This document shows, in pieces, positions 1 through 64,000 of a stretch of DNA of 64,000 nucleotides. Within the stretch, counting starts at the first letter, position 1. Each line of letters starts with the position of its first letter. This DNA comes from Haloprofundus halophilus. Lineage in GTDB: Archaea; Halobacteriota; Halobacteria; Halobacteriales; Haloferacaceae. Below the pieces are notes generated by a model. That model made no database searches, was not told the origin of the DNA, and saw only the letters and a list, made by a program, of their open reading frames with translations. The position numbers and the translations under genes were made by a program. Where the stretch lies: the NCBI RefSeq assembly GCF_003439925.1, contig NZ_QQRR01000001.1, forward strand, positions 930,001-994,000, read 5' to 3'.

Positions 1-939
1 CGCGCGTTCGACGAGCAGTTCGGGACTCGCGCTCACGAGGTCGACGGAGTTCGGGCCGCGCGCGCCGGAGAACTCCAGCAACCCGGAGTACGGCGCGGGA
101 TTCACCCGGCGGAGCGCCGCGTACGCCGTCACGGGGTGAACCGCAGCGGGGGCGACGAGGCGCTGGGAGACGTTCGCCTGAAACGTGTCGCCGTCGCGGA
201 TGTACCGCTTGATGGTCCGCACGCGGTCGGCGAACGCCTCGCGGCCGCAGTCGCTCTCGAACTGTCCTCGTTCGATTCCGGCGGCGAGCGGTTCGACGCT
301 CGGGTCGCCGGTCGTCGCGCGCTCGGCGAGCGAACTCGCCCGCTCGACGGCCGTCTCGTACTGTTCGTCGAGGTCGGTTTCGGGGTCGATTCGGGGGCAA
401 GCGGTCACGCGGAGCGTCGTCCCTTCGCCTCTCGGTTCTCGCCACGCGGCCACGCAGTCGTAGACGCCGAGTTGCAGATGCGGGAGCCGCCGGTCGTCGA
501 CCGCCGATTCGGGCAGCGTTTCGAGTTCGCGGGCGAGGTCGTAGGAGAGCCAGCCGAACGCGCCGCAGGGGTACGGCACCTCGCAGTCGCCGCGGGCGAG
601 CGTCTCCGAATCGAGCAGCGCGGACAGCGCCGACAACGACGGCGACCCGGCGGCCGGTCCGGCGTCGTCCGCGTCCGTGCGCTCGGGACCGTCGCGGACG
701 ACTGCGTCGGCGCTCACCTGCAGTCGCTCGACGGGGTCGACGCCGAAGTACCCCCACCCCGACTGGCCGCCGGTCGTCTCCAGGAAGAATCCGCCGGGGC
801 CGTCCCGCGCGCGTCGGTACGCCTCGAACGGGTCCGACACCGAGAGTCGGAGTTCGACCGGAACGCGAGCGCCCGGCGGCGCGTCCGTCGCCGTCGCTCT
901 GAACTCGCGTCGAGAGGTCCGCACAACGGGTTCGGTCAT
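1..939 (-). CDS. pabB: Aminodeoxychorismate synthase component I (PabB/TrpE family), C-terminus cut by window edge
   Basis: Chorismate-utilising enzyme that probably makes 4-amino-4-deoxychorismate for folate synthesis, working with a glutamine amidotransferase expected downstream, beyond position 1. The frame opens at ATG 939 and stays open to the edge (313 codons). The family signature around residues 246-261 (YIRDGDTFQANVSQRL) and the following NPAPYSGLLEF are typical of the chorismate-binding domain. The N-terminal part has the usual FLETTGGQSGWGYFG stretch. It lies 43 nt behind the helix-hairpin-helix gene on the same strand. Anthranilate synthase TrpE is the main alternative, because the distinguishing C-terminal part is missing. 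Family certain; PabB versus TrpE is inference. Confidence 0.85.
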   Translation of the reverse strand, partial: MTEPVVRTSRREFRATATDAPPGARVPVELRLSVSDPFEAYRRARDGPGGFFLETTGGQSGWGYFGVDPVERLQVSADAVVRDGPERTDADDAGPAAGSPSLSALSALLDSETLARGDCEVPYPCGAFGWLSYDLARELETLPESAVDDRRLPHLQLGVYDCVAAWREPRGEGTTLRVTACPRIDPETDLDEQYETAVERASSLAERATTGDPSVEPLAAGIERGQFESDCGREAFADRVRTIKRYIRDGDTFQANVSQRLVAPAAVHPVTAYAALRRVNPAPYSGLLEFSGARGPNSVDLVSASPELLVERA

Positions 940-982
940 CGGCGTCGAAGCGGCCGCGGGCGGTCCGCGCGTCCGGCAGCTT

Positions 983-1858
983 TCACTGCTCCCGAGCGCG
1001 CGCAATCCACGTGTCGACGCGCTTCTCGGAGACGTCTATCTGCTCGCCGAGTTCGGCGGCGTCGGCGGCAGCGAGGTCGGCGACGGTCTCGACGCCCGCG
1101 TCGGCGAGCCGCTGCGCGTAGGCCGGCCCGATTCCTTTGACCGTATCGACGGAGTCCGAAGACTCCGACGCCGGTTCGTCCGCGTCGGGCTCGGCCTCGG
1201 CGGTGTCGGCCTCGGCGGTGTCGGCTTCTGCTCGGTCATCGTCGATGTCTATCTCGTCGCTCTCGGGACCGGCGGCCTCCGACGGCTCCGCTGCGGTCTC
1301 GTCCTCGGCGTCCTCGTCGACCATCGACTCCGTCGACGCCGTCGCGTCGGTATCCGCCGCGACCGGTTCGTCCTCGGTGGGCTCTTCCGCCTCGCTAATC
1401 GGCTCCGCCTCCTCGACGACGGGTTCGTCGGCGTCTTCGACGGCCCTCTCGTCTGTCTCGTCGGACTCGGAACCGTCGGCCTCGTCTGCCTCGTCGAGTT
1501 CCGTCTCGAGGTCGGTGTCCATCTCGTCGCTCTCGGGGCCGGCGGCCTCCGCCGGTTCCGCCGCGGTCGTCTCCTCGGTATCCTCGTCGACCAACGTCTC
1601 CGTCGACGCCGCGGCGGCACTGTCGGCGGCGGGGTCGGCGGATTCGGCGGCGGGGTCGGCGGATTCGGCGGCGGGGTCGGCGGATTCGGCGGCGTCGTCT
1701 GCCTCGACGGACTCGTCGGTTTCTTCGACTGCGGCTTCCGTCTCCGTACTCGCCTCCGTTCGCGTGTCGCGTTCGACCGTCACGGACGGGTCGCGCTCAC
1801 GCTCGTCGGTCGACCCGTTGAGGCCGAGCAACGACTTGAGCTTGTCCAAGAGTGCCAT
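983..1858 (-). CDS. Acidic helix-hairpin-helix domain protein with repeated Ala/Glu/Asp linker
   Basis: 291-residue soluble protein. It has a short basic/hydrophobic N-terminus (MALLDKLKSLLGL), a roughly 200-residue linker rich in Ala, Glu, Asp and Ser, and a C-terminal helix-hairpin-helix domain (VKGIGPAYAQRLADAGVETV), a fold that usually binds DNA or a protein partner without sequence specificity. The linker holds three tandem copies of AESADPA and two copies of a longer module around ASTE-S/T-L/M-VDED followed by AEP-EAAGPESDE. The start at 1858 is supported by a TATA box about 27 nt upstream, which predicts a leaderless transcript. Function unknown; a nucleic-acid-associated role is inferred from the HhH domain only. 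Confidence 0.88.
   Translation of the reverse strand: MALLDKLKSLLGLNGSTDERERDPSVTVERDTRTEASTETEAAVEETDESVEADDAAESADPAAESADPAAESADPAADSAAAASTETLVDEDTEETTAAEPAEAAGPESDEMDTDLETELDEADEADGSESDETDERAVEDADEPVVEEAEPISEAEEPTEDEPVAADTDATASTESMVDEDAEDETAAEPSEAAGPESDEIDIDDDRAEADTAEADTAEAEPDADEPASESSDSVDTVKGIGPAYAQRLADAGVETVADLAAADAAELGEQIDVSEKRVDTWIARAREQ
1628..1690. repeat. Three 21-bp tandem repeats inside the HhH gene
   Basis: Three perfect head-to-tail 21-bp units (1628-1648, 1649-1669, 1670-1690) encode a repeated seven-residue acidic motif in the linker of the helix-hairpin-helix protein. The period is a multiple of three, so copy-number changes keep the frame. Confidence 0.95.
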
Positions 1859-1879
1859 TGGCCGGTAGTATGATGCCTC

Positions 1880-1890
1880 CGTATTTAAAA
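1880..1890 (-). promoter_or_regulatory. TATA box for the HhH gene
   Basis: Read on the minus strand, TTTTAAATAC is centred about 27 nt before ATG 1858, the spacing expected for a leaderless haloarchaeal transcript. It sits in the 44-nt gap after aroE, so the HhH gene can be transcribed independently of aroE. Confidence 0.65.
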
Positions 1891-1902
1891 ACCCCCGACA
1901 GG

Positions 1903-2724
1903 TCACAGCCGCGACCGGAGGGCGGCGTCCATCTCGTCGACCGGCGCGTCCCGACCGGTCCACCGCTCGAACGCGACGACGCCCTGGTACAGCAGCATCC
2001 AGGCCCCGTCGATGGTCGTCGCGCCCGCCTCGCGCGCCTCGCGCAGCAGTCGCGTGTCCGGCGGGGCGTACACCGCGTCCAGCACCGCGAGCCCGTCGTG
2101 CAGCAGGCCCGACGGAACGGGCGTCTCGTCGGACTCCATCCCGACGCTCGTCGCGTTGACGAGCACGTCGGCCTCGGGAACGGCGGCGTCGAGCGAGTCG
2201 AGGCCGCCGCCGGTGGCGACCCGGTCGGTCGCCTCGTCTCCGTTCAGTTCGTCGGCGAGTGCGGTCGCGCGCGAGGCGGTCCGGTTGGCGACGTGGACCG
2301 ACGCGCCGTCGTCCGCGAGCGCGAACGCGGCCGCACGCCCCGCCCCGCCCGCGCCGACGACGACGGCGTCCGTCCCGTCGAGCGAGACGTCGTGGCGGGC
2401 GAACGACCGACTGACGCCGGCGGCGTCGGTGTTGTACCCGCGCGGGGTGTCGCCGGCGAAGTCGATGGTGTTGACCGCGCCGATTCGCTCGGCGAGCGGG
2501 TCGGCGTCGACGAGTTCGAGCGCGTCCCGTTTGAACGGAATCGTGACGTTGAGGCCGGCGACGCCGAGCGCGTCCGCGCCGTCGAGAGCGGCCTCGAACC
2601 GCTCGGGCGACGGTTCGAAGGTGACGTATCGAGCGTCCATCCCGAGCGCGTCGTACGCCGCCTCGTGCATCGGCGGCGACAACGAGTGACCGACCGGGTT
2701 GCCGACGAGTCCGAACACTTGCAT
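1903..2724 (-). CDS. aroE: Shikimate 5-dehydrogenase
   Basis: NADP-dependent reduction of 3-dehydroshikimate to shikimate in the aromatic amino acid pathway; cytosolic. The 273-residue protein has the substrate loop NPVGHSLSP (residues 9-17), the catalytic Lys/Asp pair K65 (NVTIPFK) and D100 (GYNTD), and the nucleotide loop VGAGGAGRA (about 124-131). The usual C-terminal WMLLYQG is present. ATG 2724 is preferred over an ATG 33 nt upstream, because [14 protein letters not shown] is the standard beginning of the family. It is co-oriented with the HhH gene and pabB, which supports a chorismate/aromatic context. Confidence 0.95.
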
Positions 2725-2862
2725 ACGTCGCGGTGGTCGCGGAAGCGACATAAGCACCCCGGCAGCGGTGGAACTGGCGACTCGGTTGCGGCGAGAGCGT
2801 TACGTTCGTACGGGGACTTCGAAGCAGAAGAAATAGGTTTACCACCTTGGAAGTCAACGACG

Positions 2863-4206
2863 ATGAGTTCAGTTCTTCGACACCCGCTGATGGCCGTCGC
2901 GGCCACGACGGGTCTTACTCTCCCGTGGGTCTACGTCTGGGCGACCGGGTCGGCGGAGTCGCTGCCGCCACTCTGGACCGTCGCCGTCAGCGGGGTCGCC
3001 GTCCTCGGGTCGTCGTTCCTCCTCGCGTGGGGGGCCGAGACCGCCGAGAAAGACGTTCCCCGCGCGTTCGCCATCGCGGTCCTCGCGGTGCTGGCCGTCG
3101 CCCCCGAGTACGCCGTCGACGCGCTGTACGCCTGGACCGCCGGGGCGAACATCGGCACGGCCCGCGGCGCGGAGGCCGCGAACCTCGCCGTCGCCAACAT
3201 GACCGGCGCGAACCGCATCCTCATCGGACTGGGCTGGTCCGGCATCGCGCTGTTCACGCTCTACCGAGTCGGGAGCGCCTCCGACCCCGCGGTCGAGTCG
3301 CGTCCCGGGACGCTCGCGGACGTCGTCAACCTCGACCGGGACATCTCGACCGAAATCGCGTTCCTGCTCGCCGCGACGGCGTACGCCTTCTTCGTCCCGC
3401 TCAACGACGGTATCGGCGTCGTCGACACGCTGGTGCTGGTCGGTCTGTACGCCCTCTACATCGCCGTCATCGTCCGCGGCGACGTCGAAGAACACGAACA
3501 GCAGGTCGGCGTTCCCGCGTACTTCCACGGCTACCCGAAAGGCGGCCGCGTCGCCGTCGTGCTGACGCTGTTCGCGTACTCGGGCCTGATGATCTACTCC
3601 GCCGTCCACCCGTTCGCGCACGGCCTGGAGACGCTCGGCACCGAGTTTGGCATCCCCGCGTTCTTCATGATCCAGTGGATCGCGCCGCTGGCCAGCGAGA
3701 GCCCGGAACTCATCGTCGTCGCCTACCTCGTCAACAAGGCGCGCTCGACCGCCGGGTTCAACGCGCTCATCTCCTCGAAGCTCAACCAGTGGACGCTGCT
3801 CATCGGGACGCTCGCCGTCGTCTACAGCCTCGCGGCGGGGGCGGTCGGAACCCTCCCGTTCGACTTCAAGCAGTCGGCCGAAATCTGGATCACGGCCGCG
3901 CAGAGCTTCTTCGCGCTCGCGGTGCTCGTGAACTTCAACATCAGCGCCCGCGAGGCCGTCGCCCTGCTCGTGCTGTTCGTCTCGCAGGTCGGTATCGAGT
4001 TCCTCATCATCCGAGACCTCGTGACGCTCCCGTTCGGTATCGACGCTATCGACGTCCTCCTGATCTACACCGCCGTCTACCTCGTCCTCGGAACGGCGCT
4101 TTTCGTCCTGCGCCGCGACGAGCTCCGGGGGCTGCTCGACCGGACCGCCGACACCGCCCAAGACGCCTTCGGCCGGGGTCAGTCGCAGGCCGAGCGCGCC
4201 GACTGA
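2863..4206 (+). CDS. Sodium/calcium exchanger-like integral membrane protein
   Basis: 447-residue polytopic protein with about ten or more hydrophobic segments. Two internally related blocks carry acidic residues within membrane segments: AVAPEYAVDALYAW with NMTGANR in the first half, and PLASESPELIVVAYLVNKAR with NALISSKLNQW in the second. This matches the alpha-repeat layout of the Ca2+:cation antiporter superfamily, and export of Ca2+ or another cation is the likely role. The start is ATG 2863; the long upstream open frame is a shadow of the divergent aroE. Substrate is inferred from family only. Confidence 0.85.
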   Translation: MSSVLRHPLMAVAATTGLTLPWVYVWATGSAESLPPLWTVAVSGVAVLGSSFLLAWGAETAEKDVPRAFAIAVLAVLAVAPEYAVDALYAWTAGANIGTARGAEAANLAVANMTGANRILIGLGWSGIALFTLYRVGSASDPAVESRPGTLADVVNLDRDISTEIAFLLAATAYAFFVPLNDGIGVVDTLVLVGLYALYIAVIVRGDVEEHEQQVGVPAYFHGYPKGGRVAVVLTLFAYSGLMIYSAVHPFAHGLETLGTEFGIPAFFMIQWIAPLASESPELIVVAYLVNKARSTAGFNALISSKLNQWTLLIGTLAVVYSLAAGAVGTLPFDFKQSAEIWITAAQSFFALAVLVNFNISAREAVALLVLFVSQVGIEFLIIRDLVTLPFGIDAIDVLLIYTAVYLVLGTALFVLRRDELRGLLDRTADTAQDAFGRGQSQAERAD

Positions 4207-4288
4207 GTTCCCGGCCGTCCCGGCTCACCCGGTCGACCACGAACCGAATCCCGACTCGTTTTACGGTCGCTTCGCCTACGACTCGCCA

Positions 4289-5692
4289 GTGATCGCCATC
4301 GTCGTCAGTCGGGCCGACTACGCATCGGAACACATCGGCGAGCACCTGCTCGAACTCGCCGACTGGGAGGAACACGTAGACGACACCCGCCCGGACGCCG
4401 ACGGCGGCGGGACCGTCTACCGAACCGACGGCTTCGAGCTTCGGACGTTCGACGACCTCCACATCTACCTCGACGACCCCGCTGCGGCGTTCGTCGACGC
4501 CGCGGATTCCGGCATCGACGCCGAAACCGGCGTCGGCTCCGCTGCCGCCCCCGACTTGCTCGTCTTCGCCTCCCGACACTCCGGCGAGACGGGGGCGCTT
4601 CTCACCGCTCACTTCACCGGCAACTTCGGCCCCGAGAAGTACGGCGGCGACGACCGGGAACTCGCGCGCGCCTGTCCGGGTGCACAGAAAACCGTCGTGA
4701 ACGCGCTCGCCGAGCACGCGCCGGACGGCTACGAGGTCGGTATCGAGGCGACACACCACGGCCCCACCGACCTCTCGCTCCCGTCGATGTTCGTCGAACT
4801 CGGCAGCGACGACCCGCAGTGGGAGGACCCCAAGGCCGCTCGCGCGGTGGCCGAAGCGATTCTCGACCTCCGCGAGGCGGCGGTGAACCTCGAAAGCCCC
4901 GGCGACGAACCCAACCGCCACGTCGTCGGCTTCGGCGGCGGCCACTACGCGCCGCGGTTCGGCCGCGTCGTCCGCGAGACCGAGTGGGCCGTCGGCCACG
5001 TCGGCGCGGACTGGCAACTCGACGCGATGGGCGCGCCCGAGGCGAACCGCGACGTGCTCGAACAGGCGTTCGAACGGAGCGACGCCGAGTTCGCGCTCGT
5101 CGACGGCGAGAACCCGGAACTCGAAACCGTCGTCGGGGAACTGGGGTACGAAGTCGTGAGCGAGACGTGGCTCCGCGAGGTCGGCGACCGACCGCTGTCG
5201 GTCGTCTCCGCGCTCGAAGACGAACTGTCGACGGTCGAGGACGGTCTCCGATTCGGCAGTCGGCGCGTCGACGACCCCGACGCGTTCTCCGTCGTCGAGT
5301 TCCCCGCCGAACTGCTCGCCGAAGCGCAGGGCGTCGACGCCGAGTCGGTGCGCGAGGCGGTGCTCGACTCCGCCGTCGCCTTCGAGACGCAGGAGAGCGG
5401 CACGCGGGCCGTCGGCCGCCTCGCCCTGGCCGACGAGAGCGACTACGACGCGCTCGTCGACGCGCTGGCGACGGTGCTCGAAGCGAAGTACGACGACGTC
5501 GAACGCGACGAGAGTGACCGTGTCGTCCGTGCCAGCGAGCGCGCGTTCGACCCCGAGCGCGCGAAGACGCTCGGCATCTCCGAGGGACCGACGTTCGGCA
5601 AACTCGCGGCCGGGCGAGCCGTCGAACACGAGGGCGAACGAATCGACCCGGACGTCGTCCACGTCGACCGGACGGTCGCGTTTCGGTACTAA
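4289..5692 (+). CDS. dtdA: D-aminoacyl-tRNA deacylase, archaeal DTD2 type
   Basis: Hydrolyses D-amino acids mischarged onto tRNA, a translation proofreading function. The 467-residue protein opens with IAIVVSRAD-ASEHIGEHLL. It carries the conserved central block LVFASRHSGETGALLTAHFTGNFG, then EATHHGPTDLSLPSMFVELGS and FGGGHYAPRF, all hallmarks of the GEK1/DTD2 fold, with zinc-binding histidines in the latter two. The start is GTG 4289, matching the family N-terminus. A roughly 150-residue C-terminal extension is usual in halophiles. A perfect hairpin follows the stop. Confidence 0.93.
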   Translation: MIAIVVSRADYASEHIGEHLLELADWEEHVDDTRPDADGGGTVYRTDGFELRTFDDLHIYLDDPAAAFVDAADSGIDAETGVGSAAAPDLLVFASRHSGETGALLTAHFTGNFGPEKYGGDDRELARACPGAQKTVVNALAEHAPDGYEVGIEATHHGPTDLSLPSMFVELGSDDPQWEDPKAARAVAEAILDLREAAVNLESPGDEPNRHVVGFGGGHYAPRFGRVVRETEWAVGHVGADWQLDAMGAPEANRDVLEQAFERSDAEFALVDGENPELETVVGELGYEVVSETWLREVGDRPLSVVSALEDELSTVEDGLRFGSRRVDDPDAFSVVEFPAELLAEAQGVDAESVREAVLDSAVAFETQESGTRAVGRLALADESDYDALVDALATVLEAKYDDVERDESDRVVRASERAFDPERAKTLGISEGPTFGKLAAGRAVEHEGERIDPDVVHVDRTVAFRY

Positions 5693-5694
5693 AC

Positions 5695-5714
5695 CGCCGG
5701 ACGGGTTTCCGGCG
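5695..5714. terminator. Hairpin just after dtdA
   Basis: Perfect 7-bp inverted repeat CGCCGGA / TCCGGCG with a 6-nt loop, starting 2 nt after the dtdA stop codon. It could form a 3'-end hairpin that stabilises or terminates the transcript. Archaeal termination relies mainly on T-tracts, and there is no strong one here, so the terminator role is only a suggestion. Confidence 0.4.
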
Positions 5715-5802
5715 AGCTAACTGGTCGGCTATCTGTTCGGATAAATCTCCGGTTACCTTCGCGGAAAAATCGTCAGACGACCGTCCGACGCGAGGGGGAA
5801 AA

Positions 5803-5813
5803 GATAATTAAGG
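5803..5813 (+). promoter_or_regulatory. TATA box of ftsZ1
   Basis: AGATAATTAAG lies about 32 nt before ATG 5840, within an A-rich stretch that stands out in the GC-rich background. This predicts a leader of a few nucleotides or none. Confidence 0.6.
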
Positions 5814-5839
5814 CCGCTCAGTAAGCTTTGCGCATAAAT

Positions 5840-6988
5840 ATGGACTCGATCGTCGACGAAGCAATAGACGAGGCCGAACAGTCGGGTGGGACCGGCGGCG
5901 AGGGATTCGACGCCGAACCGAAGCGTTCGGGGACGATGACGGACGACGAACTGCAGGACATTCTCAAAGACCTCCAGACGAACATCACCGTCGTCGGCTG
6001 CGGCGGGGCCGGCGGGAACACGGTCAACCGCATGGCCGAAGAGGGCATCCACGGCGCGAGTCTCGTCGCCGCCAACACGGACGTCCAGCACCTCGTCGAC
6101 ACCTCCGCGGACACGAAGATTCTGATGGGTCAGGAGAAGACCCAGGGCCGCGGGGCCGGGTCGCTCCCGCAGGTCGGCGAGGAGGCCGCTATCGAGAGCC
6201 AGCAGGAGATTCACGACGCCATCGACGGCTCGGACATGGTGTTCGTCACCGCCGGCCTCGGCGGCGGCACCGGCACCGGCTCCGCGCCCGTCGTCGCCAA
6301 GGCGGCCCGCGAGTCCGGCGCGCTCACCATCGCCATCGTCACGACGCCGTTCACCGCCGAGGGCGAGGTCCGACGGACGAACGCCGAGGCGGGGCTGGAG
6401 CGACTCCGCGACGTCGCCGACACGGTCATCGTCGTCCCGAACGACCGCCTGCTCGACGCCGTCGGCAAACTGCCGGTCCGTCAGGCGTTCAAAGTCTCGG
6501 ACGAAGTCCTGATGCGCTCGGTGAAAGGCATCACGGAGCTCATCACGAAACCCGGCCTCGTCAACCTCGACTTCGCCGACGTCCGCACCGTCATGGAGAA
6601 GGGCGGCGTCGCCATGATCGGTCTCGGCGAGTCCGACTCCGAACAGAAGGCCCAGGACTCCGTCAAATCGGCGCTCCGCTCGCCGCTTCTCGACGTCGAC
6701 ATCTCGGGGGCGAACTCCGCGCTCGTCAACGTCACCGGCGGCACCGACATGAGCATCGAGGAGGCCGAGGGCGTCGTCGAGGAGATCTACGACCGTATCG
6801 ACCCCGACGCGCGCATCATCTGGGGAACCTCCATCGACGAGGAGCTCGAAGGTCAGATGCGGACGATGATCGTCGTCACGGGCGTCGACTCGCCGCAGAT
6901 CTACGGCCGGTCGGACGAACCCGGCGCACAGCAGAGCCAGCAACCGCAGCAACCGCAGCAGGCCGAAGATATCGACTTCGTCGAGTAA
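5840..6988 (+). CDS. ftsZ1: Cell division GTPase FtsZ1
   Basis: Tubulin-superfamily GTPase that forms the division ring. The 382-residue protein has [13 protein letters not shown] in the nucleotide-binding loop and the tubulin signature GGGTGTGS (about residues 140-147). It also has VVPNDRLL and the T7 loop NLDFADVR needed for GTP hydrolysis. The N-terminal extension [14 protein letters not shown] is typical of haloarchaeal FtsZ1, so ATG 5840 is chosen over the TTG at 5828. The C-terminal tail is Gln/Pro-rich and ends in an acidic EDIDFVE tail. secE and nusG follow. Confidence 0.97.
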
Positions 6989-7004
6989 TCGAGTAATCGA
7001 GTAA
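6981..7004. repeat. 8-bp direct repeat spanning the ftsZ1 stop codon
   Basis: TCGAGTAA is present three times in a row, the first copy containing the ftsZ1 stop codon, followed by a fourth partial copy (TCGA). The period is not a multiple of three, and the original stop is intact. Confidence 0.9.
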
Positions 7005-7120
7005 TCGAACGGTCACGTCGCGGTATCGCGGGGCGACCACGGAACCGGGCGGACGCCGACCCCGCGCCCGCGTCGGCTATTCAATAGATAGAAAAGGCAT
7101 CACGCTCTATCGGTGACAAC

Positions 7121-7294
7121 ATGGACGTAAAATACGACATCGCGAGCTACGTGCGGGTACTGAAGATGGCGAGCACGCCGGAGTGGGAGGAGTTCAGCCA
7201 GATCGCCAAGATCGCCGGCATCGGCATCTTCCTCGTCGGCTTCCTCGGTTTCGTCATCTTCGCGGTGATGAGCTTCATCCCCGGGGGCATGTGA
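7121..7294 (+). CDS. secE: Protein translocase subunit SecE (Sec61 gamma)
   Basis: 57-residue small membrane protein, the essential clamp subunit of the SecY translocon. The sequence [20 protein letters not shown] is followed by [16 protein letters not shown] and one transmembrane helix (about residues 35-53). This is the amphipathic-helix plus single-TM layout of archaeal SecE/Sec61 gamma. It ends one nucleotide before nusG and follows ftsZ1, an order known from Haloferax. A TATA-like AATAGATAGAAAA lies about 25-40 nt upstream. Confidence 0.93.
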
Positions 7295-7295
7295 G

Positions 7296-7733
7296 ATGGG
7301 CATCTTCGCCGTGAAGACGACGGCGAGACAGGAGCGCACCGTCGCCGACATGCTCGCCACGAAGGAAGAGCCCGAGATTCACGCCGTCATCGCGCCGGAC
7401 TCGCTGACGAGTTACGTGATGGTCGAAGCCGACAACACGGCCGTACTCGAACGCCTCATGGACGAGATTCCGCACGCCCGGAGCATCGTCCCCGGCAACT
7501 CCAGCCTCGCGGAAGTCGAACACTTCCTCTCGCCGACGCCCGACGTCGAGGGCATCGCCGAGGGCGACATCGTCGAACTCATCGCCGGGCCGTTCAAGGG
7601 CGAGAAGGCCCGCGTCCAGCGCATCGACGAGGCCAAAGACCAGGTGACCGTCGAACTGTACGAAGCGACGGTCCCGATTCCGGTGACGGTCCGCGGCGAC
7701 CAGATTCGCGTGCTCGACTCCGAAGAACGGTAG
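7296..7733 (+). CDS. nusG: Transcription elongation factor Spt5 (NusG)
   Basis: 145-residue elongation factor that clamps RNA polymerase on the template and pairs with Spt4. The N-terminal NGN domain ([20 protein letters not shown] ... PHARSIVPG) occupies roughly residues 1-85. The KOW domain follows ([22 protein letters not shown], about residues 92-113). Length and domain order match archaeal Spt5. It is separated from secE by 1 nt, so the two are surely co-transcribed. Confidence 0.96.
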
Positions 7734-7743
7734 TTCCGAACCG

Positions 7744-7765
7744 TGCGAGCGGCGTAGCCGCGAGC
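7744..7765. repeat. Short palindromic element TGCGAGCGG-N5-CCGCGAGC, copy 1
   Basis: GCGG/CCGC palindrome inside a 22-nt block starting 10 nt after the nusG stop. The same outer sequence, with a different 5-nt centre, occurs inside the radical SAM gene at 52592-52613. The rest of the 295-nt space between nusG and the next gene (7734-8028) shows no ORF with support and no tRNA. Confidence 0.7.
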
Positions 7766-8028
7766 AGACTCCGAAGAGCGCTGACGCGCCCTTCGACACC
7801 TCCTTCGCTCGCGTTGCTCTCTCGGAAGAACAGTGAGGAGCGACAGCGCCTCGAACCGCACGAGCGATAGCTCCCGACCAATCCGAGCCGAGAAGCGAGA
7901 AGAACGTCGGCGAGACTCGTCCCGACCGCCGTTTCTGTTTCCCGAAGGAGAAGCGCAGACGCGCGTCGCAGCCCGTCGCTCGTCGAATCTATCCGGACGC
8001 TCCGTGGGCCACGGCCGCCCGCGACCGG

Positions 8029-8352
8029 TTACTCGGGGTCCGTCCCCGACTTTGCCTGTCCACCGGCGTCCACCTGCTCGACGATTCGCTGGAGGTCCGC
8101 CTCTTCCTCGATGGCCGACTGGATACCCTCGCGCATCCGGACGGCCGCGGAGTCGGCGTTGTACGCGCGGATGTACTCGGCGCGGGAGTGCTCGTCGAAC
8201 GCGTGGCGGATGGCGAAGTAGCCCTCGGGGACGATCGCGCCGCAGACTTTGCACTCGGTGCGTTCGTGTTCGTTGGTCTGGTGAACGACGGCGGATTCGG
8301 CGTCTTCGAACCGCGCGTCACAGCCCGCGACACCACACGTCCAGAGCGACAT
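8029..8352 (-). CDS. Small protein with two C2H2 zinc-finger-like motifs (DUF7565-type)
   Basis: 107-residue protein beginning MSLWTCGVAGCD. Two consecutive Cys2-His2 patterns are visible: C-x4-C-x12-H-x4-H (CGVAGC ... HQTNEH) and C-x2-C-x12-H-x4-H (CKVC ... HAFDEH). A helical charged C-terminus follows. I recall similar haloarchaeal proteins being filed as DUF7565. ATG 8352 lies about 28 nt after a TAAAAC-type TATA element, fitting a leaderless transcript; ATG 8364 is an in-frame alternative adding MSAD. Nucleic-acid binding is plausible but inferred. Confidence 0.85.
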   Translation of the reverse strand: MSLWTCGVAGCDARFEDAESAVVHQTNEHERTECKVCGAIVPEGYFAIRHAFDEHSRAEYIRAYNADSAAVRMREGIQSAIEEEADLQRIVEQVDAGGQAKSGTDPE

Positions 8353-8451
8353 ATCAGCCGACATGTAGGGAACTGCTAAAACCGTTTTCCTCGCCCGGCA
8401 TCGTCGTCGTCGAATAGCAATCCCTAATTGAGTACTCTCGAGAGGGAGACT

Positions 8452-9216
8452 GTGAGTGGAAGCGAACGGACGCGGGTCGACATGCACGTCAAGTGTTTAG
8501 ACGAGCGTGTCGTCGCCAGGGCGAAGCGCCGCGGTGTCGACGTGCTCGTCTACGCGCCACACTTCACGCGTCTCCCGACGATTCGCGCCCGCGCCGACCG
8601 ATTCTCCGACGACGAGTTGCTCGTCGTCCCCGCCCGCGAACTGTTCACCGGCCCGTGGAGCGACCGGAACCACCTCCTCGCTATCGGCCTCTCGGACCCG
8701 GTTCCGGATTTCATCACCATCGAGGGCGCGCTCGCGGAGTGTCGCCGACAGGAGGCGGCCGTGCTCGTCCCGCACCCGGCGCTGTTGAACGTCAGCCTCG
8801 GCCGGGTCGAAATCGAGGCGTTCCGGGACGAACTCCACGCCGTCGAGACGTACAACGGCAAGTGCTTTCCCTACCAGAACCGCCGCGCCGCCGCCATCGC
8901 AGACGAGTTCGACAAACCGGGGTTCGGGTCGTCGTACGCGCACTTGCGGGGGAACGTCGGCGAGGCGTGGACCGAGTTCGACCGACGCATCGAGACGGAG
9001 GCGGAGCTCGTGACGGCGCTTCGCGGGGGTGCGACGCGCCGCGTCGACCACCGACGCGGACTCCGGCACCGACTCAGAAACCTCGCCGAGTTCGCCCACC
9101 TGGGCCACGAGAACACGTGGGGGAAGATAGACCGCCTGCTCCTCTCCGGCACCGAACCGACGCACCCGCGCCAACTCGTCTACGAGGGTCGGTTCGACGA
9201 CGTCGCCGTCTACTGA
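8452..9216 (+). CDS. PHP-domain-like protein with incomplete metal site
   Basis: About 254 residues with the layout of the PHP/PHP-associated family: an N-terminal DMHVK where H-x-H is expected, then VVPARELFTG, LVPHPALLN, ETYNGKCFPYQNRRAAAIAD and SSYAHLRGNVGEAWTEFD where SDAH is usual. At least two expected metal ligands (second His of motif I and the Asp of SDAH) are replaced, so phosphoesterase activity may be lost. Start is uncertain: TTG 8428, GTG 8452 and ATG 8482 are all in frame. GTG 8452 is chosen as a compromise. Confidence 0.75.
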   Translation: MSGSERTRVDMHVKCLDERVVARAKRRGVDVLVYAPHFTRLPTIRARADRFSDDELLVVPARELFTGPWSDRNHLLAIGLSDPVPDFITIEGALAECRRQEAAVLVPHPALLNVSLGRVEIEAFRDELHAVETYNGKCFPYQNRRAAAIADEFDKPGFGSSYAHLRGNVGEAWTEFDRRIETEAELVTALRGGATRRVDHRRGLRHRLRNLAEFAHLGHENTWGKIDRLLLSGTEPTHPRQLVYEGRFDDVAVY

Positions 9217-9240
9217 CCGGCGACGAGTCCGAGCGGCCCG

Positions 9241-9729
9241 TCAGAAGCCGAACAGCATCGTGACCGCATCGAGACCGCCGTCGAGCGGCACGACGAAGTA
9301 GTGAGCCGCCGCGAACAGCGCCACTTCTCCGATCGTGATGAGAACCGTCGCGAGGTCGGCCCACTTGCTCGACGTGGTGACGCCGAACGGGAGGCTGTAC
9401 TCCTTCTCGTAGGGGTAGAAGAACGCCAACCCCCGCCTGCTGCCGAACAGGTCGAGCACGTAGTGCGTGAGGATGCCGACCCAGACGAAGTGGAGGTTGT
9501 CGAAGAGAATCGGGAAGGCGACGAAGATGCCGAGGACCGGGAGGTTGTGCAGCGTCTTTCGGTGTTTCCCGAACGCGGTGTCCACGTCCGGAAACAGCGC
9601 GCCGAGGACGAGCGGCACCGACAGTTCGGCGATGGCGACGAACGTGGGCACGTCGCCCGACGGTTCGAGCACGTAGCCGAGACCGATACTGAGGAGGGCG
9701 GCGTTCAACACGTGACCTTTCTTGTTCAT
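9241..9729 (-). CDS. YdjM-type membrane-bound metal-dependent hydrolase
   Basis: 162-residue membrane protein with four to five hydrophobic segments. It begins MNKKGHVLNAALL and has the family features FPDVDTAFGKHRKTLHNLP and GILTHYVLDLFGSRRGLAFFYPY. In these, the His/Asp residues (GH, D-x-D, HR...H, H-x3-D) are those conserved in the DUF457/YdjM family annotated as putative metal-dependent hydrolases. ATG 9729 is the conventional start. Substrate unknown. Confidence 0.85.
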   Translation of the reverse strand: MNKKGHVLNAALLSIGLGYVLEPSGDVPTFVAIAELSVPLVLGALFPDVDTAFGKHRKTLHNLPVLGIFVAFPILFDNLHFVWVGILTHYVLDLFGSRRGLAFFYPYEKEYSLPFGVTTSSKWADLATVLITIGEVALFAAAHYFVVPLDGGLDAVTMLFGF

Positions 9730-9814
9730 CCGACGACGGTCCGTCGAACCGGACGGATACAAACGTTTCCACCTGTCGGCGACGGGCGGGAGGCCACCGG
9801 TGTTCGACGCGCGC

Positions 9815-10327
9815 TCAGTCGACCAGCGCGTCTTCGAGCGTCTCCATCGCCGCCCGCGCGAACTGCTGTTTCACTTCGAGACGCGTCCCGTCGAACTCGT
9901 GGCGCGTCGATTCGACGTACGACTCGCCGGTTCCCCACTCGGCGGCGTACGCGAGGCCGACGTACACCGTTCCGACGGGTTTGTCGTCGTCGCCGCCGCC
10001 GGGTCCGGCGATACCCGTCGTCGCCAGGCCCCACGTCGTGTCGGCGGTGTCTCGGACGCCCTGGGCCATCTCGCGGGCGACGGCGGCGCTCACCGCACCG
10101 TGTTCGTCCAGCGACTCCCGGGAGACGGCCAGCAGGTCGCGCTTCGCGTCGTAGGAGTAGGTGACGACCGAGCGGTCGAAGTAGTCGCTCGACCCGGGAA
10201 CGTCGGTGAGGAGCGACCCGACGAGGCCGCCCGTGCAGGACTCGGCGACGGCGACGGTGTCGCCGCGTTCTCGGAGCGCGTCGCCGAGGCGTTCTTCGAC
10301 CGGCGGCTCGTCGTCGTGTTCTCGCAT
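9815..10327 (-). CDS. pncC: Nicotinamide-nucleotide amidohydrolase PncC (CinA C-terminal domain)
   Basis: Deamidates NMN to nicotinate mononucleotide in pyridine nucleotide salvage. The 170-residue stand-alone CinA C-terminal domain shows VAVAESCTGGLVGSLLTDVPGSS (catalytic Ser in ESCTGG), the GIAGPGGG loop and PVGTVYVGL. There is no N-terminal MoCF-like domain, as in other short PncC proteins. Divergently transcribed from the aminotransferase at 10438. Confidence 0.92.
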   Translation of the reverse strand: MREHDDEPPVEERLGDALRERGDTVAVAESCTGGLVGSLLTDVPGSSDYFDRSVVTYSYDAKRDLLAVSRESLDEHGAVSAAVAREMAQGVRDTADTTWGLATTGIAGPGGGDDDKPVGTVYVGLAYAAEWGTGESYVESTRHEFDGTRLEVKQQFARAAMETLEDALVD

Positions 10328-10437
10328 GAGCGTGCTACGGTCCCGGTTCGCAAAAGTCTCTCCCGATTCCCCCGGAGTCGCCCGCCCTCGTCTACCGCGG
10401 GCGAAAGAGGCAACTACCCCCCGTCCGACGCCGTACC

Positions 10438-11535
10438 ATGGACTACGAGGAACCGCTGTTCTTCCGGGTGATGCGCTACGCGGCGGCCGCCGACCGCGAC
10501 GTGATAGACATGGTGAGCGGCAACCCCGACTGGGACGCCCCCGAAGCGCTGCGAGACGGCCTTCGGGAGTTCGCCGACGCCGACGTCGACGCGTTCCAGT
10601 ACGGTCCGAGCGCCGGTCTCGACGAACTGCGCGAAGAGATAGCCGAGCGCCGAAACGTCGACCCCTCGCAGGTCGTCGTCACGAACGGCGCGGGCGAAGC
10701 GAACTACCTGGCGATGGCGCGGGCGCTGGAGCGCGACGCGGGCGACGGCGTGTTGCTCACCGACCCAGTGTACCCGTACTACCCCGGGAAGGCGCAGATG
10801 CTCGGCGGCGACGTGACGCTCGTCCCCGTCGTCGAGGGCGGCGACCCCGACGTGGCGGCGATGCGCGAGGCGGCCACGGAGGAGACGGCGCTCATCGTCG
10901 CCAACACGCCGAACAACCCGACCGGCGTCGTCTACGACCGCGAGACGATGGAAGAGCTCGTCGCGCTCGCAGAGGAGGTCGACGCGCTGCTCGTCGCCGA
11001 CGAGGTGTACGACCACTTCGACTACACCGGCGAGTTCGAGAGCGCGCTCACCATCGACTCCGAGCACCGCGTCGTCACCAGCGCGTTCTCGAAGTCGATG
11101 TCGATTACCGGCTTCCGGGTCGGCTACGCCATCTTCCCGGCGGCGCTCGTCGACGCGGCGAAGACCCGACACATGCTCGTCAACGTCGCCGGGAGCAACC
11201 CCGCGCAGTACGCCGTGTTGCGGGCGCTTCGGGAGGCCGACCCCTCGTACTACGAGGAGACGCGCGCGATGCTCCGCGAGCGTATCGCCGCCTTCACCGA
11301 TGCACTCGACGAAGCGGGTGCGGAGTACACCCGGCCGGAGGGCGCGTTCTACGTGCTCGCGCGCTTCGACGGCTTCCCGGGGACGATGACGAACGTCGAG
11401 CGACTCATCGACGAGGCGGGCGTCGCCGGGATGCCCGGCGAGGCGTTCGGCCCCGCCCGCGACGAGTGGATTCGGTTCGCGCTCGTCACGCCGCGGGCGC
11501 AAGAGGCGGCGAAGCGACTCGCCGACTACTTCTGA
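10438..11535 (+). CDS. PLP-dependent class I/II aminotransferase
   Basis: 365-residue fold-type I enzyme. The PLP lysine lies in SAFSKSMSITGFRVGY, with NTPNNPTG and VADEVYDHFDY as the cofactor/substrate motifs and the carboxylate-binding Arg in WIRFAL near the C-terminus. It resembles AspC-like archaeal aminotransferases, but the amino donor and acceptor cannot be read from sequence. The start ATG 10438 gives a complete N-terminal arm. It is divergent from pncC and upstream of the Get3-like gene. Confidence 0.9.
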   Translation: MDYEEPLFFRVMRYAAAADRDVIDMVSGNPDWDAPEALRDGLREFADADVDAFQYGPSAGLDELREEIAERRNVDPSQVVVTNGAGEANYLAMARALERDAGDGVLLTDPVYPYYPGKAQMLGGDVTLVPVVEGGDPDVAAMREAATEETALIVANTPNNPTGVVYDRETMEELVALAEEVDALLVADEVYDHFDYTGEFESALTIDSEHRVVTSAFSKSMSITGFRVGYAIFPAALVDAAKTRHMLVNVAGSNPAQYAVLRALREADPSYYEETRAMLRERIAAFTDALDEAGAEYTRPEGAFYVLARFDGFPGTMTNVERLIDEAGVAGMPGEAFGPARDEWIRFALVTPRAQEAAKRLADYF

Positions 11536-11625
11536 GTCTCCGCCCGCGCCGAATACCTCCGCGTTCTGACGCCCGAGCGCCGACCGGACCGACGGGTACA
11601 CAAGCGCTCGGACGCGAGGGGGCGT

Positions 11626-12819
11626 ATGGCAAATCTCGACGTGGAACCCGTCGACGCCGTCGACGACTCCGAGGAAGCAGGCGGAGACGACGCGGCGTCG
11701 ACAGACGTGGAAGTCGAGGCGACCGACGACCTCTCGGAGCTTCCCGGCGAGGTCGACGCCGCGGAGTTCGTCCTCTACGGCGGGAAAGGCGGCGTCGGCA
11801 AGACGACGATGGCGGCGGCGACGGCGCTGCGCAGCGCCGCAGACGGCGCGGCGACGCTCGTCGTCTCGACGGACCCCGCGCACTCGCTGTCGGACACGCT
11901 CGGCGGCGAGATTCCGGCGGAACCGACGCGCATCCGCGAGGACATCCCGCTGTTCGCCGCCGAGATCGACCCCGACGCCGCGATGGACGAGGGGCTGTTC
12001 GGCGAGGGCGGCGACGCGTTCGGCGGAATGGGCGGGATGGGCGACATGTTCGGCGGGATGGGCGGGATGGGCGGGATGGGCGGCGCTGGAGGGAGTGAGA
12101 ACCCCTTCGGCGGCGACGAAAATCCGTTCGCCGACGACGGGGACGAGAGCGGCCACCCGCTCCTCGACGGAACGATGCCCGGCGCGGACGAAATGGCGGC
12201 GATGCGGCAACTGCTCGAACACATGGACGACCCCCGCTTCGACCGAGTGGTCGTCGACACCGCGCCGACGGGGCACACGCTGCGCCTGCTGCAGCTGCCG
12301 GAGATGCTCGACTCGATGGTCGGCCGCCTCGTCAGTTTCCGCGAGCGGATGCGGGGGATGATGGAGAACCTGAAGGGGATGTTCGGCGGCGCGGACCCCG
12401 GGCCGTCGGGGATGGAGCAACTTGAAGAAGCCAAAGAGCGGATAAAGCGGCTCCGGGCCGTGCTCAGAGACCCCGAGCGGACGGATTTCCGGGTCGTGAT
12501 GATTCCCGAGGAGATGAGCGTCGTCGAGTCCGAGCGGCTCGTCGCCCGCCTCGACGAGTTCGGCATTCCGGTGCGGACGCTCGTCGTCAACCGCGTGATG
12601 GAGGACCCGAGCGACGTGGCGGGCATCGACCCCGAGTGGACGGTCGCGCCCGACCCCGAACACTGCGAGTTCTGCCAGCGCCGCTGGCAGGTCCAGCAGC
12701 GCTCGTTGCGGCGGGCGACGGAGCTGTTCCGCGGCCGCGACGTGAAGCGCGTGCCGCTGCTCGCAGACGAGGTTCGAGGCGAGGACGCGCTGCGGGTCGT
12801 CGCGGCGTGTCTGGCCTGA
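11626..12819 (+). CDS. Get3/ArsA-type ATPase with Gly-Met-rich insert
   Basis: 397-residue deviant-Walker ATPase of the Get3/ArsA family, which hands tail-anchored proteins to membranes (Get3) or energises arsenite export (ArsA). Visible are an acidic 45-residue N-terminal extension, the P-loop GGKGGVGKTT (52-61), switch I STDPAHSLSDTLGG and switch II DTAPTGHTLRLLQLP. The CEFC motif (C347, C350) bridges zinc in Get3 dimers. Between switch I and II lies an unusual low-complexity stretch built from GGM units (about residues 132-152). The CxxC and lack of ars genes favour Get3, but this is inference. Confidence 0.88.
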   Translation: MANLDVEPVDAVDDSEEAGGDDAASTDVEVEATDDLSELPGEVDAAEFVLYGGKGGVGKTTMAAATALRSAADGAATLVVSTDPAHSLSDTLGGEIPAEPTRIREDIPLFAAEIDPDAAMDEGLFGEGGDAFGGMGGMGDMFGGMGGMGGMGGAGGSENPFGGDENPFADDGDESGHPLLDGTMPGADEMAAMRQLLEHMDDPRFDRVVVDTAPTGHTLRLLQLPEMLDSMVGRLVSFRERMRGMMENLKGMFGGADPGPSGMEQLEEAKERIKRLRAVLRDPERTDFRVVMIPEEMSVVESERLVARLDEFGIPVRTLVVNRVMEDPSDVAGIDPEWTVAPDPEHCEFCQRRWQVQQRSLRRATELFRGRDVKRVPLLADEVRGEDALRVVAACLA

Positions 12820-12843
12820 AACGAACCGGTTCTCCGACGCCGT

Positions 12844-13671
12844 TTAGCCGAGTTTCCGCGCGAGCCCGAAGAGACTGTCCCGGACGCCGTCGGGGAGGAA
12901 GCGGGCGAACGAGCCGACGTCGGCGACGATACCGACCGGGTAGCGCGCCGCCGGCTTCGTCGCGCTGGCGGCGTTGACGATGTCGTCGGCGACTCGCCGC
13001 GGCGGCACCGCGCCGGGTCCGTCGCCGCTGAGCGCCCGGGTGTCCTCGAACAGTTTGTAGAACGACTCGTACGCACCCGAGCGCTCCGTCCCGTCGTCGA
13101 CCTCCTCGTCGGCGCGCTCGGAGAACTGCGTCTGGACCGGTCCGGGTTCGACGAGGACGGCGTCGATACCGTACTCGGCGACCTCCGCGCGGAGCGCGTC
13201 GGTCATCGCTTCGAGCGCGAACTTCGACCCGGCGTAGACGCCGCTGCCGGGGAACGAGACGCGGCCGACGACGCTGGAGACGTTGACGATGGTGCCGTCG
13301 CCCGCCTCGCGCATGTGGGGGAGGACGGCGCGGACGAGGCGGTGCGGGCCGAACACGTTGACGGCGAACTGCTTTTCGACCGTCTCGGTGGGGACGTCTT
13401 CGATGGGGCCGAACTGCCCGTAGCCCGCGTTGTTGACGAGGCAGTGAATCGCTCCCTGCTCGTCGACGATGCGGTCGACGACCCTGTCGACGTCGCCCTG
13501 GTCGGTGACGTCGAGCGTTGCGAGTTCGCATCCCTCTTCGCCGAGCTGCTGGATGTCGGCGGGGTTGCGCGCCGTCGCGTACACCACCCAGTCCTCCGCG
13601 AGGAAGGCCCGGGCGGTGGCGCGACCGATACCGGACGAACAGCCAGTGATGAGGACAGTCTCTGGTTTCAC
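12844..13671 (-). CDS. Short-chain dehydrogenase/reductase
   Basis: 275-residue classical SDR. It has the nucleotide motif TGCSSGIGRAT near the N-terminus, NNAGYGQFG, the catalytic Ser in NVSSVVGR, and the Y-x3-K pair in YAGSKFALEAM, followed by EPGPVQT. This resembles retinol-dehydrogenase-like SDRs often annotated as generic oxidoreductases. The substrate is not deducible. It is convergent with the Get3-like gene, with a 24-nt gap. Confidence 0.92.
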   Translation of the reverse strand: MKPETVLITGCSSGIGRATARAFLAEDWVVYATARNPADIQQLGEEGCELATLDVTDQGDVDRVVDRIVDEQGAIHCLVNNAGYGQFGPIEDVPTETVEKQFAVNVFGPHRLVRAVLPHMREAGDGTIVNVSSVVGRVSFPGSGVYAGSKFALEAMTDALRAEVAEYGIDAVLVEPGPVQTQFSERADEEVDDGTERSGAYESFYKLFEDTRALSGDGPGAVPPRRVADDIVNAASATKPAARYPVGIVADVGSFARFLPDGVRDSLFGLARKLG

Positions 13672-13723
13672 ACCGAAACGTCGTCGCCGGGATAGTTAAC
13701 TGTACGGCGTTCGACGGGTGGGC

Positions 13724-14494
13724 TCAGTCGCGGTACTCGCGCTTGACCTCGTCGGCGTAGGCGTCGGCCAGCCGCGTCGGCTCCGGGAGTTTGTAGCCGT
13801 CGCAGAGCCGCTCGACGAGGTCGACGGTCGTCTCCGCGGAGACGCGGTGGCCGGGGCTGACGTACAGCGGGTTTATCTTGCGGCTCGACGCGTACTGCCG
13901 CGACTGGAACGCGTAGCCGACGACCGTCCCGTCGGGGGCGTCGACGCGACCGTCGGCTTCGATGGGCGTCCGCCAGCCTTCGGGCCGCTCCTCGACCGGC
14001 TCTCTTGGTGTCCCGCAGAGCAGTCCCTTGGCGACGCCGACGCTCGGCACGTCGAGGACGACGCCCATGTGCGTCGCCAACCCGGCCTGCCGGAAGTGGA
14101 TGCGGCCGCTGCCGTCGAAGACGACGAAATCGGGCTCCGTCTCCAGCTTCTCGAACGCGTCGAGAATCGGCCCGCCCTCGCGGAACGACAGCAGGCCCGG
14201 AACGTAGGGAATCGAGAGGTCGGTGACGGCGTACGCGCGCTCGACTATCTCGGTGCCGCGGGCGACGACGACGGCGCTGACGGCCTCCTCGTCGAGAAAC
14301 GCCTGGTCGACGCCGGCGACGAGCGGCCGCTCTTCCCGCGGGACGAGCGTCGATTCGGCGGTGGAAACGGCCGCCGGGTCGAAGTCGAACTCGTCCTCGA
14401 ACCGGGCGACGTCAGCGATGTCGCGCTGGAGCTGTTCCATCTCCTCACGGGAGAGCGCCGGGTCGGGGACGAACTCGGGGTGGGCGGGAACCAT
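13724..14494 (-). CDS. nfi: Endonuclease V
   Basis: Repairs deaminated purines by cutting the second phosphodiester 3' to inosine. The 256-residue protein has the three catalytic acids in context: D63 (AGVDQAF), E106 (PYVPGLLSFREGP-like) and D127 (FDGSGRIHF). The stretch QAGLATHMGVVLDVPSVGVAKGLLCG is the usual core of the family. Its stop is followed 49 nt later by the start region of the neighbouring SDR gene. Its start lies 3 nt after the rhomboid gene stop, so the two are probably co-transcribed. Confidence 0.94.
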   Translation of the reverse strand: MVPAHPEFVPDPALSREEMEQLQRDIADVARFEDEFDFDPAAVSTAESTLVPREERPLVAGVDQAFLDEEAVSAVVVARGTEIVERAYAVTDLSIPYVPGLLSFREGGPILDAFEKLETEPDFVVFDGSGRIHFRQAGLATHMGVVLDVPSVGVAKGLLCGTPREPVEERPEGWRTPIEADGRVDAPDGTVVGYAFQSRQYASSRKINPLYVSPGHRVSAETTVDLVERLCDGYKLPEPTRLADAYADEVKREYRD

Positions 14495-14497
14495 CGC

Positions 14498-15433
14498 TCA
14501 GTAGCGGCGACGACCTCCGCCCATCCCGCCGTTGCCGCCGCCGAAGTTGAGGCGGTTCGGTATCTGCTGTTGGCCCTTGACGTACTGGCCGACGAGGAGG
14601 CCGACGAGGAGACCGGCCAGGTGGGCGTAGTGGGCGATGCCGCCGCCGAAAATCGGGGTGATAGCGCCCGTGAGGTCGAAGAGGACGTAGAAGCCGGTCA
14701 GCGCCCAGATGGGTAGCGGAATCGGCGGAATCAACAGCATCACGCGGAGGTCGGGGTTGACGACGGTGAGCAGTCCGAGCACCGCCATCGCCGCGCCGCT
14801 CGCGCCGAGCACGGCCGACGCCTCGCCCGTTGCGAGGGCGGTTCCTATCTGCGCCAACCCGGCGATTGCGCCGCTGGCGAGAAACAGCGCGGTGAAGCGT
14901 TTCGCGCCGAGGTAGCGCTCGACCAGCGGGCCGAAGAAGTACAGCACGATGCTGTTGGCCGCGATGTGGAAGAACCCGCCGTGCGCGAGAATCGAGGTGA
15001 ACCACGTCCAGACGTACTCGGGGTTCTCGGAGGTCAGAAGGAAGATGCTCCGCCACGTCTCGCTGACGGTTCCGTAGTAGGTGACGCCGGCCCCGTTCGG
15101 CGGGAGACCGCCGGTGAGGAGGTAGCCGACGATGTACTCGGAGATGAACGTTATCCACATCAGCCCGAGGAACACGTAGGTCATGTTCCCGCGGAAGTAG
15201 CCCAGCGGACCGCCCGTCCCGGTCAGGCGGTCGAGAACGCCGTCGGAGCTCCCGCCCGTCCCGACGCTGTCGTCGAAGCTGCTCTCGAAAACTCCGCTCG
15301 GGTCGTCCCACTCGCCCATCCCGGGACAGTTGTGGTTCTCGGGGAGGCGATGTTCGGCGCAGAAGGTGTTGCCGCAGCGCCGACACTGGTACGGCAAGTT
15401 CTCGTACTCGCCGCACTCGTGACATTCTGCCAT
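14498..15433 (-). CDS. Rhomboid intramembrane serine protease with N-terminal zinc finger
   Basis: 311-residue membrane protease. Residues 1-40 form a Cys/His-rich AN1-type zinc finger (CRRCGNTFCAEHRLPENHNCPG). Six or so transmembrane helices follow, with the catalytic serine in GASGAAMA, the catalytic histidine in AHYAHLAGLL, and HGGFFHIAANS for oxyanion/His-Asn. The C-terminal tail is Gly-rich. The zinc-finger-rhomboid fusion is common in haloarchaea; substrates are unknown. It is transcribed just ahead of endonuclease V. Confidence 0.93.
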   Translation of the reverse strand: MAECHECGEYENLPYQCRRCGNTFCAEHRLPENHNCPGMGEWDDPSGVFESSFDDSVGTGGSSDGVLDRLTGTGGPLGYFRGNMTYVFLGLMWITFISEYIVGYLLTGGLPPNGAGVTYYGTVSETWRSIFLLTSENPEYVWTWFTSILAHGGFFHIAANSIVLYFFGPLVERYLGAKRFTALFLASGAIAGLAQIGTALATGEASAVLGASGAAMAVLGLLTVVNPDLRVMLLIPPIPLPIWALTGFYVLFDLTGAITPIFGGGIAHYAHLAGLLVGLLVGQYVKGQQQIPNRLNFGGGNGGMGGGRRRY

Positions 15434-15569
15434 TGTGACTCCGTAGTCGTGGGGTGATAAAAGGGGTTTGCCTCTCGTGCGACCGGAGGGGACGAACGGC
15501 GGCGTTCTCCGACACGGGAGGTCTCGTCGGGTGCGAACGGCCGCTCGATTTTTGCGTACGGCGCGTCGC

Positions 15570-15686
15570 TCACTCGGCCGCTTCGTCGTCCTCGCCGTCC
15601 GGGGAGTCGGACTTCTCGGGGACCTCGAAGTTAGTCGGAACGACGGTCACGTGGTCGACGCCGAGTCGCGGCTGTTTCGCTGCCAT
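15570..15686 (-). CDS. Possible 38-residue microprotein
   Basis: Short frame MAAKQPRLGVDHVTVVPTNF followed by an acidic tail ending DGEDDEAAE. Support is limited to an ATG start, almost exclusively G/C third positions and an acidic halophile-like composition. It lies alone between the rhomboid gene and ppa. No family recognised; it could be noncoding. Confidence 0.4.
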   Translation of the reverse strand: MAAKQPRLGVDHVTVVPTNFEVPEKSDSPDGEDDEAAE

Positions 15687-15748
15687 CTCGACCGCACGTA
15701 GCCGTCGAGGCCACAAAAGATTACCCATGCGCATAATTTATCGCGGGG

Positions 15749-15767
15749 CGGGCGCGGGATGCGCCCG
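15749..15767. terminator. Hairpin downstream of ppa
   Basis: Perfect 7-bp inverted repeat CGGGCGC / GCGCCCG with a 5-nt loop, 67-85 nt beyond the ppa stop codon on its downstream side. Possible 3'-end structure of the ppa transcript; no experimental support. Confidence 0.35.
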
Positions 15768-15833
15768 ACGTATATTCGGTCGGAGAGCGGGACGTAGCCG
15801 GACTGAGCCGGTCTAAAAGGGGGGGCTGCCCGT

Positions 15834-16367
15834 TCAGCCGAAGTGTTCGTCGTAGAGCTCCTGTGCGTGCTCGATGGCGTCCATCGCGGCCTGCTTGTCC
15901 TCCCAGCCCTGCGTCTCGACTTCCTTGCCCTTCTCGAGGTTCTTGTACGTCTTGAAGAACTCGTCTATCTCGTCGAGTTTCTGCTGCGGGATGTCCTCGA
16001 GGTCCTCGATGTGCTGGAAGCGCGGGTCCTCGGTGGGGACGGCGATGACCTTGTCGTCCTGCTCGCCGTCGTCGTCCATCTTCATCAGGGCGACGGGGCG
16101 CGCCTCGATGATGCAGCCGGGGAACGTCGCGTCCTCGACGAGCACCAGCACGTCGAAGGGGTCCTCGTCGTCGTAGTACGACTGCGGGATGAAACCGTAG
16201 TCGCTCGGGTAGTGAACGTTCGAGTGCAGCACCCGGTCGAGAACGACGCCGGGGATGTCCTTGTCGTACTCGTACTTGTTGCGTTCGCCTTTCAGACACT
16301 CGACGACGGCGTAGATGACTTCCGGTGCGTCGGGTCCCGTTTCGAGGTCTTCCCAGAGATTCGTCAT
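15834..16367 (-). CDS. ppa: Inorganic pyrophosphatase, family I
   Basis: Hydrolyses pyrophosphate to phosphate, pulling biosynthetic reactions forward; cytosolic hexamer in the family. The 177-residue protein has the complete active site: ERNKYEYDKD, DYGFIPQSYYDDEDPFDVLVL (metal-binding D-x-D-P-x-D) and D/K-rich DDKVIAVPTEDPR with FFKTYKNLEKGK. Length is typical. A 320-nt intergenic region with inverted repeats separates it from the divergent PadR gene. Confidence 0.97.
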   Translation of the reverse strand: MTNLWEDLETGPDAPEVIYAVVECLKGERNKYEYDKDIPGVVLDRVLHSNVHYPSDYGFIPQSYYDDEDPFDVLVLVEDATFPGCIIEARPVALMKMDDDGEQDDKVIAVPTEDPRFQHIEDLEDIPQQKLDEIDEFFKTYKNLEKGKEVETQGWEDKQAAMDAIEHAQELYDEHFG

Positions 16368-16471
16368 GCGTCCGTATATCCGCTAAGCGAGGGAAATGGT
16401 TTTCGGGACGTGTGTGGGGCGTATTCGCACACTTCGGCGTTCGGCCACTCGGCCACAAACTTCTTTCGTGT

Positions 16472-16512
16472 GTCGAACAATTGTTGTCTCGGGACCGAAA
16501 CAACAGTTCGAC
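16472..16512. promoter_or_regulatory. Bulged inverted repeat in the ppa-padR region
   Basis: GTCGAAC-AAT-TGTTG pairs with CAACA-GTTCGAC (12 bp with a 3-nt bulge). The 14-nt loop itself contains TCGG/CCGA. This is stronger symmetry than expected by chance in 40 nt. It could be a structured RNA segment or a protein-binding site. Confidence 0.5.
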
Positions 16513-16547
16513 CCGAACCCCGGCGGGAACACGTCCGGAAACGTACG

Positions 16548-16580
16548 CTTGTCGGATTCAAACAAACGATTTCCGACAAG
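16548..16580. promoter_or_regulatory. 9-bp inverted repeat upstream of padR
   Basis: Perfect arms CTTGTCGGA and TCCGACAAG separated by 15 nt. The lower arm ends 108 nt before the PadR start and about 210 nt before the ppa start. The geometry (about 24 bp centre to centre) suits two half-sites of a dimeric regulator. Confidence 0.45.
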
Positions 16581-16656
16581 TGTAGACGAGTTCTAATCAG
16601 TGGTTTAGTCCGGGTGTTCGGCAGTCCCTACCAGAAACAAACGTTGAGTTGAGAAG

Positions 16657-16667
16657 CGTTAAGTAGT
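16657..16667 (+). promoter_or_regulatory. TATA box of the PadR gene
   Basis: GTTAAGTAGTA centred 26 nt before ATG 16688, the classical position for a leaderless transcript. Confidence 0.6.
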
Positions 16668-16687
16668 AAGATGACATTTTAGTACGT

Positions 16688-17044
16688 ATGTCAGAGGCAC
16701 AAACAATCAACGACTCCGGCAGCGCACGGGACCTAACCGCGTTCCAACAGAACATCCTCGTCATCCTCGCCGAGGAACCCATGTACGGCCTCGCCATCAA
16801 GCGCGAGCTCGAGTCGTACTACGGCACCGAAGTCAACCACGGGCGTCTCTACCCCAACCTCGACGACCTCGTCGAGATGGACCTGGTGGAGAAGAGCGAA
16901 CTCGACAAGCGGACGAACCAGTACGAACTGACCGAGACCGGGCACTCGGCAGTGCTGGACCGCCTCGACTGGATGCTCTCGAAGTTCGTCACCGACGAAG
17001 ACCGGGCAGACGAAGTTCGCAGCGTCATCGAGACGTACGAGTAA
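16688..17044 (+). CDS. PadR-family winged-helix transcription regulator
   Basis: 118-residue DNA-binding protein. The PadR signature is clear: LTAFQQNILVILAEEPMYGLAIKRELESYYGTEVNHGRLYPNLDDLVEMDLVEKSE, then the wing NQYELTETG. The C-terminus is short, as in haloarchaeal PadR proteins, and the ligand is unknown. Its last 20 bp overlap the 3' end of the convergent DUF7108-type gene. Because PadR proteins often autoregulate, the inverted repeats upstream are candidate operators (inference). Confidence 0.92.
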   Translation: MSEAQTINDSGSARDLTAFQQNILVILAEEPMYGLAIKRELESYYGTEVNHGRLYPNLDDLVEMDLVEKSELDKRTNQYELTETGHSAVLDRLDWMLSKFVTDEDRADEVRSVIETYE

Positions 17045-17591
17045 CGCCGGGGAACGGCTCTCCGGCCCGCTCGAACAGCAGTTCGAGCGACTCACGAACC
17101 ATCGTTTTTTGCGCCTCAGTCGGCCAGGAGTTGCGCGGATAGTACTCCGTGACGAACTCCCGAAGTTCCGGCGTTCCGGCCGTCTCGACGCGTCGCACGT
17201 AGTGGTTGCCCATGAAGTCCGCGAACGCTCTGGCGTTGGCCGCGTGGTCGGCCCCCGACGCCTCCTCGACGGCGGCGACCAACTGCGAGTTGTGTCTCTC
17301 GACGGCCTCCCACTCGTCTTCCTCGCCGGTTCCCGAGAGCGACCGCTCTATCGCTCGGTCGGTGTCGTCGATTCGGTCGAGTACGACGGTACCGTCGTCG
17401 TCGATCCACTCTACGGGGTACAGTACCAGCGTGTCGTCGGCCTCCCTGTAGCGGGCCGTGTACCCGTGGTCGGCGAGCGACGCGTCGCGCCGCTCCCGAT
17501 ACGCCTCCGCCTCGTTCGAGTCCACCGCGTCGCGTGCGAGTCGGGTGAGCCGCTCCGCCGTCGTCCGTACGTCCTCGGGGAGTTCAGCCAT
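17025..17591 (-). CDS. rnhA-operon protein (DUF7108-type)
   Basis: 188-residue acidic soluble protein with no catalytic motif I recognise. It contains YTARYREADDTLVLYPVEWIDDDG and a C-terminal helical half with FADFMGNHYVR and FVTEYYPRNSWPT. It overlaps the end of rnhA by 8 bp and is therefore translationally linked to it. Haloarchaeal homologues are, as I recall, named rnhA operon protein or DUF7108. A role beside RNase HI is inferred from this constant neighbourhood only. Confidence 0.88.
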   Translation of the reverse strand: MAELPEDVRTTAERLTRLARDAVDSNEAEAYRERRDASLADHGYTARYREADDTLVLYPVEWIDDDGTVVLDRIDDTDRAIERSLSGTGEEDEWEAVERHNSQLVAAVEEASGADHAANARAFADFMGNHYVRRVETAGTPELREFVTEYYPRNSWPTEAQKTMVRESLELLFERAGEPFPGVTRTSR

Positions 17592-18177
17592 CGTCGAGTG
17601 CCTCGTTCGCGAGGTTGTCGGCGCGTTCGTTTATCTCTCGCGGCACGTGTTCGAGCGTCCACCGGTCGAACCCCATCAGCAGTTCGTTCGCCTTCACGCG
17701 TCGTTCGCGCAGTCCGGGGTCGTTCGTCTTCCACTCGCCGCGGACCTGCTTGACGATGAGCTGCGAGTCGCCGCGCACGTCGACCTCGGCGAGTCCGTAG
17801 TCGCGGGCCGCCTCCAGCGCCGCGACGAGCGCCTCGTACTCCGCGCGGTTGTTCGTCGTCTCGCCGATTCGCTCGGAGCCTTCGGCGACGATTCCGTCGC
17901 TCGTGACGATAGCCCATCCGATAGCCGCCGGCCCGGGGTTGCCGCGACTCGCGCCGTCGAAGTAGACGTGGCCGCGCCCGCCACCCTCCCGCAGCAGTAG
18001 CGTGAGGTCGGACGGGTTCGCTCCCTGGACGACGATTTTGCTGTCGTAGGCGACGGCGACGGCGTCTCCGCGGGCCGCGCGCCACCGTTCGTGGTCGGTG
18101 TTCCCCGGAGAAACGTCGACGTCGGCGGCCTCCAGCCGTTCTCGGGCCGCCTCGGCGTCGCACTCGATAGTCGGCAT
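17584..18177 (-). CDS. rnhA: Ribonuclease HI
   Basis: Degrades the RNA strand of RNA-DNA hybrids. The 197-residue protein has a roughly 65-residue N-terminal extension followed by the RNase H fold with its acidic residues in place: YFDGASRGNPG, NNRAEYEAL, VRGDSQLIVKQV and NERADNLANEAL. Catalytic D-E-D-D are all present. The N-terminal extension is usual in haloarchaeal RnhA. The stop overlaps the next gene by 8 bp. Confidence 0.95.
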   Translation of the reverse strand: MPTIECDAEAARERLEAADVDVSPGNTDHERWRAARGDAVAVAYDSKIVVQGANPSDLTLLLREGGGRGHVYFDGASRGNPGPAAIGWAIVTSDGIVAEGSERIGETTNNRAEYEALVAALEAARDYGLAEVDVRGDSQLIVKQVRGEWKTNDPGLRERRVKANELLMGFDRWTLEHVPREINERADNLANEALDDG

Positions 18178-18326
18178 CGACGGAGATTCGGGCGCTCGAC
18201 TGAAAGGCGGTTCGTCTTCCGTCGCCCCGCTTCGCTCGCTCTTCGCGCCCGCGCTCGCCGCACACGACGGATACTCTCGCTCGACCCAGATTTTAACAAG
18301 CTCCAGCGTACAATTACATAAACACG

Positions 18327-19298
18327 ATGGCAGGACCCACTCGTGAGCGGCGGCGCGAGCGGCGACGGGCGCGAGGCGACCGGTCGGCCGAAACGGAGGC
18401 CGACGCGGACGAACTCGACGACATCGACCCCGACGACCTCGTCCGGACGGCGGACGGGGACCTCATCCACGAGGAGACGGGACTGGTCGTCGAAGAACAG
18501 AACATCGACCGCGGGCCGGAGTGGCGGGCGTTCAACCACTCCGAGCGCCAGTCGAAGTCCCGGGTCGGCGCGCCGATCACCGAGACGATGCACGACAAGG
18601 GGTTGACGACGACCATCGACTGGAAGGACAAGGACGCCTACGGGCGCTCGCTCTCCTCGGAGAAGCGCAGTCAGATGCACCGACTGCGCAAGTGGCAGGA
18701 GCGCATCCGGACCAAAGACGCCGGCGAACGAAACCTGCAGTTCGCGCTCAGTGAAATCGACCGCATGTCGTCGGCGCTCGGCGTCCCTCGCTCCGTTCGG
18801 GAGGTGGCGTCGGTCATCTACCGCCGCGCGCTGAAAGAGGACCTCATCCGCGGGCGCTCCATCGAGGGCGTCTCGACGAGCGCGCTCTACGCGGCCTGCC
18901 GTCAGGAGGGAATCCCGCGGAGCCTCGAAGAGGTCTCGGAGGTCTCGCGCGTCGAGCGGAAGGAGATCGGCCGAACCTACCGCTACGTCTCTCAAGAACT
19001 CGGTCTGGAGCTGAAACCCGTCGACCCGAAACAGTACGTCCCGCGCTTCGCCTCCGCGCTCGACCTCTCCGAGGAAGTCCAGGGGAAGGCCAACGAGATA
19101 ATCGACGAGACGGCGGAACAGGGCCTGCTCTCGGGGAAATCGCCGACTGGTTACGCGGCGGCAGCTATCTACGCGGCGTCGCTTCTCTGTAACGAGAAGA
19201 AGACCCAGCGCGAAGTCGCCGACGTCGCGCAGGTGACCGAGGTCACCATCCGCAACCGATACCAGGAACAGATCGAAGCGATGGGCATTCCGAGTTAA
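18327..19298 (+). CDS. tfb: Transcription initiation factor IIB with cysteine-free N-terminal ribbon
   Basis: Recruits RNA polymerase to TBP-bound promoters. The 323-residue protein has the conserved B-reader/linker region ([16 protein letters not shown] and [20 protein letters not shown]) and two cyclin repeats including [17 protein letters not shown] and the C-terminal helix-turn-helix [20 protein letters not shown]. The segment where other TFBs have four zinc cysteines (about residues 34-56) reads [24 protein letters not shown], with no cysteine. Haloarchaea carry several TFBs; this one is an atypical paralogue. Confidence 0.95.
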
Positions 19299-19523
19299 GA
19301 TTTACAACCGAAGACGGGACCACCCCCTCGCGTGCGCTGACTCGCGCCCGACGACCGGACGCGGTTGTGCGATTCGACGATCGTCGAAGCGGACAGTCGG
19401 AGGCGAGGGGACTCGTCGCTCGCGCCGCCGCGAACTCGCTCGAATCGCCTGCTCGCAAGCGCCGAAATCGACGCCGTGAGTACATGCCGAAGCTTCTTAC
19501 CCGCTGCGCGGCTATCTCGGTTG

Positions 19524-20822
19524 ATGCGGCTCGACGACTACATCGAGTTCGAGGAGAACGAACGCGCCGAGCGACGGCGTCTGGCGATGGAGAAGTCCTA
19601 CGCCATCGTCGACCACCTCGAATCCTTCCAACACCGGTTCGACGAGCGACTGCAGGGCGACTCGCTGTTCGGGAGCGTCTCGCCCTCCATCTTCGTCGGC
19701 CGCGCGAACTACCCGAACGTCTCGACCGGCATCCTCTCTCCCGTCGGCTTCGAAGACGACGCCGCTACCTTCGAGACGAGCGGCGCGTGGTACGACGAGG
19801 GCGTCGGCATCGAGGACGTGTTCCAGCGCCGGACGAGTTTGCTCAACTCGAACCAACCGGCGGGGGTGAAGGTGGGCGCAGACGCCAACGTCCACGACGC
19901 GTGGGACGGGTTCCTCGGCGTCCAGCGAGAGGTCGCCATCGCCGACCGACCGGTGTCGGTCGAGATCGGCCTCGACGGCGCACCCGACATCGACTTCGAC
20001 GTCGGCCGCGACGACGTGGCGACGCCGACGGGGCCGCGCGCTCGGGCGCAGTCAGCCGATTTGGCCGAGAACCCGCACGTTCCTCGCCCGGTGAAGAAGA
20101 CGCTCGAAGACGACGACTGGCAGGCGCAGGGGGCGATGACCTACCTCTACCGCCGCGGCCTCGACGTCTACGACATCAACACGGTGCTCTCGGCGGGCGC
20201 GCTCGGCGAGTCCGCGAGTCGTAGACTCGTCCCGACGCGGTGGTCCATCACCGCCGTCGACGACACCGTCGGCCAGTACCTCCGCGGGACTATCCGCGAC
20301 GCCCCGAGCGTCGACACCGTACAGGTGTGGCGCAACGAGTATCTCGGCAACGCGTTCTGGGTGATTCTCGCGCCCGGTCAGTGGGAGTACGAACTCGTCG
20401 AGATGAAGGCACCGGGGAGCATCTGGAACCCCGACCCCGAGTCGGGGATGTGGGTCGCCAGCGACCGCGAGGGGTTCGAGGGCCGAACGGGGTACGTCGA
20501 CGAGACGGCGGGCGCGTACTACGCCGCCCGACTCGGCGTGCTCGAACACCTCTCGAACGTCGGTCGTCAGGCGAAGGTGCTCGTCCTCCGGCACGTCTCC
20601 GACGACTACTGGGGGCCGGTCGGCGTCTGGCAGGTCCGCGAGTCGGTCCGCCACGCCTTCGAGGGCGAACACGGCGAGAGCGAGACGTTCGCCGACGCCG
20701 TTCGAGAGGTGGCGAACGTCCTCCCGGTGTCGATGGCGAACCTCCGGCGCAAATCCGCGATGGTCGCCGGCTTACAGACGAACCTCGCCGACTTCGGCGT
20801 CGGGAGTTCGGGTGACGACTGA
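19524..20822 (+). CDS. nreA: DNA repair protein NreA
   Basis: 432-residue archaeal repair factor of the Nre family. The conserved N-terminus SLFGSVSPSIFVGRANYPNVSTGILSPV and later SARSRRLVPTRWSITAVDDT-like block are diagnostic. The C-terminal end QTNLADFG fits a PCNA-interacting (PIP) motif, matching the known NreA-PCNA interaction in archaea. The long upstream frame from 19365 lacks family similarity, so ATG 19524 is chosen. A gap of 225 nt separates it from tfb. Confidence 0.93.
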   Translation: MRLDDYIEFEENERAERRRLAMEKSYAIVDHLESFQHRFDERLQGDSLFGSVSPSIFVGRANYPNVSTGILSPVGFEDDAATFETSGAWYDEGVGIEDVFQRRTSLLNSNQPAGVKVGADANVHDAWDGFLGVQREVAIADRPVSVEIGLDGAPDIDFDVGRDDVATPTGPRARAQSADLAENPHVPRPVKKTLEDDDWQAQGAMTYLYRRGLDVYDINTVLSAGALGESASRRLVPTRWSITAVDDTVGQYLRGTIRDAPSVDTVQVWRNEYLGNAFWVILAPGQWEYELVEMKAPGSIWNPDPESGMWVASDREGFEGRTGYVDETAGAYYAARLGVLEHLSNVGRQAKVLVLRHVSDDYWGPVGVWQVRESVRHAFEGEHGESETFADAVREVANVLPVSMANLRRKSAMVAGLQTNLADFGVGSSGDD

Positions 20823-20847
20823 CGGGGAGCAAACCGCCCGCTGGTGA

Positions 20848-21297
20848 TTACGCTGTATCGAGGTTCGCGTACGCCTCGTCGACCAACTCGCCGGTCTCGG
20901 CGACGATGTCGGCCATCACCTCGTCGTCGGGCGCGATACCCGTTAGGCGGGCGATTCGCATGATACTCACGTGGTACACCGTCTGAACGCCCGGTTCCTC
21001 CTGCCAGACGACCACGTTACAGGGGAACAGCGCGCCGATCTTGTTGTCGGATGCGTCGAGCACTCTGTCGGCGACGCTCGGGTTGCACGCGCCGAGCACG
21101 TAGTACGGGTCGCGGTCGGCGTCGACCTTCTCGTTGAGCAGTTCCGAGGGCGAAAACTCCGTCGGGACGCCGAACCCCGCGTCGAGGAACACCTCTCGGA
21201 CGTGTTCGACGGCCTCCTCGTGGTCCATGTGGAGCGTCGCCCGTTTCTCGCCGATGTCTCCGGATTCGAGCGCCGACGGGTCTACTGGTAGCGCCAT
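20848..21297 (-). CDS. DUF302 domain protein
   Basis: 149-residue soluble protein whose centre (VREVFLDAGFGVPTEF ... YYVLGACNPSVADRVLDASDNKIGALFPCNVVVWQE) has the DUF302 pattern. This includes the conserved GxCNP and PCNVVV segments. The fold is known but the biochemical role is not. It is convergent with nreA and 48 nt upstream of the DUF5789-type stop. Confidence 0.88.
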   Translation of the reverse strand: MALPVDPSALESGDIGEKRATLHMDHEEAVEHVREVFLDAGFGVPTEFSPSELLNEKVDADRDPYYVLGACNPSVADRVLDASDNKIGALFPCNVVVWQEEPGVQTVYHVSIMRIARLTGIAPDDEVMADIVAETGELVDEAYANLDTA

Positions 21298-21345
21298 AGC
21301 TCACAGTCGGGTCGCCGACGCAAAAAGCGGGGTGGTCGTCGCCGT

Positions 21346-21633
21346 TCAGTTCGACGTCTCGACCGGGCCGTCGCCGACGACGGCGTGAATCTCGCGGACG
21401 AACGTCTGCCGCGTATCGAAGTACGTCTCGTCGACGCGGTCGAGGACGTCCGAGAGCGTCTGCGGACCGCTCGGCGTCCGAACGACGGCGTCGCCCTCTT
21501 TCTGTCGGATGCTGCTCGCCTGTTGCGGCCAGGTCAGTCGGGACGCGACCTGCGCCAGCGGTGCGCCGTCGACCGGCTCGCCGTCGCCGAGTTCGACGAC
21601 CGGCCCCTCGTCTTCGGCATCGTCGTCAGCCAT
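21346..21633 (-). CDS. DUF5789-type small protein
   Basis: 95-residue acidic protein with VVELGDGEPVDGAPLAQVASRLTWP, EGDAVVRTPSGPQTLSDVLDRV and YFDTRQTF. These are features I associate with the haloarchaeal DUF5789 family. There is no catalytic motif and no membrane segment. ATTAAT about 30 nt upstream could be its TATA box. Confidence 0.8.
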   Translation of the reverse strand: MADDDAEDEGPVVELGDGEPVDGAPLAQVASRLTWPQQASSIRQKEGDAVVRTPSGPQTLSDVLDRVDETYFDTRQTFVREIHAVVGDGPVETSN

Positions 21634-21905
21634 ACCCGCCGGTTTGCCACCGCCGACATTAATCTCTTCGACCCGCCTCCGACGGCGAGTACCGACCCGG
21701 CGCGTACCGACGGTCCCTCACGACCGACGGGAGGACTCCGCGACTGGTGCTCGACGCGGGGTTGTGAGTCGCGCGCCGGGGTCTCCGAATCGAGTCGAGC
21801 GGGAGGACGCGTGAGGCCGATTCGCGCCCGTTCGCGGCCGTACTCGCGGGGCGTCTGACGCGCGTCTGACGTATCGTTTTGTGGGGGGGTTACGTAGCCG
21901 CGCCC

Positions 21906-22910
21906 ATGACGAGTCTCTCGGAGGCGTACAGGGCGGGAACGAAGCACACGAGCCCCCGTCGGCTGTACGCGGGAGTCGGGCTGTTTCTCGCCGGCGCACT
22001 GCTCGTCGTTCTCGGTATCCTCACCGCGACGACGAATCTCATCGTCGGTGCCGAGGCTCCCCTCTGGCAGGCGCGGGAGCTCGGTATCACGCTCGGCGGC
22101 CTCGGTCTCCCGGCGGTGTTTCTCGGAATCTTCGCCGTCCTCCCCGCCGGCCGTCGAACCCGCTTCGCCGCCGTCGTCGGTGCGCTCGTGACGCTCGCCG
22201 GCGTCGCGTTGTTCTGGGAGGCGTACCCCTGTCAGTGGTCCGGCGCGAACTGTCCGAGCGTCCAGGGTCCGGAGCTCACGCTGCCGACGGTCGGGCTGTA
22301 CTTCCTCGGTAGCGCCACCACCTTCTGGTGTCTGTTCGTCGGCGTGGCGAACTTCAAGACGCGAAACGACCCCGGCGGAACGGTCCGCATGGAGATCACG
22401 CGACAGGGCGAGACGAAAATCGTCGAAGTCGAACGCTCGGCGGTGAAAGGACTCGGCGGCGTCGGACTACTCGGTGCGACGCCCGACGGCGAAGTCGAGA
22501 CGCAGACGAACCAGCCGGCGAGTAGACAGTCGGTGGACACAGTCGACGGCGAGTCGGCGACTCGCACAGGCCGCGAGAACGCCTCCGTCACGGGCGACAC
22601 CGCCGACTCGGTGCAGTCACCGGGGTGGGACGGCACCGCTAACTCGACCGTCAGCGACGGCGGCGCGGCGGACTCGGACATCTACTCGCCGCTGGACGAC
22701 CACGTTCCCGGCGACGCCGAGGTGTTGTCGCCGGAGACTCCGAGTCAGCCCCGACAGCCGAAGGGCGACAGCTACTGCGGCAGTTGCGCGCACTTCCAGT
22801 ACGTTCAGACCGACCAAGGGATGCGGCCGTACTGCCACTACCACTCCGAAGTGATGGACGACATGGCCGCCTGCGAGGAGTGGAGCAGTCGAAGCGAGGG
22901 GCACCGCTGA
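21906..22910 (+). CDS. Membrane protein with C-terminal Cys/His cluster (DUF7139-type)
   Basis: 334 residues. Residues 1-150 contain four transmembrane helices arranged as two hairpins (AGVGLFLAGALLVVLGIL, LGLPAVFLGIFAVLPAG, FAAVVGALVTLAGVALFW, TVGLYFLGSATTFWCLFVGVANF). A polar, Ser/Thr/Asp-rich linker of roughly 120 residues follows. The C-terminal cytosolic module has C-x2-C-x2-H ... C-H-x-H ... C (CGSCAHF, YCHYHSE, CEEW), probably a metal site. Start ATG 21906. Function unknown. Confidence 0.85.
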   Translation: MTSLSEAYRAGTKHTSPRRLYAGVGLFLAGALLVVLGILTATTNLIVGAEAPLWQARELGITLGGLGLPAVFLGIFAVLPAGRRTRFAAVVGALVTLAGVALFWEAYPCQWSGANCPSVQGPELTLPTVGLYFLGSATTFWCLFVGVANFKTRNDPGGTVRMEITRQGETKIVEVERSAVKGLGGVGLLGATPDGEVETQTNQPASRQSVDTVDGESATRTGRENASVTGDTADSVQSPGWDGTANSTVSDGGAADSDIYSPLDDHVPGDAEVLSPETPSQPRQPKGDSYCGSCAHFQYVQTDQGMRPYCHYHSEVMDDMAACEEWSSRSEGHR

Positions 22911-22933
22911 GCGGTTCGAGCCCTTCCGTACTT

Positions 22934-23425
22934 TTAAACGGCTGACAGCGTCTCCTCGACGGCGTCCCAGTGGCTTCCCTTCCAGAAACACTGTCCGCAG
23001 CGTGTGCATCGGAACACCGCGCGCTCGTTCGGGTCCGGCGCGTACTCGGGCGTCTCGTCGTCGCCGTCGACGCGTTCGACCGGGCCGTTGCACCGCCCGC
23101 AGCGCGCAGGCCGCTCGCCGGGTGTGAGGTCGAATCCGGCGTCTCGTAGCTCCCGCAACTGGTCGACGACCGCACGTGATTCGAGGAGGACGCCGTCGCT
23201 CGCGCGCCGAGCGAGTTGCACGTCGCGCGTGAGGAGACGACGGCCCTCCCTTTCGGCGAGAGCCAGTAGCCGGTCGTCCGCTTCTATCCCCCTGTCGAGC
23301 GCGTAGACGGCGTCGTAGCCGCACATCCGGAGGTACACCGCGAGTTTACCGAGCATCACGTCGAGTAACAGCGGTGCGTCCGCCGGGTTCTCGGAGCACT
23401 CGTGAGCGGCGGCGTTCTCGGTCAT
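22934..23425 (-). CDS. Mut7-C RNase domain protein
   Basis: 163-residue protein combining a PIN-like Mut7-C domain (LLLDVMLGKLAVYLRMCGYDAVYALD ... LLTRDVQL, acidic catalytic residues D22, D44 region and D in TRD) with a C-terminal zinc ribbon (CGRCNGP ... CTRCGQCFWKGSHW). The family is predicted to be ribonucleases. Its start lies 30 nt after the polX stop on the same strand. Confidence 0.9.
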   Translation of the reverse strand: MTENAAAHECSENPADAPLLLDVMLGKLAVYLRMCGYDAVYALDRGIEADDRLLALAEREGRRLLTRDVQLARRASDGVLLESRAVVDQLRELRDAGFDLTPGERPARCGRCNGPVERVDGDDETPEYAPDPNERAVFRCTRCGQCFWKGSHWDAVEETLSAV

Positions 23426-23454
23426 CTCAGTGCATTCTCGTGAGCGGCGTCATC

Positions 23455-25203
23455 TCAGTGCAGGAACCCGCGGAGGCCAGCGGCGTCGCGGGCGTTGAGC
23501 ACGTCCGTCGTCTCGGCCCAGCCGCGACGCGCGGTGTGGACACCGTAGCGGACGTTCTCGAACTCGCCGGGGCTGTGCGCGTCGGTGTCGACGGCGATGG
23601 TCGCGCCCGCGTCGACGCCCACCTTGACGACTTCGCCCCAGAGGTCGAGTCGCGCGGGGTTCGCGTTGATTTCGAGTGCAGTGCCGTGTTCGGCGGCGGC
23701 CGCCGCGAGGCGGTCGAAGTCGAGGTCCAACCCCGCGCGCTGGTTGATGAGCCGTCCGGTCGGGTGACCGAGTACGTCGACGGAGGGGTGTTCGACGGCG
23801 GCGACGAGCCGGTCGGTCGCCTCCTCGCGCCCCTGACCGAGCGCGCTGTGCGGCGAGGCGACGACGATGTCGAGTTCGGCCAGTAGGTCGTCGTCGACGG
23901 AGATGCCGCCCTCGGCGTCGATGTTCGCCTCAACGCCGTGGAACACCTCGATGTCGGCGTCGGCGCGAACGGCCTCGATTTCGTCCATCTGGTCTCTGAG
24001 TTCGTCGTCGGAGAGGCCGACGCCGCCGACCATTCCCGGCCCGGTCGCGTGGTCGGTGACGCAGTGGTACTCGTAGCCGCGCTCGGCCGCGGCAGCGACC
24101 ATCTCCTCGACGGAGTTGGCACCGTCGGACCAGTCGGTGTGGGTGTGGAGGTCACCGCGAATCTCTCCCTCTTCGAGGAGGTCCGGGAGCGCGCCGCTCT
24201 GCGCCGCCTGAATCTCGCCGTTGTCCTCGCGGAGTTCCGGCGGGATGACGGGCAGGTCGAGCGCGTCGTAGATTTCGGCCTCGCTTTCGCCGCCGATTCG
24301 TTCGCCGACGCGTTGGCCGGCGTCGGGGTCGTCGACCCCCGAAATGTCGAATATGCCGTACTCGTTTATCTTCAGGCCGCGTTCGATGGCGACGTTCCGG
24401 AGTTGGATGTTGTGGTCGCGGCTGCCGGTGAAGTACTGCAGCGCCGACCCGAACTCCTCGGGGACGACCACTCGCAAGTCGACGCGGATGCCGTTCGAGC
24501 GGAGGCTCGCCTTGCTCTCGCCGGCCTCGATGACGCCGTCGGCGTTCGACCAGTCGGTGAACGACGAGACGACGGACTCGCTGTCGTCGCTTCCGACGAG
24601 CACGTCCACGTCGCCGATGGTGTCGCGCCAGCGGCGAATCGACCCGGCGACCTCCGCGGAGTCGACGGCGTCGTCGCCGCGGAGGTACGCGAGCAGTTCG
24701 TCGGCGACGGGTCGGGCGTCGCCGAGCAGTTCGCGCTCCTGCGACTGGCGGGCGAAGGGGATGTTGTCGAGGATGTTCTGCTCGGTTTTCGCGCCGAACC
24801 CCTTCACCTCCCGTATCTCGCCGGCTTCGGCGGCGGCTTCCAGTTCGTCGAGCGTCGTGATTTCGAGCGCCTCGTAGAGGTCGCCGACCGTCTTCGGCCC
24901 GACGCCCTCGACGCTCGTCAGCGCGACCATGTCGACCGGGAGTTCGGCGCGGAGTTCTTCGAGTTCCTCGATTTCGCCGGTCTCGACGTACTCGACGATT
25001 TTGCTGGCGATGGCGTCGCCGACGCCGTCTATCTCCTCGACGGCGTCCTGGCCCTCCCTCGCGAGGTCGGCGACCGACCGGGGGTGGCTCCGGAGGTTCT
25101 CGGCGGCGCGGCGGTAGCTCTGCGGTTTGTAGTCGACTCCCTGCGCTTCGAGGTACTGCGCGAACTCCTCGAAGCGGTCGGCGAGTTCGGCGTTGGTGGT
25201 CAC
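23455..25203 (-). CDS. polX: DNA polymerase X with C-terminal PHP domain
   Basis: 582-residue repair polymerase. N-terminal HhH motifs (IDGVGDAIASKIVEY, VEGVGPKTVGDLYEAL, VKGFGAKTEQNIL) precede a Pol-beta-type nucleotidyltransferase domain (GSIRRWRDTIGDVDVLVGS). A C-terminal PHP domain is complete (GDLHTHTDWSDG, CVTDHATG, HGVEANI, ASPHSALGQ, LGHPTGR, DTDAHSP), probably a 3'-5' exonuclease or AP endonuclease. GTG 25203 is favoured over GTG 25212, because a GAGGTG Shine-Dalgarno sits 6 nt before it. Confidence 0.94.
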   Translation of the reverse strand: MTTNAELADRFEEFAQYLEAQGVDYKPQSYRRAAENLRSHPRSVADLAREGQDAVEEIDGVGDAIASKIVEYVETGEIEELEELRAELPVDMVALTSVEGVGPKTVGDLYEALEITTLDELEAAAEAGEIREVKGFGAKTEQNILDNIPFARQSQERELLGDARPVADELLAYLRGDDAVDSAEVAGSIRRWRDTIGDVDVLVGSDDSESVVSSFTDWSNADGVIEAGESKASLRSNGIRVDLRVVVPEEFGSALQYFTGSRDHNIQLRNVAIERGLKINEYGIFDISGVDDPDAGQRVGERIGGESEAEIYDALDLPVIPPELREDNGEIQAAQSGALPDLLEEGEIRGDLHTHTDWSDGANSVEEMVAAAAERGYEYHCVTDHATGPGMVGGVGLSDDELRDQMDEIEAVRADADIEVFHGVEANIDAEGGISVDDDLLAELDIVVASPHSALGQGREEATDRLVAAVEHPSVDVLGHPTGRLINQRAGLDLDFDRLAAAAAEHGTALEINANPARLDLWGEVVKVGVDAGATIAVDTDAHSPGEFENVRYGVHTARRGWAETTDVLNARDAAGLRGFLH

Positions 25204-25252
25204 GCGGACCACCTCGCGGAAACGGGAACGTCGGCGTGTCGGGCGTCCGTGT

Positions 25253-25690
25253 TCATCGGCTCATCCGCCCCGAGGAGTCGTCGCGGCCGAGCGCCTGCCG
25301 GAGGAAGTTCATCCAGCGCTTCTTGTCGGCGGCCTCCTGTAGCTCCGCCTCCTGATTGAGGTCCGTCGGACGGAGCGATTCCAGCGCGTTGAGCGCTCGG
25401 TCGATGCCGACGATGCTCTCGACCAGTCGCTTTCCCTCCTCGTAGCTCACCTCGTTGTTCTCTATCCTCTGGAGCCGCTGGAGTCGCTCTCGCCGGAGGT
25501 TCTTCTTCGCCCGGTCGACGCGCTCTCTCTCGCCCGACGGGATGGTGTCGCGCCGTTTTATCTCGAAGACGAACTGGCGGAGGTCTATCTCCTCGCCCTG
25601 CACGTCGATGCGGTCGGGGATGTCGGCCCCGACCGTCGCGCCATCGCGGTTGACCCGCTCCAGCAACCGTTTTCGCTCGAACTCCTTCAT
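25253..25690 (-). CDS. DUF5788-type protein
   Basis: 145-residue highly charged helical protein (MKEFERKRLLERVNRDGATVG ... IDLRQFVFEIKRRDTIPSGERERVDRAKKNLRRERLQRL ... VGIDRALNALESL). Similar haloarchaeal proteins are filed as DUF5788 beside polX. A GGAGGT Shine-Dalgarno directly precedes ATG 25690. The ATG overlaps the stop of a small upstream frame (ATGA), hinting at coupled translation. Function unknown. Confidence 0.87.
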   Translation of the reverse strand: MKEFERKRLLERVNRDGATVGADIPDRIDVQGEEIDLRQFVFEIKRRDTIPSGERERVDRAKKNLRRERLQRLQRIENNEVSYEEGKRLVESIVGIDRALNALESLRPTDLNQEAELQEAADKKRWMNFLRQALGRDDSSGRMSR

Positions 25691-25923
25691 ACCTCCAGTT
25701 GTAGCGCTCGGCACTTCGCTCCTTCGTCCTCGGGACGTGGTGAGGTGACGGACGCGACGATGGCGGGGACGGAGACGACGATGGCGAGGACGGAGACGAC
25801 GATGGCGAGGACGGAGACGACGATGGTGGGGACGGAGACGACGATGGCGAGGGCAGAGGCGACGGCGGCGAGGACGGAAGCGACGACTGCGACATCGACT
25901 CGTCGACTCGTCGGCACGCCCAC
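25687..25923 (-). CDS. Possible hydrophobic repeat peptide (IVVSVLA heptads)
   Basis: 78-residue frame from GTG 25923. It consists largely of five to six degenerate heptads IVVSV-L/P-A/T, with C in nearly every third codon position as in real haloarchaeal genes. Its TGA overlaps the ATG of the DUF5788 gene (ATGA), with GGAGGT just before. Against it: the DNA is a 21-bp minisatellite in which the other frames are also open, and the start is a GTG. It could be a real small membrane peptide or a leader; undecided. Confidence 0.35.
   Translation of the reverse strand: MGVPTSRRVDVAVVASVLAAVASALAIVVSVPTIVVSVLAIVVSVLAIVVSVPAIVASVTSPRPEDEGAKCRALQLEV
25757..25882. repeat. 21-bp minisatellite, six units
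   Basis: Six head-to-tail 21-bp units beginning ACGATGGCG; the last two have diverged. It fills much of the roughly 300-bp gap between the DUF5788 gene and the phosphodiesterase gene. On the plus strand one frame reads DGDDDGE repeats (acidic, halophile-like) but lacks any start codon after an in-frame TGA. On the minus strand it reads IVVSVLA. Confidence 0.95.
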
Positions 25924-25988
25924 GGCGTCGATTTCGAGCGTTGCGACTAAGGGAAGACTCTTTACGCTCTTCGACAGTATCCCGGGGT

Positions 25989-27332
25989 ATGGGTTTGTTC
26001 GACCGACTGCGCGGTAACGACAATCCGCGCGTCGCTTTCATCGGTATCGACGGCGTTCCTTTCAGTCTTCTCGACGAGCACCGCGACGAGTTCCCCAACT
26101 TCGCGCGTCTGGCCGACGAGGGGACCGCCGGCGCCATCGACAGCATCGTGCCGCCGGAGTCGAGCGCCTGCTGGCCCGCGCTGACGACGGGCGTCAACCC
26201 CGGTGAGACGGGCGTCTACGGCTTCCAGGACCGCGAGGTCGGCTCCTACGACACGTACGTCCCGATGGGCCGCGACGTGCAGGCGACCCGCCTGTGGGAC
26301 CGCGTCAGCGAGGCGGGGATGAACGCGACGGTGATGAACGTTCCCGTCACCTTCCCCCCGCAGCGAAACGTCCAGCGGATGGTCTCCGGCTTTCTCTCCC
26401 CCAGCGTCGACAAGGCGTCGCACCCGGACGAGCTCCGAGAGACGCTCGAATCGATGGGCTACCGCATCGACGTGAACGCGAAGCTCGGTCACCAGGAGGA
26501 CAAGACCGAGTTCGTCGAGGACGCCCACGACACCATCGAGAAGCGGTTCGAGGCGTTCTCGCACTACATCGAGCAGGACGACTGGGACCTCTTCTTCGGC
26601 GTTTTCATGACGACCGACCGCCTCAACCACTTCCTGTTCAAGGACTACGAACGCGACGGCCCGAACAAACAGGCGTTCATCGACTTCTACAAGAAAGTCG
26701 ACGACTACATCGGCCGGATTCGAGAGATGCTCCCCGACGACGTGACGCTCGTCGTCGCCTCCGACCACGGTTTCACCTCGCTGGACTACGAGGTGCACTT
26801 CAACACGTGGCTCGAACAGGAGGGGTGGCTCAGCTACGAGGACGACGACCACGCCGAACTCGGCGACATCGCCGACGAGACGACGGCGTACTCGCTCATC
26901 CCCGGCCGGTTCTACCTCAACCTCGAAGGCCGCGAACCCCGCGGCAGCGTCCCCGAGGAGGAGTACGAGGAGAAGCGCGCCGAACTCAAAGAGGCGCTCG
27001 AGAACCTCGAAGGCCCCGACGGCCGGAAGGTCTGCGACCGCGTCGTCGAGCGCGAGGAGGCGTTCCGCGGCGACCACGAGGACATCGCGCCGGACCTCGT
27101 CGCCATCCCCGCTCACGGCTTCGACCTCAAGGCCGGGTTCAAAGGCCACGACGACGTGTTCGGCGTCGGCCCGCGAAACGGGATGCACAGCTTCGACAAC
27201 GCCTCGCTGTTCGTCGACGACCCCGAGGCGAACATCGGCGAAGCGGACCTGTTCGACATCGCACCGACCATCCTCGACCTGATGGAGATCGAGTACGAGC
27301 GCGCGGAACTCGACGGCGCGAGTCTGGTTTAA
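25989..27332 (+). CDS. Alkaline-phosphatase-superfamily phosphodiesterase
   Basis: 447-residue enzyme of the type I phosphodiesterase/nucleotide pyrophosphatase group. Metal and nucleophile motifs are present: FIGIDGVPFSLLDE, PPESSACWPALTTGVNPGETGVYGF, FMTTDRLNHFLF, VVASDHGFTS and a late GMHSFDNAS. The substrate is probably a phosphodiester or phosphonate, but is unknown. ATG 25989 gives the conventional MGLFDRLRG start; the extra upstream codons in frame overlap repeat-derived sequence. No signal peptide is visible, so it is cytosolic. Confidence 0.92.
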   Translation: MGLFDRLRGNDNPRVAFIGIDGVPFSLLDEHRDEFPNFARLADEGTAGAIDSIVPPESSACWPALTTGVNPGETGVYGFQDREVGSYDTYVPMGRDVQATRLWDRVSEAGMNATVMNVPVTFPPQRNVQRMVSGFLSPSVDKASHPDELRETLESMGYRIDVNAKLGHQEDKTEFVEDAHDTIEKRFEAFSHYIEQDDWDLFFGVFMTTDRLNHFLFKDYERDGPNKQAFIDFYKKVDDYIGRIREMLPDDVTLVVASDHGFTSLDYEVHFNTWLEQEGWLSYEDDDHAELGDIADETTAYSLIPGRFYLNLEGREPRGSVPEEEYEEKRAELKEALENLEGPDGRKVCDRVVEREEAFRGDHEDIAPDLVAIPAHGFDLKAGFKGHDDVFGVGPRNGMHSFDNASLFVDDPEANIGEADLFDIAPTILDLMEIEYERAELDGASLV

Positions 27333-27353
27333 CGGGCGATTCTTTCCGCTCCG

Positions 27354-27614
27354 TTGTTCGGCGCGCCGCCGAACGGGGCGGTGCTGACGGTTCTCGTTTT
27401 GGTGCCGTTGCTAGCGTCGGCGATATCGGTTGCTGGCACGTGGTGGGTGTATCGAGACGCACAAACCCGCGCGGAAACGGACCCCGTTCCGTGGAGTCTC
27501 GCCGCGTTTTCGTCCGGCGGGATTGCTGTCGTACTCTACGTGCAGATGCGCGGCGAAAAATCGTCGGCCGAACTGTCCGACTCGGGAGACGGAAGCGGCC
27601 GAAACAGTTCGTAA
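27354..27614 (+). CDS. Small two-helix membrane protein
   Basis: 86 residues with two transmembrane helices (VLTVLVLVPLLASAISVAGTW and WSLAAFSSGGIAVVLYVQM) linked by VYRDAQTRAETDPVP. The pattern Y-x-DAQ then ...LY-x-x-RG recurs in small haloarchaeal membrane proteins. Start is TTG 27354, or possibly GTG 27381. It is convergent with cetZ (7-nt gap). Function unknown. Confidence 0.65.
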   Translation: MFGAPPNGAVLTVLVLVPLLASAISVAGTWWVYRDAQTRAETDPVPWSLAAFSSGGIAVVLYVQMRGEKSSAELSDSGDGSGRNSS

Positions 27615-27620
27615 CGCCGC

Positions 27621-28700
27621 TTACAACAACGAGTCGATCTGGTCGTTGTCCCACATCCCGACCGGGTCGGGCTTCCCGTCTTCGGACTCCTGTTGGGCCT
27701 GTTTCGCGCGCTCCATGAACTGCTGGAGGCGCTCGGAGCGTTCGACGCCGCCGAGCAGGACGAGCGCCGCGAGTCGGCCGCTCTCCAGCGGGAAGTCGCC
27801 GCCGCGGACCTGCAGACTACCGGTCTCCTCTTCGACCCAACTCCGGGCGCGCTCGACGCCCTTCCGCGAGATGGTCTCGGCCTTACCCGCGACGACGACG
27901 AGCGCCGAGTCAGCCTCCGTCGCCTCGGGGAGACTCGTCCCCGTGAGAAGCGCCCGACGGACGGTGCTCATGATGGTGTTGATGTTCTCCTCGGCCTCCT
28001 CGCTCGCCTCGGAACTGGCGTAGCCGAGCGCCGCGACGCCACCCGAGCGGAGCGTGTTGATGATTTCGGAGGAGTCGACGACCGATTCGCCGACGCCCTC
28101 GGTCGCCTCGCCGGAGGCGAGGAGCAACCCGATGCGCTGGGCGATGGCCTGGTTGATGGCGTCGAACCCCTCCTCCATGCTCTCGCCGGAGGAGCGCCAC
28201 GCGTCGTTGTCGACGAGCAGCACCGAGTCGGCCTCGCGGGCGACGGTCTTCAGCGACCGGCCCGCGTTCACCTGGTACATCGACCCCTCGTCGCGGCCCG
28301 GCAGGATGCCGAGACCGTAGACGGGGACGTCGTAGACGCGCTTCAGTTCCTTCACGAGGACGGGCATGCCGCCGCTGCCGGTGCCGCCGCCGAGACCGGC
28401 GACGACGAAGATGGCTTCCGCCTCCGCGGTGATGCGGCCGTCGAGTTCGCCCATCACTTCGCGGGCGTCCGACTGCATCACTTCCGCGCCGAGTTCGTTG
28501 TCGCCGCCGACGCCGTGGCCCTTCACTCTGTCTTGCCCGACGAGCACCGTGTCGAGCGGGAGGGGTTGGAGGTCCGCTTTCGCGCTATTGACTGCGAGTG
28601 CGCCTCGGACTGCGCCGAAGCCCATCCGTGAATCGAACTCGGCCAGCGCCGTGGCGAGCTTGCCGCCGGCTTGGCCTACACCTATCAGGACGGTTTTCAT
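27621..28700 (-). CDS. cetZ: Tubulin-like cytoskeletal protein CetZ
   Basis: 359-residue tubulin/FtsZ-superfamily GTPase of the archaeal CetZ group, which controls cell shape and motility-related rod formation. Motifs: VLIGVGQAGGKLA near the N-terminus, the tubulin signature GGGTGSGGMP, NINTIMS in the T7-loop position, and a short C-terminal tail ending MWDNDQIDSLL. It is shorter than CetZ1, so it is probably a paralogue. GGAG sits immediately before ATG 28700. It is divergent from the pilus-like locus across 77 bp. Confidence 0.94.
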   Translation of the reverse strand: MKTVLIGVGQAGGKLATALAEFDSRMGFGAVRGALAVNSAKADLQPLPLDTVLVGQDRVKGHGVGGDNELGAEVMQSDAREVMGELDGRITAEAEAIFVVAGLGGGTGSGGMPVLVKELKRVYDVPVYGLGILPGRDEGSMYQVNAGRSLKTVAREADSVLLVDNDAWRSSGESMEEGFDAINQAIAQRIGLLLASGEATEGVGESVVDSSEIINTLRSGGVAALGYASSEASEEAEENINTIMSTVRRALLTGTSLPEATEADSALVVVAGKAETISRKGVERARSWVEEETGSLQVRGGDFPLESGRLAALVLLGGVERSERLQQFMERAKQAQQESEDGKPDPVGMWDNDQIDSLL

Positions 28701-28777
28701 ATCTCCTTCTATCAGGGTCTAACCTTCAAACTTCCCCCAGAGACTTATGAGAGAAAACGGGTCCAGAATCACACACG

Positions 28778-29278
28778 ATGAGCGACGAAACCGTGCGCAG
28801 AAGCGGCGTTTCGGACCGCGACGACGACGAACTCCGCCTCGGCCGCCTCGAGAAGCGACTCGAGGCGGTCGAGCGGGCGGCGACGGGAACCGACGCCTCG
28901 GTCGCGGACCTCTCTTCGGCCGCCGAGTTGGACGCGCGACTCACCACCGTCGAAGAGCAGTTGTCCGAGTTCGACGACCGCCTCGCCGAACTCGACGCGG
29001 CGGTTCAGGCGCTCAGAGGCTACGTCGGCGGCGTCAGAGCGGTCAACCGCGCGGTCGAGCGTCGCGCGGACGCGGCCATCGCGGCCGTCGAATCGCTGGA
29101 GCGCGACCGACCGAACGGAGACGCCGTCGACGAGATTCTCGATGGAATCGAGGACGAGAACGAGAGCGCGTCGCCCGAACCGACCGGCGCTCCGGACTGC
29201 GACGCCGACGGTGCTGGTGACGAGACCGAGACCGGAGGCGCGAGCGGACTCGCCGCCCGCCTCCGAGAGACGTGGTGA
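28778..29278 (+). CDS. Coiled-coil protein, first gene of the pilus-like locus (DUF7310-type)
   Basis: 166-residue acidic cytosolic protein. Residues about 18-95 form a predicted coiled coil (LGRLEKRLEAVERA ... LDARLTTVEEQLSEFDDRLAELDAAVQAL) and the C-terminal half is a flexible acidic tail. No TM segment. Its TGA overlaps the GTG start of the next gene. A TATA-like CTTATGAG lies about 31 nt upstream. I recall DUF7310 as the family. A scaffolding role in the machine is inference. Confidence 0.85.
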   Translation: MSDETVRRSGVSDRDDDELRLGRLEKRLEAVERAATGTDASVADLSSAAELDARLTTVEEQLSEFDDRLAELDAAVQALRGYVGGVRAVNRAVERRADAAIAAVESLERDRPNGDAVDEILDGIEDENESASPEPTGAPDCDADGAGDETETGGASGLAARLRETW

Positions 29279-29754
29279 CGCGGTTCGTCGTGAGCGTCGC
29301 GCTCGCGGTCGCCCTCGTCGCCGCGTCGCTCCCCGCCGTCGAGAACGCCCGCGCGGACCGAACGACGAGCCACCTGGACGCCGAACTCACGCGCGTCGGC
29401 GACGCCGCTCGGGGTCTCATCGAGACGGAGGACGCCGTCGGCGACGCATCGCTGGCCGCCCGCCGCGTCGTCACTGTCTCGGTTCCCGAGCGGTCGCTGA
29501 CTGCCGCATCCGTCGATTACGTCGAACTGGACGGCGGAGACGGCCCGACCGGCGCTTCGTTCGGTTATCGGCTCGCGGGCCGCGAGGAGACGACCTACCA
29601 CCTCGCGGGCGTCCCCCTCTCGACGCCGTCCGGACCGGTGCGACTCTCGGACACGGGCACGCACCGACTCGCCCTCTCGCTCGTCGAGCGCGGTCGAGAA
29701 CCGGTCGTGACGCTACGGCGTCTCGAAGCCGACGACGCCGGAGAACCGAACTGA
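29275..29754 (+). CDS. N-terminally anchored exported protein (DUF7311-type)
   Basis: 159 residues starting at GTG 29275, which overlaps the previous stop (GTGA). An N-terminal hydrophobic segment (RFVVSVALAVALVAASLPAVE) is followed by an extracellular-looking domain with YHLAGVPLSTPSGPVRLSDTGTHRL. The hydrophobic head and pseudopilin-like length fit a minor component of a type IV pilus-like apparatus. No recognised catalytic motif. Confidence 0.85.
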   Translation: MTRFVVSVALAVALVAASLPAVENARADRTTSHLDAELTRVGDAARGLIETEDAVGDASLAARRVVTVSVPERSLTAASVDYVELDGGDGPTGASFGYRLAGREETTYHLAGVPLSTPSGPVRLSDTGTHRLALSLVERGREPVVTLRRLEADDAGEPN

Positions 29755-29787
29755 AGTTCAAGTACGGTGAGGCGGCCACCCCGTCGC
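29755..29787 (+). promoter_or_regulatory. Promoter/leader module A before the ATPase gene
   Basis: 33 nt between the DUF7311-type stop and ATG 29788. It contains a TATA-like TTCAAGTA and the block GAGGCGGCCA followed by CCCG. The equally long spacer before the DUF7283-type gene (33571-33603) matches it at 24 of 33 aligned positions without gaps. Confidence 0.65.
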
Positions 29788-31758
29788 ATGCGACTGCTCT
29801 CGCGGTTCGGCGTCACGGACGAACCGACGGACGAAGCGGAGGAGACGGACTGTCGCTGCGACCCGTCGTTCGTCGAACCGAGCGGTACGGGCGTGGGTCG
29901 GCGGGTCGAACTCGTCGTCGACGCCGACGACTGTCCCGGCGGCGGCGACCTGGTCGCCGACCCCGCCTGTCGAGCGACCGTCGTCGACGCACTCGCAGCG
30001 CGCGAGGCCGACGTCGTTCGCACCCGCTCCCGCGGCTACGAGCGGAGATACGACGGCGACGCGGCGGCGCTGCTGCTCGCCGCCGGGCGGTTCGTCGAGC
30101 GGGCGACCGTCCACGACCCGGCGCTCGCCGACCGGGCGCGGCGCGACCCGCTCGGTGCGGCGCGGCGGGCGACCGGGCGCGCCGGTCCGGTGAGGCGAAT
30201 CGCCGCCGAAACCGGTCTCTCGGAGGGGGCGGCCCGCGCATCGGGGTACGAAGACGCGCTCCGGCCGTTCGTCGGGCCGACGCTCATGCGCTCGCGCGTC
30301 GCCCTCCGACCGCCGCCGAACGCGACGCTCGTCGACCGCTGGTCGCTCGACGACGACACGACCGTCCGGCGGTACGACCGTGAAGGGGGTCGAGATTGGT
30401 ACCACCTCGACCCCGCGTTCACCGAACTCGACCGGTCGGCCGCCGCGATACTTGCCGAGGCGCGGAGTATGCTGGCGGACGGTGTCGGCGGTGCGAGCGA
30501 CCGGGCACCCGGCCGGGCGGTTCGTGCCGTCGTCGCCGAGCACCGAGACGGCGGAGGCGGCAGCGACGCCGGTGACAACAACGAGAGCGGCGACGGAACC
30601 GACGACCTCCCGGTGGAGCGGCTCTCGTCGCTCTTGGCGAAGCACACCCGCGGACACGGCGTCCTCGACGACCTGTTCTCCGACTCTCGGGTCTCGGACG
30701 TGTTCGTGACCGCGCCCGTCGAGTCGAACCCGGTCCGGGTCGTCGTCGACGGCGACCGCCTCGACACGAACGTTCGGCTGACCCGGTCGGGCGCGGCGGC
30801 GCTGGCCTCGCGGTTTCGGCGGACGAGCGGCCGACCGTTCTCGAAGGCGCACCCGACGCTGGACGCGGTAGTCGACGCCGACGGCGGCCGAATCCGCGTC
30901 GCCGGCGTCTCGAATCCGGCGAGCGACGGTCTCGCGTTCGCGTTCCGCCGGCACGACGACGCGCCGCTGACGCTCCCGGCGCTCGTCGCTAACGATACTC
31001 TCTCGGCCGACGCCGCCGCGCTGCTCTCGCTCTCGGTCGAACGCGGAGCCGCCGGTCTCGTCGCCGGCACCCGCGGGGCGGGGAAGACGACGCTGCTCGG
31101 AGCCCTGCTGTGGGAACTGCCGACGGCGACGCGAACGGTCGTCGTCGAGGACACGCCGGAGCTCCCGGTCGACGCGCTCCAGCGCCACGGCCGCGACATC
31201 CAGTCGCTCTACGTCGACGCGGGTGACGAAGCGACGCTCACGCCGACTGGCGGCGTCCGGACCGCACTCCGGCTCGGCGAGGGGGCGCTCGTCGTCGGCG
31301 AGGTGCGCGGCGAGGAGGCCGCCGCCCTGTACGAAGCGATGCGCGTCGGGGCGAGCGGGAGCGCCGTCCTCGGGACGATTCACGGCGACGGCGGCGCGGC
31401 GGTCAGAGAGCGGGTCGTCTCGGACCTCGGGGTCCCCGAATCCTCCTTTGCGGCGACTGACCTCGTCGTGACGCTCTCGCCGAGCGGCGGGCGGCACGTC
31501 GCTCGAATCGAGGAACTCCGCGTCACCGACGCGGGCGTCCGGTTCGTGACGCTGTTCGAGTACGCCGACGGCGCAGTTCGCTCGACGGGCGTCGTCGAGC
31601 GAGGCAACAGCGCGCTCGTGGACGCGCTCGCCGGACCGGACGAGCGGTACGCCGACGTTCGAGAGGCGCTCGGGACGCGTCGGCAGTCGCTCCGAACGCT
31701 CGCCGACGGTGACCGAACCCGGCCGACGGACGTCGTTGCGGCGTACGGGCATCGATGA
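29788..31758 (+). CDS. Type II/IV secretion system ATPase (TadA/VirB11-like)
   Basis: 656-residue motor ATPase of the pilus-like locus. The N-terminal 250 residues are divergent and begin with a Cys pair (CRCDPSF). The N-terminal nucleotide-binding subdomain (LSSLLAKHTRGHGVLDDLFSDSRVSDVFV) is followed by the Walker A GTRGAGKTT (427-435), Asp box VVEDTPEL and Walker B VVGEVRGEEAAALYEAM. The His box is GTIHGDGG. It would energise assembly or secretion from the cytosol. ATG 29788 is chosen; its stop overlaps the next ATG. Confidence 0.94.
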   Translation: MRLLSRFGVTDEPTDEAEETDCRCDPSFVEPSGTGVGRRVELVVDADDCPGGGDLVADPACRATVVDALAAREADVVRTRSRGYERRYDGDAAALLLAAGRFVERATVHDPALADRARRDPLGAARRATGRAGPVRRIAAETGLSEGAARASGYEDALRPFVGPTLMRSRVALRPPPNATLVDRWSLDDDTTVRRYDREGGRDWYHLDPAFTELDRSAAAILAEARSMLADGVGGASDRAPGRAVRAVVAEHRDGGGGSDAGDNNESGDGTDDLPVERLSSLLAKHTRGHGVLDDLFSDSRVSDVFVTAPVESNPVRVVVDGDRLDTNVRLTRSGAAALASRFRRTSGRPFSKAHPTLDAVVDADGGRIRVAGVSNPASDGLAFAFRRHDDAPLTLPALVANDTLSADAAALLSLSVERGAAGLVAGTRGAGKTTLLGALLWELPTATRTVVVEDTPELPVDALQRHGRDIQSLYVDAGDEATLTPTGGVRTALRLGEGALVVGEVRGEEAAALYEAMRVGASGSAVLGTIHGDGGAAVRERVVSDLGVPESSFAATDLVVTLSPSGGRHVARIEELRVTDAGVRFVTLFEYADGAVRSTGVVERGNSALVDALAGPDERYADVREALGTRRQSLRTLADGDRTRPTDVVAAYGHR

Positions 31759-33569
31759 GCGTCGAGAACCGCGTTTCGACGGCGGCCGACGTCGTCCAGA
31801 CGCTCGCCCGAGTGGCACCCGTCGACGTCGACGCCAGTCGGTCGCTCGACGACGCGCTGCGCTATCTCGACGCGCCGGTGTCGGGCGAGACGGTCGTCCG
31901 CGGCGGCTACGGAGCCGCCGTCGTCGTCGCGTTCTGTTCGTTCCCCGTCGTCGCACTCCTGGCGTCCCCGCTCGTCGCCGTCGCCGCCGCGTTCGGTGGC
32001 GGTCTCGCCGCCGCCCACGTCGTCCACCGTGCACCGGTGCTCCTCGCGCGTACGCGGCGGGCGGGAGCGCTCGGCGACGCCGCCGGCGTCGTCAATCGGG
32101 CCGCACTCCGGCTTCGGCTGGACCCGACCGCCGAGCGGGCGGCGGTGTTCGCGGCGCGGACCGGTCGAGGCCCGCTCGCGGCGAGCCTCGCGGCGCACGT
32201 CCGCCGCGCCCGCGGGACGCCGCAGTCGGGACTGGCGGCGTTCGGCGACGAGTGGGCCAACCGCCTCCCGGCGCTCGGACGGGCCACGACGTTGGTTCTC
32301 GCGAGCGCGGCGGCGACGCCGGGCGAACGCGAGCGCGGACTCGAACGTGCGCTCAACACCGTCCTCGACGGAACGCGCGACCGGCTCGCACGCTTCGCCG
32401 ACGACGTGCGCGCGCCGCTGTCCGGCCTGTATGCCTTCGGCGTCCTGCTCCCGTTGGCGCTCGTCGGCGTGCTCCCCGCGGCGTCGAGTGCCGGCGTTCC
32501 CGTCGGCACGTTGACGCTGGTCGTCGTTTACGACGTTTTTCTCCCGTTGGCACTTCTCTCTGCGGTTGCGTGGCTCGTCAGCCGTCGACCCGTCGCCTTC
32601 TCGCCGCCCCGAGTCGGCTTCGACCACCCCGATGTCGCGGTCGCCCGCCGGGGGTACCTCGTCGTCGCGGCGGTCGCACTCGCGGGAGTCGGCGTGAGCG
32701 TGGCAGTCGTCGGGCCGTGGAGCGCGCCGCTGGTCGCCGTCGGCGGCCTCGTCGGCGGATCGCTCGTCGTCCGCTACCGACCGGCCAGACGGGTTCACAC
32801 GCGCGTTCGACGCGTCGAATCGGGACTCGACGACGCGCTGTATCTCGTCGGTCGCCACGTCGTCGAAGGCGTCGCCGTCGAGCGTGCGCTGGAGCGAGTC
32901 GCCGACGAACTCGACGGCGCGACCGGCGAGATGCTGGCCGACGCGGTGACGACCCAGCGGGCGCTCCGCGTCGACGTCCGCGACGCCTTCCTCGGCGACG
33001 ACGGCGCGCTGGCCTCGGTACCGAGTCCGCGCGCGAGAAGCGCGGCCGAACTACTGGCGCTGGCGGCGACGGAAGGCGAACCGGCGGGGGCGGCGCTCGT
33101 CGCGACGGCGGAGCAGCTGAGTCGTCTCCGGCGTCTCGAACGCGAGGCCCGCCGCCAGTTGTCCGAGCTCACCGAGACGCTACAGAACACCGGCGCGCTG
33201 TTCGGCCCGCTCGTCGGCGGGGCGACGGTGGCGTTGGTCGAACGGTTGGGCGGTGTGTCGTCGTCGCCGTCGTCGGAGGCGTCGCGGGCGGCGTCCCCGC
33301 TCGGGACGGGAGCGATGGACGCCGCGAACACCGCCGCCGAATCGGCGTCCGTAGCAGGTTCGTCGCTGGGAGGACACCCGGAAACCGCGGCGTTCGGCCT
33401 CGCCGTCGGCGTGTACGTGCTTCTCTCGGCGGTGCTTCTGACCGCCCTGGCGACTGCTATCGAGCACGGACTGGACCGCGTGCTGCTCGGCTACCGAATC
33501 GGACTCGCGCTGCTCGCGGCGACGACGACGTACCTCGCGGCGTTCGTCGCCGCGAACCTCCTCGTGTGA
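31755..33569 (+). CDS. TadC/GspF-like platform membrane protein
   Basis: 604-residue polytopic protein of the type II secretion F family. Two cytosolic GspF-like domains (about 100-210 and 350-470, the second with DDALYLVGRHVVEGVAVERALE and LRRLEREARRQLSELTETLQNTGALFGPLVGG) are separated by paired TM helices, with further helices at both ends (about seven to nine in total). It is the inner-membrane partner of the ATPase. ATG overlaps the ATPase stop (ATGA). Confidence 0.92.
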   Translation: MSVENRVSTAADVVQTLARVAPVDVDASRSLDDALRYLDAPVSGETVVRGGYGAAVVVAFCSFPVVALLASPLVAVAAAFGGGLAAAHVVHRAPVLLARTRRAGALGDAAGVVNRAALRLRLDPTAERAAVFAARTGRGPLAASLAAHVRRARGTPQSGLAAFGDEWANRLPALGRATTLVLASAAATPGERERGLERALNTVLDGTRDRLARFADDVRAPLSGLYAFGVLLPLALVGVLPAASSAGVPVGTLTLVVVYDVFLPLALLSAVAWLVSRRPVAFSPPRVGFDHPDVAVARRGYLVVAAVALAGVGVSVAVVGPWSAPLVAVGGLVGGSLVVRYRPARRVHTRVRRVESGLDDALYLVGRHVVEGVAVERALERVADELDGATGEMLADAVTTQRALRVDVRDAFLGDDGALASVPSPRARSAAELLALAATEGEPAGAALVATAEQLSRLRRLEREARRQLSELTETLQNTGALFGPLVGGATVALVERLGGVSSSPSSEASRAASPLGTGAMDAANTAAESASVAGSSLGGHPETAAFGLAVGVYVLLSAVLLTALATAIEHGLDRVLLGYRIGLALLAATTTYLAAFVAANLLV

Positions 33570-33570
33570 G

Positions 33571-33603
33571 AGTTTAAACCGGGGGAGGCGGCCAACCCGC
33601 CCC
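33571..33603 (+). promoter_or_regulatory. Promoter/leader module B before the DUF7283-type gene
   Basis: 33-nt spacer with TATA box TTTAAAC about 29 nt before ATG 33604 and the block GAGGCGGCCA followed by CCCG. It aligns without gaps to module A at 29755-29787 (24 of 33 identical), so the second half of the locus probably has its own start of transcription. Confidence 0.7.
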
Positions 33604-34074
33604 ATGTTCGACGCACCTGTCGATACGTGGTACACGTGGCTCGGGCTCGCTCTCGCGTGCGTTGCGATGGTGGGGACCGCGCTGTCGTTCCCGACCGCGG
33701 CGGCGCCCGACGCGGCGGGCGTCGCCGACACCGTCGACGCCGTCGCCGCCAGCGAGTACGCGACGACGGCCGAACACCCGCTGGACGCGGCGGCGATTCG
33801 AGTCGGCCCGCACCGCGTGAGCCTCAGAAACGACGGCGGAACGACGCACGCGGCGTTCGCGTTCGGCCCCGTGACGCCCGTTCGGCCGGGTTCACGGCTC
33901 GAAACCGTGCTCTACGGCGGCGCGCCCGAGGAGGTTTTCGACAGTCGGCGGGCGTTCGTACAGGCGCTCGTGGAGGCACGGACCGCGGAGCCGACGTGGC
34001 GAACCGTCGACCGGACGCTCGTCGTGCGCGGAGTCGAGTGGGGGGAGAGAGATGTTACGCTCGTCGGCGCGTGA
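33604..34074 (+). CDS. Anchored exported protein of the pilus-like locus (DUF7283-type)
   Basis: 156 residues: a short N-terminus MFDAPVDTWYTW, one transmembrane helix (LGLALACVAMVGTALSF), then an exported domain with IRVGPHRVSLRNDGGTTHAAFAFGPVTPV and RRAFVQAL. It resembles a pseudopilin by topology but has no obvious prepilin peptidase cleavage motif. The last 23 bp overlap the next gene in another frame. Confidence 0.85.
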   Translation: MFDAPVDTWYTWLGLALACVAMVGTALSFPTAAAPDAAGVADTVDAVAASEYATTAEHPLDAAAIRVGPHRVSLRNDGGTTHAAFAFGPVTPVRPGSRLETVLYGGAPEEVFDSRRAFVQALVEARTAEPTWRTVDRTLVVRGVEWGERDVTLVGA

Positions 34075-34486
34075 CGGAAACGGGGCGGGTCGTGCGCAGA
34101 CGGACCCGACGACGGCGCTCGTCGCCGTCTTCGCTGTCGTCGTCTCGCTCTCGCTGTACGCCGTCGTCTTCGACGGGGCGAGACCGTCGGAGGCGCGTGC
34201 GCTCGCCGACCCGACGCTCGAACGCGTCACGAGCGAACTGACCGAAGACGCCGTCGTCGACCCGGCAGCGCTCGACGGGACCCGCGGCGCCGCGCCGGAC
34301 GGCTACTCGCTGAACGTCTCGCTCGCCGTCGGCGAACGCCGGTGGACCGTCGGACCGCCGGTCCCGACGGAGTGGGCGCGGGCGGCCCGCCGGCCCGGTT
34401 TCGACGAAGCGGCCCGTCGACCGAGCGTTCGTCTCCGGCCGGGAGTCGTCCGGCCGGGTCGCCTCCGGGTGGCGGTGTGGCGATGA
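34052..34486 (+). CDS. Pilin-like anchored protein (DUF7285-type)
   Basis: 144 residues. After GRAQTDPTTA comes a single hydrophobic helix (LVAVFAVVVSLSLYAVVF), an arrangement like class III signal peptides where cleavage precedes the hydrophobic stretch. The remainder is an exported domain (RVTSELTEDAVVDPAALDG). It overlaps the previous gene by 23 bp, and its TGA overlaps the next ATG (ATGA). Confidence 0.83.
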   Translation: MLRSSARDGNGAGRAQTDPTTALVAVFAVVVSLSLYAVVFDGARPSEARALADPTLERVTSELTEDAVVDPAALDGTRGAAPDGYSLNVSLAVGERRWTVGPPVPTEWARAARRPGFDEAARRPSVRLRPGVVRPGRLRVAVWR

Positions 34487-35349
34487 CGAGCAGCGTCCTC
34501 GACGCGGCGCTCTGTCTGCTCCTCGTCAGCGCCGCGGCGGTGACGCTCGTGGACGTGCCGTCGAGTCACGGGTCCTCCGACGCCGGCGCGTCACGGACGG
34601 TGAAGACGCTCTCGACGAGCACCGCCGAAGTCGAATACAGCCTCGCGACCGGCGCGCGCCGTGCGGACGACCCCGAACGATTTCCCGCGACCGACGGCCC
34701 AGCGTTCGACCGGCACGCCCACGGCACGCTCGCGCAGTTACTGGCCGAGTCGACGCTGGCGACGCCGGCGGTCGGCGGTGAGCGCCCGACGCACGCGGGT
34801 ACCGACTTCCGCCGGCGCGTTCGCGCGGCCGTCGGTCGGTCGCTGCCGCCGCGGACGCACGTCGTCGCGGAGTGGCGACCGCACCCCGGTTCGAGTATCG
34901 CCGGGACGGCGACTGTCGGCGAGAGACCCCCGCCGTCGGCCGACGTTCACGTCGCGGTGCTCTCGGTGCCGACGGGGACGGAGGTCGACGACGACGCGGC
35001 CGCCCGGCGCGCGATGGACGACGGGTTCGCCGGCGTCGCAACGGTCGTGAGCGAGCGCCTCGTCAGAACGTGGTTCCCGCCGAGACGGACTCGTCTGGCG
35101 CTCGACGACGACTACCCTACGTCGGCGCTCGTCAGGTATCGCTACCGACGGACGGCCGAACTCGCGGGGGCGACGCTGCCGCCGACGCTGAACCGCTCGA
35201 CGGTTCCGGCGGCGAACGCGCGACTCGTCTCGGCGCTGGAGCCGCGCGTCGAAGCGGACCTTCGGGAGCGGTTCGACTCGCCGGCGGCGGCCGCCGTGTC
35301 GCTCTCTGGCGGGGCGGTCCGCATCACCGTTCAGCGGTGGTCGGCGTGA
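34483..35349 (+). CDS. Anchored exported protein (DUF7284-type)
   Basis: 288 residues starting at ATG 34483, which overlaps the preceding stop. The N-terminus is itself the membrane anchor/signal (VLDAALCLLLVSAAAVTLVDVP). The rest is extracellular-looking, with STSTAEVEYS, HGTLAQLLAESTLA and VSERLVRTWFPPRRTRLAL. The upstream extension of this frame to 34342 overlaps the previous gene and is not part of the protein. The following GTG overlaps its stop. Confidence 0.84.
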   Translation: MTSSVLDAALCLLLVSAAAVTLVDVPSSHGSSDAGASRTVKTLSTSTAEVEYSLATGARRADDPERFPATDGPAFDRHAHGTLAQLLAESTLATPAVGGERPTHAGTDFRRRVRAAVGRSLPPRTHVVAEWRPHPGSSIAGTATVGERPPPSADVHVAVLSVPTGTEVDDDAAARRAMDDGFAGVATVVSERLVRTWFPPRRTRLALDDDYPTSALVRYRYRRTAELAGATLPPTLNRSTVPAANARLVSALEPRVEADLRERFDSPAAAAVSLSGGAVRITVQRWSA

Positions 35350-38300
35350 GCGACGGCGCGGGTGGCGGCCCGAACGCCGCCGACTTTCTCGACGGCGAAC
35401 GCGGGCGCGTCCCGTTCGCGCTCGTCGGCGTGTTGCTGCTCGTGACGAGTTCGACGTTCGCCGCGACGCTCGGCGGCCCCGCCGCGACGCGCGACGACGA
35501 CGTCGAGACGGCGATGGAACGGGTCGACGCGGAGTCGGTCACCGCGCTCCGCGTCGCCGCCGACGAGGCCGCCGTCGACGCGGCGGCGACCCCCGTGACG
35601 GCCCGGGCGGAGACGCCGGCCGGGAAGGTGCTCAACGAGTCGTCGCCGTTCGTCGACTCGCTGCGCGTTCGCCTCTACCTCGCGGCGCGGGAGCGTTTCG
35701 AGCGGACGAGCTACCGCCGAAACGACGTGAGAGCTGCCGTGTCGATTCCGGCGGTTCGGAACATCTCGGACCTCCGGCGGGCCAAGCGCGCGGTCACCGT
35801 CGAGCGCGTCGACGAGGGGTCGGCCATGCGCGTCACGCTCGAGAACGTGACGCGAACGGCGACGCGCGACGGCCGAGTCGTCGCCGCGCGGACCGACTCG
35901 CTGACCGTGACCGTGGCCAATCCGGTACTGCTCGCACACGACAGAACGGCAGCGTTCGAGACCCGACTCGGGCGTCCGGCGCTCGCCGGGCCGGGACTGG
36001 ACCGTCGACTGACCGCGCGGCTGTATCCGGTCGCGTGGGCGCGAGGATACGCGCAGAACCGCGGCGCGCCCATCGAGAACGTCGTCTCGAACCGTCACGT
36101 CGGGCTGTCGACGAACACCGGCGTCGTCGCCGTGCAGCGGGCGTCGTTCGGTCGGAGCGACCCGGCGGCCCGACGCGGCGTCGAGCGGGCGACGATGCGC
36201 GTCGGCGCGGCCGACCTGCTGGAGCCGGCTCCGTCCGAAGCCGGCCGCATCGCGGAGGCGGTGCTCGCTCCGCCAAACGACCCGACTGCGCCGGAGGCAA
36301 ACGCTCCAGTGCCGACGGCGGCGTCCGGAGAGGAACGGTCGCTCACCGTCGGCGTCAACCGGACCGCCGACGCCGCGTTCGTCTCGTTTCTCGACGGCGA
36401 ACCGACGGCGGACGGCGAACCGACGGCGGACGGCGAACCGACGGTCGACGGCGAACCGAACCAGCGGTCGTTGACCGAGACGCTGGCGGCCGCGTACCGC
36501 GTCGACGCACACCGCTCGACGCGGGTCGTACAGACGCGCGAGGGGACGCCGAAACGCCCCGCCGCGCCCGGTCGAAACTGGAGTCGGGTGGGTGTCGAGA
36601 CGCGGACTCGTCTCTCGGTGTCCGACGGCGACGGTCCGGTGCCCGAGACGACCGGTACGCGCACCGAGACGGCGACTCGACGTGTCGTCGAGCGTCACGT
36701 TCGCACCGCAACGTGGCGACGGGGCAACGGGACTCGGACGACGCGGGCGACGTGGACCGACCGCTACCGCGTCGGCATCGCGCTCGGCGTCGAACGCCGG
36801 TCGCTCGACGGCGTTCCCACCCGGCCGGTTACCCCCGAGTTCGAACGCGGCGGCGCGCTCGACGGGCCGAACCTCGACGACGTGCCCGAGCGCGCGTGGT
36901 CGAAAACGGTCGAACGCCGCGGCGGCGTCGACGCCGTGTCTCGCCGCGCTGTCGAGAACGCTCGGTCGAGCGGAGCGACGGAGACGAGAACAGCGACGCT
37001 CACCGGTCAGCGTCCCGAGCGACTCGAGCCGTGGGTGTACGACGACCTGTCGGCGTTCAGAGAGCGCCTTCGAGGCGTGAGCCTGGAACTCGACGCGACG
37101 CGCGTCGCAACCGGCGAGGCGAACCCACCCGCGGAACTGGCCGCCGAACTCCGGTCCCGTCGGTCGGAACTGCTCGACGCTCCCGAGACGTACGACGGCG
37201 CGGCCGACCGAGCGCGCGTCGCCGCGCGGGCGGCGTATCTCGAACGCGTGTTACTCAACCTCGACGCGCGGGCCGACCGGACCGCAGCGCGAAACGACCG
37301 ACTGGGCGAGACGCTGGCCGGTCGCGGAGCGACGGCGTCGTCGTCGTCCGAACTCGGTCGGCTCGTCGAAACCGCCGAGCGGTCGGTAGTCGCCGAACCG
37401 CGGACGTTCGGCGACGAGGCACCGGCGAGCGGCGTCGCACTCTACCCCGACGGGTCGCCGGCGTACCTCACGCTGGCTACCGTCGAACGAGCGCACGCGC
37501 CGACGATTCCGGCGAACGCGAGCTATCGGCCGTTGACCGCGCGGAACACGAATCTCGTGACGGCACCGTACGGCGACGTCGCCGACAGCGTCGTCGACGG
37601 AGCGATAGACCGGTCGAAGCGGGTGAGTCTCCGAACGGGCGGGCGAGTGCTCGTGGTGGCGAACCGGACCGCCGCCGCGACCGGAAACGCGACGCTCGAC
37701 GAGCGGCGGCGTCGGCTCGGAACCGAAGTCGCCGCCGGCGTCGACGTGACCGAGGGCGCAGCGCGGACGACTCTTAGAGAGGAGACGTCGCTCACGGCGG
37801 CGGAGCGCCGTCTCGCCGTCGACTGGGGGTTCGGCCGGTGGGACGGTCACGGGCGGCGAGCGCTCGCTGCCGTCAACGGCTCCGCGGCGACGGCCATCGC
37901 CGAGCGAGTCGGAGCGCGGCGAGGCTGGCACGACCGACGGACCGACCGTCTCGAACTCCGGCTCCGGTCGTCGATGCTCGACGCCGCCCGCAGCGACGCC
38001 GCGCAGGTACGGCGGCGACCCACGGAGCGCACGTCGGCGGCGACGCAGTGGCTCGCTCGCCGCGCGAAGAAGGCGCTCGAAGCCGAACTGCGGGACGGGA
38101 GCGAGCGAGCCAAAGACCGCCTCGAAGAGCGGGTCGGCGAGCGACTCGAAGATACGAAGTGGGCCGACGAGGCGCTCGTCGGCGTACCATCCGGACTGCC
38201 GGTCGCGCCCGTACCGGGCTACTGGTACGCGACCGTCAACGTCTGGACCGTCGAGGTTCGCGGCGAGTACGCGCAGTTCGTCGTCACCGCGCGCCGCGGC

Positions 38301-38540
38301 CCGGCCGGGTCGAGCGACCTCCGGTACGTCCGCGACGGCGGCGCGGTGACGCTCGACGTCGACGACGACGGGGACGCCGAGCGCTTGGGTCGGAGCGAGC
38401 GCATCTCGTTCGAGGCGAAGACGACCGTCGTCGTGGCCGTTCCCCCGACACCGCCGGGCGTCGGCGACGTCGACGGTGACGCCGACGAGCGCTCCGGCGG
38501 GTGGCCGGAGCCCGGCTGTACGCCGGAACGGCGGTGTTGA
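35346..38540 (+). CDS. Giant anchored surface protein of the pilus-like locus (DUF7286-type)
   Basis: 1064 residues from GTG 35346, which overlaps the previous stop (GTGA). Near the N-terminus GERGRVPFALVGVLLLV resembles the haloarchaeal prepilin start, where Arg-Gly precedes a hydrophobic stretch. A very long exported region rich in Arg, Thr and Ala follows, with a DGEPTA repeat (about 350-372), several predicted helices, and a C-terminal part containing VAPVPGYWYATVNVWTVEVRGEY. It is probably the largest external subunit; the last gene of the unit. No enzyme motif. Confidence 0.87.
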   Translation: MSDGAGGGPNAADFLDGERGRVPFALVGVLLLVTSSTFAATLGGPAATRDDDVETAMERVDAESVTALRVAADEAAVDAAATPVTARAETPAGKVLNESSPFVDSLRVRLYLAARERFERTSYRRNDVRAAVSIPAVRNISDLRRAKRAVTVERVDEGSAMRVTLENVTRTATRDGRVVAARTDSLTVTVANPVLLAHDRTAAFETRLGRPALAGPGLDRRLTARLYPVAWARGYAQNRGAPIENVVSNRHVGLSTNTGVVAVQRASFGRSDPAARRGVERATMRVGAADLLEPAPSEAGRIAEAVLAPPNDPTAPEANAPVPTAASGEERSLTVGVNRTADAAFVSFLDGEPTADGEPTADGEPTVDGEPNQRSLTETLAAAYRVDAHRSTRVVQTREGTPKRPAAPGRNWSRVGVETRTRLSVSDGDGPVPETTGTRTETATRRVVERHVRTATWRRGNGTRTTRATWTDRYRVGIALGVERRSLDGVPTRPVTPEFERGGALDGPNLDDVPERAWSKTVERRGGVDAVSRRAVENARSSGATETRTATLTGQRPERLEPWVYDDLSAFRERLRGVSLELDATRVATGEANPPAELAAELRSRRSELLDAPETYDGAADRARVAARAAYLERVLLNLDARADRTAARNDRLGETLAGRGATASSSSELGRLVETAERSVVAEPRTFGDEAPASGVALYPDGSPAYLTLATVERAHAPTIPANASYRPLTARNTNLVTAPYGDVADSVVDGAIDRSKRVSLRTGGRVLVVANRTAAATGNATLDERRRRLGTEVAAGVDVTEGAARTTLREETSLTAAERRLAVDWGFGRWDGHGRRALAAVNGSAATAIAERVGARRGWHDRRTDRLELRLRSSMLDAARSDAAQVRRRPTERTSAATQWLARRAKKALEAELRDGSERAKDRLEERVGERLEDTKWADEALVGVPSGLPVAPVPGYWYATVNVWTVEVRGEYAQFVVTARRGPAGSSDLRYVRDGGAVTLDVDDDGDAERLGRSERISFEAKTTVVVAVPPTPPGVGDVDGDADERSGGWPEPGCTPERRC
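36393..36461. repeat. 18-bp tandem repeat in the giant DUF7286-type gene
   Basis: Three full units of 18 bp (36393-36410, 36411-36428, 36429-36446) plus a partial one encode DGEPTA repeats. In frame, with near-perfect identity. Confidence 0.92.
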
Positions 38541-38606
38541 GTCGCCCCCGGAGGGTCCTGCGCCCGGAGTGACAACCGTTTTGCCCGACGCCGGGCGACT
38601 CCCTGT

Positions 38607-39041
38607 ATGCTCTACGACGCTGCGGAGAACCCCGGGTCGTTGACGCCGGACGAGTTGCGTGCCGCCTACGACTCGCAGTTGGCTGCCGTCGTCGACGCGG
38701 TCGGCGTCGAAGCCGTCGCCGCCGAGTCGGGCGTCGACCACGACCGAGTGGCCGCCCTGACGGACGGCGACTCGCCCGACCTCACGCTCGAAGAGGCCGC
38801 CGGTATCCTCGCCGCGGGCGACGGTTACCCCGACCGGGAGGCTATCGTGCTCGAACTGCGAGACCACCTCCTGATGGGGATGACCACGGGCGTCCTCGAC
38901 GTGGACACTATCGCTTCGGACATCGACGCCGACCTCACCGGCCAGGAGGTCCAGCAGGCGCTCGAAGGTCGCATCCCGTTCTCGCTCGACGAACTCTCGG
39001 CCGTGCACCAGTTCATCGCCGAGCGGAACGACCGCCGATGA
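38607..39041 (+). CDS. DUF5791-type protein
   Basis: 144-residue soluble acidic protein: LTPDELRAAYDSQLAAVVDAVGVEAVAAESGV, then DREAIVLELRDHLLMGMTTGVLDVDTIA and a C-terminal helical part. The central region resembles a helix-turn-helix (VDHDRVAALTDGDSPDLTLEEAAGIL). I recall the haloarchaeal family as DUF5791. Its TGA overlaps the ATG of the epimerase-like gene, so the two are coupled. Confidence 0.85.
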   Translation: MLYDAAENPGSLTPDELRAAYDSQLAAVVDAVGVEAVAAESGVDHDRVAALTDGDSPDLTLEEAAGILAAGDGYPDREAIVLELRDHLLMGMTTGVLDVDTIASDIDADLTGQEVQQALEGRIPFSLDELSAVHQFIAERNDRR

Positions 39042-39964
39042 GCGCCGAGAGCAGCGACGGAGCGAGCAAGCGCGTCGTCGTCCTCGGCTGTGGCTACGTC
39101 GGCCTCGAACTCGGTCGTCAGTTGACCGCGACGGGCCACGACGTCGTCGGCGTCAGGCGTTCCGACGCCGGGCTGGAAGCCATCGAATCGGCGGGGTTCG
39201 AGGCGGTGCGTGCGGACGTGACCGACGCGTCGTCGCTCGCCTCGGTGCCGGACGCCGACTGGCTCGTCTTCGCGGCGAGTTCCGGCGGGCGCGACGCGGA
39301 GGCGGCGCAGCGAGTGTTCGTCGACGGACAGCGGACGGCGCTCTCGGCGTTCTTCGGGCGCGACGACCCGCCCGAACGCTACGTGTACACGTCGAGCACC
39401 GGCGTCTACGGCGACCACGACGGCGACTGGGTCGACGAGGGGACCGAGATTCGGCCGACGACGGAGAAGACGCGAGTGCTCGCGGAAGCCGAACGAGTCG
39501 CCCGCGCGACGCCGCGCGAGTACGGGGTCGAGGGCACCGTCGCCCGCTTCGCGGGGCTGTACGGTCCCGACCGCTACCGACTCGAGCGGTATCTGGAGGG
39601 ACCGGTGACGGAAGGGTATCTGAACATGGTCCACCGCGACGACGCCGCCGGGGCCATCGCGTACCTGCTGGAGACCGGCCAGGGACGCGACGAGGTGGTG
39701 TTGGTCGTCGACGACGAACCGGCCGAGAAGTGGGCGTTCGCCGACTGGCTGGCCGACGAGTGCGGCGTCGACTGGCCGCCGAAACGGACGAAACAGGAGC
39801 GTCTCGACGCGGGCGACCTCTCCGAGGCGGCGCGGCGACGGATTCTCACGAGCAAGCGCTGTTCGAACGCGCGACTCCGCGAACTCGGGTACGAACTCGA
39901 GTTCCCCGACTACCGTTCGGGGTACGCGGCCGCGGTCGAACGGTATCGCGAGCGCACGCGCTGA
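39038..39964 (+). CDS. Extended SDR / NAD-dependent epimerase-like protein
   Basis: 308 residues. The nucleotide loop is VVLGCGYVGLELGRQL. YVYTSSTGVYGDHDG carries the SDR Ser and Tyr, but the Tyr-x3-Lys is displaced (typical of atypical YeeZ-like SDRs). FAGLYGPDRYRLER and NMVHRDDAAGAIAYLLE are family features. Likely a sugar-nucleotide or unknown-substrate reductase. ATG overlaps the DUF5791-type stop (ATGA). Confidence 0.9.
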   Translation: MSAESSDGASKRVVVLGCGYVGLELGRQLTATGHDVVGVRRSDAGLEAIESAGFEAVRADVTDASSLASVPDADWLVFAASSGGRDAEAAQRVFVDGQRTALSAFFGRDDPPERYVYTSSTGVYGDHDGDWVDEGTEIRPTTEKTRVLAEAERVARATPREYGVEGTVARFAGLYGPDRYRLERYLEGPVTEGYLNMVHRDDAAGAIAYLLETGQGRDEVVLVVDDEPAEKWAFADWLADECGVDWPPKRTKQERLDAGDLSEAARRRILTSKRCSNARLRELGYELEFPDYRSGYAAAVERYRERTR

Positions 39965-40051
39965 ACTCCGCGAATCCGCCTTCCCGTCTACCGAAACTCG
40001 CACGAATATATTTGGGGAACCTTCTTACTGGTCGCGTTTGACAGACGGAGT

Positions 40052-41224
40052 ATGCCGAGTAGGGCCGCCGCGACGGACGCGCTCACCGACGCGGAGGTGT
40101 TCGTCCGCGACAACCCCGAGATCGCGACGGTTCTGGCTGTCGGTCTCGTCGCGCTGTTCGGCGTCAGCTACGCGCTCCGCTGGTTCCGCCGCCCGATGGG
40201 CGTTCAGTTCAAGCGGGCGCTCGCGGATTTGGACGAAATCGCGGTGTTGATGCACCCGAACCCGGACCCCGACGCCATGGCGGCGGCCATCGGCGTCGCT
40301 TGCCTCGCCGGTCAGGTCGACACGCAGGCGCGCATCCAGTTCACCGGACAGATACGCCACCAGGAGAACCGCGCCTTCCGAACGGTTCTGGATTTGGACC
40401 TCGAACAGATAGACCACGTCTCCGAGATCGCCGCCGAGAACGTCGTCCTCGTCGACCACAACACCCCGCGCGGGTTCGCGGGGGCCGAGAGCGTGCTCCC
40501 GTTCGCCGTCGTCGACCACCACCCCGGCGACGGCGCGGGCGAGGAGTTCACCGACGTGCGGACGAACTACGGCGCGAGCGCCAGCATCGTCGCCGAGTAC
40601 TTCCGCGACATCGGCGCGAAACCCGTCCCGCCGGACCAACACGCCAGCGAGATAAACGCCCGCTACACCATGCCCTCGGAGGTCGCAACCGGCCTGCTGT
40701 ACGGCATTCTGGCGGACACGAAGCGACTGACTTCGGGCTGCGTCGCCGCCGACTTCACCGCCAGCGGCTACCTCTACCCCGGCGTCGACGAGGACCTCCT
40801 GGACCGCATCGCCAACCCGCAGGTCGGCGCGGAGGTGCTCGAAGTGAAGGCCCGCGCCATCGCGGGTCGGAAGGTGAAGGGCTCGTTCGCCGTCAGCGAC
40901 GTGGGTCCCGTCTCGAACGTCGACTCCATCCCGCAGGCGGCGGACGAGCTAATGCACCTCGAAGGCGTGACGGCCGTCGTCGTCTGCGGCGAGCGCGACG
41001 GCACGGTGTACCTCTCGGGTCGCTCCCGCGACGACCGGGTCCACATGGGCCGGGCGCTCGAAGCCGCCGTCTCCGACATCCCGAGCGCGTCGGCGGGCGG
41101 ACACGCCCGCATGGGCGGCGGCCAGATTCCGCAGGTCGACCCGGCCGGCGGCGACGTGCCGAGCCCCGTACCCAGAAACGGGCTGGTCGAGCGCCTGTTC
41201 CAGACGCTCACCGGCGACGTGTGA
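40052..41224 (+). CDS. Membrane-anchored DHH/DHHA1 phosphoesterase
   Basis: 390 residues. One TM helix near the N-terminus (IATVLAVGLVALFGVSYALRW, about 24-44) tethers a DHH domain with HPNPDPDAMAAA, VVLVDHN and VVDHHPGDG. A DHHA1 domain follows, with GGHARMGGGQIP as the glycine-rich substrate loop. The family includes RecJ-like nucleases and cyclic-di-AMP or oligonucleotide (nanoRNA) phosphodiesterases. The membrane anchor and lack of RecJ extras suggest the latter. An upstream ATATAT-type TATA element is present near 40008. Confidence 0.9.
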   Translation: MPSRAAATDALTDAEVFVRDNPEIATVLAVGLVALFGVSYALRWFRRPMGVQFKRALADLDEIAVLMHPNPDPDAMAAAIGVACLAGQVDTQARIQFTGQIRHQENRAFRTVLDLDLEQIDHVSEIAAENVVLVDHNTPRGFAGAESVLPFAVVDHHPGDGAGEEFTDVRTNYGASASIVAEYFRDIGAKPVPPDQHASEINARYTMPSEVATGLLYGILADTKRLTSGCVAADFTASGYLYPGVDEDLLDRIANPQVGAEVLEVKARAIAGRKVKGSFAVSDVGPVSNVDSIPQAADELMHLEGVTAVVVCGERDGTVYLSGRSRDDRVHMGRALEAAVSDIPSASAGGHARMGGGQIPQVDPAGGDVPSPVPRNGLVERLFQTLTGDV

Positions 41225-41251
41225 GCGCTGGCACGCCACCGACGCCGCCGG

Positions 41252-41304
41252 CGACGTGCTCGCCGCGCCACCGACGACGTGCTCGCCGCGCCACCGGCGA
41301 CGTG
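41252..41304. repeat. 23-bp tandem repeat downstream of the DHH gene
   Basis: Two full 23-bp units (41252-41274, 41275-41297; CGACGTGCTCGCCGCGCCAC core) and a partial third. The unit boundary CACCGGCGACGTGT repeats the last codons of the DHH gene, so the array seems to derive from the gene's own 3' end. Confidence 0.85.
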
Positions 41305-41338
41305 TAACGCTTTTTCACCGGCCGCTCGTATCGAACCC

Positions 41339-42451
41339 ATGGCAACCGCGAGCGGCACGTGGGGGTATCGGGACCGCTTCGGCGACAGCTTCGGTCGCAC
41401 CTATTTCCGCCGGTTCGGCCCCGGCGTGGTGTCGAGCATCGGCGTCGGGACGTACCTCGGTGACCCGACCGACGCCGTCGACGACGGCTACCGAGAGGCG
41501 CTCGTCGAGGCGTTCGAGAGCGGCGTCAACCTCGTCGACACCGCGATAAACTACCGCTGTCAGCGGAGCGAGCACGTGGTGGGCCGCGCGCTCGACGAGG
41601 CCGACATCGACAGAGACGAGGTGGTCGTCGCCACGAAAGGCGGCTTCCTCCCGTTCGACGGCGAGCGGCCGAGCGACCCGAGCGCGTACGTCCGCGAGCG
41701 GTTCGTCGAGACGGGCCTCGTCGACATCGACGAACTCGCGCGCGGCAGCCACTGCATCGCCCCCGACTTCCTGGACGCGATGCTCGACCGGTCGCTCTCG
41801 AATCTCGGCCTCGACAGCGTCGACTGCTACTACGTCCACAACCCGGAGACGCAGTTGAGCGTCCGCGACGCCGACGCGGTTTACGACCGACTCGAAGCCG
41901 CGTTCGCGAGACTCGAAGAGCGCCGGACGGCGGGCGACATCGGCGGCTACGGCGTCGCGACGTGGGAGGCGTTCCGCGTGCCGCCGGAGCATCCGAACCA
42001 CCTGTCGCTCCCGGAGGTGGTGTCGCGGGCCGACCGCGCCGCCGACGCCGCCGGCAACGACCAGTCGGGACTGCTCGCGCTCCAGATGCCGTTCAACGTG
42101 GAGATGGCCGACGCGTTCACCGCGAAAGTTCACGAACGCAGCGACGACGGTGACGGTGGCGACGGCGGCGAACGGGTGAGCGCGCTGGAGTTCGCCCACG
42201 ACGCCGGACTCTCGGTGTTCGCGAGCGCGAGTCTCAAACAGGGCGAACTCGTCGCCGGACTCCCGGACGCCGTCGCCGCCGAGTTGGAGGGCGACTCGAC
42301 GACGCAACGGGCGCTCAACTTCGCGCGGAGCGCGCCCGCGGTGACGGCGGCGCTCGTCGGGACGAGTCGTCGAGAGCACGTCGCCGAGAACGTCGCCGCC
42401 GGGACGTTCGACCCGCTGGGCGCGAAGGCGTTCGACGCCGTCTTCGACTGA
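41339..42451 (+). CDS. Aldo/keto reductase
   Basis: 370-residue (beta/alpha)8 oxidoreductase. GVGTYLGDPT, NLVDTAINYRCQRSEHVVGRAL (catalytic Asp and Tyr), VVATKGGFLPF, LGLDSVDCYYVHNPE and the C-terminal ASASLKQGEL / ALVGTSRREHVAENV NADPH-site motifs are visible. An Asp/Gly-rich loop (SDDGDGGDGGER) is inserted late, as halophilic surface decoration. The start ATG 41339 is chosen; codons upstream overlap the tandem repeat. Substrate unknown. Confidence 0.9.
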   Translation: MATASGTWGYRDRFGDSFGRTYFRRFGPGVVSSIGVGTYLGDPTDAVDDGYREALVEAFESGVNLVDTAINYRCQRSEHVVGRALDEADIDRDEVVVATKGGFLPFDGERPSDPSAYVRERFVETGLVDIDELARGSHCIAPDFLDAMLDRSLSNLGLDSVDCYYVHNPETQLSVRDADAVYDRLEAAFARLEERRTAGDIGGYGVATWEAFRVPPEHPNHLSLPEVVSRADRAADAAGNDQSGLLALQMPFNVEMADAFTAKVHERSDDGDGGDGGERVSALEFAHDAGLSVFASASLKQGELVAGLPDAVAAELEGDSTTQRALNFARSAPAVTAALVGTSRREHVAENVAAGTFDPLGAKAFDAVFD

Positions 42452-42457
42452 CGGGTG

Positions 42458-42625
42458 CTACAGTTCCTTCCACTCGCGGCCGCAGTCGGGACAGGTCCGG
42501 ACCGAGAACACCTCGTCGGGGTCGTTGCGCTTCTTCAACGTCTCCTCGCACTCCTCGCACGCGAGACGCCCGTACGTGTCTTTGCCGAGTTCTCCCGCGC
42601 GCAGACCCTTCCGGGTGGAATCCAT
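42458..42625 (-). CDS. HVO_0758-family zinc-finger microprotein
   Basis: 55-residue protein MDSTRKGLRAGELGKDTYGR followed by a zinc ribbon: CEEC ... CPDCGREWKEL. It matches in length and motif layout the HVO_0758 family of haloarchaeal zinc microproteins. ATG 42625 is used; the frame continues upstream but without family similarity. Convergent with the aldo/keto reductase (6-nt gap). The molecular partner is unknown. Confidence 0.9.
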   Translation of the reverse strand: MDSTRKGLRAGELGKDTYGRLACEECEETLKKRNDPDEVFSVRTCPDCGREWKEL

Positions 42626-42814
42626 GGCCCGCCCTTGGCGCTCACACCACAAAAATACCCCGGCGAAAATAGTTGCAAATAGCGAGTGTGTTCGCAGCCT
42701 CCCTCTCTTGGAGCTGCGGAGTGCGCCTCGAGACGAGGAGACGCGCGCCGTCGACACGGTGGTCTGCCGAGACAACCGGCTTGTTTTTCATCTGTCGCTC
42801 CTCAGAAGCATCCG

Positions 42815-43939
42815 ATGGAGTACGTCCAGGAGCGAATCGCGACGCTCCACGACCTGACCGACCCCGCGCCAGACGCACCGACGGACCGCGCCGCCGTCGT
42901 GCTGCCGATGACAGAACGGGAGTACGCCGGTCTCGCCGCCGAGCGAGTGCTCTCGGAACTGGAACACGTCGACCCCGCCCGCGTCGTCGTTCCGCTCCGC
43001 GCGTCGGCCGAGCGAGTCGGCCCGTTCGCCGACTGGCTCTCGGAGTACGACCTGCGGCTGTCGGTGCTCTGGTGCGACGGTCCACGGCTCACCTCGCGTC
43101 TGGCCGACGAGGGGCTGAACGGCCGACGCGGGAAGGGACGCGACGTGTGGTTGGCGCTGGGGCAGGCGCTCTCCGAGGAGTTCGTCGTCGTCCACGACGC
43201 CGACACGAAGACGTACTCGCGGTCGTACGTCGCCCGACTGCTGTTCCCGCTGTCGCACGGCTTCGAGTTCTCGAAGGCCTACTACGCCCGCGTCGAGAAC
43301 GACCGCCTCTACGGACGGCTGTTTCGCCTGTTCTACGCGCCGCTGGTCGCCGCGCTGGCCGAGGAGACGGACGCGCCGATTCTCGACTACCTCTCGGCGT
43401 TTCGCTACGCGCTCGCCGGCGAGTTCGCGGCGACGAACGACGTCGCGCGCCGCCTCCGCGTCCAGCGAACGTGGGGACTCGAAGTCGGAACGCTCGGCGA
43501 CGCGTTCTCGCTCGCCGGCTTCGACGGCAGCGCACAGGTCGACCTGGGCGCGTACGAACACGACCACCGGGCGGTCGGCGGCCCCACCGGTCTCTCGGAG
43601 ATGAGTCGGTCGGTCGGCGCGGCGCTGTTGCGAGCGGTCGAGGACCACGGCGTCGACCCGGCGTACGAGACGCTCCCGGAGCGATACGCCGAGAGCGCCC
43701 GCCGATTCGTCCGTCAGTACGCCGTCGACGCCGCGTTCAACGGCCTCGACTACGGCCGCGGCGAGGAGTACGAGCAGATCGAGCGATACACCGACGCCGT
43801 CGCCGCGCCCGTCGACGACGACCGACTGCCCGCGTGGGCCGACGCCCCGATTTCGGCGTCGACCGTCGCGGAGCTCGCGGAAGCCGACCTGCAGGAGGCG
43901 ACCGACGGAGCGGTCGTCGAGCGAGGGGCGGACCGATGA
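42815..43939 (+). CDS. Glucosyl-3-phosphoglycerate synthase-like glycosyltransferase
   Basis: 374-residue GT81/GT2-like enzyme starting MEYVQERIATLHD. The metal-binding D-x-D lies in VVVHDADTKTYS, and FEFSKAYYARVENDRLYGRLFRLFYAPLVAAL is the acceptor region shared with GpgS and mannosyl-3-phosphoglycerate synthase. WGLEVGTLGDAF is also conserved. It would transfer a sugar to 3-phosphoglycerate on the way to glucosyl- or mannosylglycerate, a compatible solute; the exact sugar is unproven. Its TGA overlaps the next ATG. Confidence 0.87.
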   Translation: MEYVQERIATLHDLTDPAPDAPTDRAAVVLPMTEREYAGLAAERVLSELEHVDPARVVVPLRASAERVGPFADWLSEYDLRLSVLWCDGPRLTSRLADEGLNGRRGKGRDVWLALGQALSEEFVVVHDADTKTYSRSYVARLLFPLSHGFEFSKAYYARVENDRLYGRLFRLFYAPLVAALAEETDAPILDYLSAFRYALAGEFAATNDVARRLRVQRTWGLEVGTLGDAFSLAGFDGSAQVDLGAYEHDHRAVGGPTGLSEMSRSVGAALLRAVEDHGVDPAYETLPERYAESARRFVRQYAVDAAFNGLDYGRGEEYEQIERYTDAVAAPVDDDRLPAWADAPISASTVAELAEADLQEATDGAVVERGADR

Positions 43940-44643
43940 GCCGAACTTACGACGACCTCGCGGGCGTCGTCGACCTCTTCGGCGCGCTGACGCACGCCGA
44001 ACTCGAATCCGCGCTCGACGAACTCGCGTACAAACAGGGCTCGGAGACCGACGCGGAGGCGCTCTCGGCGGCCGTCGACGCGGCCATCGACGAGTACTAT
44101 CTCGTCGAGTACATTGCCGACGCGGACGACCGGACGGTCGGGACGGACGACCAGACGGTCGGGACGAACGACCAGACGGTCGGGACGGACGACCAGACGG
44201 TCGGGACGAACGACCAGACGGTCGGGACGGACGACCAGACGGTCGGGACGAACGACCAGACGGTCGGGACGGACGACCAGACGGTCGGGACGAACGACCA
44301 GACGGTCGGGACGAACGACCAGACGGTCGAGGCGGGCGACCCCGAACGGCGCGGCGCCGCCGACGGGACGTTCGTCGCGGTCGGTCCCGCGGCGTTTCCG
44401 TCGCTGCCGCAGAACGCCGAAGACCTCCCGCACATCCTCGACGTGCCGCGGCGCGAGGTCGACCGCCGGGCGCTCGGCGAACAGGTCCGCGAGCGCCTCG
44501 CGGCCGAAGCCGACGCCGCTATCGACGACGGCGACGAAGCGCGTCTGAACCGGCTGTACGACGTGACGTACGACCTCGACGCGTGGGCACCCGTCGAGAC
44601 GGCCGCCGTCCGCGACCGACTCGATGCGGTTCTTCAAGACTAA
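43936..44643 (+). CDS. DUF7109-type protein with heptapeptide tandem repeat
   Basis: 235 residues. Conserved-looking flanks (TYDDLAGVVDLFGALTHAELESALDELAYKQG and FVAVGPAAFPSLPQNAEDLPHILDVPRREVDRR, then LYDVTYDLDAW) surround an array of nine to ten DQTVGT-D/N heptapeptides (about residues 65-131). The flanks match a haloarchaeal family I recall as DUF7109; the array is an insertion within it. ATG overlaps the GpgS-like stop, so the two proteins are co-translated. Function unknown. Confidence 0.85.
   Translation: MSRTYDDLAGVVDLFGALTHAELESALDELAYKQGSETDAEALSAAVDAAIDEYYLVEYIADADDRTVGTDDQTVGTNDQTVGTDDQTVGTNDQTVGTDDQTVGTNDQTVGTDDQTVGTNDQTVGTNDQTVEAGDPERRGAADGTFVAVGPAAFPSLPQNAEDLPHILDVPRREVDRRALGEQVRERLAAEADAAIDDGDEARLNRLYDVTYDLDAWAPVETAAVRDRLDAVLQD
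44128..44328. repeat. 21-bp tandem repeat array, nine full units plus a partial one
   Basis: Units of 21 bp encode D-Q/R-TVGT-D/N. The last residue alternates D, N, D, N ..., pointing to amplification of a 42-bp dimer, with the final full copies both N. Units are nearly identical, suggesting recent expansion. Confidence 0.97.
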
Positions 44644-44667
44644 GGCCGTCGAACGAGACCAAGGGAC

Positions 44668-45267
44668 ATGGACCTCACTGGAGTAGCGCGCCACGACCCG
44701 ACCGCCATCGAGGGAGCGACGCGGCAGGCGGCGGTCGTCGCGCCCGTGCTACTCCGGGACGGCGACCCGTACGTCCTGTTCACGAAGCGCGCAGACCACC
44801 TCGGCGAACACCCCGGACAGATGAGCTTTCCCGGGGGCGGCCGCGAACCGAGCGACGTCGACCTGACGGCGACGGCGCTCCGCGAGGCGAGAGAGGAGAT
44901 CGGCCTCCGCTCCGAGGAGGTCGAACTCGTCGGCCGACTGGACGACATCGAGACCAGCACCGACTACTCGGTGCGCCCGTTCGTCGGTCGCGTCCCCGAC
45001 CGGGAGTACACGCCTGACGAGCGCGAGGTCGCCGAGATCGCCGTCCTCTCGGTCGCGGCGCTCACGGACCCCGCCAACTACGAGTCGGAACGCCGCGAGC
45101 ATCCGACGTACGGCCCCGTCCGAATCCACTTCTTTCACGTCGACGGGTACACCGTCTGGGGGGCGACGGGGCAGATGGTCGTCCAGTTGCTGGAGCTGAC
45201 GACGGACTGGCGAGCGCCCGCCGAGCCCGACCGAGTCGTCGACCCCGACGCCGAGTATCCCGTCTGA
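44668..45267 (+). CDS. NUDIX hydrolase, CoA pyrophosphatase-like
   Basis: 199 residues with the CoA-type NUDIX signature LFTKRADHLGEHPGQMSFPGGG immediately before the Nudix box (REPSDVDLTATALREAREEIGL). The first motif is characteristic of the UPF0035/NudL subgroup that cleaves coenzyme A to phosphopantetheine and 3',5'-ADP. Catalytic glutamates REAREE are present. Isolated gene, convergent with the FNT-UspA gene. Confidence 0.92.
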   Translation: MDLTGVARHDPTAIEGATRQAAVVAPVLLRDGDPYVLFTKRADHLGEHPGQMSFPGGGREPSDVDLTATALREAREEIGLRSEEVELVGRLDDIETSTDYSVRPFVGRVPDREYTPDEREVAEIAVLSVAALTDPANYESERREHPTYGPVRIHFFHVDGYTVWGATGQMVVQLLELTTDWRAPAEPDRVVDPDAEYPV

Positions 45268-45306
45268 GTCGGTTCGAGGCTCGAAACTGCGAAAAAGCGG
45301 GAACCG

Positions 45307-47127
45307 CTACCGACCGAACAGCCGTTTGAGGAGGCTGCGGTCGCCCGGCCGTTCGGCCAAGAGCACCGAGCAGTCGACGTCGTTGAGGACGTCGAGGTTG
45401 AGCGACTCGCTGACCAGTCGCGAGAGCAGGCCGCGCTCGGTCGCGCCGATGACGACGAGCGTGTGGTCTTCGGCCTCCCGGGCGATTGCGCCTTCGACGT
45501 CGCCGGAGTCGTCGACGACGAGTTCGGCGTCGTCGAGGCCGTGGGCGGTCGCCCACTCGGAGAGGAACCGCTCGCCACCCTCGCGCTCGGAGACGTCGTC
45601 GACGACGTGTAGCAGGGAGATCTCGGAGCCGTCGGTGGCGCGGAGCGCCCCCGCCACTTCGGCACTCAGGTCGGAGTCCGGGCCGCCCGCGGTCGGAAGG
45701 AGAATCCTCGAGGTGTCGAGGCCGCGGTCCGAGAGGATGAGGAAGTCGCAGGGGAGCTTGTTGGCCAGTTCGTCGAGCGGTCGTTCGGCCCGGGCGGCGC
45801 TCCAGAGTTCGTTCGCGCCCCACCCCATCAGGACGAGGTCGGCGTGCGTGCGGTCGGCGATGGAGAATATCTCCTCGAAGGACCGGTGTGAGACGACGGT
45901 CGACGTCTCGCAGTCGACGTCGTAGCTGGCGACCGTCTCTCTGACGTCCGAGAGCTGTTCTTCGGACCTGGCGGCGATGCGCTCGCGCTGCCCGCTTCCG
46001 TAGCCGCGGGTGGTGCGTCTGGGCGTCTGCACGATGTGGACGATGTGGACGGTCGCGGCGTCGTTCTGACTGGCGAGCCTGCAGGCGAGTTCGACGAGCC
46101 GCGACTCGGTGCGCGGGTTGGCGATGGGCACCATCAGTCGGTAGGAGTCCTCTTCGGCGAACGCGGGCAGCTCGGTCGTGTTGATGAGCGGCACGTAGGA
46201 GCGACCGACGAGCCCGCCGAACGCCCACTCCCGCATCGAGAGCTGACGGGTCGTCCCCTCGAACCGAGCGGATTCGAGCCGATGTTCGCTCGTCTGGAAG
46301 TAGTTGACGAGGGTCACCAGGACGATGCCGCCGATAGTGTTGCCGAGAAGTACCGGGAGGACGAACTGCACGAGGCCGGTCGAGAACGCGATCTCGCCGA
46401 TGAAGACCGCGTACGTCATCTCGGTGAACGAGGTGACGACGTGGAACAGGTCACCGAGGGGAATCGAGAGGAAGGCGAGGTAGACGATGACCAGCCGGGA
46501 GATGGTGTCGCGGGCGGCGTACACTATCCAGACGACCCCGGCGACGATGAGTCCGGCAAATGCGGCCTTGAAGAACAGGTCCCACCACGCCGTCTCGAGA
46601 CCGTGCTCGGCGAGGTGTAACGCGGCGGTCGCCGCCTCGGGGGAGAAGACGCCGCCCCACGCCAGCACCGCGGCACCGATTATCCCGCCGGCGAAGTTTC
46701 CGGCGAGGACGATGAGCCAGTGGCGCAGCAACGCCGGGACGCTGGCGAGGCGCTCTATCGTCAGCGCGACCGGCGGGAGCGTGTTCTCCGTGTAGAGTTG
46801 GTAGCCGCCGAGAATGATGTAGATGAATCCGAGCGGATAGAGCAGCGCGCTCAGTATCGGGTCCTCGTTCGTCGTCGCCGACAGCGACGCGGTCAGCAGA
46901 ACGGTGATAGAGATGGCCAGTCCGGCGGCGAGCGCGCTGAAGAACAGTTCGCGGCCCTTCGAGGTGACCTCCTCGTCGGCGACGGCGACGATGCGCTGGA
47001 ACACCTCGTCGGACGAGAAGCGGTCCCTGACGACCGCGCCAGCGGCGGGCGCGCCGCTTCGAGACCGGTCGACCGCCTCCCGCACCGAGTCCAACTGTTC
47101 GGACCTGTCGGCGTCGGAGTCGTTCAT
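45307..47127 (-). CDS. Formate/nitrite transporter fused to tandem UspA domains
   Basis: 606 residues. The N-terminal 300 contain six TM helices of the FNT channel fold (GRELFFSALAAGLAISITVLL, LPPVALTIERLAS, NFAGGIIGAAVLAW, TSFTEMTYAVFIGE, NTIGGIVLVTLVNYF). The C-terminal 300 form two universal-stress-protein domains (YRLMVPIANPRTESRLVELA and the ending LVVIGATERGLLSRLVSESLNLDVL, an ATP-type loop). It probably moves a small monovalent anion across the membrane under nucleotide or stress control. Similar fusions occur in haloarchaea; the substrate is unknown. Confidence 0.92.
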   Translation of the reverse strand: MNDSDADRSEQLDSVREAVDRSRSGAPAAGAVVRDRFSSDEVFQRIVAVADEEVTSKGRELFFSALAAGLAISITVLLTASLSATTNEDPILSALLYPLGFIYIILGGYQLYTENTLPPVALTIERLASVPALLRHWLIVLAGNFAGGIIGAAVLAWGGVFSPEAATAALHLAEHGLETAWWDLFFKAAFAGLIVAGVVWIVYAARDTISRLVIVYLAFLSIPLGDLFHVVTSFTEMTYAVFIGEIAFSTGLVQFVLPVLLGNTIGGIVLVTLVNYFQTSEHRLESARFEGTTRQLSMREWAFGGLVGRSYVPLINTTELPAFAEEDSYRLMVPIANPRTESRLVELACRLASQNDAATVHIVHIVQTPRRTTRGYGSGQRERIAARSEEQLSDVRETVASYDVDCETSTVVSHRSFEEIFSIADRTHADLVLMGWGANELWSAARAERPLDELANKLPCDFLILSDRGLDTSRILLPTAGGPDSDLSAEVAGALRATDGSEISLLHVVDDVSEREGGERFLSEWATAHGLDDAELVVDDSGDVEGAIAREAEDHTLVVIGATERGLLSRLVSESLNLDVLNDVDCSVLLAERPGDRSLLKRLFGR

Positions 47128-47358
47128 TACTCAAACGAAATGCTAGAACTACAAAGCGTTTGACCCTCGAAACCGCCCGACGACCGGCCGTCCCGTGGCA
47201 TCGAGTGACACAATCCGACCGGTGCCAATACTGACCGGAACAGAACCCTTTTCACCCTCTCGGGGGTTACAGCGGAGTACATGGTCGCACAGACGATGGA
47301 TCGAGTTCCGCGACGATGAACCGACGTTTCTGAACAGCGGTCGCCCCGGAGTAACCCG

Positions 47359-48144
47359 ATGAAAGCACTCACCGGCGAGTCTGTACTCTCGCACACTGGT
47401 ATCGACGCCGTCGCGCTCAAACCCGCCGAGTGCGACGTGCGCCGCGCCGCCGACCTCTCGGCGGCGACGATCGCAATCGACTACGAAGGGGTCGACCACC
47501 TCCCCGAGGCCGACGTTCTCGACGCGCTCTCGCGGACGGCGGACGTCCGCCTCACGACGCCGATTCGCGCCGACGGTTTCGACCCGCTCGGCGACGACTC
47601 GCGCCTCGCCGACGTCCCCGACAGCGTCGGGCGCGTCCTCGTCGCCGGCCACGCCGCCTACCTCTCCGAGGACGAGCGGCGCAGAGCCGTCGCCCCCCGG
47701 CTGAAGGCGGCCCGCGAGGCGGCCCCCGACGCGTGGGTCGGCACCGAGGGAATCGAACGCGTCGCGCTCGCCGCCGGGGGAACGCAGTACGAACTGCTGT
47801 CCCGGACGACAGACCGGGAGGTCCGGGCGCTTCGCGCCGCGGGCTACGACGGCGAGATCGCGCTGTACGCGCCGACCGTCCTAGCCGACGACGAGGACGA
47901 GATTCTCGACGCCGTCGGCGGCTACGTCGCCCGGAGACGGCCCGTCGCCCGGGCGCTGCCCGACGGGTGTGCGACGGACTCGCGCGCGGAGGGACGCGCC
48001 CGAGACGTGCTGTCGAAGGCGAGCCGGGACTACGCGCTCGTCGGTGCGCCCGAGACGGTCCGCGAGCGGGTCGCCGCGCTCGAATCGCTGGGCGTCGACA
48101 CCGTCGTCGGCTACCCCGCCCGCGGTATCGACGAGTTCCTCTAA
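47359..48144 (+). CDS. DUF7388-type protein, luciferase-like C-terminus
   Basis: 261 residues with N-terminal SHTGIDAVALKPAECDVRRAADLSAATIAIDYEG and a C-terminal ALVGAPETVRERVAALESLGVDTVVGYPA. The latter resembles the end of flavin/F420 luciferase-like TIM barrels. No catalytic motif is clear. I recall the family as DUF7388; an oxidoreductase role is a weak inference. The 230 nt upstream hold no recognisable gene. Confidence 0.8.
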   Translation: MKALTGESVLSHTGIDAVALKPAECDVRRAADLSAATIAIDYEGVDHLPEADVLDALSRTADVRLTTPIRADGFDPLGDDSRLADVPDSVGRVLVAGHAAYLSEDERRRAVAPRLKAAREAAPDAWVGTEGIERVALAAGGTQYELLSRTTDREVRALRAAGYDGEIALYAPTVLADDEDEILDAVGGYVARRRPVARALPDGCATDSRAEGRARDVLSKASRDYALVGAPETVRERVAALESLGVDTVVGYPARGIDEFL

Positions 48145-48311
48145 CTCCCACTTCTCGTTCTCTTCCGCCGGACGAAGCGCTAAGTACGACGACCGTGAGT
48201 TCGGAGCATGCCAACTCTCACTGCCGACGGGGGCCGTCTTGGCCGGTTCGTCGCCGACCGACTCCCATCCCGCCCGACGGAACCGTACCGCCCGACGGAG
48301 GCGCGTCGCTG

Positions 48312-49436
48312 ATGCGCGTCGCCGTCGTCGGCGGCGGTGCGGTCGGGCTCACCGCCGCGTACGACCTCGCGACCCGCGGGACCGACGTGACGGTTTTCGA
48401 GCGCGGCGAGTACGACCGCTCCTCGTCCCCCGCAGCCGGTAGCTCCGCACGTGCGGCGGGCGTGCTGTACGACGCCTACGCCGAAGATATCGACGCCGAA
48501 ATCGGCGGCCGGGCGCTGGAGCGCTTCCGCGAGTTCTCCGGCGAAGACGGCTTCGAGTTCCGGGAGTGTCCGTACGTGATCGCCGTCGGCGAGGGCGACG
48601 AGACGGCGGCCGGAGCGATGGCGGCGAGCGTCGACCGGATGCGCGCCCACGGGCGAGCGGTGTCGGTCGTCGACCCCGAGGAACTCGGCGACCGCTTCCC
48701 GATTCGGACCGACGACCTGCTCGCGGCCGCCGTCGCCGAGAACGCCGGCTGGACCGACCCCGCGAGCTACGTCTCTGCGATGGCGACGAAAGCCCGACGC
48801 GAAGGCGTCTCCTTCGAGACCGGCGCGGGGGTGGCACTCGGCGTCAACCCCCCGAGCGTCGTCGTCGACGACAGGGTGACGAAGCGGTTCGACGTCGTCC
48901 TCGTCGCCGCCGGGGCGCACACGAAACGAGTACTCGCGGACGCTGGCGTCTCTGTCCCGCTGAAACCGTACCGAGTACAAGCGCTGACCGGCCGCCGACG
49001 GTACGACGGGCCGATGGTGTACGACGCGACGGCGGGCGTCTACCTCCGACCGCACCCGACCGGGATACTCGCCGGCGACGGCACAGTCCCGGTCGAGGCC
49101 GACCCCGACGAGTGGAACCGCGACGCGGACGACTGGTTCGTCGACGACATCCGGACCGCGCTCGACGAGCGGACCGGCTACGACCTCGACGTCGAGCGGG
49201 CGTGGGCGGGCCTCTGCACGGCGACGCCCGACGGCGACCCCCTGCTCGGGGAACTAAGTGAGGGTGTGTTCGTCGCCGCCGGATGGCAGGGTCACGGCTT
49301 CATGCGCGCGCCGGCGACCGGTGAGGCGGTCGCGCGGCAGATTCTCGGAGAAACGGAGGCTATCGCGCCGTTCGACCCGGCGCGGTTTTCCGGCGACGAG
49401 GAGTTCGAGATTCGAGAAGGGATGGCGCTGGACTGA
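48312..49436 (+). CDS. FAD-dependent oxidoreductase (DAO family)
   Basis: 374-residue flavoprotein. The dinucleotide motif VAVVGGGAVGLTAAYDLATRG and VTVFERGEY open it. AAGSSARAAGVLYDAY matches the DAO substrate region, and VFVAAGWQGHGFMRAPATGEAVARQI is the C-terminal FAD motif. It is related to glycine or sarcosine oxidases and D-amino acid dehydrogenases. The start ATG 48312 is preceded by coding-shadow sequence in the same frame. Confidence 0.92.
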   Translation: MRVAVVGGGAVGLTAAYDLATRGTDVTVFERGEYDRSSSPAAGSSARAAGVLYDAYAEDIDAEIGGRALERFREFSGEDGFEFRECPYVIAVGEGDETAAGAMAASVDRMRAHGRAVSVVDPEELGDRFPIRTDDLLAAAVAENAGWTDPASYVSAMATKARREGVSFETGAGVALGVNPPSVVVDDRVTKRFDVVLVAAGAHTKRVLADAGVSVPLKPYRVQALTGRRRYDGPMVYDATAGVYLRPHPTGILAGDGTVPVEADPDEWNRDADDWFVDDIRTALDERTGYDLDVERAWAGLCTATPDGDPLLGELSEGVFVAAGWQGHGFMRAPATGEAVARQILGETEAIAPFDPARFSGDEEFEIREGMALD

Positions 49437-49465
49437 AGAGAAGGGAGCGTCGAGAACGCTCGGAC

Positions 49466-50323
49466 TCAGTTGCGTTTTTCGTCGTTTTCGTCGTTTTCGC
49501 CGTCTTCGCCGTCCGCACCGTCCTCGTCGCGGGACTCCGCTTGCTCGACGAACTCGTCGTCGACTTCGTCCATGGACTCGTCTGTGGGTTGCCCCGCCGC
49601 CTCGGCGGGCTCGAACCGCGCGTCGGGGTCGTTGGCGGCCGCCTCCTCGTCGGTTATCGAGTCGGTTGAGGCCGTCGCGTCCGTTCCGGCGGCGGAGGCG
49701 TCGGTGTCCTCCTCCGCCGTGTCGTCTTCGCCGCTCGCGCTGTGCTCGCCGCTCGAACCGTCTTCCTCGGCCGAGTCCGCGCTCGCCGCTTCCTCGGCCG
49801 AGTCAGCGTTCGCCGCTTCCTGGGCTTCCTCCTCGGTCGGTTGCTCCTCGACGACGCTCGTCTCGCCGCCGGCGGCGTCGGCGTCGACTCCCGTGGCGTC
49901 CGCTTCGGTCTCGCTCTCCTCCTCGACGGTGACGTTTTTGCCACCCCCGGTTTTGGGGATGTAGACCCGAAGCGTGCCGTGTTTCGTCACCGTCGCCGTC
50001 GCCGCCTCCGCGTCGACGGAGGCGTCGTCGGGGAGTTTCGCCTTCCCGTCGAGCGAGAGTCCCCGGCCGGGGAAGCGCATCTCGAAGCCGTCGTGGAAGT
50101 CGCGGAACCGGTCGATTCGGACCTGGACTTCGGTGTCGACGAAGCGGACCTGCACGTCGCTCTTGTTCGCGCCGGCCGCGTCGAAGACGACGAGATAGCT
50201 GTCGTCGCTCTCCAGGAGGTCGTACGAGAGCGGTTTCCGCTCCTGGACGTGGCCGAAGCCGCGACCGACGCGCTCGACTACCGCGTTGGCCACCGACTCG
50301 CCGAGTTCTCGTAGGTCGTTCAT
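49466..50323 (-). CDS. Hsp20/alpha-crystallin-like protein with long acidic tail
   Basis: 285 residues. An alpha-crystallin-like domain (about 30-125: SYLVVFDAAGANKSDVQVRFVDTEVQVRI, FEMRFPGRGLSLDGKAKLPDDASVDAEAATATVTKHGTLRVYIPK) is followed by a roughly 150-residue Glu/Asp/Ala/Ser tail. It resembles the gas-vesicle-type GvpH/Hsp20 proteins of haloarchaea, but no gvp genes are nearby, so a chaperone role is more likely. The tail shares a motif with the HhH protein at 983-1858. ATG overlaps the stop of the zinc microprotein upstream. Confidence 0.87.
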   Translation of the reverse strand: MNDLRELGESVANAVVERVGRGFGHVQERKPLSYDLLESDDSYLVVFDAAGANKSDVQVRFVDTEVQVRIDRFRDFHDGFEMRFPGRGLSLDGKAKLPDDASVDAEAATATVTKHGTLRVYIPKTGGGKNVTVEEESETEADATGVDADAAGGETSVVEEQPTEEEAQEAANADSAEEAASADSAEEDGSSGEHSASGEDDTAEEDTDASAAGTDATASTDSITDEEAAANDPDARFEPAEAAGQPTDESMDEVDDEFVEQAESRDEDGADGEDGENDENDEKRN

Positions 50324-50478
50324 AGTTCGATAGCTTCGAGGCAGTCGGTCTGCTGGCAGTACGGACAGACGAAATCCCCGACGCCGACGTCGTCGGGCAT
50401 GTCGTACGTGTAGTGCAGTTCGAACATATCCATCTCACAGTCGGAACTGGTGCAGGCTACTTCGAGCGTCGCGGGCAT
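50320..50478 (-). CDS. Zinc-binding microprotein (DUF7559-type)
   Basis: 52 residues MPATLEVACTSSDCEMDMFE ... VGDFVCPYCQQTDCLEAIEL. Cysteines form C-x4-C and C-x2-C-x3-C, a compact zinc ribbon. It is translated just ahead of the Hsp20-like gene with an ATGA overlap, so the two may act together. ATG 50478 is favoured by the conserved MPATLEV start. Function unknown. Confidence 0.85.
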   Translation of the reverse strand: MPATLEVACTSSDCEMDMFELHYTYDMPDDVGVGDFVCPYCQQTDCLEAIEL

Positions 50479-50599
50479 GGTGACAGATAGCAGTCCCATC
50501 CAGATAAACGCGCTGGGTGCGAACAAGCCCTCGTCGGCGTGATATGGGCGCCGGTTATAAGAGTGCCGAGCGAGAACGAGTCAGTCAGCTATACACTAC

Positions 50600-51433
50600 A
50601 TGAATGACGGGTATCTCCCTCCCGAGCACGTCTACAGCGTTATCTTCGACGCCCACGCCGAGGAGGCCGGCGAGCGGAGTTGGTTGGTCGAAGCCGACGC
50701 GACGGAGGAGACGTTACGCATCGTCGACTGCGCCCCGGTAGCGGAGCGATTCGGCGTCTCCCCGCACCGGACCGACGCCGTCGCCGCTCTCGCCTCGTTT
50801 CTGGCCGACCTCGGGAGCCGAAACGCGGTCGGGCTCGACTTCCCGTTCGGCCTCCCGAAGGCGGTGGTCCCCGAGCGGCGGTGGCGTCGGTTCGTCGACC
50901 GACTCCCCGACTGGTTCTCCGGTCCCGAGGATATGACCAAGCGCTGCCGAATGCACGCCCGTCTCGTCACCGACGGCGCGGAGACGGACGTTCTCCGCGC
51001 GACGGAGGAACCGCTGAGCGCCGTCGCCGCTTACGACAAACGGCTCTGCGCGGAGACGTTCTACGGCATCCGCGATGTCCTCCGTCCGCTCGTACTGACG
51101 GACACCGCGCGGGTCGTCCCGATGCAGCTCCCGAGCGAGGACCGGCCGCTGGTGCTGGAGACGTACCCGGCGGGGACGCTCGACACGCTGCGGTGTCAGA
51201 AGCGCGACGGGCGTCCCGCCGGTAGCGGTCCGACGCCGGCGCTCGTCCTCGACAGCCTCACCGACCGCTCGGTCGAGTTCACCCCCTCGGCCCGCGAGCA
51301 GGTTCTCGACGGCGGCGACACCGCGCTCGAGGCGGTCGTCGCCGCGTTCGCGACGTTCCGAAACACCGTCGACCCCGCGAACCTCCGGATGACCGACGAG
51401 CTCCCGTCGGTCGAGGGGTACGTCTACGTCTGA
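50600..51433 (+). CDS. DUF429-like protein (predicted RNase H-like fold)
   Basis: 277-residue cytosolic protein. The N-terminal YSVIFDAHAEEAGERSWLVEAD and NAVGLDFPFGLPK fit the DUF429 pattern of a predicted RNase H-like nuclease; VLETYPAGTLDTL and a C-terminal ALEAVVAAFATF helix follow. Catalytic Asp candidates are in FDAH and GLDFP. No neighbour supports a specific role. Confidence 0.82.
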   Translation: MNDGYLPPEHVYSVIFDAHAEEAGERSWLVEADATEETLRIVDCAPVAERFGVSPHRTDAVAALASFLADLGSRNAVGLDFPFGLPKAVVPERRWRRFVDRLPDWFSGPEDMTKRCRMHARLVTDGAETDVLRATEEPLSAVAAYDKRLCAETFYGIRDVLRPLVLTDTARVVPMQLPSEDRPLVLETYPAGTLDTLRCQKRDGRPAGSGPTPALVLDSLTDRSVEFTPSAREQVLDGGDTALEAVVAAFATFRNTVDPANLRMTDELPSVEGYVYV

Positions 51434-51515
51434 ACGGGCGAGAGGCGGAGGAACGTCTCACGTCCGAACGGGCGAGAACCGCACCGTTTTACCCGTCGAC
51501 CGACAACCCCGGCCC

Positions 51516-53288
51516 ATGACCGACCCCGCCGACCTCGAAGTGACGCTCGTCGACGGGTACGTCGACGAACCGGCGCACTTCGGCGTGCCGCCGTACATCT
51601 CGACGTACCCGCGCTTTACCGCCGGTGCGATGGTCGACGCCGGGGTGCCCGAGGAGCAGATAACGTACCACACCATCGACGAACTCCGCGAGGACAGACA
51701 GAAGTGGGCCGACGTCGCCGACGCGGACCTGTTCGTCTACATCGGGGGGATGACCGTCCCCGGCAGCTACGTCGGCGGGACGCCAGCCGAACCCGACGAG
51801 GTGAAGGAACTCGCGTGGACCGCCGACGGCACCACGCTGATGGGCGGCCCCATCCGCTTCGGCGTCGGCGAGGAGAACGCCGGCGGCCAGGAGATGGAGC
51901 GCAAGGACCTCGACTACGACTTCGTCGCCAAGGGCGACGTCGAGGCGGCCGCATACGACCTCGTCGACAGCGGATTGGAGGGGTTCGGCAACCGGATGCG
52001 CGACAACGAAGAGCTCGACCGCTGGGCCGCGAAAGGGGCGTTCGTCGTCGAACAGCACCCCAACCACCCCGACTATCTCATCTGCGAGATGGAGACGTCC
52101 CGGGGCTGTGCGTACCGCTGTTCGTTCTGCACCGAACCTCTGTACGGCAACCCGGCGTTCCGAACCGCCGACTCCGTCGTCAAAGAGGTCGGAAACCTCT
52201 ACGACCGCGGCGCCCGACACTTCCGACTCGGCCGGCAGGCCGACATTCTGGCGTTCGGCGGCGACGGCGAGGCGCCGAACCCTGACGCGCTCCGGCGACT
52301 GTACGGCGGCATCCGCGAGGTGGCCCCCGACTTGGGGACGCTCCACCTCGACAACATGAACCCCATCACCATCGCGCGGTGGCCCGAGGAGTCCAGAGAG
52401 TGCATCCGCATCATCGCCGAGCACAACACGCCCGGCGATACTGCGGCGTTCGGCCTCGAATCGGCCGACCCCGTGGTGCAGGAGGAGAACAACCTCAACG
52501 TCAGCGCCGACGAGTGTTTCGAGGCTATCAAAATCGTCAACGAGGAGGGCGGGTGGCGACCCGGGGAGCGCGAGACGTCGCGCGTCTCGAATGCGAGCGG
52601 TGGAACCGCGAGCGACCCCGCTGCCCCCACCTACGGCGACGACGCCGCGAGTCGCCTGCCGAAGCTCCTCCCCGGCATCAACCTCCTCCACGGGCTGATG
52701 GGCGAACGCGAGGAGACGTTCGCGCACAACAAGCGCTTCCTCCAGCGGGTGTACGACGAGGGGCTGATGGTCCGTCGCATCAACATCCGGCAGGTGATGG
52801 CGTTCGACGGCACCGAGATGTCGTCGACGGGGTCGCAGATCGCCAAGGACCACAAGAAACTGTTCAAGCAGTACAAGCAGGAGGTCAGAGAGGAGATAGA
52901 CCGGCCGATGCTCAAACGCGTCGCGCCGCCCGGGACGGTCCTCGAAAACGTCCACCTCGAATACCACCAGGACGGCACGACGTTCGGCCGCCAGCTCGGG
53001 ACGTATCCCCTCTTGGTCGGCATCCCCGGCGAACGTGAACTTGGACGAACCATCGACACCGCCGTCGTCGACTACGGCTACCGCTCGGTGACGGGCGTGC
53101 CGCACCCGCTCGACGTCAACGGCGCGTCGATGGACGAACTGACGGCGATTCCGGGTCTCGGCAAGTCGAAGGCGGGCGACATCATCGTCAACCGGCCGTA
53201 CGACTCCGCCGACGAGGTGGACGACGTCCTCGCGAAGTTCGTCAGCGTCGCCGGCGACGGCGGCGGGGACGCGAGCAGCGCCGACTGA
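51516..53288 (+). CDS. Radical SAM protein with B12-like N-domain and HhH C-terminus
   Basis: 590 residues. An N-terminal Rossmann-like domain (LEVTLVDGYVDEPAHFGVPPYISTYPR) precedes the radical SAM core with the [4Fe-4S] motif C198-x3-C202-x2-C205 (RGCAYRCSFC) and LHLDNMNP. A C-terminal helix-hairpin-helix ends it (MDELTAIPGLGKSKAGDIIVNRPY). Around residues 348-380 a polar Ser/Ala/Thr stretch interrupts conserved sequence and coincides with two palindromes in the DNA. Its last base overlaps the next ATG (TGATG). Substrate unknown; RNA or protein modification is possible. Confidence 0.92.
   Translation: MTDPADLEVTLVDGYVDEPAHFGVPPYISTYPRFTAGAMVDAGVPEEQITYHTIDELREDRQKWADVADADLFVYIGGMTVPGSYVGGTPAEPDEVKELAWTADGTTLMGGPIRFGVGEENAGGQEMERKDLDYDFVAKGDVEAAAYDLVDSGLEGFGNRMRDNEELDRWAAKGAFVVEQHPNHPDYLICEMETSRGCAYRCSFCTEPLYGNPAFRTADSVVKEVGNLYDRGARHFRLGRQADILAFGGDGEAPNPDALRRLYGGIREVAPDLGTLHLDNMNPITIARWPEESRECIRIIAEHNTPGDTAAFGLESADPVVQEENNLNVSADECFEAIKIVNEEGGWRPGERETSRVSNASGGTASDPAAPTYGDDAASRLPKLLPGINLLHGLMGEREETFAHNKRFLQRVYDEGLMVRRINIRQVMAFDGTEMSSTGSQIAKDHKKLFKQYKQEVREEIDRPMLKRVAPPGTVLENVHLEYHQDGTTFGRQLGTYPLLVGIPGERELGRTIDTAVVDYGYRSVTGVPHPLDVNGASMDELTAIPGLGKSKAGDIIVNRPYDSADEVDDVLAKFVSVAGDGGGDASSAD
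52571..52613. repeat. Two adjacent palindromes inside the radical SAM gene (element copy 2)
   Basis: CGAGACG-TCGCG-CGTCTCG (52571-52589) is directly followed by TGCGAGCGG-TGGAA-CCGCGAGC (52592-52613). The second matches the block after nusG (7744-7765) except for its 5-nt centre. The pair falls in a low-complexity part of the protein. Confidence 0.8.
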
Positions 53289-54070
53289 TGCGGGAGAGAG
53301 TTCGCCGACTCTCCGTCCCGGTCGCCACCCGCGCGCCGACGGGCGCGACGAACGCCTACCTCGTCGGCCGCGATTCGGCGCTCTTGGTCGACCCCGCCGC
53401 GCGGACCGACGAACTCGACGCGCTCGTCGCCGAGGCGACCGTCGAACACGTCGCCGTCACCCACACGCATCCGGACCACGTCGCCGCCGTCGCCGACTAC
53501 GCCGCCGAGACGGGCGCGACGGTGTGGGCGCGTCGCTGGCGCGAGAAGCGATTCGAGCGAGCGACCGGCGTCGAACCGGACCGGACGTTCGTCGAAGGGA
53601 CCGAAATCGACACCGATGCGGGGCCGGTCGGCGTGTTCGACACGCCCGGCCACGCCGTCGACCACGTCGCGTTCGGCGTCGGCGACAGAATTCTCTGCGG
53701 CGATTTGGCCGTCGAACCGGGAAGCGTCGTCGTCGGGGCACCCGAAGGCGACGTTCGCGCGTACCTGACCGCCCTCCGTCGGCTGCTCGCGAAGCGTCCG
53801 GCGCGACTGCTGCCGGGACACGGGCCGGTAATCCGAGAACCGAAAACGACGCTCGAACGACTGATTCGTCACCGACTCGACCGGGAGGCGAAGGTGCTCG
53901 AAGCGGTTCGTGAGGGGGCGACGAGCGTCGACGACGTGCTCGATGCCGCTTACGAGAAGGACCTGACGGGCGTTGAGGATTTGGCGCGGGCGACCGTCGT
54001 CGCGCACGTCGAGAAGTTGGCCCGCGAAGGGGACGTATCGCGGGACGGCGAGCGCGTCCGACCGCTGTAA
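53288..54070 (+). CDS. MBL-fold metallo-hydrolase
   Basis: 260 residues of the metallo-beta-lactamase fold: NAYLVGRDSALLVDPAA, the metal motif THTHPDHVAAV, FDTPGHAVDHVAF, ILCGDLAV and LLPGHGPVI. A C-terminal winged-helix-like extension follows (EGATSVDDVLDAAYEK). Resembles LACTB2-like hydrolases. It overlaps the radical SAM stop by one base, suggesting a functional pair. Confidence 0.93.
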   Translation: MRERVRRLSVPVATRAPTGATNAYLVGRDSALLVDPAARTDELDALVAEATVEHVAVTHTHPDHVAAVADYAAETGATVWARRWREKRFERATGVEPDRTFVEGTEIDTDAGPVGVFDTPGHAVDHVAFGVGDRILCGDLAVEPGSVVVGAPEGDVRAYLTALRRLLAKRPARLLPGHGPVIREPKTTLERLIRHRLDREAKVLEAVREGATSVDDVLDAAYEKDLTGVEDLARATVVAHVEKLAREGDVSRDGERVRPL

Positions 54071-54161
54071 ACTGCCGCCTCCGTACTCGGACATCTACCA
54101 TCGAGACGCCTCCCCCTCCCACCGATAGACATTCGTACCAGAACGTCATCGACCCGAACGA

Positions 54162-55043
54162 ATGCAGACGCCGCGAGTGCTTCTGACGAACGACGACGGA
54201 ATCGACGCCCCCGGCATCGAGGCGCTGTACCGCGAACTCGACGCCGTCGCCGACGTGACGGTCATCGCCCCCGACGAGAACCAGAGCGGGATGGGCCGCA
54301 CGCGAAACGGCGCGGTGACCCTCCGCGACCACGAGTGGGGCTACCGACTCGCGGGGACGCCGGCCGACTGCGTGGCGTTCGGCCTCGGCGGCGGTCTCGA
54401 CGCCGAGTTCGACCTGGTCGTCTCCGGAATCAACGACAGTCCGAACCTCGGCAACTACGTCGTCGGCCGCTCGGGAACCGTCGGCGCGGGCATCGAAGCC
54501 TCCTTCCTCGGCGTCCCGGCCATCGCCGTCTCGGCGTACCACTCCGAGGATTTCCACTGTCACCCCGGCGAGGCGTACGAGTTCACCCGCCCCGCCGTCG
54601 TCGCCCGAAACCTGCTCGAACGCGTCTGGGAGACCGAGGTGTTCGAGGACGCGGACCTGTTGAACGTCAACGCCCCCGTCGACGTCGATTCGCCGCCGCT
54701 TCGGCTCACACACGTGTTGGCCGACTACGCGCAGTCGGTGGAGGAGGCGGAACCGGCCGCCGCCGACGGCGGTGAACTGGGCGACGCGGTCGATGCGGCC
54801 GAGGGGGAGACGACAGACCGAGAGGTCCGACTGGTCGACCAGACGTGGCCGCACGTCGTCGGTTTCGGCAATCCGATGCCGGGCATCGACGGCCACCGCG
54901 AGCGCTACCCCGAGGGGAGCGACCGCCGAGCGGTCATTGACGAATCGGTGAGCGTCTCGCCGCTGTCGATGACCCACGAGTACGTCGAGACGCCAGAACT
55001 CGACGCGGTGGTCGACTCGGTCGAGTCGTCGCTCGCGGAGTGA
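54162..55043 (+). CDS. surE: 5'/3'-nucleotidase SurE
   Basis: Metal-dependent nucleoside monophosphatase. The 293-residue protein opens with VLLTNDDGIDAPGI (metal-binding Asp-Asp). It has APDENQSGMGR, TPADCVAFGL and the family core VVSGINDSPNLGNYVVGRSGTVGAGIEASFLGVPAIAVS. An acidic loop (EEAEPAAADGGELGDAVDAAEGE) is inserted late, a halophile feature. Complete and typical in length. Confidence 0.95.
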   Translation: MQTPRVLLTNDDGIDAPGIEALYRELDAVADVTVIAPDENQSGMGRTRNGAVTLRDHEWGYRLAGTPADCVAFGLGGGLDAEFDLVVSGINDSPNLGNYVVGRSGTVGAGIEASFLGVPAIAVSAYHSEDFHCHPGEAYEFTRPAVVARNLLERVWETEVFEDADLLNVNAPVDVDSPPLRLTHVLADYAQSVEEAEPAAADGGELGDAVDAAEGETTDREVRLVDQTWPHVVGFGNPMPGIDGHRERYPEGSDRRAVIDESVSVSPLSMTHEYVETPELDAVVDSVESSLAE

Positions 55044-55114
55044 GCGCGGACGAAGAGGTCCGGGCCGAGGACGACGGCGTTTTCACCGTCGGCCCCGGAG
55101 ACGGAACCGAGTAG

Positions 55115-55840
55115 ATGGAGTCGCTCGAAACCGAACTGGAGCGGGCGAAGGAGCTCGACACCGACGAGTTAGCCGACGCTATCGAGTCCATCGGCTTCGA
55201 GTGTACCCGCTGCGGGGCCTGCTGTAAGGGGTACACCGACGACGGCGACAAGGAACCGCACACGGCGACGGTGTTCCCCGACGAGGTTCGGCAACTGGAC
55301 GGGGAAACTCCGGCCGAGTACGAGCACCGAAGCGACGACGTCGCTTCGGGCTCCCGTTCGGACCCCCCGCGGGAGTGGCGCGACATCGCCCGGCCGATGC
55401 CGTACGGACTGACCGAGGCAGACGACGGAGAGGCGGAAGGCGAGACGTTCGAGTGGGCGCTGCAGACCGACGCCTGCGGCGACTGCACGTTCTACGAGGA
55501 GGACGAGAGCGGCACGGGCGCGTGTTCGGTCCACGAGAACCGGCCGCTCATCTGTCGGACCTACCCGTTCAGTGTCGCGCTCGGCGGAACCACCCAACCG
55601 ATGGGCGAGGCCGTCGACGGCGAGGGGATGGTCCGCGCCCACGAGTGCGAGGGACTGGGCCGCGACATCTCCCGAGAGCACGCCGAGGAGCTCGCGGCGG
55701 CGCTCAAAACTCGTGCCGTTCGGGAACTCGAAGAAGCGATAGGCGTCCGCGACAACTACGCGCCGGTGGAGCGAGCGCCGGGCGAAGTGGTCGTCTACGA
55801 CTCCGAAGGCGCGAAGCGACCGGACGGCACCCCGCGCTGA
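55115..55840 (+). CDS. YkgJ-family cysteine-cluster protein
   Basis: 241 residues with the putative Fe-S/zinc cysteine set: FECTRCGACCKGY at about residue 30, CGDCTFYEEDESGTGACSVHENRPLICRTYPFSVAL in the middle, and HECEGLGRD. Eight or more conserved cysteines match the YkgJ (CxxCxxCC) family whose members may bind a metal cluster. It lies 72 nt after surE; no clear partner. Confidence 0.92.
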   Translation: MESLETELERAKELDTDELADAIESIGFECTRCGACCKGYTDDGDKEPHTATVFPDEVRQLDGETPAEYEHRSDDVASGSRSDPPREWRDIARPMPYGLTEADDGEAEGETFEWALQTDACGDCTFYEEDESGTGACSVHENRPLICRTYPFSVALGGTTQPMGEAVDGEGMVRAHECEGLGRDISREHAEELAAALKTRAVRELEEAIGVRDNYAPVERAPGEVVVYDSEGAKRPDGTPR

Positions 55841-55971
55841 ACGGGACAGTGCGCGCGCCGCACGCTGGACGGTCCCCGCGCTGAACCGGCCGCACACGGC
55901 CCCTCGCGTGTCAACGGCCGAAACAGTGTTGGCGGCGGTACATCTTTAACGACGGCCGCCGACCCATCACA

Positions 55972-56406
55972 GTGGAGGTCTCTCCCTTGGAAATCTCAGA
56001 TAAACTCCTGTGTCTGTTCAGTGCGGAAGTCCGCAGCGACGGCGACTCCTACACCGTCGAAATCCCGCGTCGGGAGGTCGAAACCGGTTCTATCGAAGCG
56101 GGCGAGACGTACCGCGTCGCGCTCATCTCCCGCGAGACCAAACCCGACGCCGCGGCCGAGACGTCGACGGCCTCGACGACGTCGACGACGGCCGACGCCG
56201 ACGAGCCTCAACCGCCGGTCGAAGTCGGCGAACTGCGCTACGTCGAGATCGAGGACATCGGCAAACAGGGCGACGGCATCGCCCGCGTCGAGCGCGGCTA
56301 CGTCATCATCGTCCCCGACGCGGACGTCGGCGAGCGGGTGAAGATAGAGATCACCGAAGTGAAGTCGAACTTCGCCGTCGGCGAAGTCATCGAAGACGAG
56401 TTCTGA
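55972..56406 (+). CDS. TRAM-domain RNA-binding protein
   Basis: 144 residues. The C-terminal part is a TRAM domain (LRYVEIEDIGKQGDGIARVERGYVIIVPDADVGERVKIEITEVKSNFAVGEVIE), a beta-barrel that binds RNA in archaeal cold-shock-like proteins. The N-terminal part (ISDKLLCLFSAEV ... YTVEIPRREVE) is family-typical. Start uncertain: GTG 55972 lies about 25 nt after TTTAAC (leaderless), whereas TTG 55987 has GGAGGT seven nucleotides before it and gives MEISDKLLCLFSA. Confidence 0.88.
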   Translation: MEVSPLEISDKLLCLFSAEVRSDGDSYTVEIPRREVETGSIEAGETYRVALISRETKPDAAAETSTASTTSTTADADEPQPPVEVGELRYVEIEDIGKQGDGIARVERGYVIIVPDADVGERVKIEITEVKSNFAVGEVIEDEF

Positions 56407-56423
56407 CGTTCGAGGGCGGTTCT

Positions 56424-57131
56424 CTACACGACTTCCGCGTTCCAGTACGACACCGACGAGAGCTTCTCCCCGAACTCGTTGTCGCGTATCGTCTCGTCCA
56501 ACTCGCGGAGCTCTCCGGCGATTCCGTTGGGAATCTTCCGGTAGAGGCCGTACGGGAGGATGAAGTCGTGGGACTCGTCGGCCAGGCGGAGACCCGCACC
56601 CGAGAGCAGTTGTTCGACGTCCTCGCGCGAGTAGAGGTGCGACCCCATCGGTAAGAGCCAGTTGTAGACGACCCGACTGCTGAAACTGTTGAACGTGTCG
56701 AAGAACACCTGCTCCTTCGAGACCCGACGCATCTCCGCGAGGAACTTCGCGGGCGTGTCCGCGAGGTGGAAAAACCGCATCGCCATCACGGCGTCGAAGT
56801 GGTCGTCCGGAAACGGCAGTCGCGCGGCGTCGCCGCGGATGAACTCGATACGGTCTCCGACGCCGGCGCTGCGCGCTTTCTGTCGACCCTGCGCCATCAT
56901 CGCCGCCGAGATGTCGAGTCCGACGACGTTCGCGCCGCGTTCGGCGAGCATCACCGTGAACCGGCCGGTCCCGCACGCGATTTCGAGCACGTTCTTCCCT
57001 TCGACCGGTCCGAGTGCCGAGAGCACTGCCTGCTTCTCGCGGCGGTCGATGAGTCTCCCGCCCTTCGAGAATCGCTTCGAGTCGTACTCGCGGGCTACGT
57101 CGTCGGCCTGGTACCACTCCTGTCCTTTCAC
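56424..57131 (-). CDS. SAM-dependent class I methyltransferase
   Basis: 235 residues. Motif I VLEIACGTGRFTVML and VVGLDISAAMM (SAM-binding), then FIRGDAARLPFPDDHFDAVMAMRFFHLADTPAKFLAEMRRV, the standard UbiE/COQ5-like core. The C-terminus is variable (SHDFILPYGLYRKIPNG). GTG 57131 with GGAGGT just upstream is chosen over the longer ATG 57212. Methyl acceptor unknown. Confidence 0.9.
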   Translation of the reverse strand: MKGQEWYQADDVAREYDSKRFSKGGRLIDRREKQAVLSALGPVEGKNVLEIACGTGRFTVMLAERGANVVGLDISAAMMAQGRQKARSAGVGDRIEFIRGDAARLPFPDDHFDAVMAMRFFHLADTPAKFLAEMRRVSKEQVFFDTFNSFSSRVVYNWLLPMGSHLYSREDVEQLLSGAGLRLADESHDFILPYGLYRKIPNGIAGELRELDETIRDNEFGEKLSSVSYWNAEVV

Positions 57132-57226
57132 ACTACCTCCGACTGTACGCCGAAACACCAAAACCGTACTGGATACCCGGTGACACTCGACCGGTGGCTT
57201 ATGGTAACACACGTCATAATAGTGGT

Positions 57227-57376
57227 ATGGCCACCTGTCGACACTGTAACGCCGAACACCCGCCGGAGGAGTTGGTTCGCCACGAACTACCGGGACTGAC
57301 GATGGTCCACTGCCCGGACTGTCAGTGCTTCATGGGTCGCTACCGGCGACACGGCGACGACCCGGACCGCCGGTAG
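57227..57376 (+). CDS. Zinc-finger microprotein
   Basis: 49 residues MATCRHCNAEHPPEELVRHE ... TMVHCPDCQCFMGRYRRHG. Two C-x2-C pairs (CRHC, CPDC) form a zinc ribbon. A TTATGG TATA-like element about 26 nt upstream of ATG 57227 suggests a leaderless message. No known family recalled with certainty. Confidence 0.75.
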   Translation: MATCRHCNAEHPPEELVRHELPGLTMVHCPDCQCFMGRYRRHGDDPDRR

Positions 57377-57389
57377 GTCGACCGAGCCC

Positions 57390-57782
57390 TCACCCGCTGG
57401 TGACGACGTGGTCGGCCGGAATGCGGACGATGACGCGCGGTCCGGACTCGTCGCCGTGGTGGGGGTACTCGTCGACGCCCATGTACTTCTCGGCGAGTTC
57501 GTCGATGTGGTCGACGGCCCCTTCCTCGGTCAGCGTCGCCCTTCCGCGAACCGAGACGTAACGGTAGGGGTCGTCGGGGTCGAGTATCGAGACGCCGACG
57601 TCCGGATTCTTCCTGATGTTCTTCTCCTTGCGCCGTCCTCGGGCGGTGTTTATCAGGACGGCCTCCCGGTCGTCGTGGTCGACCCAGACCGGGGTCACCT
57701 GCGGGGTACCGTCCGGGAGGGTAGTGGCGATGTGAGCGAACGACTTCTTCTCCAGAATGTCGACGTGCGACGTTGGAATCAC
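57390..57782 (-). CDS. PPOX-class / F420-dependent flavin-type protein
   Basis: 130 residues of the pyridoxamine-5'-phosphate-oxidase-like split barrel: IPTSHVDILEKKSFAHIATTLPDGTPQVTPVWVDHDD, then RRKEKNIRKNPDVGVSILDPDDPYRYVSVRGRATL. This matches the F420-binding TIGR03618 group, which reduces substrates with F420H2. GTG 57782 gives the family start; upstream is an A+T-rich non-coding stretch. Convergent with the microprotein gene. Confidence 0.88.
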   Translation of the reverse strand: MIPTSHVDILEKKSFAHIATTLPDGTPQVTPVWVDHDDREAVLINTARGRRKEKNIRKNPDVGVSILDPDDPYRYVSVRGRATLTEEGAVDHIDELAEKYMGVDEYPHHGDESGPRVIVRIPADHVVTSG

Positions 57783-57920
57783 AGTGGAGTCATCGGTGTG
57801 TGCCGTCAAAACGCTTCTCAATGGGGTGTCATTGATATTGATATTAGGAAATAATACTATCTGGATTCGTATGCCGCATATGTAGCCAAACTTTACCACC
57901 GACCGGGAGCACGAGTGGGT

Positions 57921-58193
57921 ATGAGCACCACTACCGCGGAGACCAACCAGCACGACCGTCTCTCGGAGTCCGAGTTCCGCAACCGCCTCCGCGAACTCCC
58001 CCCGAGCGCGAAACTCGTCGCGAAAGTTCTCGAGGGCGACGCGCCGCTCTCGCAGGGCCAACTCGCCGAGGAGTCGCTGCTTCCGGACCGGACCGTCCGC
58101 TACGCGCTGAACCGTCTCGAAGAGTCGGACCTCGTCGGTTCGCGGTACAGTTTCAAGGACGCCCGCAAGCAGGTGTACTTCCTCAACACGTAA
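57921..58193 (+). CDS. MarR-like winged-helix DNA-binding protein
   Basis: 90 residues. LRELPPSAKLVAKVLEGDAPLSQGQLAEESLLPDRTVRYALNRLEESDLVGSRYSFKDARKQVYFLN is a compact helix-turn-helix with wing. It is of the small haloarchaeal type associated with MarR/HxlR-like regulators. ATG 57921 follows a candidate TTTACC-type element. The target is unknown; it is divergent from the flavin-type gene. Confidence 0.87.
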   Translation: MSTTTAETNQHDRLSESEFRNRLRELPPSAKLVAKVLEGDAPLSQGQLAEESLLPDRTVRYALNRLEESDLVGSRYSFKDARKQVYFLNT

Positions 58194-58299
58194 GCGACCC
58201 GAAGCGCACCGGAGACAGTTTTCGACCGATGCGATACCGGAGAGCGACGCCCAGAGACGGCCTCGACTTCCGAGCGGCCCGCTCGCGTCGGCGTCTCTC

Positions 58300-58335
58300 G
58301 CACTTTCTTCCGTACTTTCTTCCGCACTTTCATCT
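58300..58335. repeat. Three 12-bp pyrimidine-rich tandem repeats
   Basis: GCACTTTCTTCC, GTACTTTCTTCC and GCACTTTCATCT in tandem, 107 nt after the winged-helix gene. The T/C-rich plus strand could act in transcription termination in this otherwise GC-rich gap (58194-58429). Confidence 0.6.
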
Positions 58336-58429
58336 GTGCCTTCCTCCGACGCCCGGCGTGGCAGTGACTGACATATGTCGCAACCGGACGGTGGCGAAAT
58401 TTAAGTAGTTCGTCGCACACTGGGGGGAT

Positions 58430-59338
58430 ATGGAGCTCTCGGTCGTCGTCCCGACGCTCAACAATCGGGACCTGCTCGCCGCCAGCCTCGACTCGTTGGC
58501 AGCGGCCGCACCCGACGCGGAGGTCATCGTCGTCAACGGCCCCTCCGCCGACGGGACGACCGGAATGGTCCGCGACCGCGACGACGTGGACGTCCTCGTC
58601 GAGGTGTCGGCGCGGACGCTGAACGTCGCCCGCAACGCGGGCATCGAAGTCGCCTCCGGCGACGCCGTCGCGTTCGTCGGTCACGACCTGCTCGTCGAAG
58701 AGACGTGGTGCGACGCCGTTCTCGATGGGCTGGCCGAGGCGGAGGCGGTCACCGGCCCCACCCATCGAACGGTCCGCGCCGGAGTGACGACCGAGACGCC
58801 GGAACACCGCCGAATCAACGACCGCGAGGTGACCTACTTCAACGGCGGTAACGTCGCCTTCCGTACCGAGACGCTGTCGAAACTGGACGGTTTCGACGAG
58901 TACCTCGAGACCGGGGGAGCGAGAGACGCCGCCCACCGCTTGGCCGGGTTCGACGGCACCGTCTCCTGGCAACCGGAAGCGTGCGTCCGCCGCGAGCACG
59001 AAGCCGAGGCCGACGGCGGCACCGACCGCCGGGATTACCACTGGAAGTACCGCGCGCTGGCGTACCGACTGGTGAAGAACTACGGTCTCCGCCCGACCAC
59101 CGTTCGACGGACCCTCTCGCACGCGGGCGGCGACGCGTACGCCGCCGCCCGCGACGTGGGAAGCGGCGAGGCGACCCCGACAAGGTGGGTCGGCAACGGT
59201 CGAGACGTCGTCGTCGGTATCTCGATGGGTACCTCCGACGGACTCGTCGCCCGCGCCCGCGACCGGTCGGCCACCCGCAATCCTCACGGCGTCTCGAAGC
59301 GCGCCGACCGGGCTGTCGCCCGGTACGATTGGCGATGA
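58430..59338 (+). CDS. Family 2 glycosyltransferase
   Basis: 302 residues with GT-A fold features: LSVVVPTLNNRDLLAASLDSL, VIVVNGPSADGTTGM, GDAVAFVGHDLLVEETW, and FNGGNVAFRTETLSKLDGFDEYLETGG followed by a DAAHRL region. No TM segment is evident, so it is probably a cytosolic glycosyltransferase for surface glycans or lipids. A TATA element TTTAAGTA lies about 28 nt before ATG 58430. Confidence 0.87.
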   Translation: MELSVVVPTLNNRDLLAASLDSLAAAAPDAEVIVVNGPSADGTTGMVRDRDDVDVLVEVSARTLNVARNAGIEVASGDAVAFVGHDLLVEETWCDAVLDGLAEAEAVTGPTHRTVRAGVTTETPEHRRINDREVTYFNGGNVAFRTETLSKLDGFDEYLETGGARDAAHRLAGFDGTVSWQPEACVRREHEAEADGGTDRRDYHWKYRALAYRLVKNYGLRPTTVRRTLSHAGGDAYAAARDVGSGEATPTRWVGNGRDVVVGISMGTSDGLVARARDRSATRNPHGVSKRADRAVARYDWR

Positions 59339-59498
59339 GGCGAACGGAGTGAGCCGAATCTCGTCGTGAGCGCAGCGTACGAGCGGTACCGTCTCGCCCG
59401 CAGTTCCGTGAGCCCGTCGCTGTCGACTGGCCTCGTACCGACCCGTACTTCTCGATTTTCCGCACTCAACGAAGTGAATATTTCAACGCATAATAATT

Positions 59499-59573
59499 CA
59501 CGTTTGTACACCATATATTCATTATTTTCACAAAAGAACGAGCCAACACGTTTGTAATGCTGTGTTTGTAATG
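59499..59573 (+). promoter_or_regulatory. Repeated GTTTGTA motifs upstream of the sugar porter
   Basis: CACGTTTGTA occurs at 59499-59508 and again, identically, at 59547-59556 (48 bp apart). GTTTGTAATG occurs at 59550-59559 and 59564-59573 (14 bp apart). They lie in a roughly 140-nt A+T-rich stretch ending at the transporter start. Possible regulator-binding sites or alternative promoter elements. Confidence 0.55.
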
Positions 59574-59592
59574 AGGAACACTGACAGATAGT

Positions 59593-61050
59593 ATGAGCAC
59601 TCAAACCAGCGGCGGGTCGGGTTTCGGCGACTACGACCGATTCGTCTACGTGACCGCAGCGCTGGCGGCGTTGAACGGGCTCCTGTTCGGATTCGACACG
59701 GGCGTCATCTCCGGGGCGTTCCTCTACATCGAGCGCTCGTTCCAGATGACATCGCTCTTCGGTGTCGAACTCGGGACGGCGTGGGTCGAAGGACTGGTCG
59801 TGAGCGGCGCACTGGTCGGTGCCGTCGTCGGTGCCGCCGTCGGCGGACGGCTCGCGGACCGCATCGGCCGCCGTCGACTCATCCTCGTCGGCGCAGCCGT
59901 CTTCTTCGTCGGGTCGCTGCTGATGGCCGTCGCACCGACAGTCGAGATACTCGTCATCGGACGCATCATCGACGGTCTCGCCATCGGGTTCGCCTCGATG
60001 GTCGGCCCGCTGTACATCTCCGAGATATCCCCGCCGAAGATTCGCGGGTCGCTCGTCTCGCTGAACCAGTTGGCGGTGACGAGCGGTATCCTCGTTTCGT
60101 ACTTCGTCAACTACGCGTTCGCCGACTCGGGCGCGTGGCGAATCATGCTCGGCGCGGGCATGATTCCGGCCGTGGTGCTCGGAGTCGGAATGCTGTTCAT
60201 GCCCGAGAGCCCCCGCTGGCTCATCGAGCAAGGGAGAGACGACGACGCCCGAGAGGTGCTGTCGAGGACGCGCGACCGGACGACGGTCGACGAGGAGATG
60301 TCGGATATCAAAGAGACGGTGGCCGTCGAGTCCGGTGACCTCCGCGAACTGCTCGAACCGTGGGTCCGCCCGATGCTCATCGTCGGCGTCGGTCTCGCCG
60401 TGTTCCAACAGGTCACGGGTATCAACACGGTCATCTACTACGCGCCGACCATCCTCTCGTCGACGGGGTTCGGCGACTCGGCGTCGATTCTGGCCACCGT
60501 CGGTATCGGCGTCGTCAACGTCGTGATGACCGTCGTCGCGATTTCGGTCATCGACAGAGTGGGCCGCCGCCCGCTCCTCTTGGTCGGTCTCGGCGGCATG
60601 ACGGCGACGCTCGTCGTACTGGGCGCGGTGTTCTACCTCCCGGGACTCTCCGGCGTTCTCGGGTGGGTGGCCACTGCCAGCCTGATGCTGTACGTGGCGT
60701 TCTTCGCCATCGGCCTCGGGCCGGTGTTCTGGCTGCTCATCTCGGAGATCTACCCGCTGGCGGTTCGCGGCTCCGCGGCGGGCGTGGCGACGGTCGTCAA
60801 CTGGGCGGCGAACCTCGCGGTCGCGCTCACGTTCCTGCAGATCGTCGAACTGATGGGACAGAGCGGGACGTTCTGGCTCTACGCGGCGTTGAGTCTCGTC
60901 GGCCTCGCGTTCTGTTACTTCCTCGTGCCCGAGACGAAGGGTCGCTCGCTCGAAGAAATCGAGGCCGACTTCCGCGAGAGCGCCGTCGGCAGCGCCGCGG
61001 GCGACGCGACCGGCGACGCGACCGGCGACGGGACGCCAGACGACGACTGA
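59593..61050 (+). CDS. Sugar porter family MFS transporter
   Basis: 485-residue symporter with 12 TM helices. Signature motifs: NGLLFGFDTGVISGAFLYIERSF, GRLADRIGRRRLIL, PPKIRGSLVSLNQLAVTSGILVSYFVNY, PESPRWL, QQVTGINTVIYYAP, DRVGRRPLLL and PETKGRSLEEIEADF. These match bacterial/archaeal proton-coupled sugar transporters. The C-terminal tail has three GDATGDAT-like repeats. Likely role: hexose or pentose uptake; specificity unknown. Confidence 0.94.
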   Translation: MSTQTSGGSGFGDYDRFVYVTAALAALNGLLFGFDTGVISGAFLYIERSFQMTSLFGVELGTAWVEGLVVSGALVGAVVGAAVGGRLADRIGRRRLILVGAAVFFVGSLLMAVAPTVEILVIGRIIDGLAIGFASMVGPLYISEISPPKIRGSLVSLNQLAVTSGILVSYFVNYAFADSGAWRIMLGAGMIPAVVLGVGMLFMPESPRWLIEQGRDDDAREVLSRTRDRTTVDEEMSDIKETVAVESGDLRELLEPWVRPMLIVGVGLAVFQQVTGINTVIYYAPTILSSTGFGDSASILATVGIGVVNVVMTVVAISVIDRVGRRPLLLVGLGGMTATLVVLGAVFYLPGLSGVLGWVATASLMLYVAFFAIGLGPVFWLLISEIYPLAVRGSAAGVATVVNWAANLAVALTFLQIVELMGQSGTFWLYAALSLVGLAFCYFLVPETKGRSLEEIEADFRESAVGSAAGDATGDATGDGTPDDD

Positions 61051-61097
61051 GCGCCCACAGTCGGTCGTTCACCGAGAGGGTCGTTCGCCGAGAGCTC

Positions 61098-61925
61098 TCA
61101 CCGCCCGCCGGGCGCGAGCGACGGAACCACCCGCGAGGGGTTTTTCGAGAACGCCCGGACCATCGCGTCCTCCGAGACGTCGAGCGTCAGCAGCTCCATG
61201 ACGGCGACGTTCGGGTGGACCGTCGGCGCGCCGCTGCCGAACAGAATCCGGTCGGGGTGTTCGAGCAGACCGCGTTCGAGCAACGAGCGGTATCTCACGG
61301 CGCTGGTGTCGAGGTACAGTTCGTCGTGGTGGTCCAGTAGTTCGAGCGCCGCCTCCATCCGTCCGAAGTCGAGCGGAAAGCCGCCGAAGCTCGTCAGAAC
61401 GACCGGAAACGAGCGCCGGAGAACCGTCTCGGCGGCCGTCGACGGCGGGAATCCGGCGGAGCCGTGGACGACGACGGGGAGGCCGACGTCGTCGAGCACG
61501 TCGAGGACGTCCTCGTCGGGGAGGCCGTCGGCCGAGGGGTCGAGGACGAAGCCGTGAAACCGGTCGTCGTACGCGTACCGTTCGACGTCGCCCGGCGAGG
61601 TCTGGTGGTCTCCGCGGGAGGCCGCGAGGTTCCGGAGTCTCGCACCGGTCGTCGGCGACGGGTCGCGCGGACCGTTGAGTCGGGCGAACGCCGAGAACGG
61701 GCGGTCGACGCTGAGCCGGGCGACGGCGTTGTTCGCCCGGAGATAGCTCTCGTCGCGTCGGTGACGGCCGGGGGCGACGACGGCGTGGACGACGCCCGCC
61801 TGGTGCATCTCGCGTTCGAGGCGTTCCGGCGAGAGGTCCCGTCCGCGGGTTGCGACGTCTTCGGCGTCGGGGTCGAGACGCGCGTGAACGTCGACGACGC
61901 GAAACCCGTGTTCCAGTTCCAGCAT
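61098..61925 (-). CDS. Amidohydrolase-like protein with altered metal ligands
   Basis: 275-residue TIM-barrel protein of the amidohydrolase_2 type. The fold-typical strands are [69 protein letters not shown] and [12 protein letters not shown]. The second His of HxH and the late metal-binding Asp (FGSD-like) are replaced by Arg and Gly, so the catalytic metal site looks incomplete. Convergent with the sugar porter. Activity doubtful. Confidence 0.86.
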
Positions 61926-62112
61926 CGTGCGTCCGGTTTCTCCACGACGTTATGAGCGTTGCGAGCGACCGACGGCGAAGTACTATGGTTGTCGGTGCCG
62001 TAACGCACTGTAAGACACGTGAGAACCCGCGGCACGTGTGGTGGGCGGCGGAGGCACCCCGAACCGAGTACGACCAACGCAGCGAGAATCGAGTGTGAAC
62101 GACGACGACATA

Positions 62113-62421
62113 ATGTCTCACGAAACGACAGACACCAGACCGACGAGCAAACCCGTCTTACGTGACGGGGCCAGAGTACAGTACTTCTCCTACGACCCGA
62201 CGAGCGACGAGTGGGTGACCGTCGCCGTCGTAGATGCGGTCGCGGCGGCGAAAGGAACCGACATGAGCGAACTCCCGCCGCTGTACGAGAGCGGCCTCGA
62301 CCCGGACGCGCTGGAGGAACTGTTCGACGGCGAGACACCCTGGTCGTTCGCGTTCTCGTACGCCGGTCGGTCGGTCCTCGTCGAAGGGGACGGCACCGTC
62401 TGCGTCGAGAACCCGAACTGA
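62113..62421 (+). CDS. HalOD1 output-domain protein
   Basis: 102 residues corresponding to a single HalOD1 domain: [50 protein letters not shown] and a C-terminal [21 protein letters not shown]. This haloarchaea-specific domain is proposed as an output or ligand-binding module in signalling, found alone or linked to response regulators. ATG 62113 is used; the upstream frame is not conserved. Confidence 0.88.
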
Positions 62422-62497
62422 CACCCGACCCGGGTGACTTTCTGCGAGACAGTATCTGACAGAGTCGCGCCTCTGCCCTCGATTTCCGACCGATTCT

Positions 62498-62540
62498 GCG
62501 AAATCTATATATAGAACTGCAAACCATGGACCGCTGAGGT
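62498..62540 (+). promoter_or_regulatory. Promoter and Shine-Dalgarno of the thermosome gene
   Basis: TATA box CTATATATAG (62505-62514) is preceded by GCGAAAT, fitting a BRE-TATA arrangement. A start of transcription about 26 nt later, near 62536, would leave a short leader with GAGGT (62536-62540) 9 nt before ATG 62550. Confidence 0.7.
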
Positions 62541-62549
62541 TCACTTACC

Positions 62550-64000
62550 ATGGCATCACGCATGCAGCAACCGATGTTTATCCTGGCAGAGGGCAGCGAG
62601 CGAACGCGCGGACAGGCCGCCCAGGACTCGAACATTCGAGCGGGGAAGGCCGTCGCCAACGCCGTCCGAACGACGCTCGGGCCCCGCGGGATGGACAAGA
62701 TGCTCGTCGACTCCTCCGGAGAGGTCGTCATCACCAACGACGGGGCGACCATCCTCAACGAGATGGACATCGAACACCCCGCCGCGCAGATGATCGTCGA
62801 AGTGTCGCAGACGCAGGAGGACGAGGTCGGCGACGGGACCACGACGGCCGCCGTCCTGACCGGCGAACTCCTCGCGCAGGCCGAGGACCTCCTCGAAGCC
62901 GACCTTCACCCGACGGTCATCGTCGAGGGCTACCACGAGGCCGCCCGTCTCGCCCAGGAGGCTATCGACTCGCAGGTGCTCGACATCGACCTCGAAGACG
63001 ACATCCTCGAACAGGTCGCCGAGTCCTCGATGACCGGGAAGGGAACCGGCGACGTCACCGCCGACGTGCTGGCGAAGCAGGTCGTCAAGGCGGTCCGACA
63101 GGTGGCAGACGGCGACCGAATCGACCGCGACGACATCCACGTCCACACCCGGACCGGCGCGAGCTCCAGCGCGACCGAACTCGTCGAGGGCGTCGTCATC
63201 GACAAGGAACCCGTCAGCGACAACATGCCGCGCACGGTCGAGGACGCCACCGCCGTCGTCCTCGACATGAAACTTGACGTCCGGAAGGCCGAGGCCGACA
63301 CCGAGTACAACATCACGAACGTCGACCAACTCAACGCCGCCATCGAAGCCGAGGACACCGAACTCCGCGGCTACGCGAAGACGCTCGCCGACGCCGGCGT
63401 CGACGTCGTGTTCTGCACGAAGTCCATCGACGACCGCGTCGCCGGCTACCTCGCCGACGCGGGCATCCTCGCGTTCAAGAGCGTGAAGAAGTCCGACGCC
63501 CGCGCGCTCGCTCGGACGACCGGCGCGAAGCGTCTCGGCTCGCTCTCGGACCTCGACGAGTCCGACTTCGGCCACGTCGACAGTGTACGGGTGAAGAAGT
63601 TCGGCGACGACGAACTCACGTTCATCGAGGGCGGCGAGGCGGCGAAGGCCGTCACGCTGTTCCTCCGCGGCGGCACCGAACACGTCGTCGACGAACTCGA
63701 ACGCGCGATGAACGACGCCGTCGACGTGGTCATCGCCGCGCTCGACAAGGGCGGCGTCGTCCCCGGCGCGGGCGCGACCGAGGTCGCCATCTCCGACTAC
63801 ATCCGCTCGGAGTCGGCGGGTATCGAAGGGCGCAAGCAGCTCGCGGTCACCGCCTTCGCCGACGCCGTCGACAGCCTCCCGCGCACGCTCGCCGAGAACA
63901 CCGGCATGGACTCCATCGACGCGCTGGTCGACCTGCGCGCCGCCCACGACAGGGACGGCCGCGCCGGCATCATCTCGGCGGGCCGCGCCGGCGAGATCGG
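62550..64000 (+). CDS. Thermosome (group II chaperonin) subunit, 3' end beyond window
   Basis: Partial: 483 codons and two bases to the edge; full subunits are about 520-560 residues. [29 protein letters not shown] is followed by chaperonin motifs [44 protein letters not shown] (ATP site), [20 protein letters not shown]-like sequence (reads FLRGGTEH) and [13 protein letters not shown]. It folds cytosolic proteins as a double ring. The N-terminus resembles the third thermosome paralogue (Cct3) of Haloferax, as recalled. Confidence 0.96.

Follow-up and report, generated by a model that had tools for sequence, protein, structure and literature searches.

Gene content and layout of the locus

Eight open reading frames (ORFs), all on the + strand and arranged head to tail, were found at positions 28778-38540 of the window, the 64,000-nucleotide stretch of Haloprofundus halophilus DNA that was analyzed. 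A first-pass annotation of the sequence had placed an eight-gene, type IV pilus-like locus here, and all of its ORFs were recovered. In the 5' to 3' direction they encode DUF7310 (28778..29278, 166 aa), DUF7311 (29272..29754, 160 aa), a T2SSE ATPase (29788..31758, 656 aa), a TadC-like platform (31755..33569, 604 aa), DUF7283 (33604..34074, 156 aa), DUF7285 (34052..34486, 144 aa), DUF7284 (34483..35349, 288 aa), and DUF7286 (35346..38540, 1064 aa). Consecutive genes are separated by -7, +33, -4, +34, -23, -4, and -4 bp, i.e., by five overlaps and two short gaps, so that the earlier count of six out of seven overlapping or closely abutting junctions was slightly generous. Third codon positions held most of the substitutions in all eight genes when these were compared with the locus of a congener (L037), and GC content by codon position was coding-like across the eight genes. 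These results indicated that the eight ORFs are real genes.

Convincing Pfam E-values were obtained for seven of the eight proteins, and the six DUF families named beforehand were confirmed (DUF7310, E 2.1e-29; DUF7311, E 2.2e-43; DUF7283, E 1.7e-56; DUF7285, E 2.1e-32; DUF7284, E 1.6e-92; DUF7286, 1166.7 bits, E reported as 0). The locus is flanked upstream by a divergently oriented, tubulin-like CetZ gene (27621..28700, - strand; CetZ_C, E 1.6e-67), which was designated CetZ2 on the basis of synteny; the genome contains one further CetZ gene. Downstream, it is followed on the + strand by a DUF5791 gene (38607..39041; E 8.3e-52), likely arCOG04674 of the literature, by a gene for an NAD-dependent epimerase-type protein (39038..39964), likely arCOG03095 and assigned to its family by inspection and from the literature, and then by a DHH-type gene.

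The ATPase, a PilB2-type T2SSE/VirB11-like protein (T2SSE, E 9e-18), carries the Walker A and B motifs on which its initial identification was based, and Walker A (GTRGAGKTT), Asp box, Walker B, and His box were all conserved in orthologs. Its N-terminal four-cysteine motif (C22/C24/C49/C61) was retained in 48-49 of 50 aligned sequences, and 2oap, CpaF, and FlaI were identified as relatives in the PDB. The adjacently encoded platform is a PilC2/TadC-like, multi-transmembrane (multi-TM) protein with about 6-7 hydrophobic segments. Its T2SSF match remained below the Pfam cut-off (E 2.4e-4) and was confined to the C-terminal half, while T2SSF was matched at E<=0.01 in 5 out of 20 orthologs. The earlier description of this protein as a two-domain TadC-like platform was thus weakly supported for the C-terminal half; the Pfam search listed no T2SSF domain in the N-terminal part, and the term "two-domain" rests on length and hydropathy. 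Five T2SSE matches were present in the whole genome. By inspection, one of these was the PilB2 locus; the others were an archaellum-type locus, a locus in which pilins were not evident, a PilB4-like locus containing DUF7288/7261/7266/7289 genes, and a PIN-domain ATPase.

Hydropathy analysis agreed with the initial reading of one cytosolic coiled-coil protein and five single-TM exported proteins: DUF7310 lacks a TM segment, and DUF7311, DUF7283, DUF7285, DUF7284, and DUF7286 each have one hydrophobic N-terminal segment and are predicted to be exported. In an alignment of orthologs, two of these proteins showed conserved, class III-like N-termini, namely DUF7285 (R[GA]QTEPLAALVAV; RAQTDPTTALVAV in the window) and DUF7286 (R[GA]RVPFALVGVLLLV). 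The N-termini of DUF7284 (M/V-TSTVLDV..LCLLL), DUF7283 (MFDAP.DAWY.WLGL), and DUF7311 (MIRVVLAV) were not obviously of this class. DUF7285 orthologs gave weak matches to DUF7287 (8 of 32) and DUF7266 (3 of 32; best E 0.0089), both of which are families present in other pilin-type loci, suggesting that DUF7285 is weakly related to pilin families. Profile comparison revealed a weak local similarity between DUF7285 and DUF7284, and nothing between DUF7286 and DUF7284. Net charge of the exported proteins was also considered, but their apparent charge neutrality shrank when a proper control was used (means of -0.04 to +0.01 versus -0.067) and was not used as evidence.

The AlphaFold2 model of DUF7284 (pLDDT 90.7) comprised a TM helix (residues 3-23), a disordered linker, and a separate alpha/beta domain; this TM helix is short, unlike the continuous long helix of a pilin. 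For DUF7286, a multi-domain model was obtained (pLDDT 80.9), with a low-confidence N-terminal region and a break after the TM helix. Neither model matched a solved fold in the PDB at E<0.001, a PDB sequence search with either protein yielded no relative, and the DUF7286 model showed no match at E<0.001 to a viral fold library. This large, TM-anchored protein likewise gave no match to S-layer families in Pfam or to S-layer folds. Among orthologs of DUF7284, two estimated length groups were seen (about 140-210 and 260-350 aa); their starts were assigned automatically, and truncation by start choice is possible.

Neither a prepilin peptidase nor an archaellum gene was detected within 28778-38540, in line with the first-pass annotation, and a Pfam search of the eight genes gave no recognizable major pilin or Pilin_N match. 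Two Pilin_N genes occur elsewhere in the genome, whose only A24 prepilin peptidase match lies outside the window (C1:1849333). Since the genome as a whole has a single such peptidase, absence of a local one is normal. The accompanying claim that no ordinary pilin is encoded here requires qualification, as DUF7285 and DUF7286 have class III-like N-termini and DUF7285 appears to be pilin-related. The further conclusion, that absence of an ordinary pilin points to a non-pilus machine, did not hold in view of these N-termini and of the use of pilins encoded in trans by haloarchaeal PilB-PilC pairs, as is known for PilB3 (PMC4858521).

Conservation, co-retention, and inheritance

Sixty loci from a genome panel were compared, together with 80 named loci. 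In most of them, drawn from many genera, the eight genes lay between cetZ on one side and DUF5791, epimerase, and DHH, in that order, on the other; Haloferax larsenii and H. prahovense are examples, and all eight genes were found in order in H. gibbonsii. This recurrence is far beyond chance. CetZ adjoined most orthologous loci and was absent from many. A single-protein search of genome contigs with DUF7284 returned nothing, and an alignment of DUF7286 used as query succeeded.

Among 194 Halobacteria genomes, DUF7286 was detected in 151 and DUF7311 in 147. Both were present in 147 genomes and neither in 43; DUF7286 occurred on its own in four genomes, two of which carry the deletion scars described below, and DUF7311 in none. 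The co-occurrence of the small exported proteins with the motor genes, assumed in the first-pass annotation, was thereby borne out. In 140 comparable genomes, DUF7311 and DUF7286 were located within 15 kb (<=15 kb) of each other in 123 cases and were not within 15 kb in 17, and in these 17 both were kept. In eight of the 17 split pairs, both genes shared a contig, at a distance of 0.17-2 Mb; the others were on different contigs, some of which may reflect assembly breaks. In the split loci that were fetched, the last gene before the break was DUF7311, the platform, or DUF7283, and CetZ remained with the DUF7310-DUF7311 side in several and with DUF7285-7286 in one genome (G045). Retention of the parts together after their separation is a stronger argument for one machine than operon order, and suggests that all eight parts form one functional unit.

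Partial and additional copies were also observed. Blocks of DUF7283-DUF7286 without a nearby ATPase and without the first four genes were present at four loci (L048, L071, L081, and L095), and divergent second copies of the system within a genome at two (L061 and L067). The C-terminal part of DUF7286 was the most widespread element, reaching other families of the phylum. In three loci of one such family (L185, L186, and L188), DUF7285-DUF7284-DUF7286 occurred in the same order, with no ATPase within the fetched region. In L185, the only annotated locus of the three, DUF7287/DUF7288 pilin-type genes are located next door and a small exported protein is encoded directly downstream.

It has been proposed that the system inserted next to cetZ2 as a cassette that is mobile or was recently acquired (PMC9856176). 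Its presence or absence beside cetZ2 varies between orders (PMC9856176), and some genomes contain paralogous copies, both of which are consistent with mobility. However, in a tree of DUF7286 from the 80 named loci, most genera formed one clade each, with genera requiring 25 changes versus a minimum of 24, and DUF7286 distances tracked those of the neighboring DHH gene (r = 0.88, null maximum 0.12), a comparison that is weak by itself because the two genes are linked. Moreover, two loci carry scars of in-place deletion beside CetZ. In one, a single ORF (L084:12839-13777) fuses what is left of DUF7310 (E 4.7e-5) with the C-terminal quarter of DUF7286 (E 2.6e-75); in the other (L083:12384-13735), an intact DUF7310 is directly followed by the end of DUF7286. 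Both belong to genomes of one genus and may possibly derive from one event, and they contradict recent mobile acquisition at least for this lineage. Together, these observations suggest old vertical inheritance with loss in some lineages, and recent insertion of a mobile cassette is regarded as very unlikely.

Promoter elements and a structured RNA family

Two promoter-like elements of the same type were found within the locus on the + strand. One, with TTCAAGTA ... GGCGGCCA, precedes the ATPase gene (29757..29787; ATG at 29788); the other, consisting of TTTAAA and a GGCGGCCA box, precedes DUF7283 (33573..33603) and was conserved in orthologous loci. Upstream of DUF7283, 32 of 55 loci contained a strict TATA-like hexamer between -36 and -18, compared with 0-10% for the other junctions, and 36 of 55 contained a GRCCA box, which in most of them was situated some 18 to 10 nt ahead of the start; as starts were assigned automatically, these counts are lower bounds. 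The locus therefore probably comprises at least two transcription units, with the DUF7283 element dividing the operon into blocks.

The combined pattern, TTYAARTNNGNNNVSGVRRCCA, has a fixed spacing, lies 8-10 nt before the start codon, and represents a promoter class of Halobacteria. It was found at about 150 sites in 44 genomes versus one for a reversed-pattern control, and at about 40 sites versus one in an earlier set of 12 genomes. About half of the sites with a well-spaced start codon head real genes. Recurrent targets included a secreted protein (L306 group), a TctA permease, a NucS_N/Zn-ribbon protein, a Cas4-like protein, a DUF7382 protein, and the PilB2 locus. A role of the box as marker of a pilus-specific regulon was discarded, because it also precedes unrelated genes and many copies of the RNA element described below.

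Most of the remaining TTYAARTNNGNNNVSGVRRCCA sites marked the beginning of a ~76-92 nt element, in which RTG-NNN-stop is followed by a helix and an H-type pseudoknot and which ends near CCTG-NNN-GCC. Copies were located in the genome itself (L214, L215, L221, L224, and L226), and dozens were present in other Halobacteria (L290-L395). In an alignment of 32 sequences (A4), the two helices were 84% paired and 14 of 16 pairs had changed on both sides; 85 cells showed changes on both sides, versus 30 in shuffles. Sliding the partners by one to three columns reduced pairing to 33-50%, a control that is somewhat favorable because the structure was read from the same sequences, and with which swapped-partner tests agreed. 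A covariance model recovered three copies outside its training set (L221, L224, and L389; E 1.5e-5 to 1.9e-8), all of which had been supplied as motif sites. The copy in the window (19332-19457, within 19302-19457 on the + strand), situated between a TFIIB-type gene and an Nre gene, was weaker (E 0.023), with promoter box and GTG-CGC-TGA start in place. A search of 20 of these loci against Rfam gave no match at E 0.1, and this pseudoknotted RNA family is apparently undescribed. Start codon, one sense codon, and stop were kept at most copies, with TGA, TAA, and TAG all observed, and a few copies had no start codon. The two-codon frame, which is partly an effect of selecting sites for an early stop, may be a motif at the sequence level and not a frame that is translated.

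Proposed machine and relation to known systems

The combined data are best read as a haloarchaeal type IV filament-family machine of the PilB2/PilC2 type (subclade 4F), which is considered likely to be anchored in the membrane beside CetZ2 and to act in coordination with it. In such a machine, the A24 prepilin peptidase encoded in trans would cleave DUF7285 and DUF7286, and ATP hydrolysis by the ATPase would turn or push the platform, thereby pulling these pilin-like subunits out of the membrane to build a filament or short pseudopilus. DUF7286 would be a large exoprotein at its tip or base, DUF7311, DUF7283, and DUF7284 membrane-anchored assembly factors, and DUF7310 a factor linking the ATPase with regulation or with CetZ2; should a bulk pilin be required, it would come from an unlinked gene. 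By analogy with related systems, adhesion, motility, or secretion may be proposed for the locus, and attachment to surfaces, or a function in the envelope related to cell shape, appears most likely.

This interpretation is based on the family assignments, the ATPase motifs with their four cysteines, the conserved gene order, and the co-occurrence of the parts. It is further consistent with the class III-like N-termini, the weak kinship of DUF7285 to pilins, the peptidase in trans, the two Pilin_N genes elsewhere, and the DUF7285-7284-7286 trio beside DUF7287/DUF7288 genes in another family. Against a type IV filament stand the lack of a recognizable major pilin in the locus and the DUF7284 and DUF7286 models, which are non-pilin-like (the latter at low confidence) and match no solved fold; against the link of PilB2/PilC2 to CetZ2 stands the absence of CetZ from many loci. 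The same absence of a major pilin, together with models that resemble TM-anchored domains rather than continuous pilin helices, would fit a short pseudopilus-type or secretion/envelope-remodeling machine without a long filament, whose exported proteins would assemble, between membrane and S-layer, into a static or piston-like complex for moving or positioning cargo such as DUF7286. A weak tendency toward lower acidity was also seen in the exported proteins relative to sister pilin families. However, some haloarchaeal systems routinely rely on pilins encoded in trans (PMC4858521) and the related trio is located beside pilin-type genes, and such a machine is considered possible but rather improbable. 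A more specific form, in which the system is not a pilus and a PilB2-PilC2 motor guided by CetZ2 moves TM-anchored exoproteins in a compact pseudopilus-like envelope machine, is regarded as doubtful; if true, it would represent a cytoskeleton-coupled extracellular machine of archaea. A role in DNA uptake or transfer might be read from the promoter box shared with Cas4-like, NucS_N/Zn-ribbon, and HerA-like genes, a promoter type with recurrent targets across genera. The box also precedes the TctA permease, secreted proteins, and many RNA copies; it appears to represent a general class of promoters, not a dedicated regulon, and DNA handling is regarded as highly improbable.

The preferred interpretation, a PilB2/PilC2 filament-family machine, can be compared with the other systems of this type. 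The ATPase resembles that of the archaellum (ArlI/ArlJ), with a match to the archaellum model NF058587 (E 5.5e-25) that is far under the cut-off of the model. In contrast to the archaellum, no archaellins or other archaellum genes are present at the locus, and a separate archaellum-type locus, with an archaellin-like gene and another ATPase-platform pair identified by inspection, is located on contig C2. The machine is thus distinct from the archaellum, as the first-pass annotation had stated, and is also separate from the other pilus-type loci of this genome. The Haloferax PilB1-C1, PilB3-C3, and PilB4 systems share the homologous logic of ATPase and platform, and pilins in trans are known for PilB3-C3; other exported families are used, such as DUF7261/7266/7288/7289 in the PilB4-like locus of this genome. 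Adhesion phenotypes have been reported for PilB1 and PilB3 (PMC6491452), and none was found in the literature for PilB2.

Subclade 4F has been described as combining an ATPase whose N-terminus is Cys-rich, a unique intracellular coiled-coil protein of Halobacteria, a large S-layer-like protein, and pilin-like minor components, with the major pilin mostly encoded elsewhere (Makarova, 2016; PMC4858521). The four-Cys N-terminus of the ATPase and the coiled coil of DUF7310, a candidate arCOG07564 protein, fit this subclade, whereas no S-layer domain was detected in DUF7286. Membership of subclade 4F is based on these features and on synteny, as is the CetZ2 designation on synteny. Since a later paper places PilB2 of H. 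volcanii in subclade 4C (PMC6491452), the clade label is less certain than the identity of the locus. H. volcanii locus tags for the operon were not found in open papers, nor were the DUF names in a literature search; HVO_0739 and HVO_0741, considered as operon genes, turned out to be something else.

The first-pass annotation had implied an undescribed system. Judged by gene order, flanks, coiled-coil protein, and Cys-rich ATPase, which match the descriptions in PMC4858521 and PMC9856176, the locus is the cetZ2-linked pilB2/C2 regulon already described from genomes. This type IV pili regulon was found beside cetZ2 in Halobacteria (Brown and Duggin, 2023; PMC9856176). As a widespread pilus-type system of Halobacteria, and the haloarchaeal one for which a neighboring tubulin-family gene has been reported, it offers a testable link from cytoskeleton to cell surface. 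With the published regulon, the locus of Haloprofundus halophilus shares the divergent CetZ, the ATPase, the platform, and further pilus-type components; the flanks arCOG04674 and arCOG03095, matched by description and position, fit DUF5791 and the epimerase-type gene. No essential difference was seen between the two; here, the genes were mapped to Pfam DUF families and the idea of recent acquisition was countered.

Follow-up and report, generated by a model that had tools for sequence, protein, structure and literature searches.

A membrane-anchored DHH-DHHA1 protein of Haloprofundus halophilus as a candidate auxiliary c-di-AMP phosphodiesterase

The locus and its conservation

Here, we explored a gene of the haloarchaeon Haloprofundus halophilus within a window of 64,000 nucleotides (contig NZ_QQRR01000001.1, positions 930,001 to 994,000), which is the whole stretch of DNA that was analysed and to which coordinates refer unless stated otherwise. 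The gene, its parts and its conserved neighbours are listed below; residues in brackets after a motif are those retained in 103 of 103 aligned orthologs.

39038..39964, forward strand: epimerase-like NAD-binding protein, upstream neighbour (Pfam Epimerase; upstream in 74 of 80 named loci)
40006..40014, forward strand: TATA-box-like stretch AATATATTT, about 40 bp 5' of the target ATG, read by eye
40052..41224, forward strand: target TM-DHH-DHHA1 gene, open reading frame with ATG start, 390 aa (Pfam domains; full-length or near-full-length ortholog matches)
40115..40186, forward strand: N-terminal TM helix, residues 22-45 (hydropathy, charge, helix in the AlphaFold model)
40238..40708, forward strand: DHH domain, residues 63-219 (Pfam PF01368)
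40253..40273, forward strand: motif I HPNPDPD, residues 68-74 (H68, N70, D72, D74)
40448..40462, forward strand: motif II LVDHN, residues 133-137 (D135)
40514..40522, forward strand: motif III DHH, residues 155-157 (D155, H156, H157)
40703..40720, forward strand: motif IV GILADT, residues 218-223 (D222, T223)
40883..41134, forward strand: DHHA1 domain, residues 278-361 (Pfam PF02272)
41096..41122, forward strand: GGHARMGGG substrate loop, residues 349-357 (G349, G350, H351, R353, M354, G355, G356)
41339..42451, forward strand: aldo/keto reductase (AKR), downstream neighbour (Pfam PF00248; downstream in 37 of 80)
42458..42625, reverse strand: HVO_0758-family zinc finger (PF23137, NF041912 over cut-off; downstream in 25 of 80)

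Both domains of the target exceed their curated Pfam cut-offs (DHH, E 2e-9, 38.2 bits against 28.1; DHHA1, E 5.8e-10, 40 bits against 25.9), no other Pfam domain is matched at E up to 1, and the motif residues H68-x-N-x-D-x-D74, D135, D155-H156-H157, D222 and G349-G350-H351 are present, which places the protein, as judged from its sequence, in the DHH/DHHA1 phosphoesterase superfamily. The single N-terminal TM helix, the DHH motifs and the GGHARMGGG loop on which the original prediction was built are thus all borne out by the reading frame, Pfam, hydropathy and the alignment. We collected 110 loci of the target type, in sets of 30 and 80 that partly repeat the same species and so are not all independent; 103 were aligned and, with no exception, keep the motif residues. 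The other 7, missed by the motif pattern and read by eye, have HPDPDPD as motif I (N70 replaced by D), with the remaining motifs intact. Among the named loci, the closest relative of the target is that of Haloprofundus marisrubri (97%).

The most hydrophobic 19-residue segment on the Kyte-Doolittle scale spans residues 24-42 (2.26), and no window above 1.6 begins past residue 60. The flank preceding this segment carries a net negative charge and the one following it is positive (RWFRRP); a segment above 1.6 with a more positive C-side flank recurs in 103/103 aligned orthologs. Given this distribution of charges, the positive-inside rule predicts an N-out, C-in topology, which would place the catalytic part on the cytoplasmic side. 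We rejected the possibility that the helix is an artefact of start-site choice, because some orthologs that lack a Met at the internal RPMG site still have it. Upstream of the gene, AATATATTT is, by eye, probably its own archaeal promoter; a promoter and terminator scan, which models sigma-70 promoters only and is unsuited to archaea, found none. A 23-bp tandem repeat of 2.7 copies lies right behind the target stop codon (41243-41304).

A DUF5791 gene also lies upstream of the target in 71 of the 80 named loci. None of the conserved neighbours in these 80 loci (DUF5791, epimerase-like protein, AKR, zinc finger) points to c-di-AMP. A full-length DUF7286 protein (34872-38540, 1166 bits) lies upstream of the cluster in 63 of the 80 loci, and a 21-bp tandem repeat of 10.4 copies within an open reading frame (44123-44341) codes for a repeated DDQTVGT-like unit. 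In three Haloferax loci the order is the same as here, namely, DUF5791, epimerase-like protein, target, AKR and HVO_0758 zinc finger. Because this order places the target beside HVO_0758, we infer from synteny in the sister species and from the gene numbering that its Haloferax volcanii counterpart is HVO_0756. A passage of PMC8305020 lists HVO_0756, HVO_0990 and HVO_1690, after He et al. 2020, as predicted c-di-AMP phosphodiesterases, and these three genes would match the three DHH paralogs found here (the target and the paralogs B and C described below). The proposal that this gene encodes a c-di-AMP phosphodiesterase is therefore not new, being in print as a prediction for the Haloferax counterpart. 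The same source states that the c-di-AMP-degrading enzyme is not yet identified, and HVO_0990 and HVO_1690 are reported to be raised under hypochlorite in a section of PMC10294847 that mentions them only as DNA recombination/repair proteins.

Nearest solved relatives

Searches against the PDB consistently rank GdpP first. With the target as a single sequence, phmmer retrieves GdpP at 1.3e-7 and 1.7e-6, followed by Mn pyrophosphatases from 2e-4 and NrnA at 0.076, whereas a profile of target orthologs yields 9.9e-13 for GdpP, 1.1e-7 for pyrophosphatase and 0.12 for NrnA (8iu7). A profile of all three paralogs reaches GdpP at 5.5e-20, and paralog B alone at 1e-18. The fold gives the same ranking: with the AlphaFold model of the target (pLDDT 92.1, pTM 0.70), the top four Foldseek hits are GdpP catalytic domains (best 1.5e-21), and VIA-align superposes the model on GdpP with bound pApA at Z 25.6 over 310 residues (rmsd 5.0, 25% identity), compared to Z 23.3 for the Thermotoga maritima phosphodiesterase, 22.7 for NrnA and 20.6 for pyrophosphatase, so that the lead in fold over the NrnA-type and T. 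maritima enzymes is only 2-3 Z units. Thus, by sequence and predicted structure, the closest solved relatives of the target are the catalytic domains of the c-di-AMP phosphodiesterase GdpP, with NrnA and the family II pyrophosphatases ranking behind them.

With GdpP (5xsi, 5xsp, 5xt3; 9n0l), the target shares the DHH-DHHA1 catalytic half, intact motifs and an N-terminal membrane anchor. GdpP is usually drawn with two TM helices, whereas the target has one and, at E up to 1 in Pfam, neither PAS nor GGDEF. The 60 residues ahead of its DHH domain are too few for the PAS and degenerate GGDEF domains that an account of GdpP architecture describes (PMC11229311). Conversely, NrnA/Pde2/CnpB (8iu7, 5jju) and T. 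maritima TM1595 (5o25) resemble the target in being DHH-DHHA1 proteins without sensor domains, with fold Z scores of 20-23, but their sequence similarity to it is much weaker than that of GdpP. These proteins are not known to have a membrane anchor, the NrnA type being soluble, and the TM helix found throughout the aligned orthologs sets the target apart from such stand-alone soluble enzymes.

Two other identities were rejected: family II (Mn) pyrophosphatase, given a score of 41.5 bits against the 283 of NF003877 and the presence of DHHA1 with no DHHA2 match listed, and archaeal RecJ (NF053576, 11.8 against 360 bits). As a warning against reading the substrate from the fold, NrnB-type DHH proteins, according to a passage of PMC12709177, do not cleave c-di-AMP.

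Paralogs and distribution

In its own genome, the DHH domain is matched in the target, in paralogs B (L001) and C (L002), both of which carry an N-terminal TrkA_N domain, and in L004, which is RecJ (NCBIfam, 666 against 360 bits). Additional DHHA1 matches, L009 and L011, resemble by eye alanyl-tRNA synthetase and a short protein related to it. Apart from these and L004, the intact DHH-DHHA1 proteins are the target and B; in C, DHY replaces DHH and E replaces D222. The genome also encodes a DacZ equivalog (491.5 against 430 bits), to which the target is not adjacent, and domain searches of the genome found neither a PgpH-type 7TMR-HDED protein nor an Orn-type RNase_T. There is, besides, a second DAC-like domain, which is partial and contains an in-frame TAG (L006, C3:64680-64919, reverse strand), and comparable partial DAC matches (model positions of about 50-118) recur in other haloarchaea.

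Across 145 haloarchaeal genomes, DAC was found in all, as were B and C (E up to 1e-80), whereas the target was found in 123 and is absent from 22, absence being defined as a best E above 1e-60, with one split and one shortened match counted as present. All 22 genomes without the target retain some DAC match; the one weak match (G128, 3.6e-6) is a single case and carries no weight. Because these absences fall in seven families, the target has been lost, or was not acquired in the first place, on more than one occasion. This distribution rejects the target as the sole c-di-AMP hydrolase and runs against the implication of the original prediction that it is what removes c-di-AMP in haloarchaea. 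In the target-less genomes, B, fetched for 20 of the 22, keeps its metal ligands and DHH in 20/20, with N70 differing in two. Because B is universal, and intact where the target is missing, it is, as far as sequence can tell, the best candidate for the core c-di-AMP phosphodiesterase in haloarchaea, the target probably being auxiliary.

Paralog C is equally widespread.

L002:952-2403, equivalent to C1:42298-43749 of the own genome, reverse strand: paralog C, TrkA_N-DHH-DHHA1, with an eroded active site

We read 30 C proteins (13 from the first alignment, 2 by eye and 15 from chosen families; motif patterns missed 2 C loci and 6 of the second set, which were read separately). The motif-IV D is replaced by E or A in 30/30, and 28/30 have lost one or more of H68, D72, H156 and H157 (the exceptions being L201 and L210). 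An E at motif IV is not by itself proof of inactivity, because proteins of family f14 that have DHH also carry it. C is likely a pseudo-phosphodiesterase, and its combination of universality, high conservation and erosion suggests a binding role; that c-di-AMP is the ligand would be a guess. Erosion is also seen in TM-anchored DHH-like proteins of 377-379 aa (L216, L217, L218), which have lost nearly all catalytic residues, occur in three genomes without the target and are closest to C by score. Two further genomes contain a fourth DHH-DHHA1 paralog (L219, L220), with DHH intact and E at motif IV.

At the scale of the phylum, we sampled 120 Halobacteriota genomes, 19 of them from the same order as H. 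halophilus. The DHH family profile and DAC occur together in 103 genomes, DHH alone in 3, DAC alone in 5 (three of these being at most 70% complete) and neither in 9. The Fisher p values of 3.7e-8 (all 120), 3.5e-8 (genomes at least 90% complete) and 1.8e-7 (101 genomes outside the order) ignore kinship: six of the nine genomes with neither belong to one family and two to one genus, and the remaining one is 75% complete, which leaves two or three independent co-losses. The co-occurrence still ties the wider DHH family, not the target subfamily, to c-di-AMP.

Judged by frame lengths, no target-type match of about 390 aa was present in the 101 genomes outside the order. Because the family proteins sampled there sit in frames of about 430-630 aa, save fragments and two weak extra matches, the TM form seems, within this sample, to be restricted to haloarchaea. 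The motifs were intact in the 16 outside proteins that we read, some with E at motif IV. In a maximum-likelihood tree of 72 rows, rooted at the midpoint only, the target group forms one clade (100/100), B forms one group that includes the B protein of G014, and C falls with proteins of other Halobacteriota (99/94). The archaeal TrkA_N-DHH-DHHA1 proteins (B, C and those of other Halobacteriota) have a catalytic half homologous to that of the target (35-39% identical) but a Rossmann TrkA_N domain where the target has its TM helix.

Function of the target

We favour, with moderate confidence, the reading that the target is a membrane-anchored, metal-dependent, GdpP-like DHH-DHHA1 phosphodiesterase, most likely opening c-di-AMP, and auxiliary beside B. 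In the scheme that we infer, for metals, topology, substrate, product and division of labour alike, the single TM helix would tether the catalytic domain to the membrane on its cytoplasmic side. Two metal ions on H68, D72, D74, D135, H156 and D222, ligand roles that we presume from work on family II pyrophosphatase and GdpP, would activate water, and the GGH loop of DHHA1 would close over the nucleotide. The c-di-AMP made by DacZ would most likely be opened to pApA, and perhaps further to AMP, the target adding a membrane-located activity to that of the universal paralog B. The intact active site, GdpP as the nearest solved relative, DacZ in the genome, where B is the sole other intact candidate and no PgpH-type match was found, and the co-occurrence of the family with DAC argue for this reading. 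The absence of the target from 22 of 145 haloarchaea with a DAC match, the small lead in fold over NrnA-type and T. maritima enzymes, the position of the gene away from dacZ, the restriction of the co-occurrence to the wider family and the lack of PAS and GGDEF count against it. The original prediction of a c-di-AMP hydrolase is thus plausible, but too strong on uniqueness, given that B is present in 145/145 genomes.

Alternatively, the target could be an NrnA- or Pde2-like hydrolase of pApA and short RNA, such that B opens c-di-AMP, leaving the target to break down pApA and nanoRNA into mononucleotides close to the membrane. We regard this as possible but rather unlikely. The target is a stand-alone DHH-DHHA1 protein without sensor domains, NrnA-type enzymes, which prefer short RNA, are close to it in fold, and another nanoRNase is needed because the genome has no Orn-type RNase_T match, although RecJ-type nucleases, L004 among them, could equally dispose of short RNA. 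According to a passage of PMC8646023, the phosphodiesterases are unknown and, in H. volcanii, pApA stays below the level of c-di-AMP, which means that pApA is removed in this species. An excerpt of PMC11229311 describes an NrnA-type enzyme of Deinococcus radiodurans that cuts RNA of 2-3 nt, and c-di-AMP too. Against this alternative stand the ortholog profile, which puts GdpP far above NrnA, and the contrast between soluble NrnA-type enzymes and the anchored target. Some other small substrate, a phosphate ester or an anhydride such as pAp, PPi, polyphosphate or another cyclic dinucleotide, seems improbable: the best NCBIfam match, a weak one, is indeed to Mn-dependent pyrophosphatase, on which the DHH half superposes with Z of about 20 over about 176 residues (rmsd about 2.6), but the score is far under the cut-off and the protein has DHHA1, with DHHA2 not among the Pfam matches listed. 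A catalytically weak protein or a membrane-bound c-di-AMP receptor, as paralog C and the eroded TM-anchored proteins might suggest, is very improbable given that all motif residues are present in every aligned target ortholog.

Beyond the GdpP-like reading of the target itself, we advance, as a doubtful conjecture, a three-protein set for disposal and sensing of c-di-AMP, comprising the target as anchored hydrolase, B as soluble TrkA_N hydrolase and C as pseudo-phosphodiesterase receptor. C would derive from the one TrkA_N-DHH-DHHA1 protein that other Halobacteriota have, through loss of catalysis, and would act as a c-di-AMP receptor, its TrkA_N domain linking the signal to the status of nucleotides or of K+. 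If this were true, the target, by degrading c-di-AMP locally at the membrane, would modulate the pool of this nucleotide in the vicinity of K+ or mechanosensitive channels.

In H. volcanii, c-di-AMP is required under standard conditions, as stated in a passage of PMC6741144, and the open-access PMC papers that we found name no experimentally proven archaeal c-di-AMP phosphodiesterase. With our analysis, the three candidates no longer stand as equals but form a ranked set: B, intact and universal; the target, intact, membrane-bound and patchily distributed; and C, universal and eroded. This ranking and the recognition of the eroded paralog are what the analysis adds, and C, if indeed a pseudo-phosphodiesterase, would be an unusual case of a member of an enzyme family retained throughout a class despite loss of its active site.
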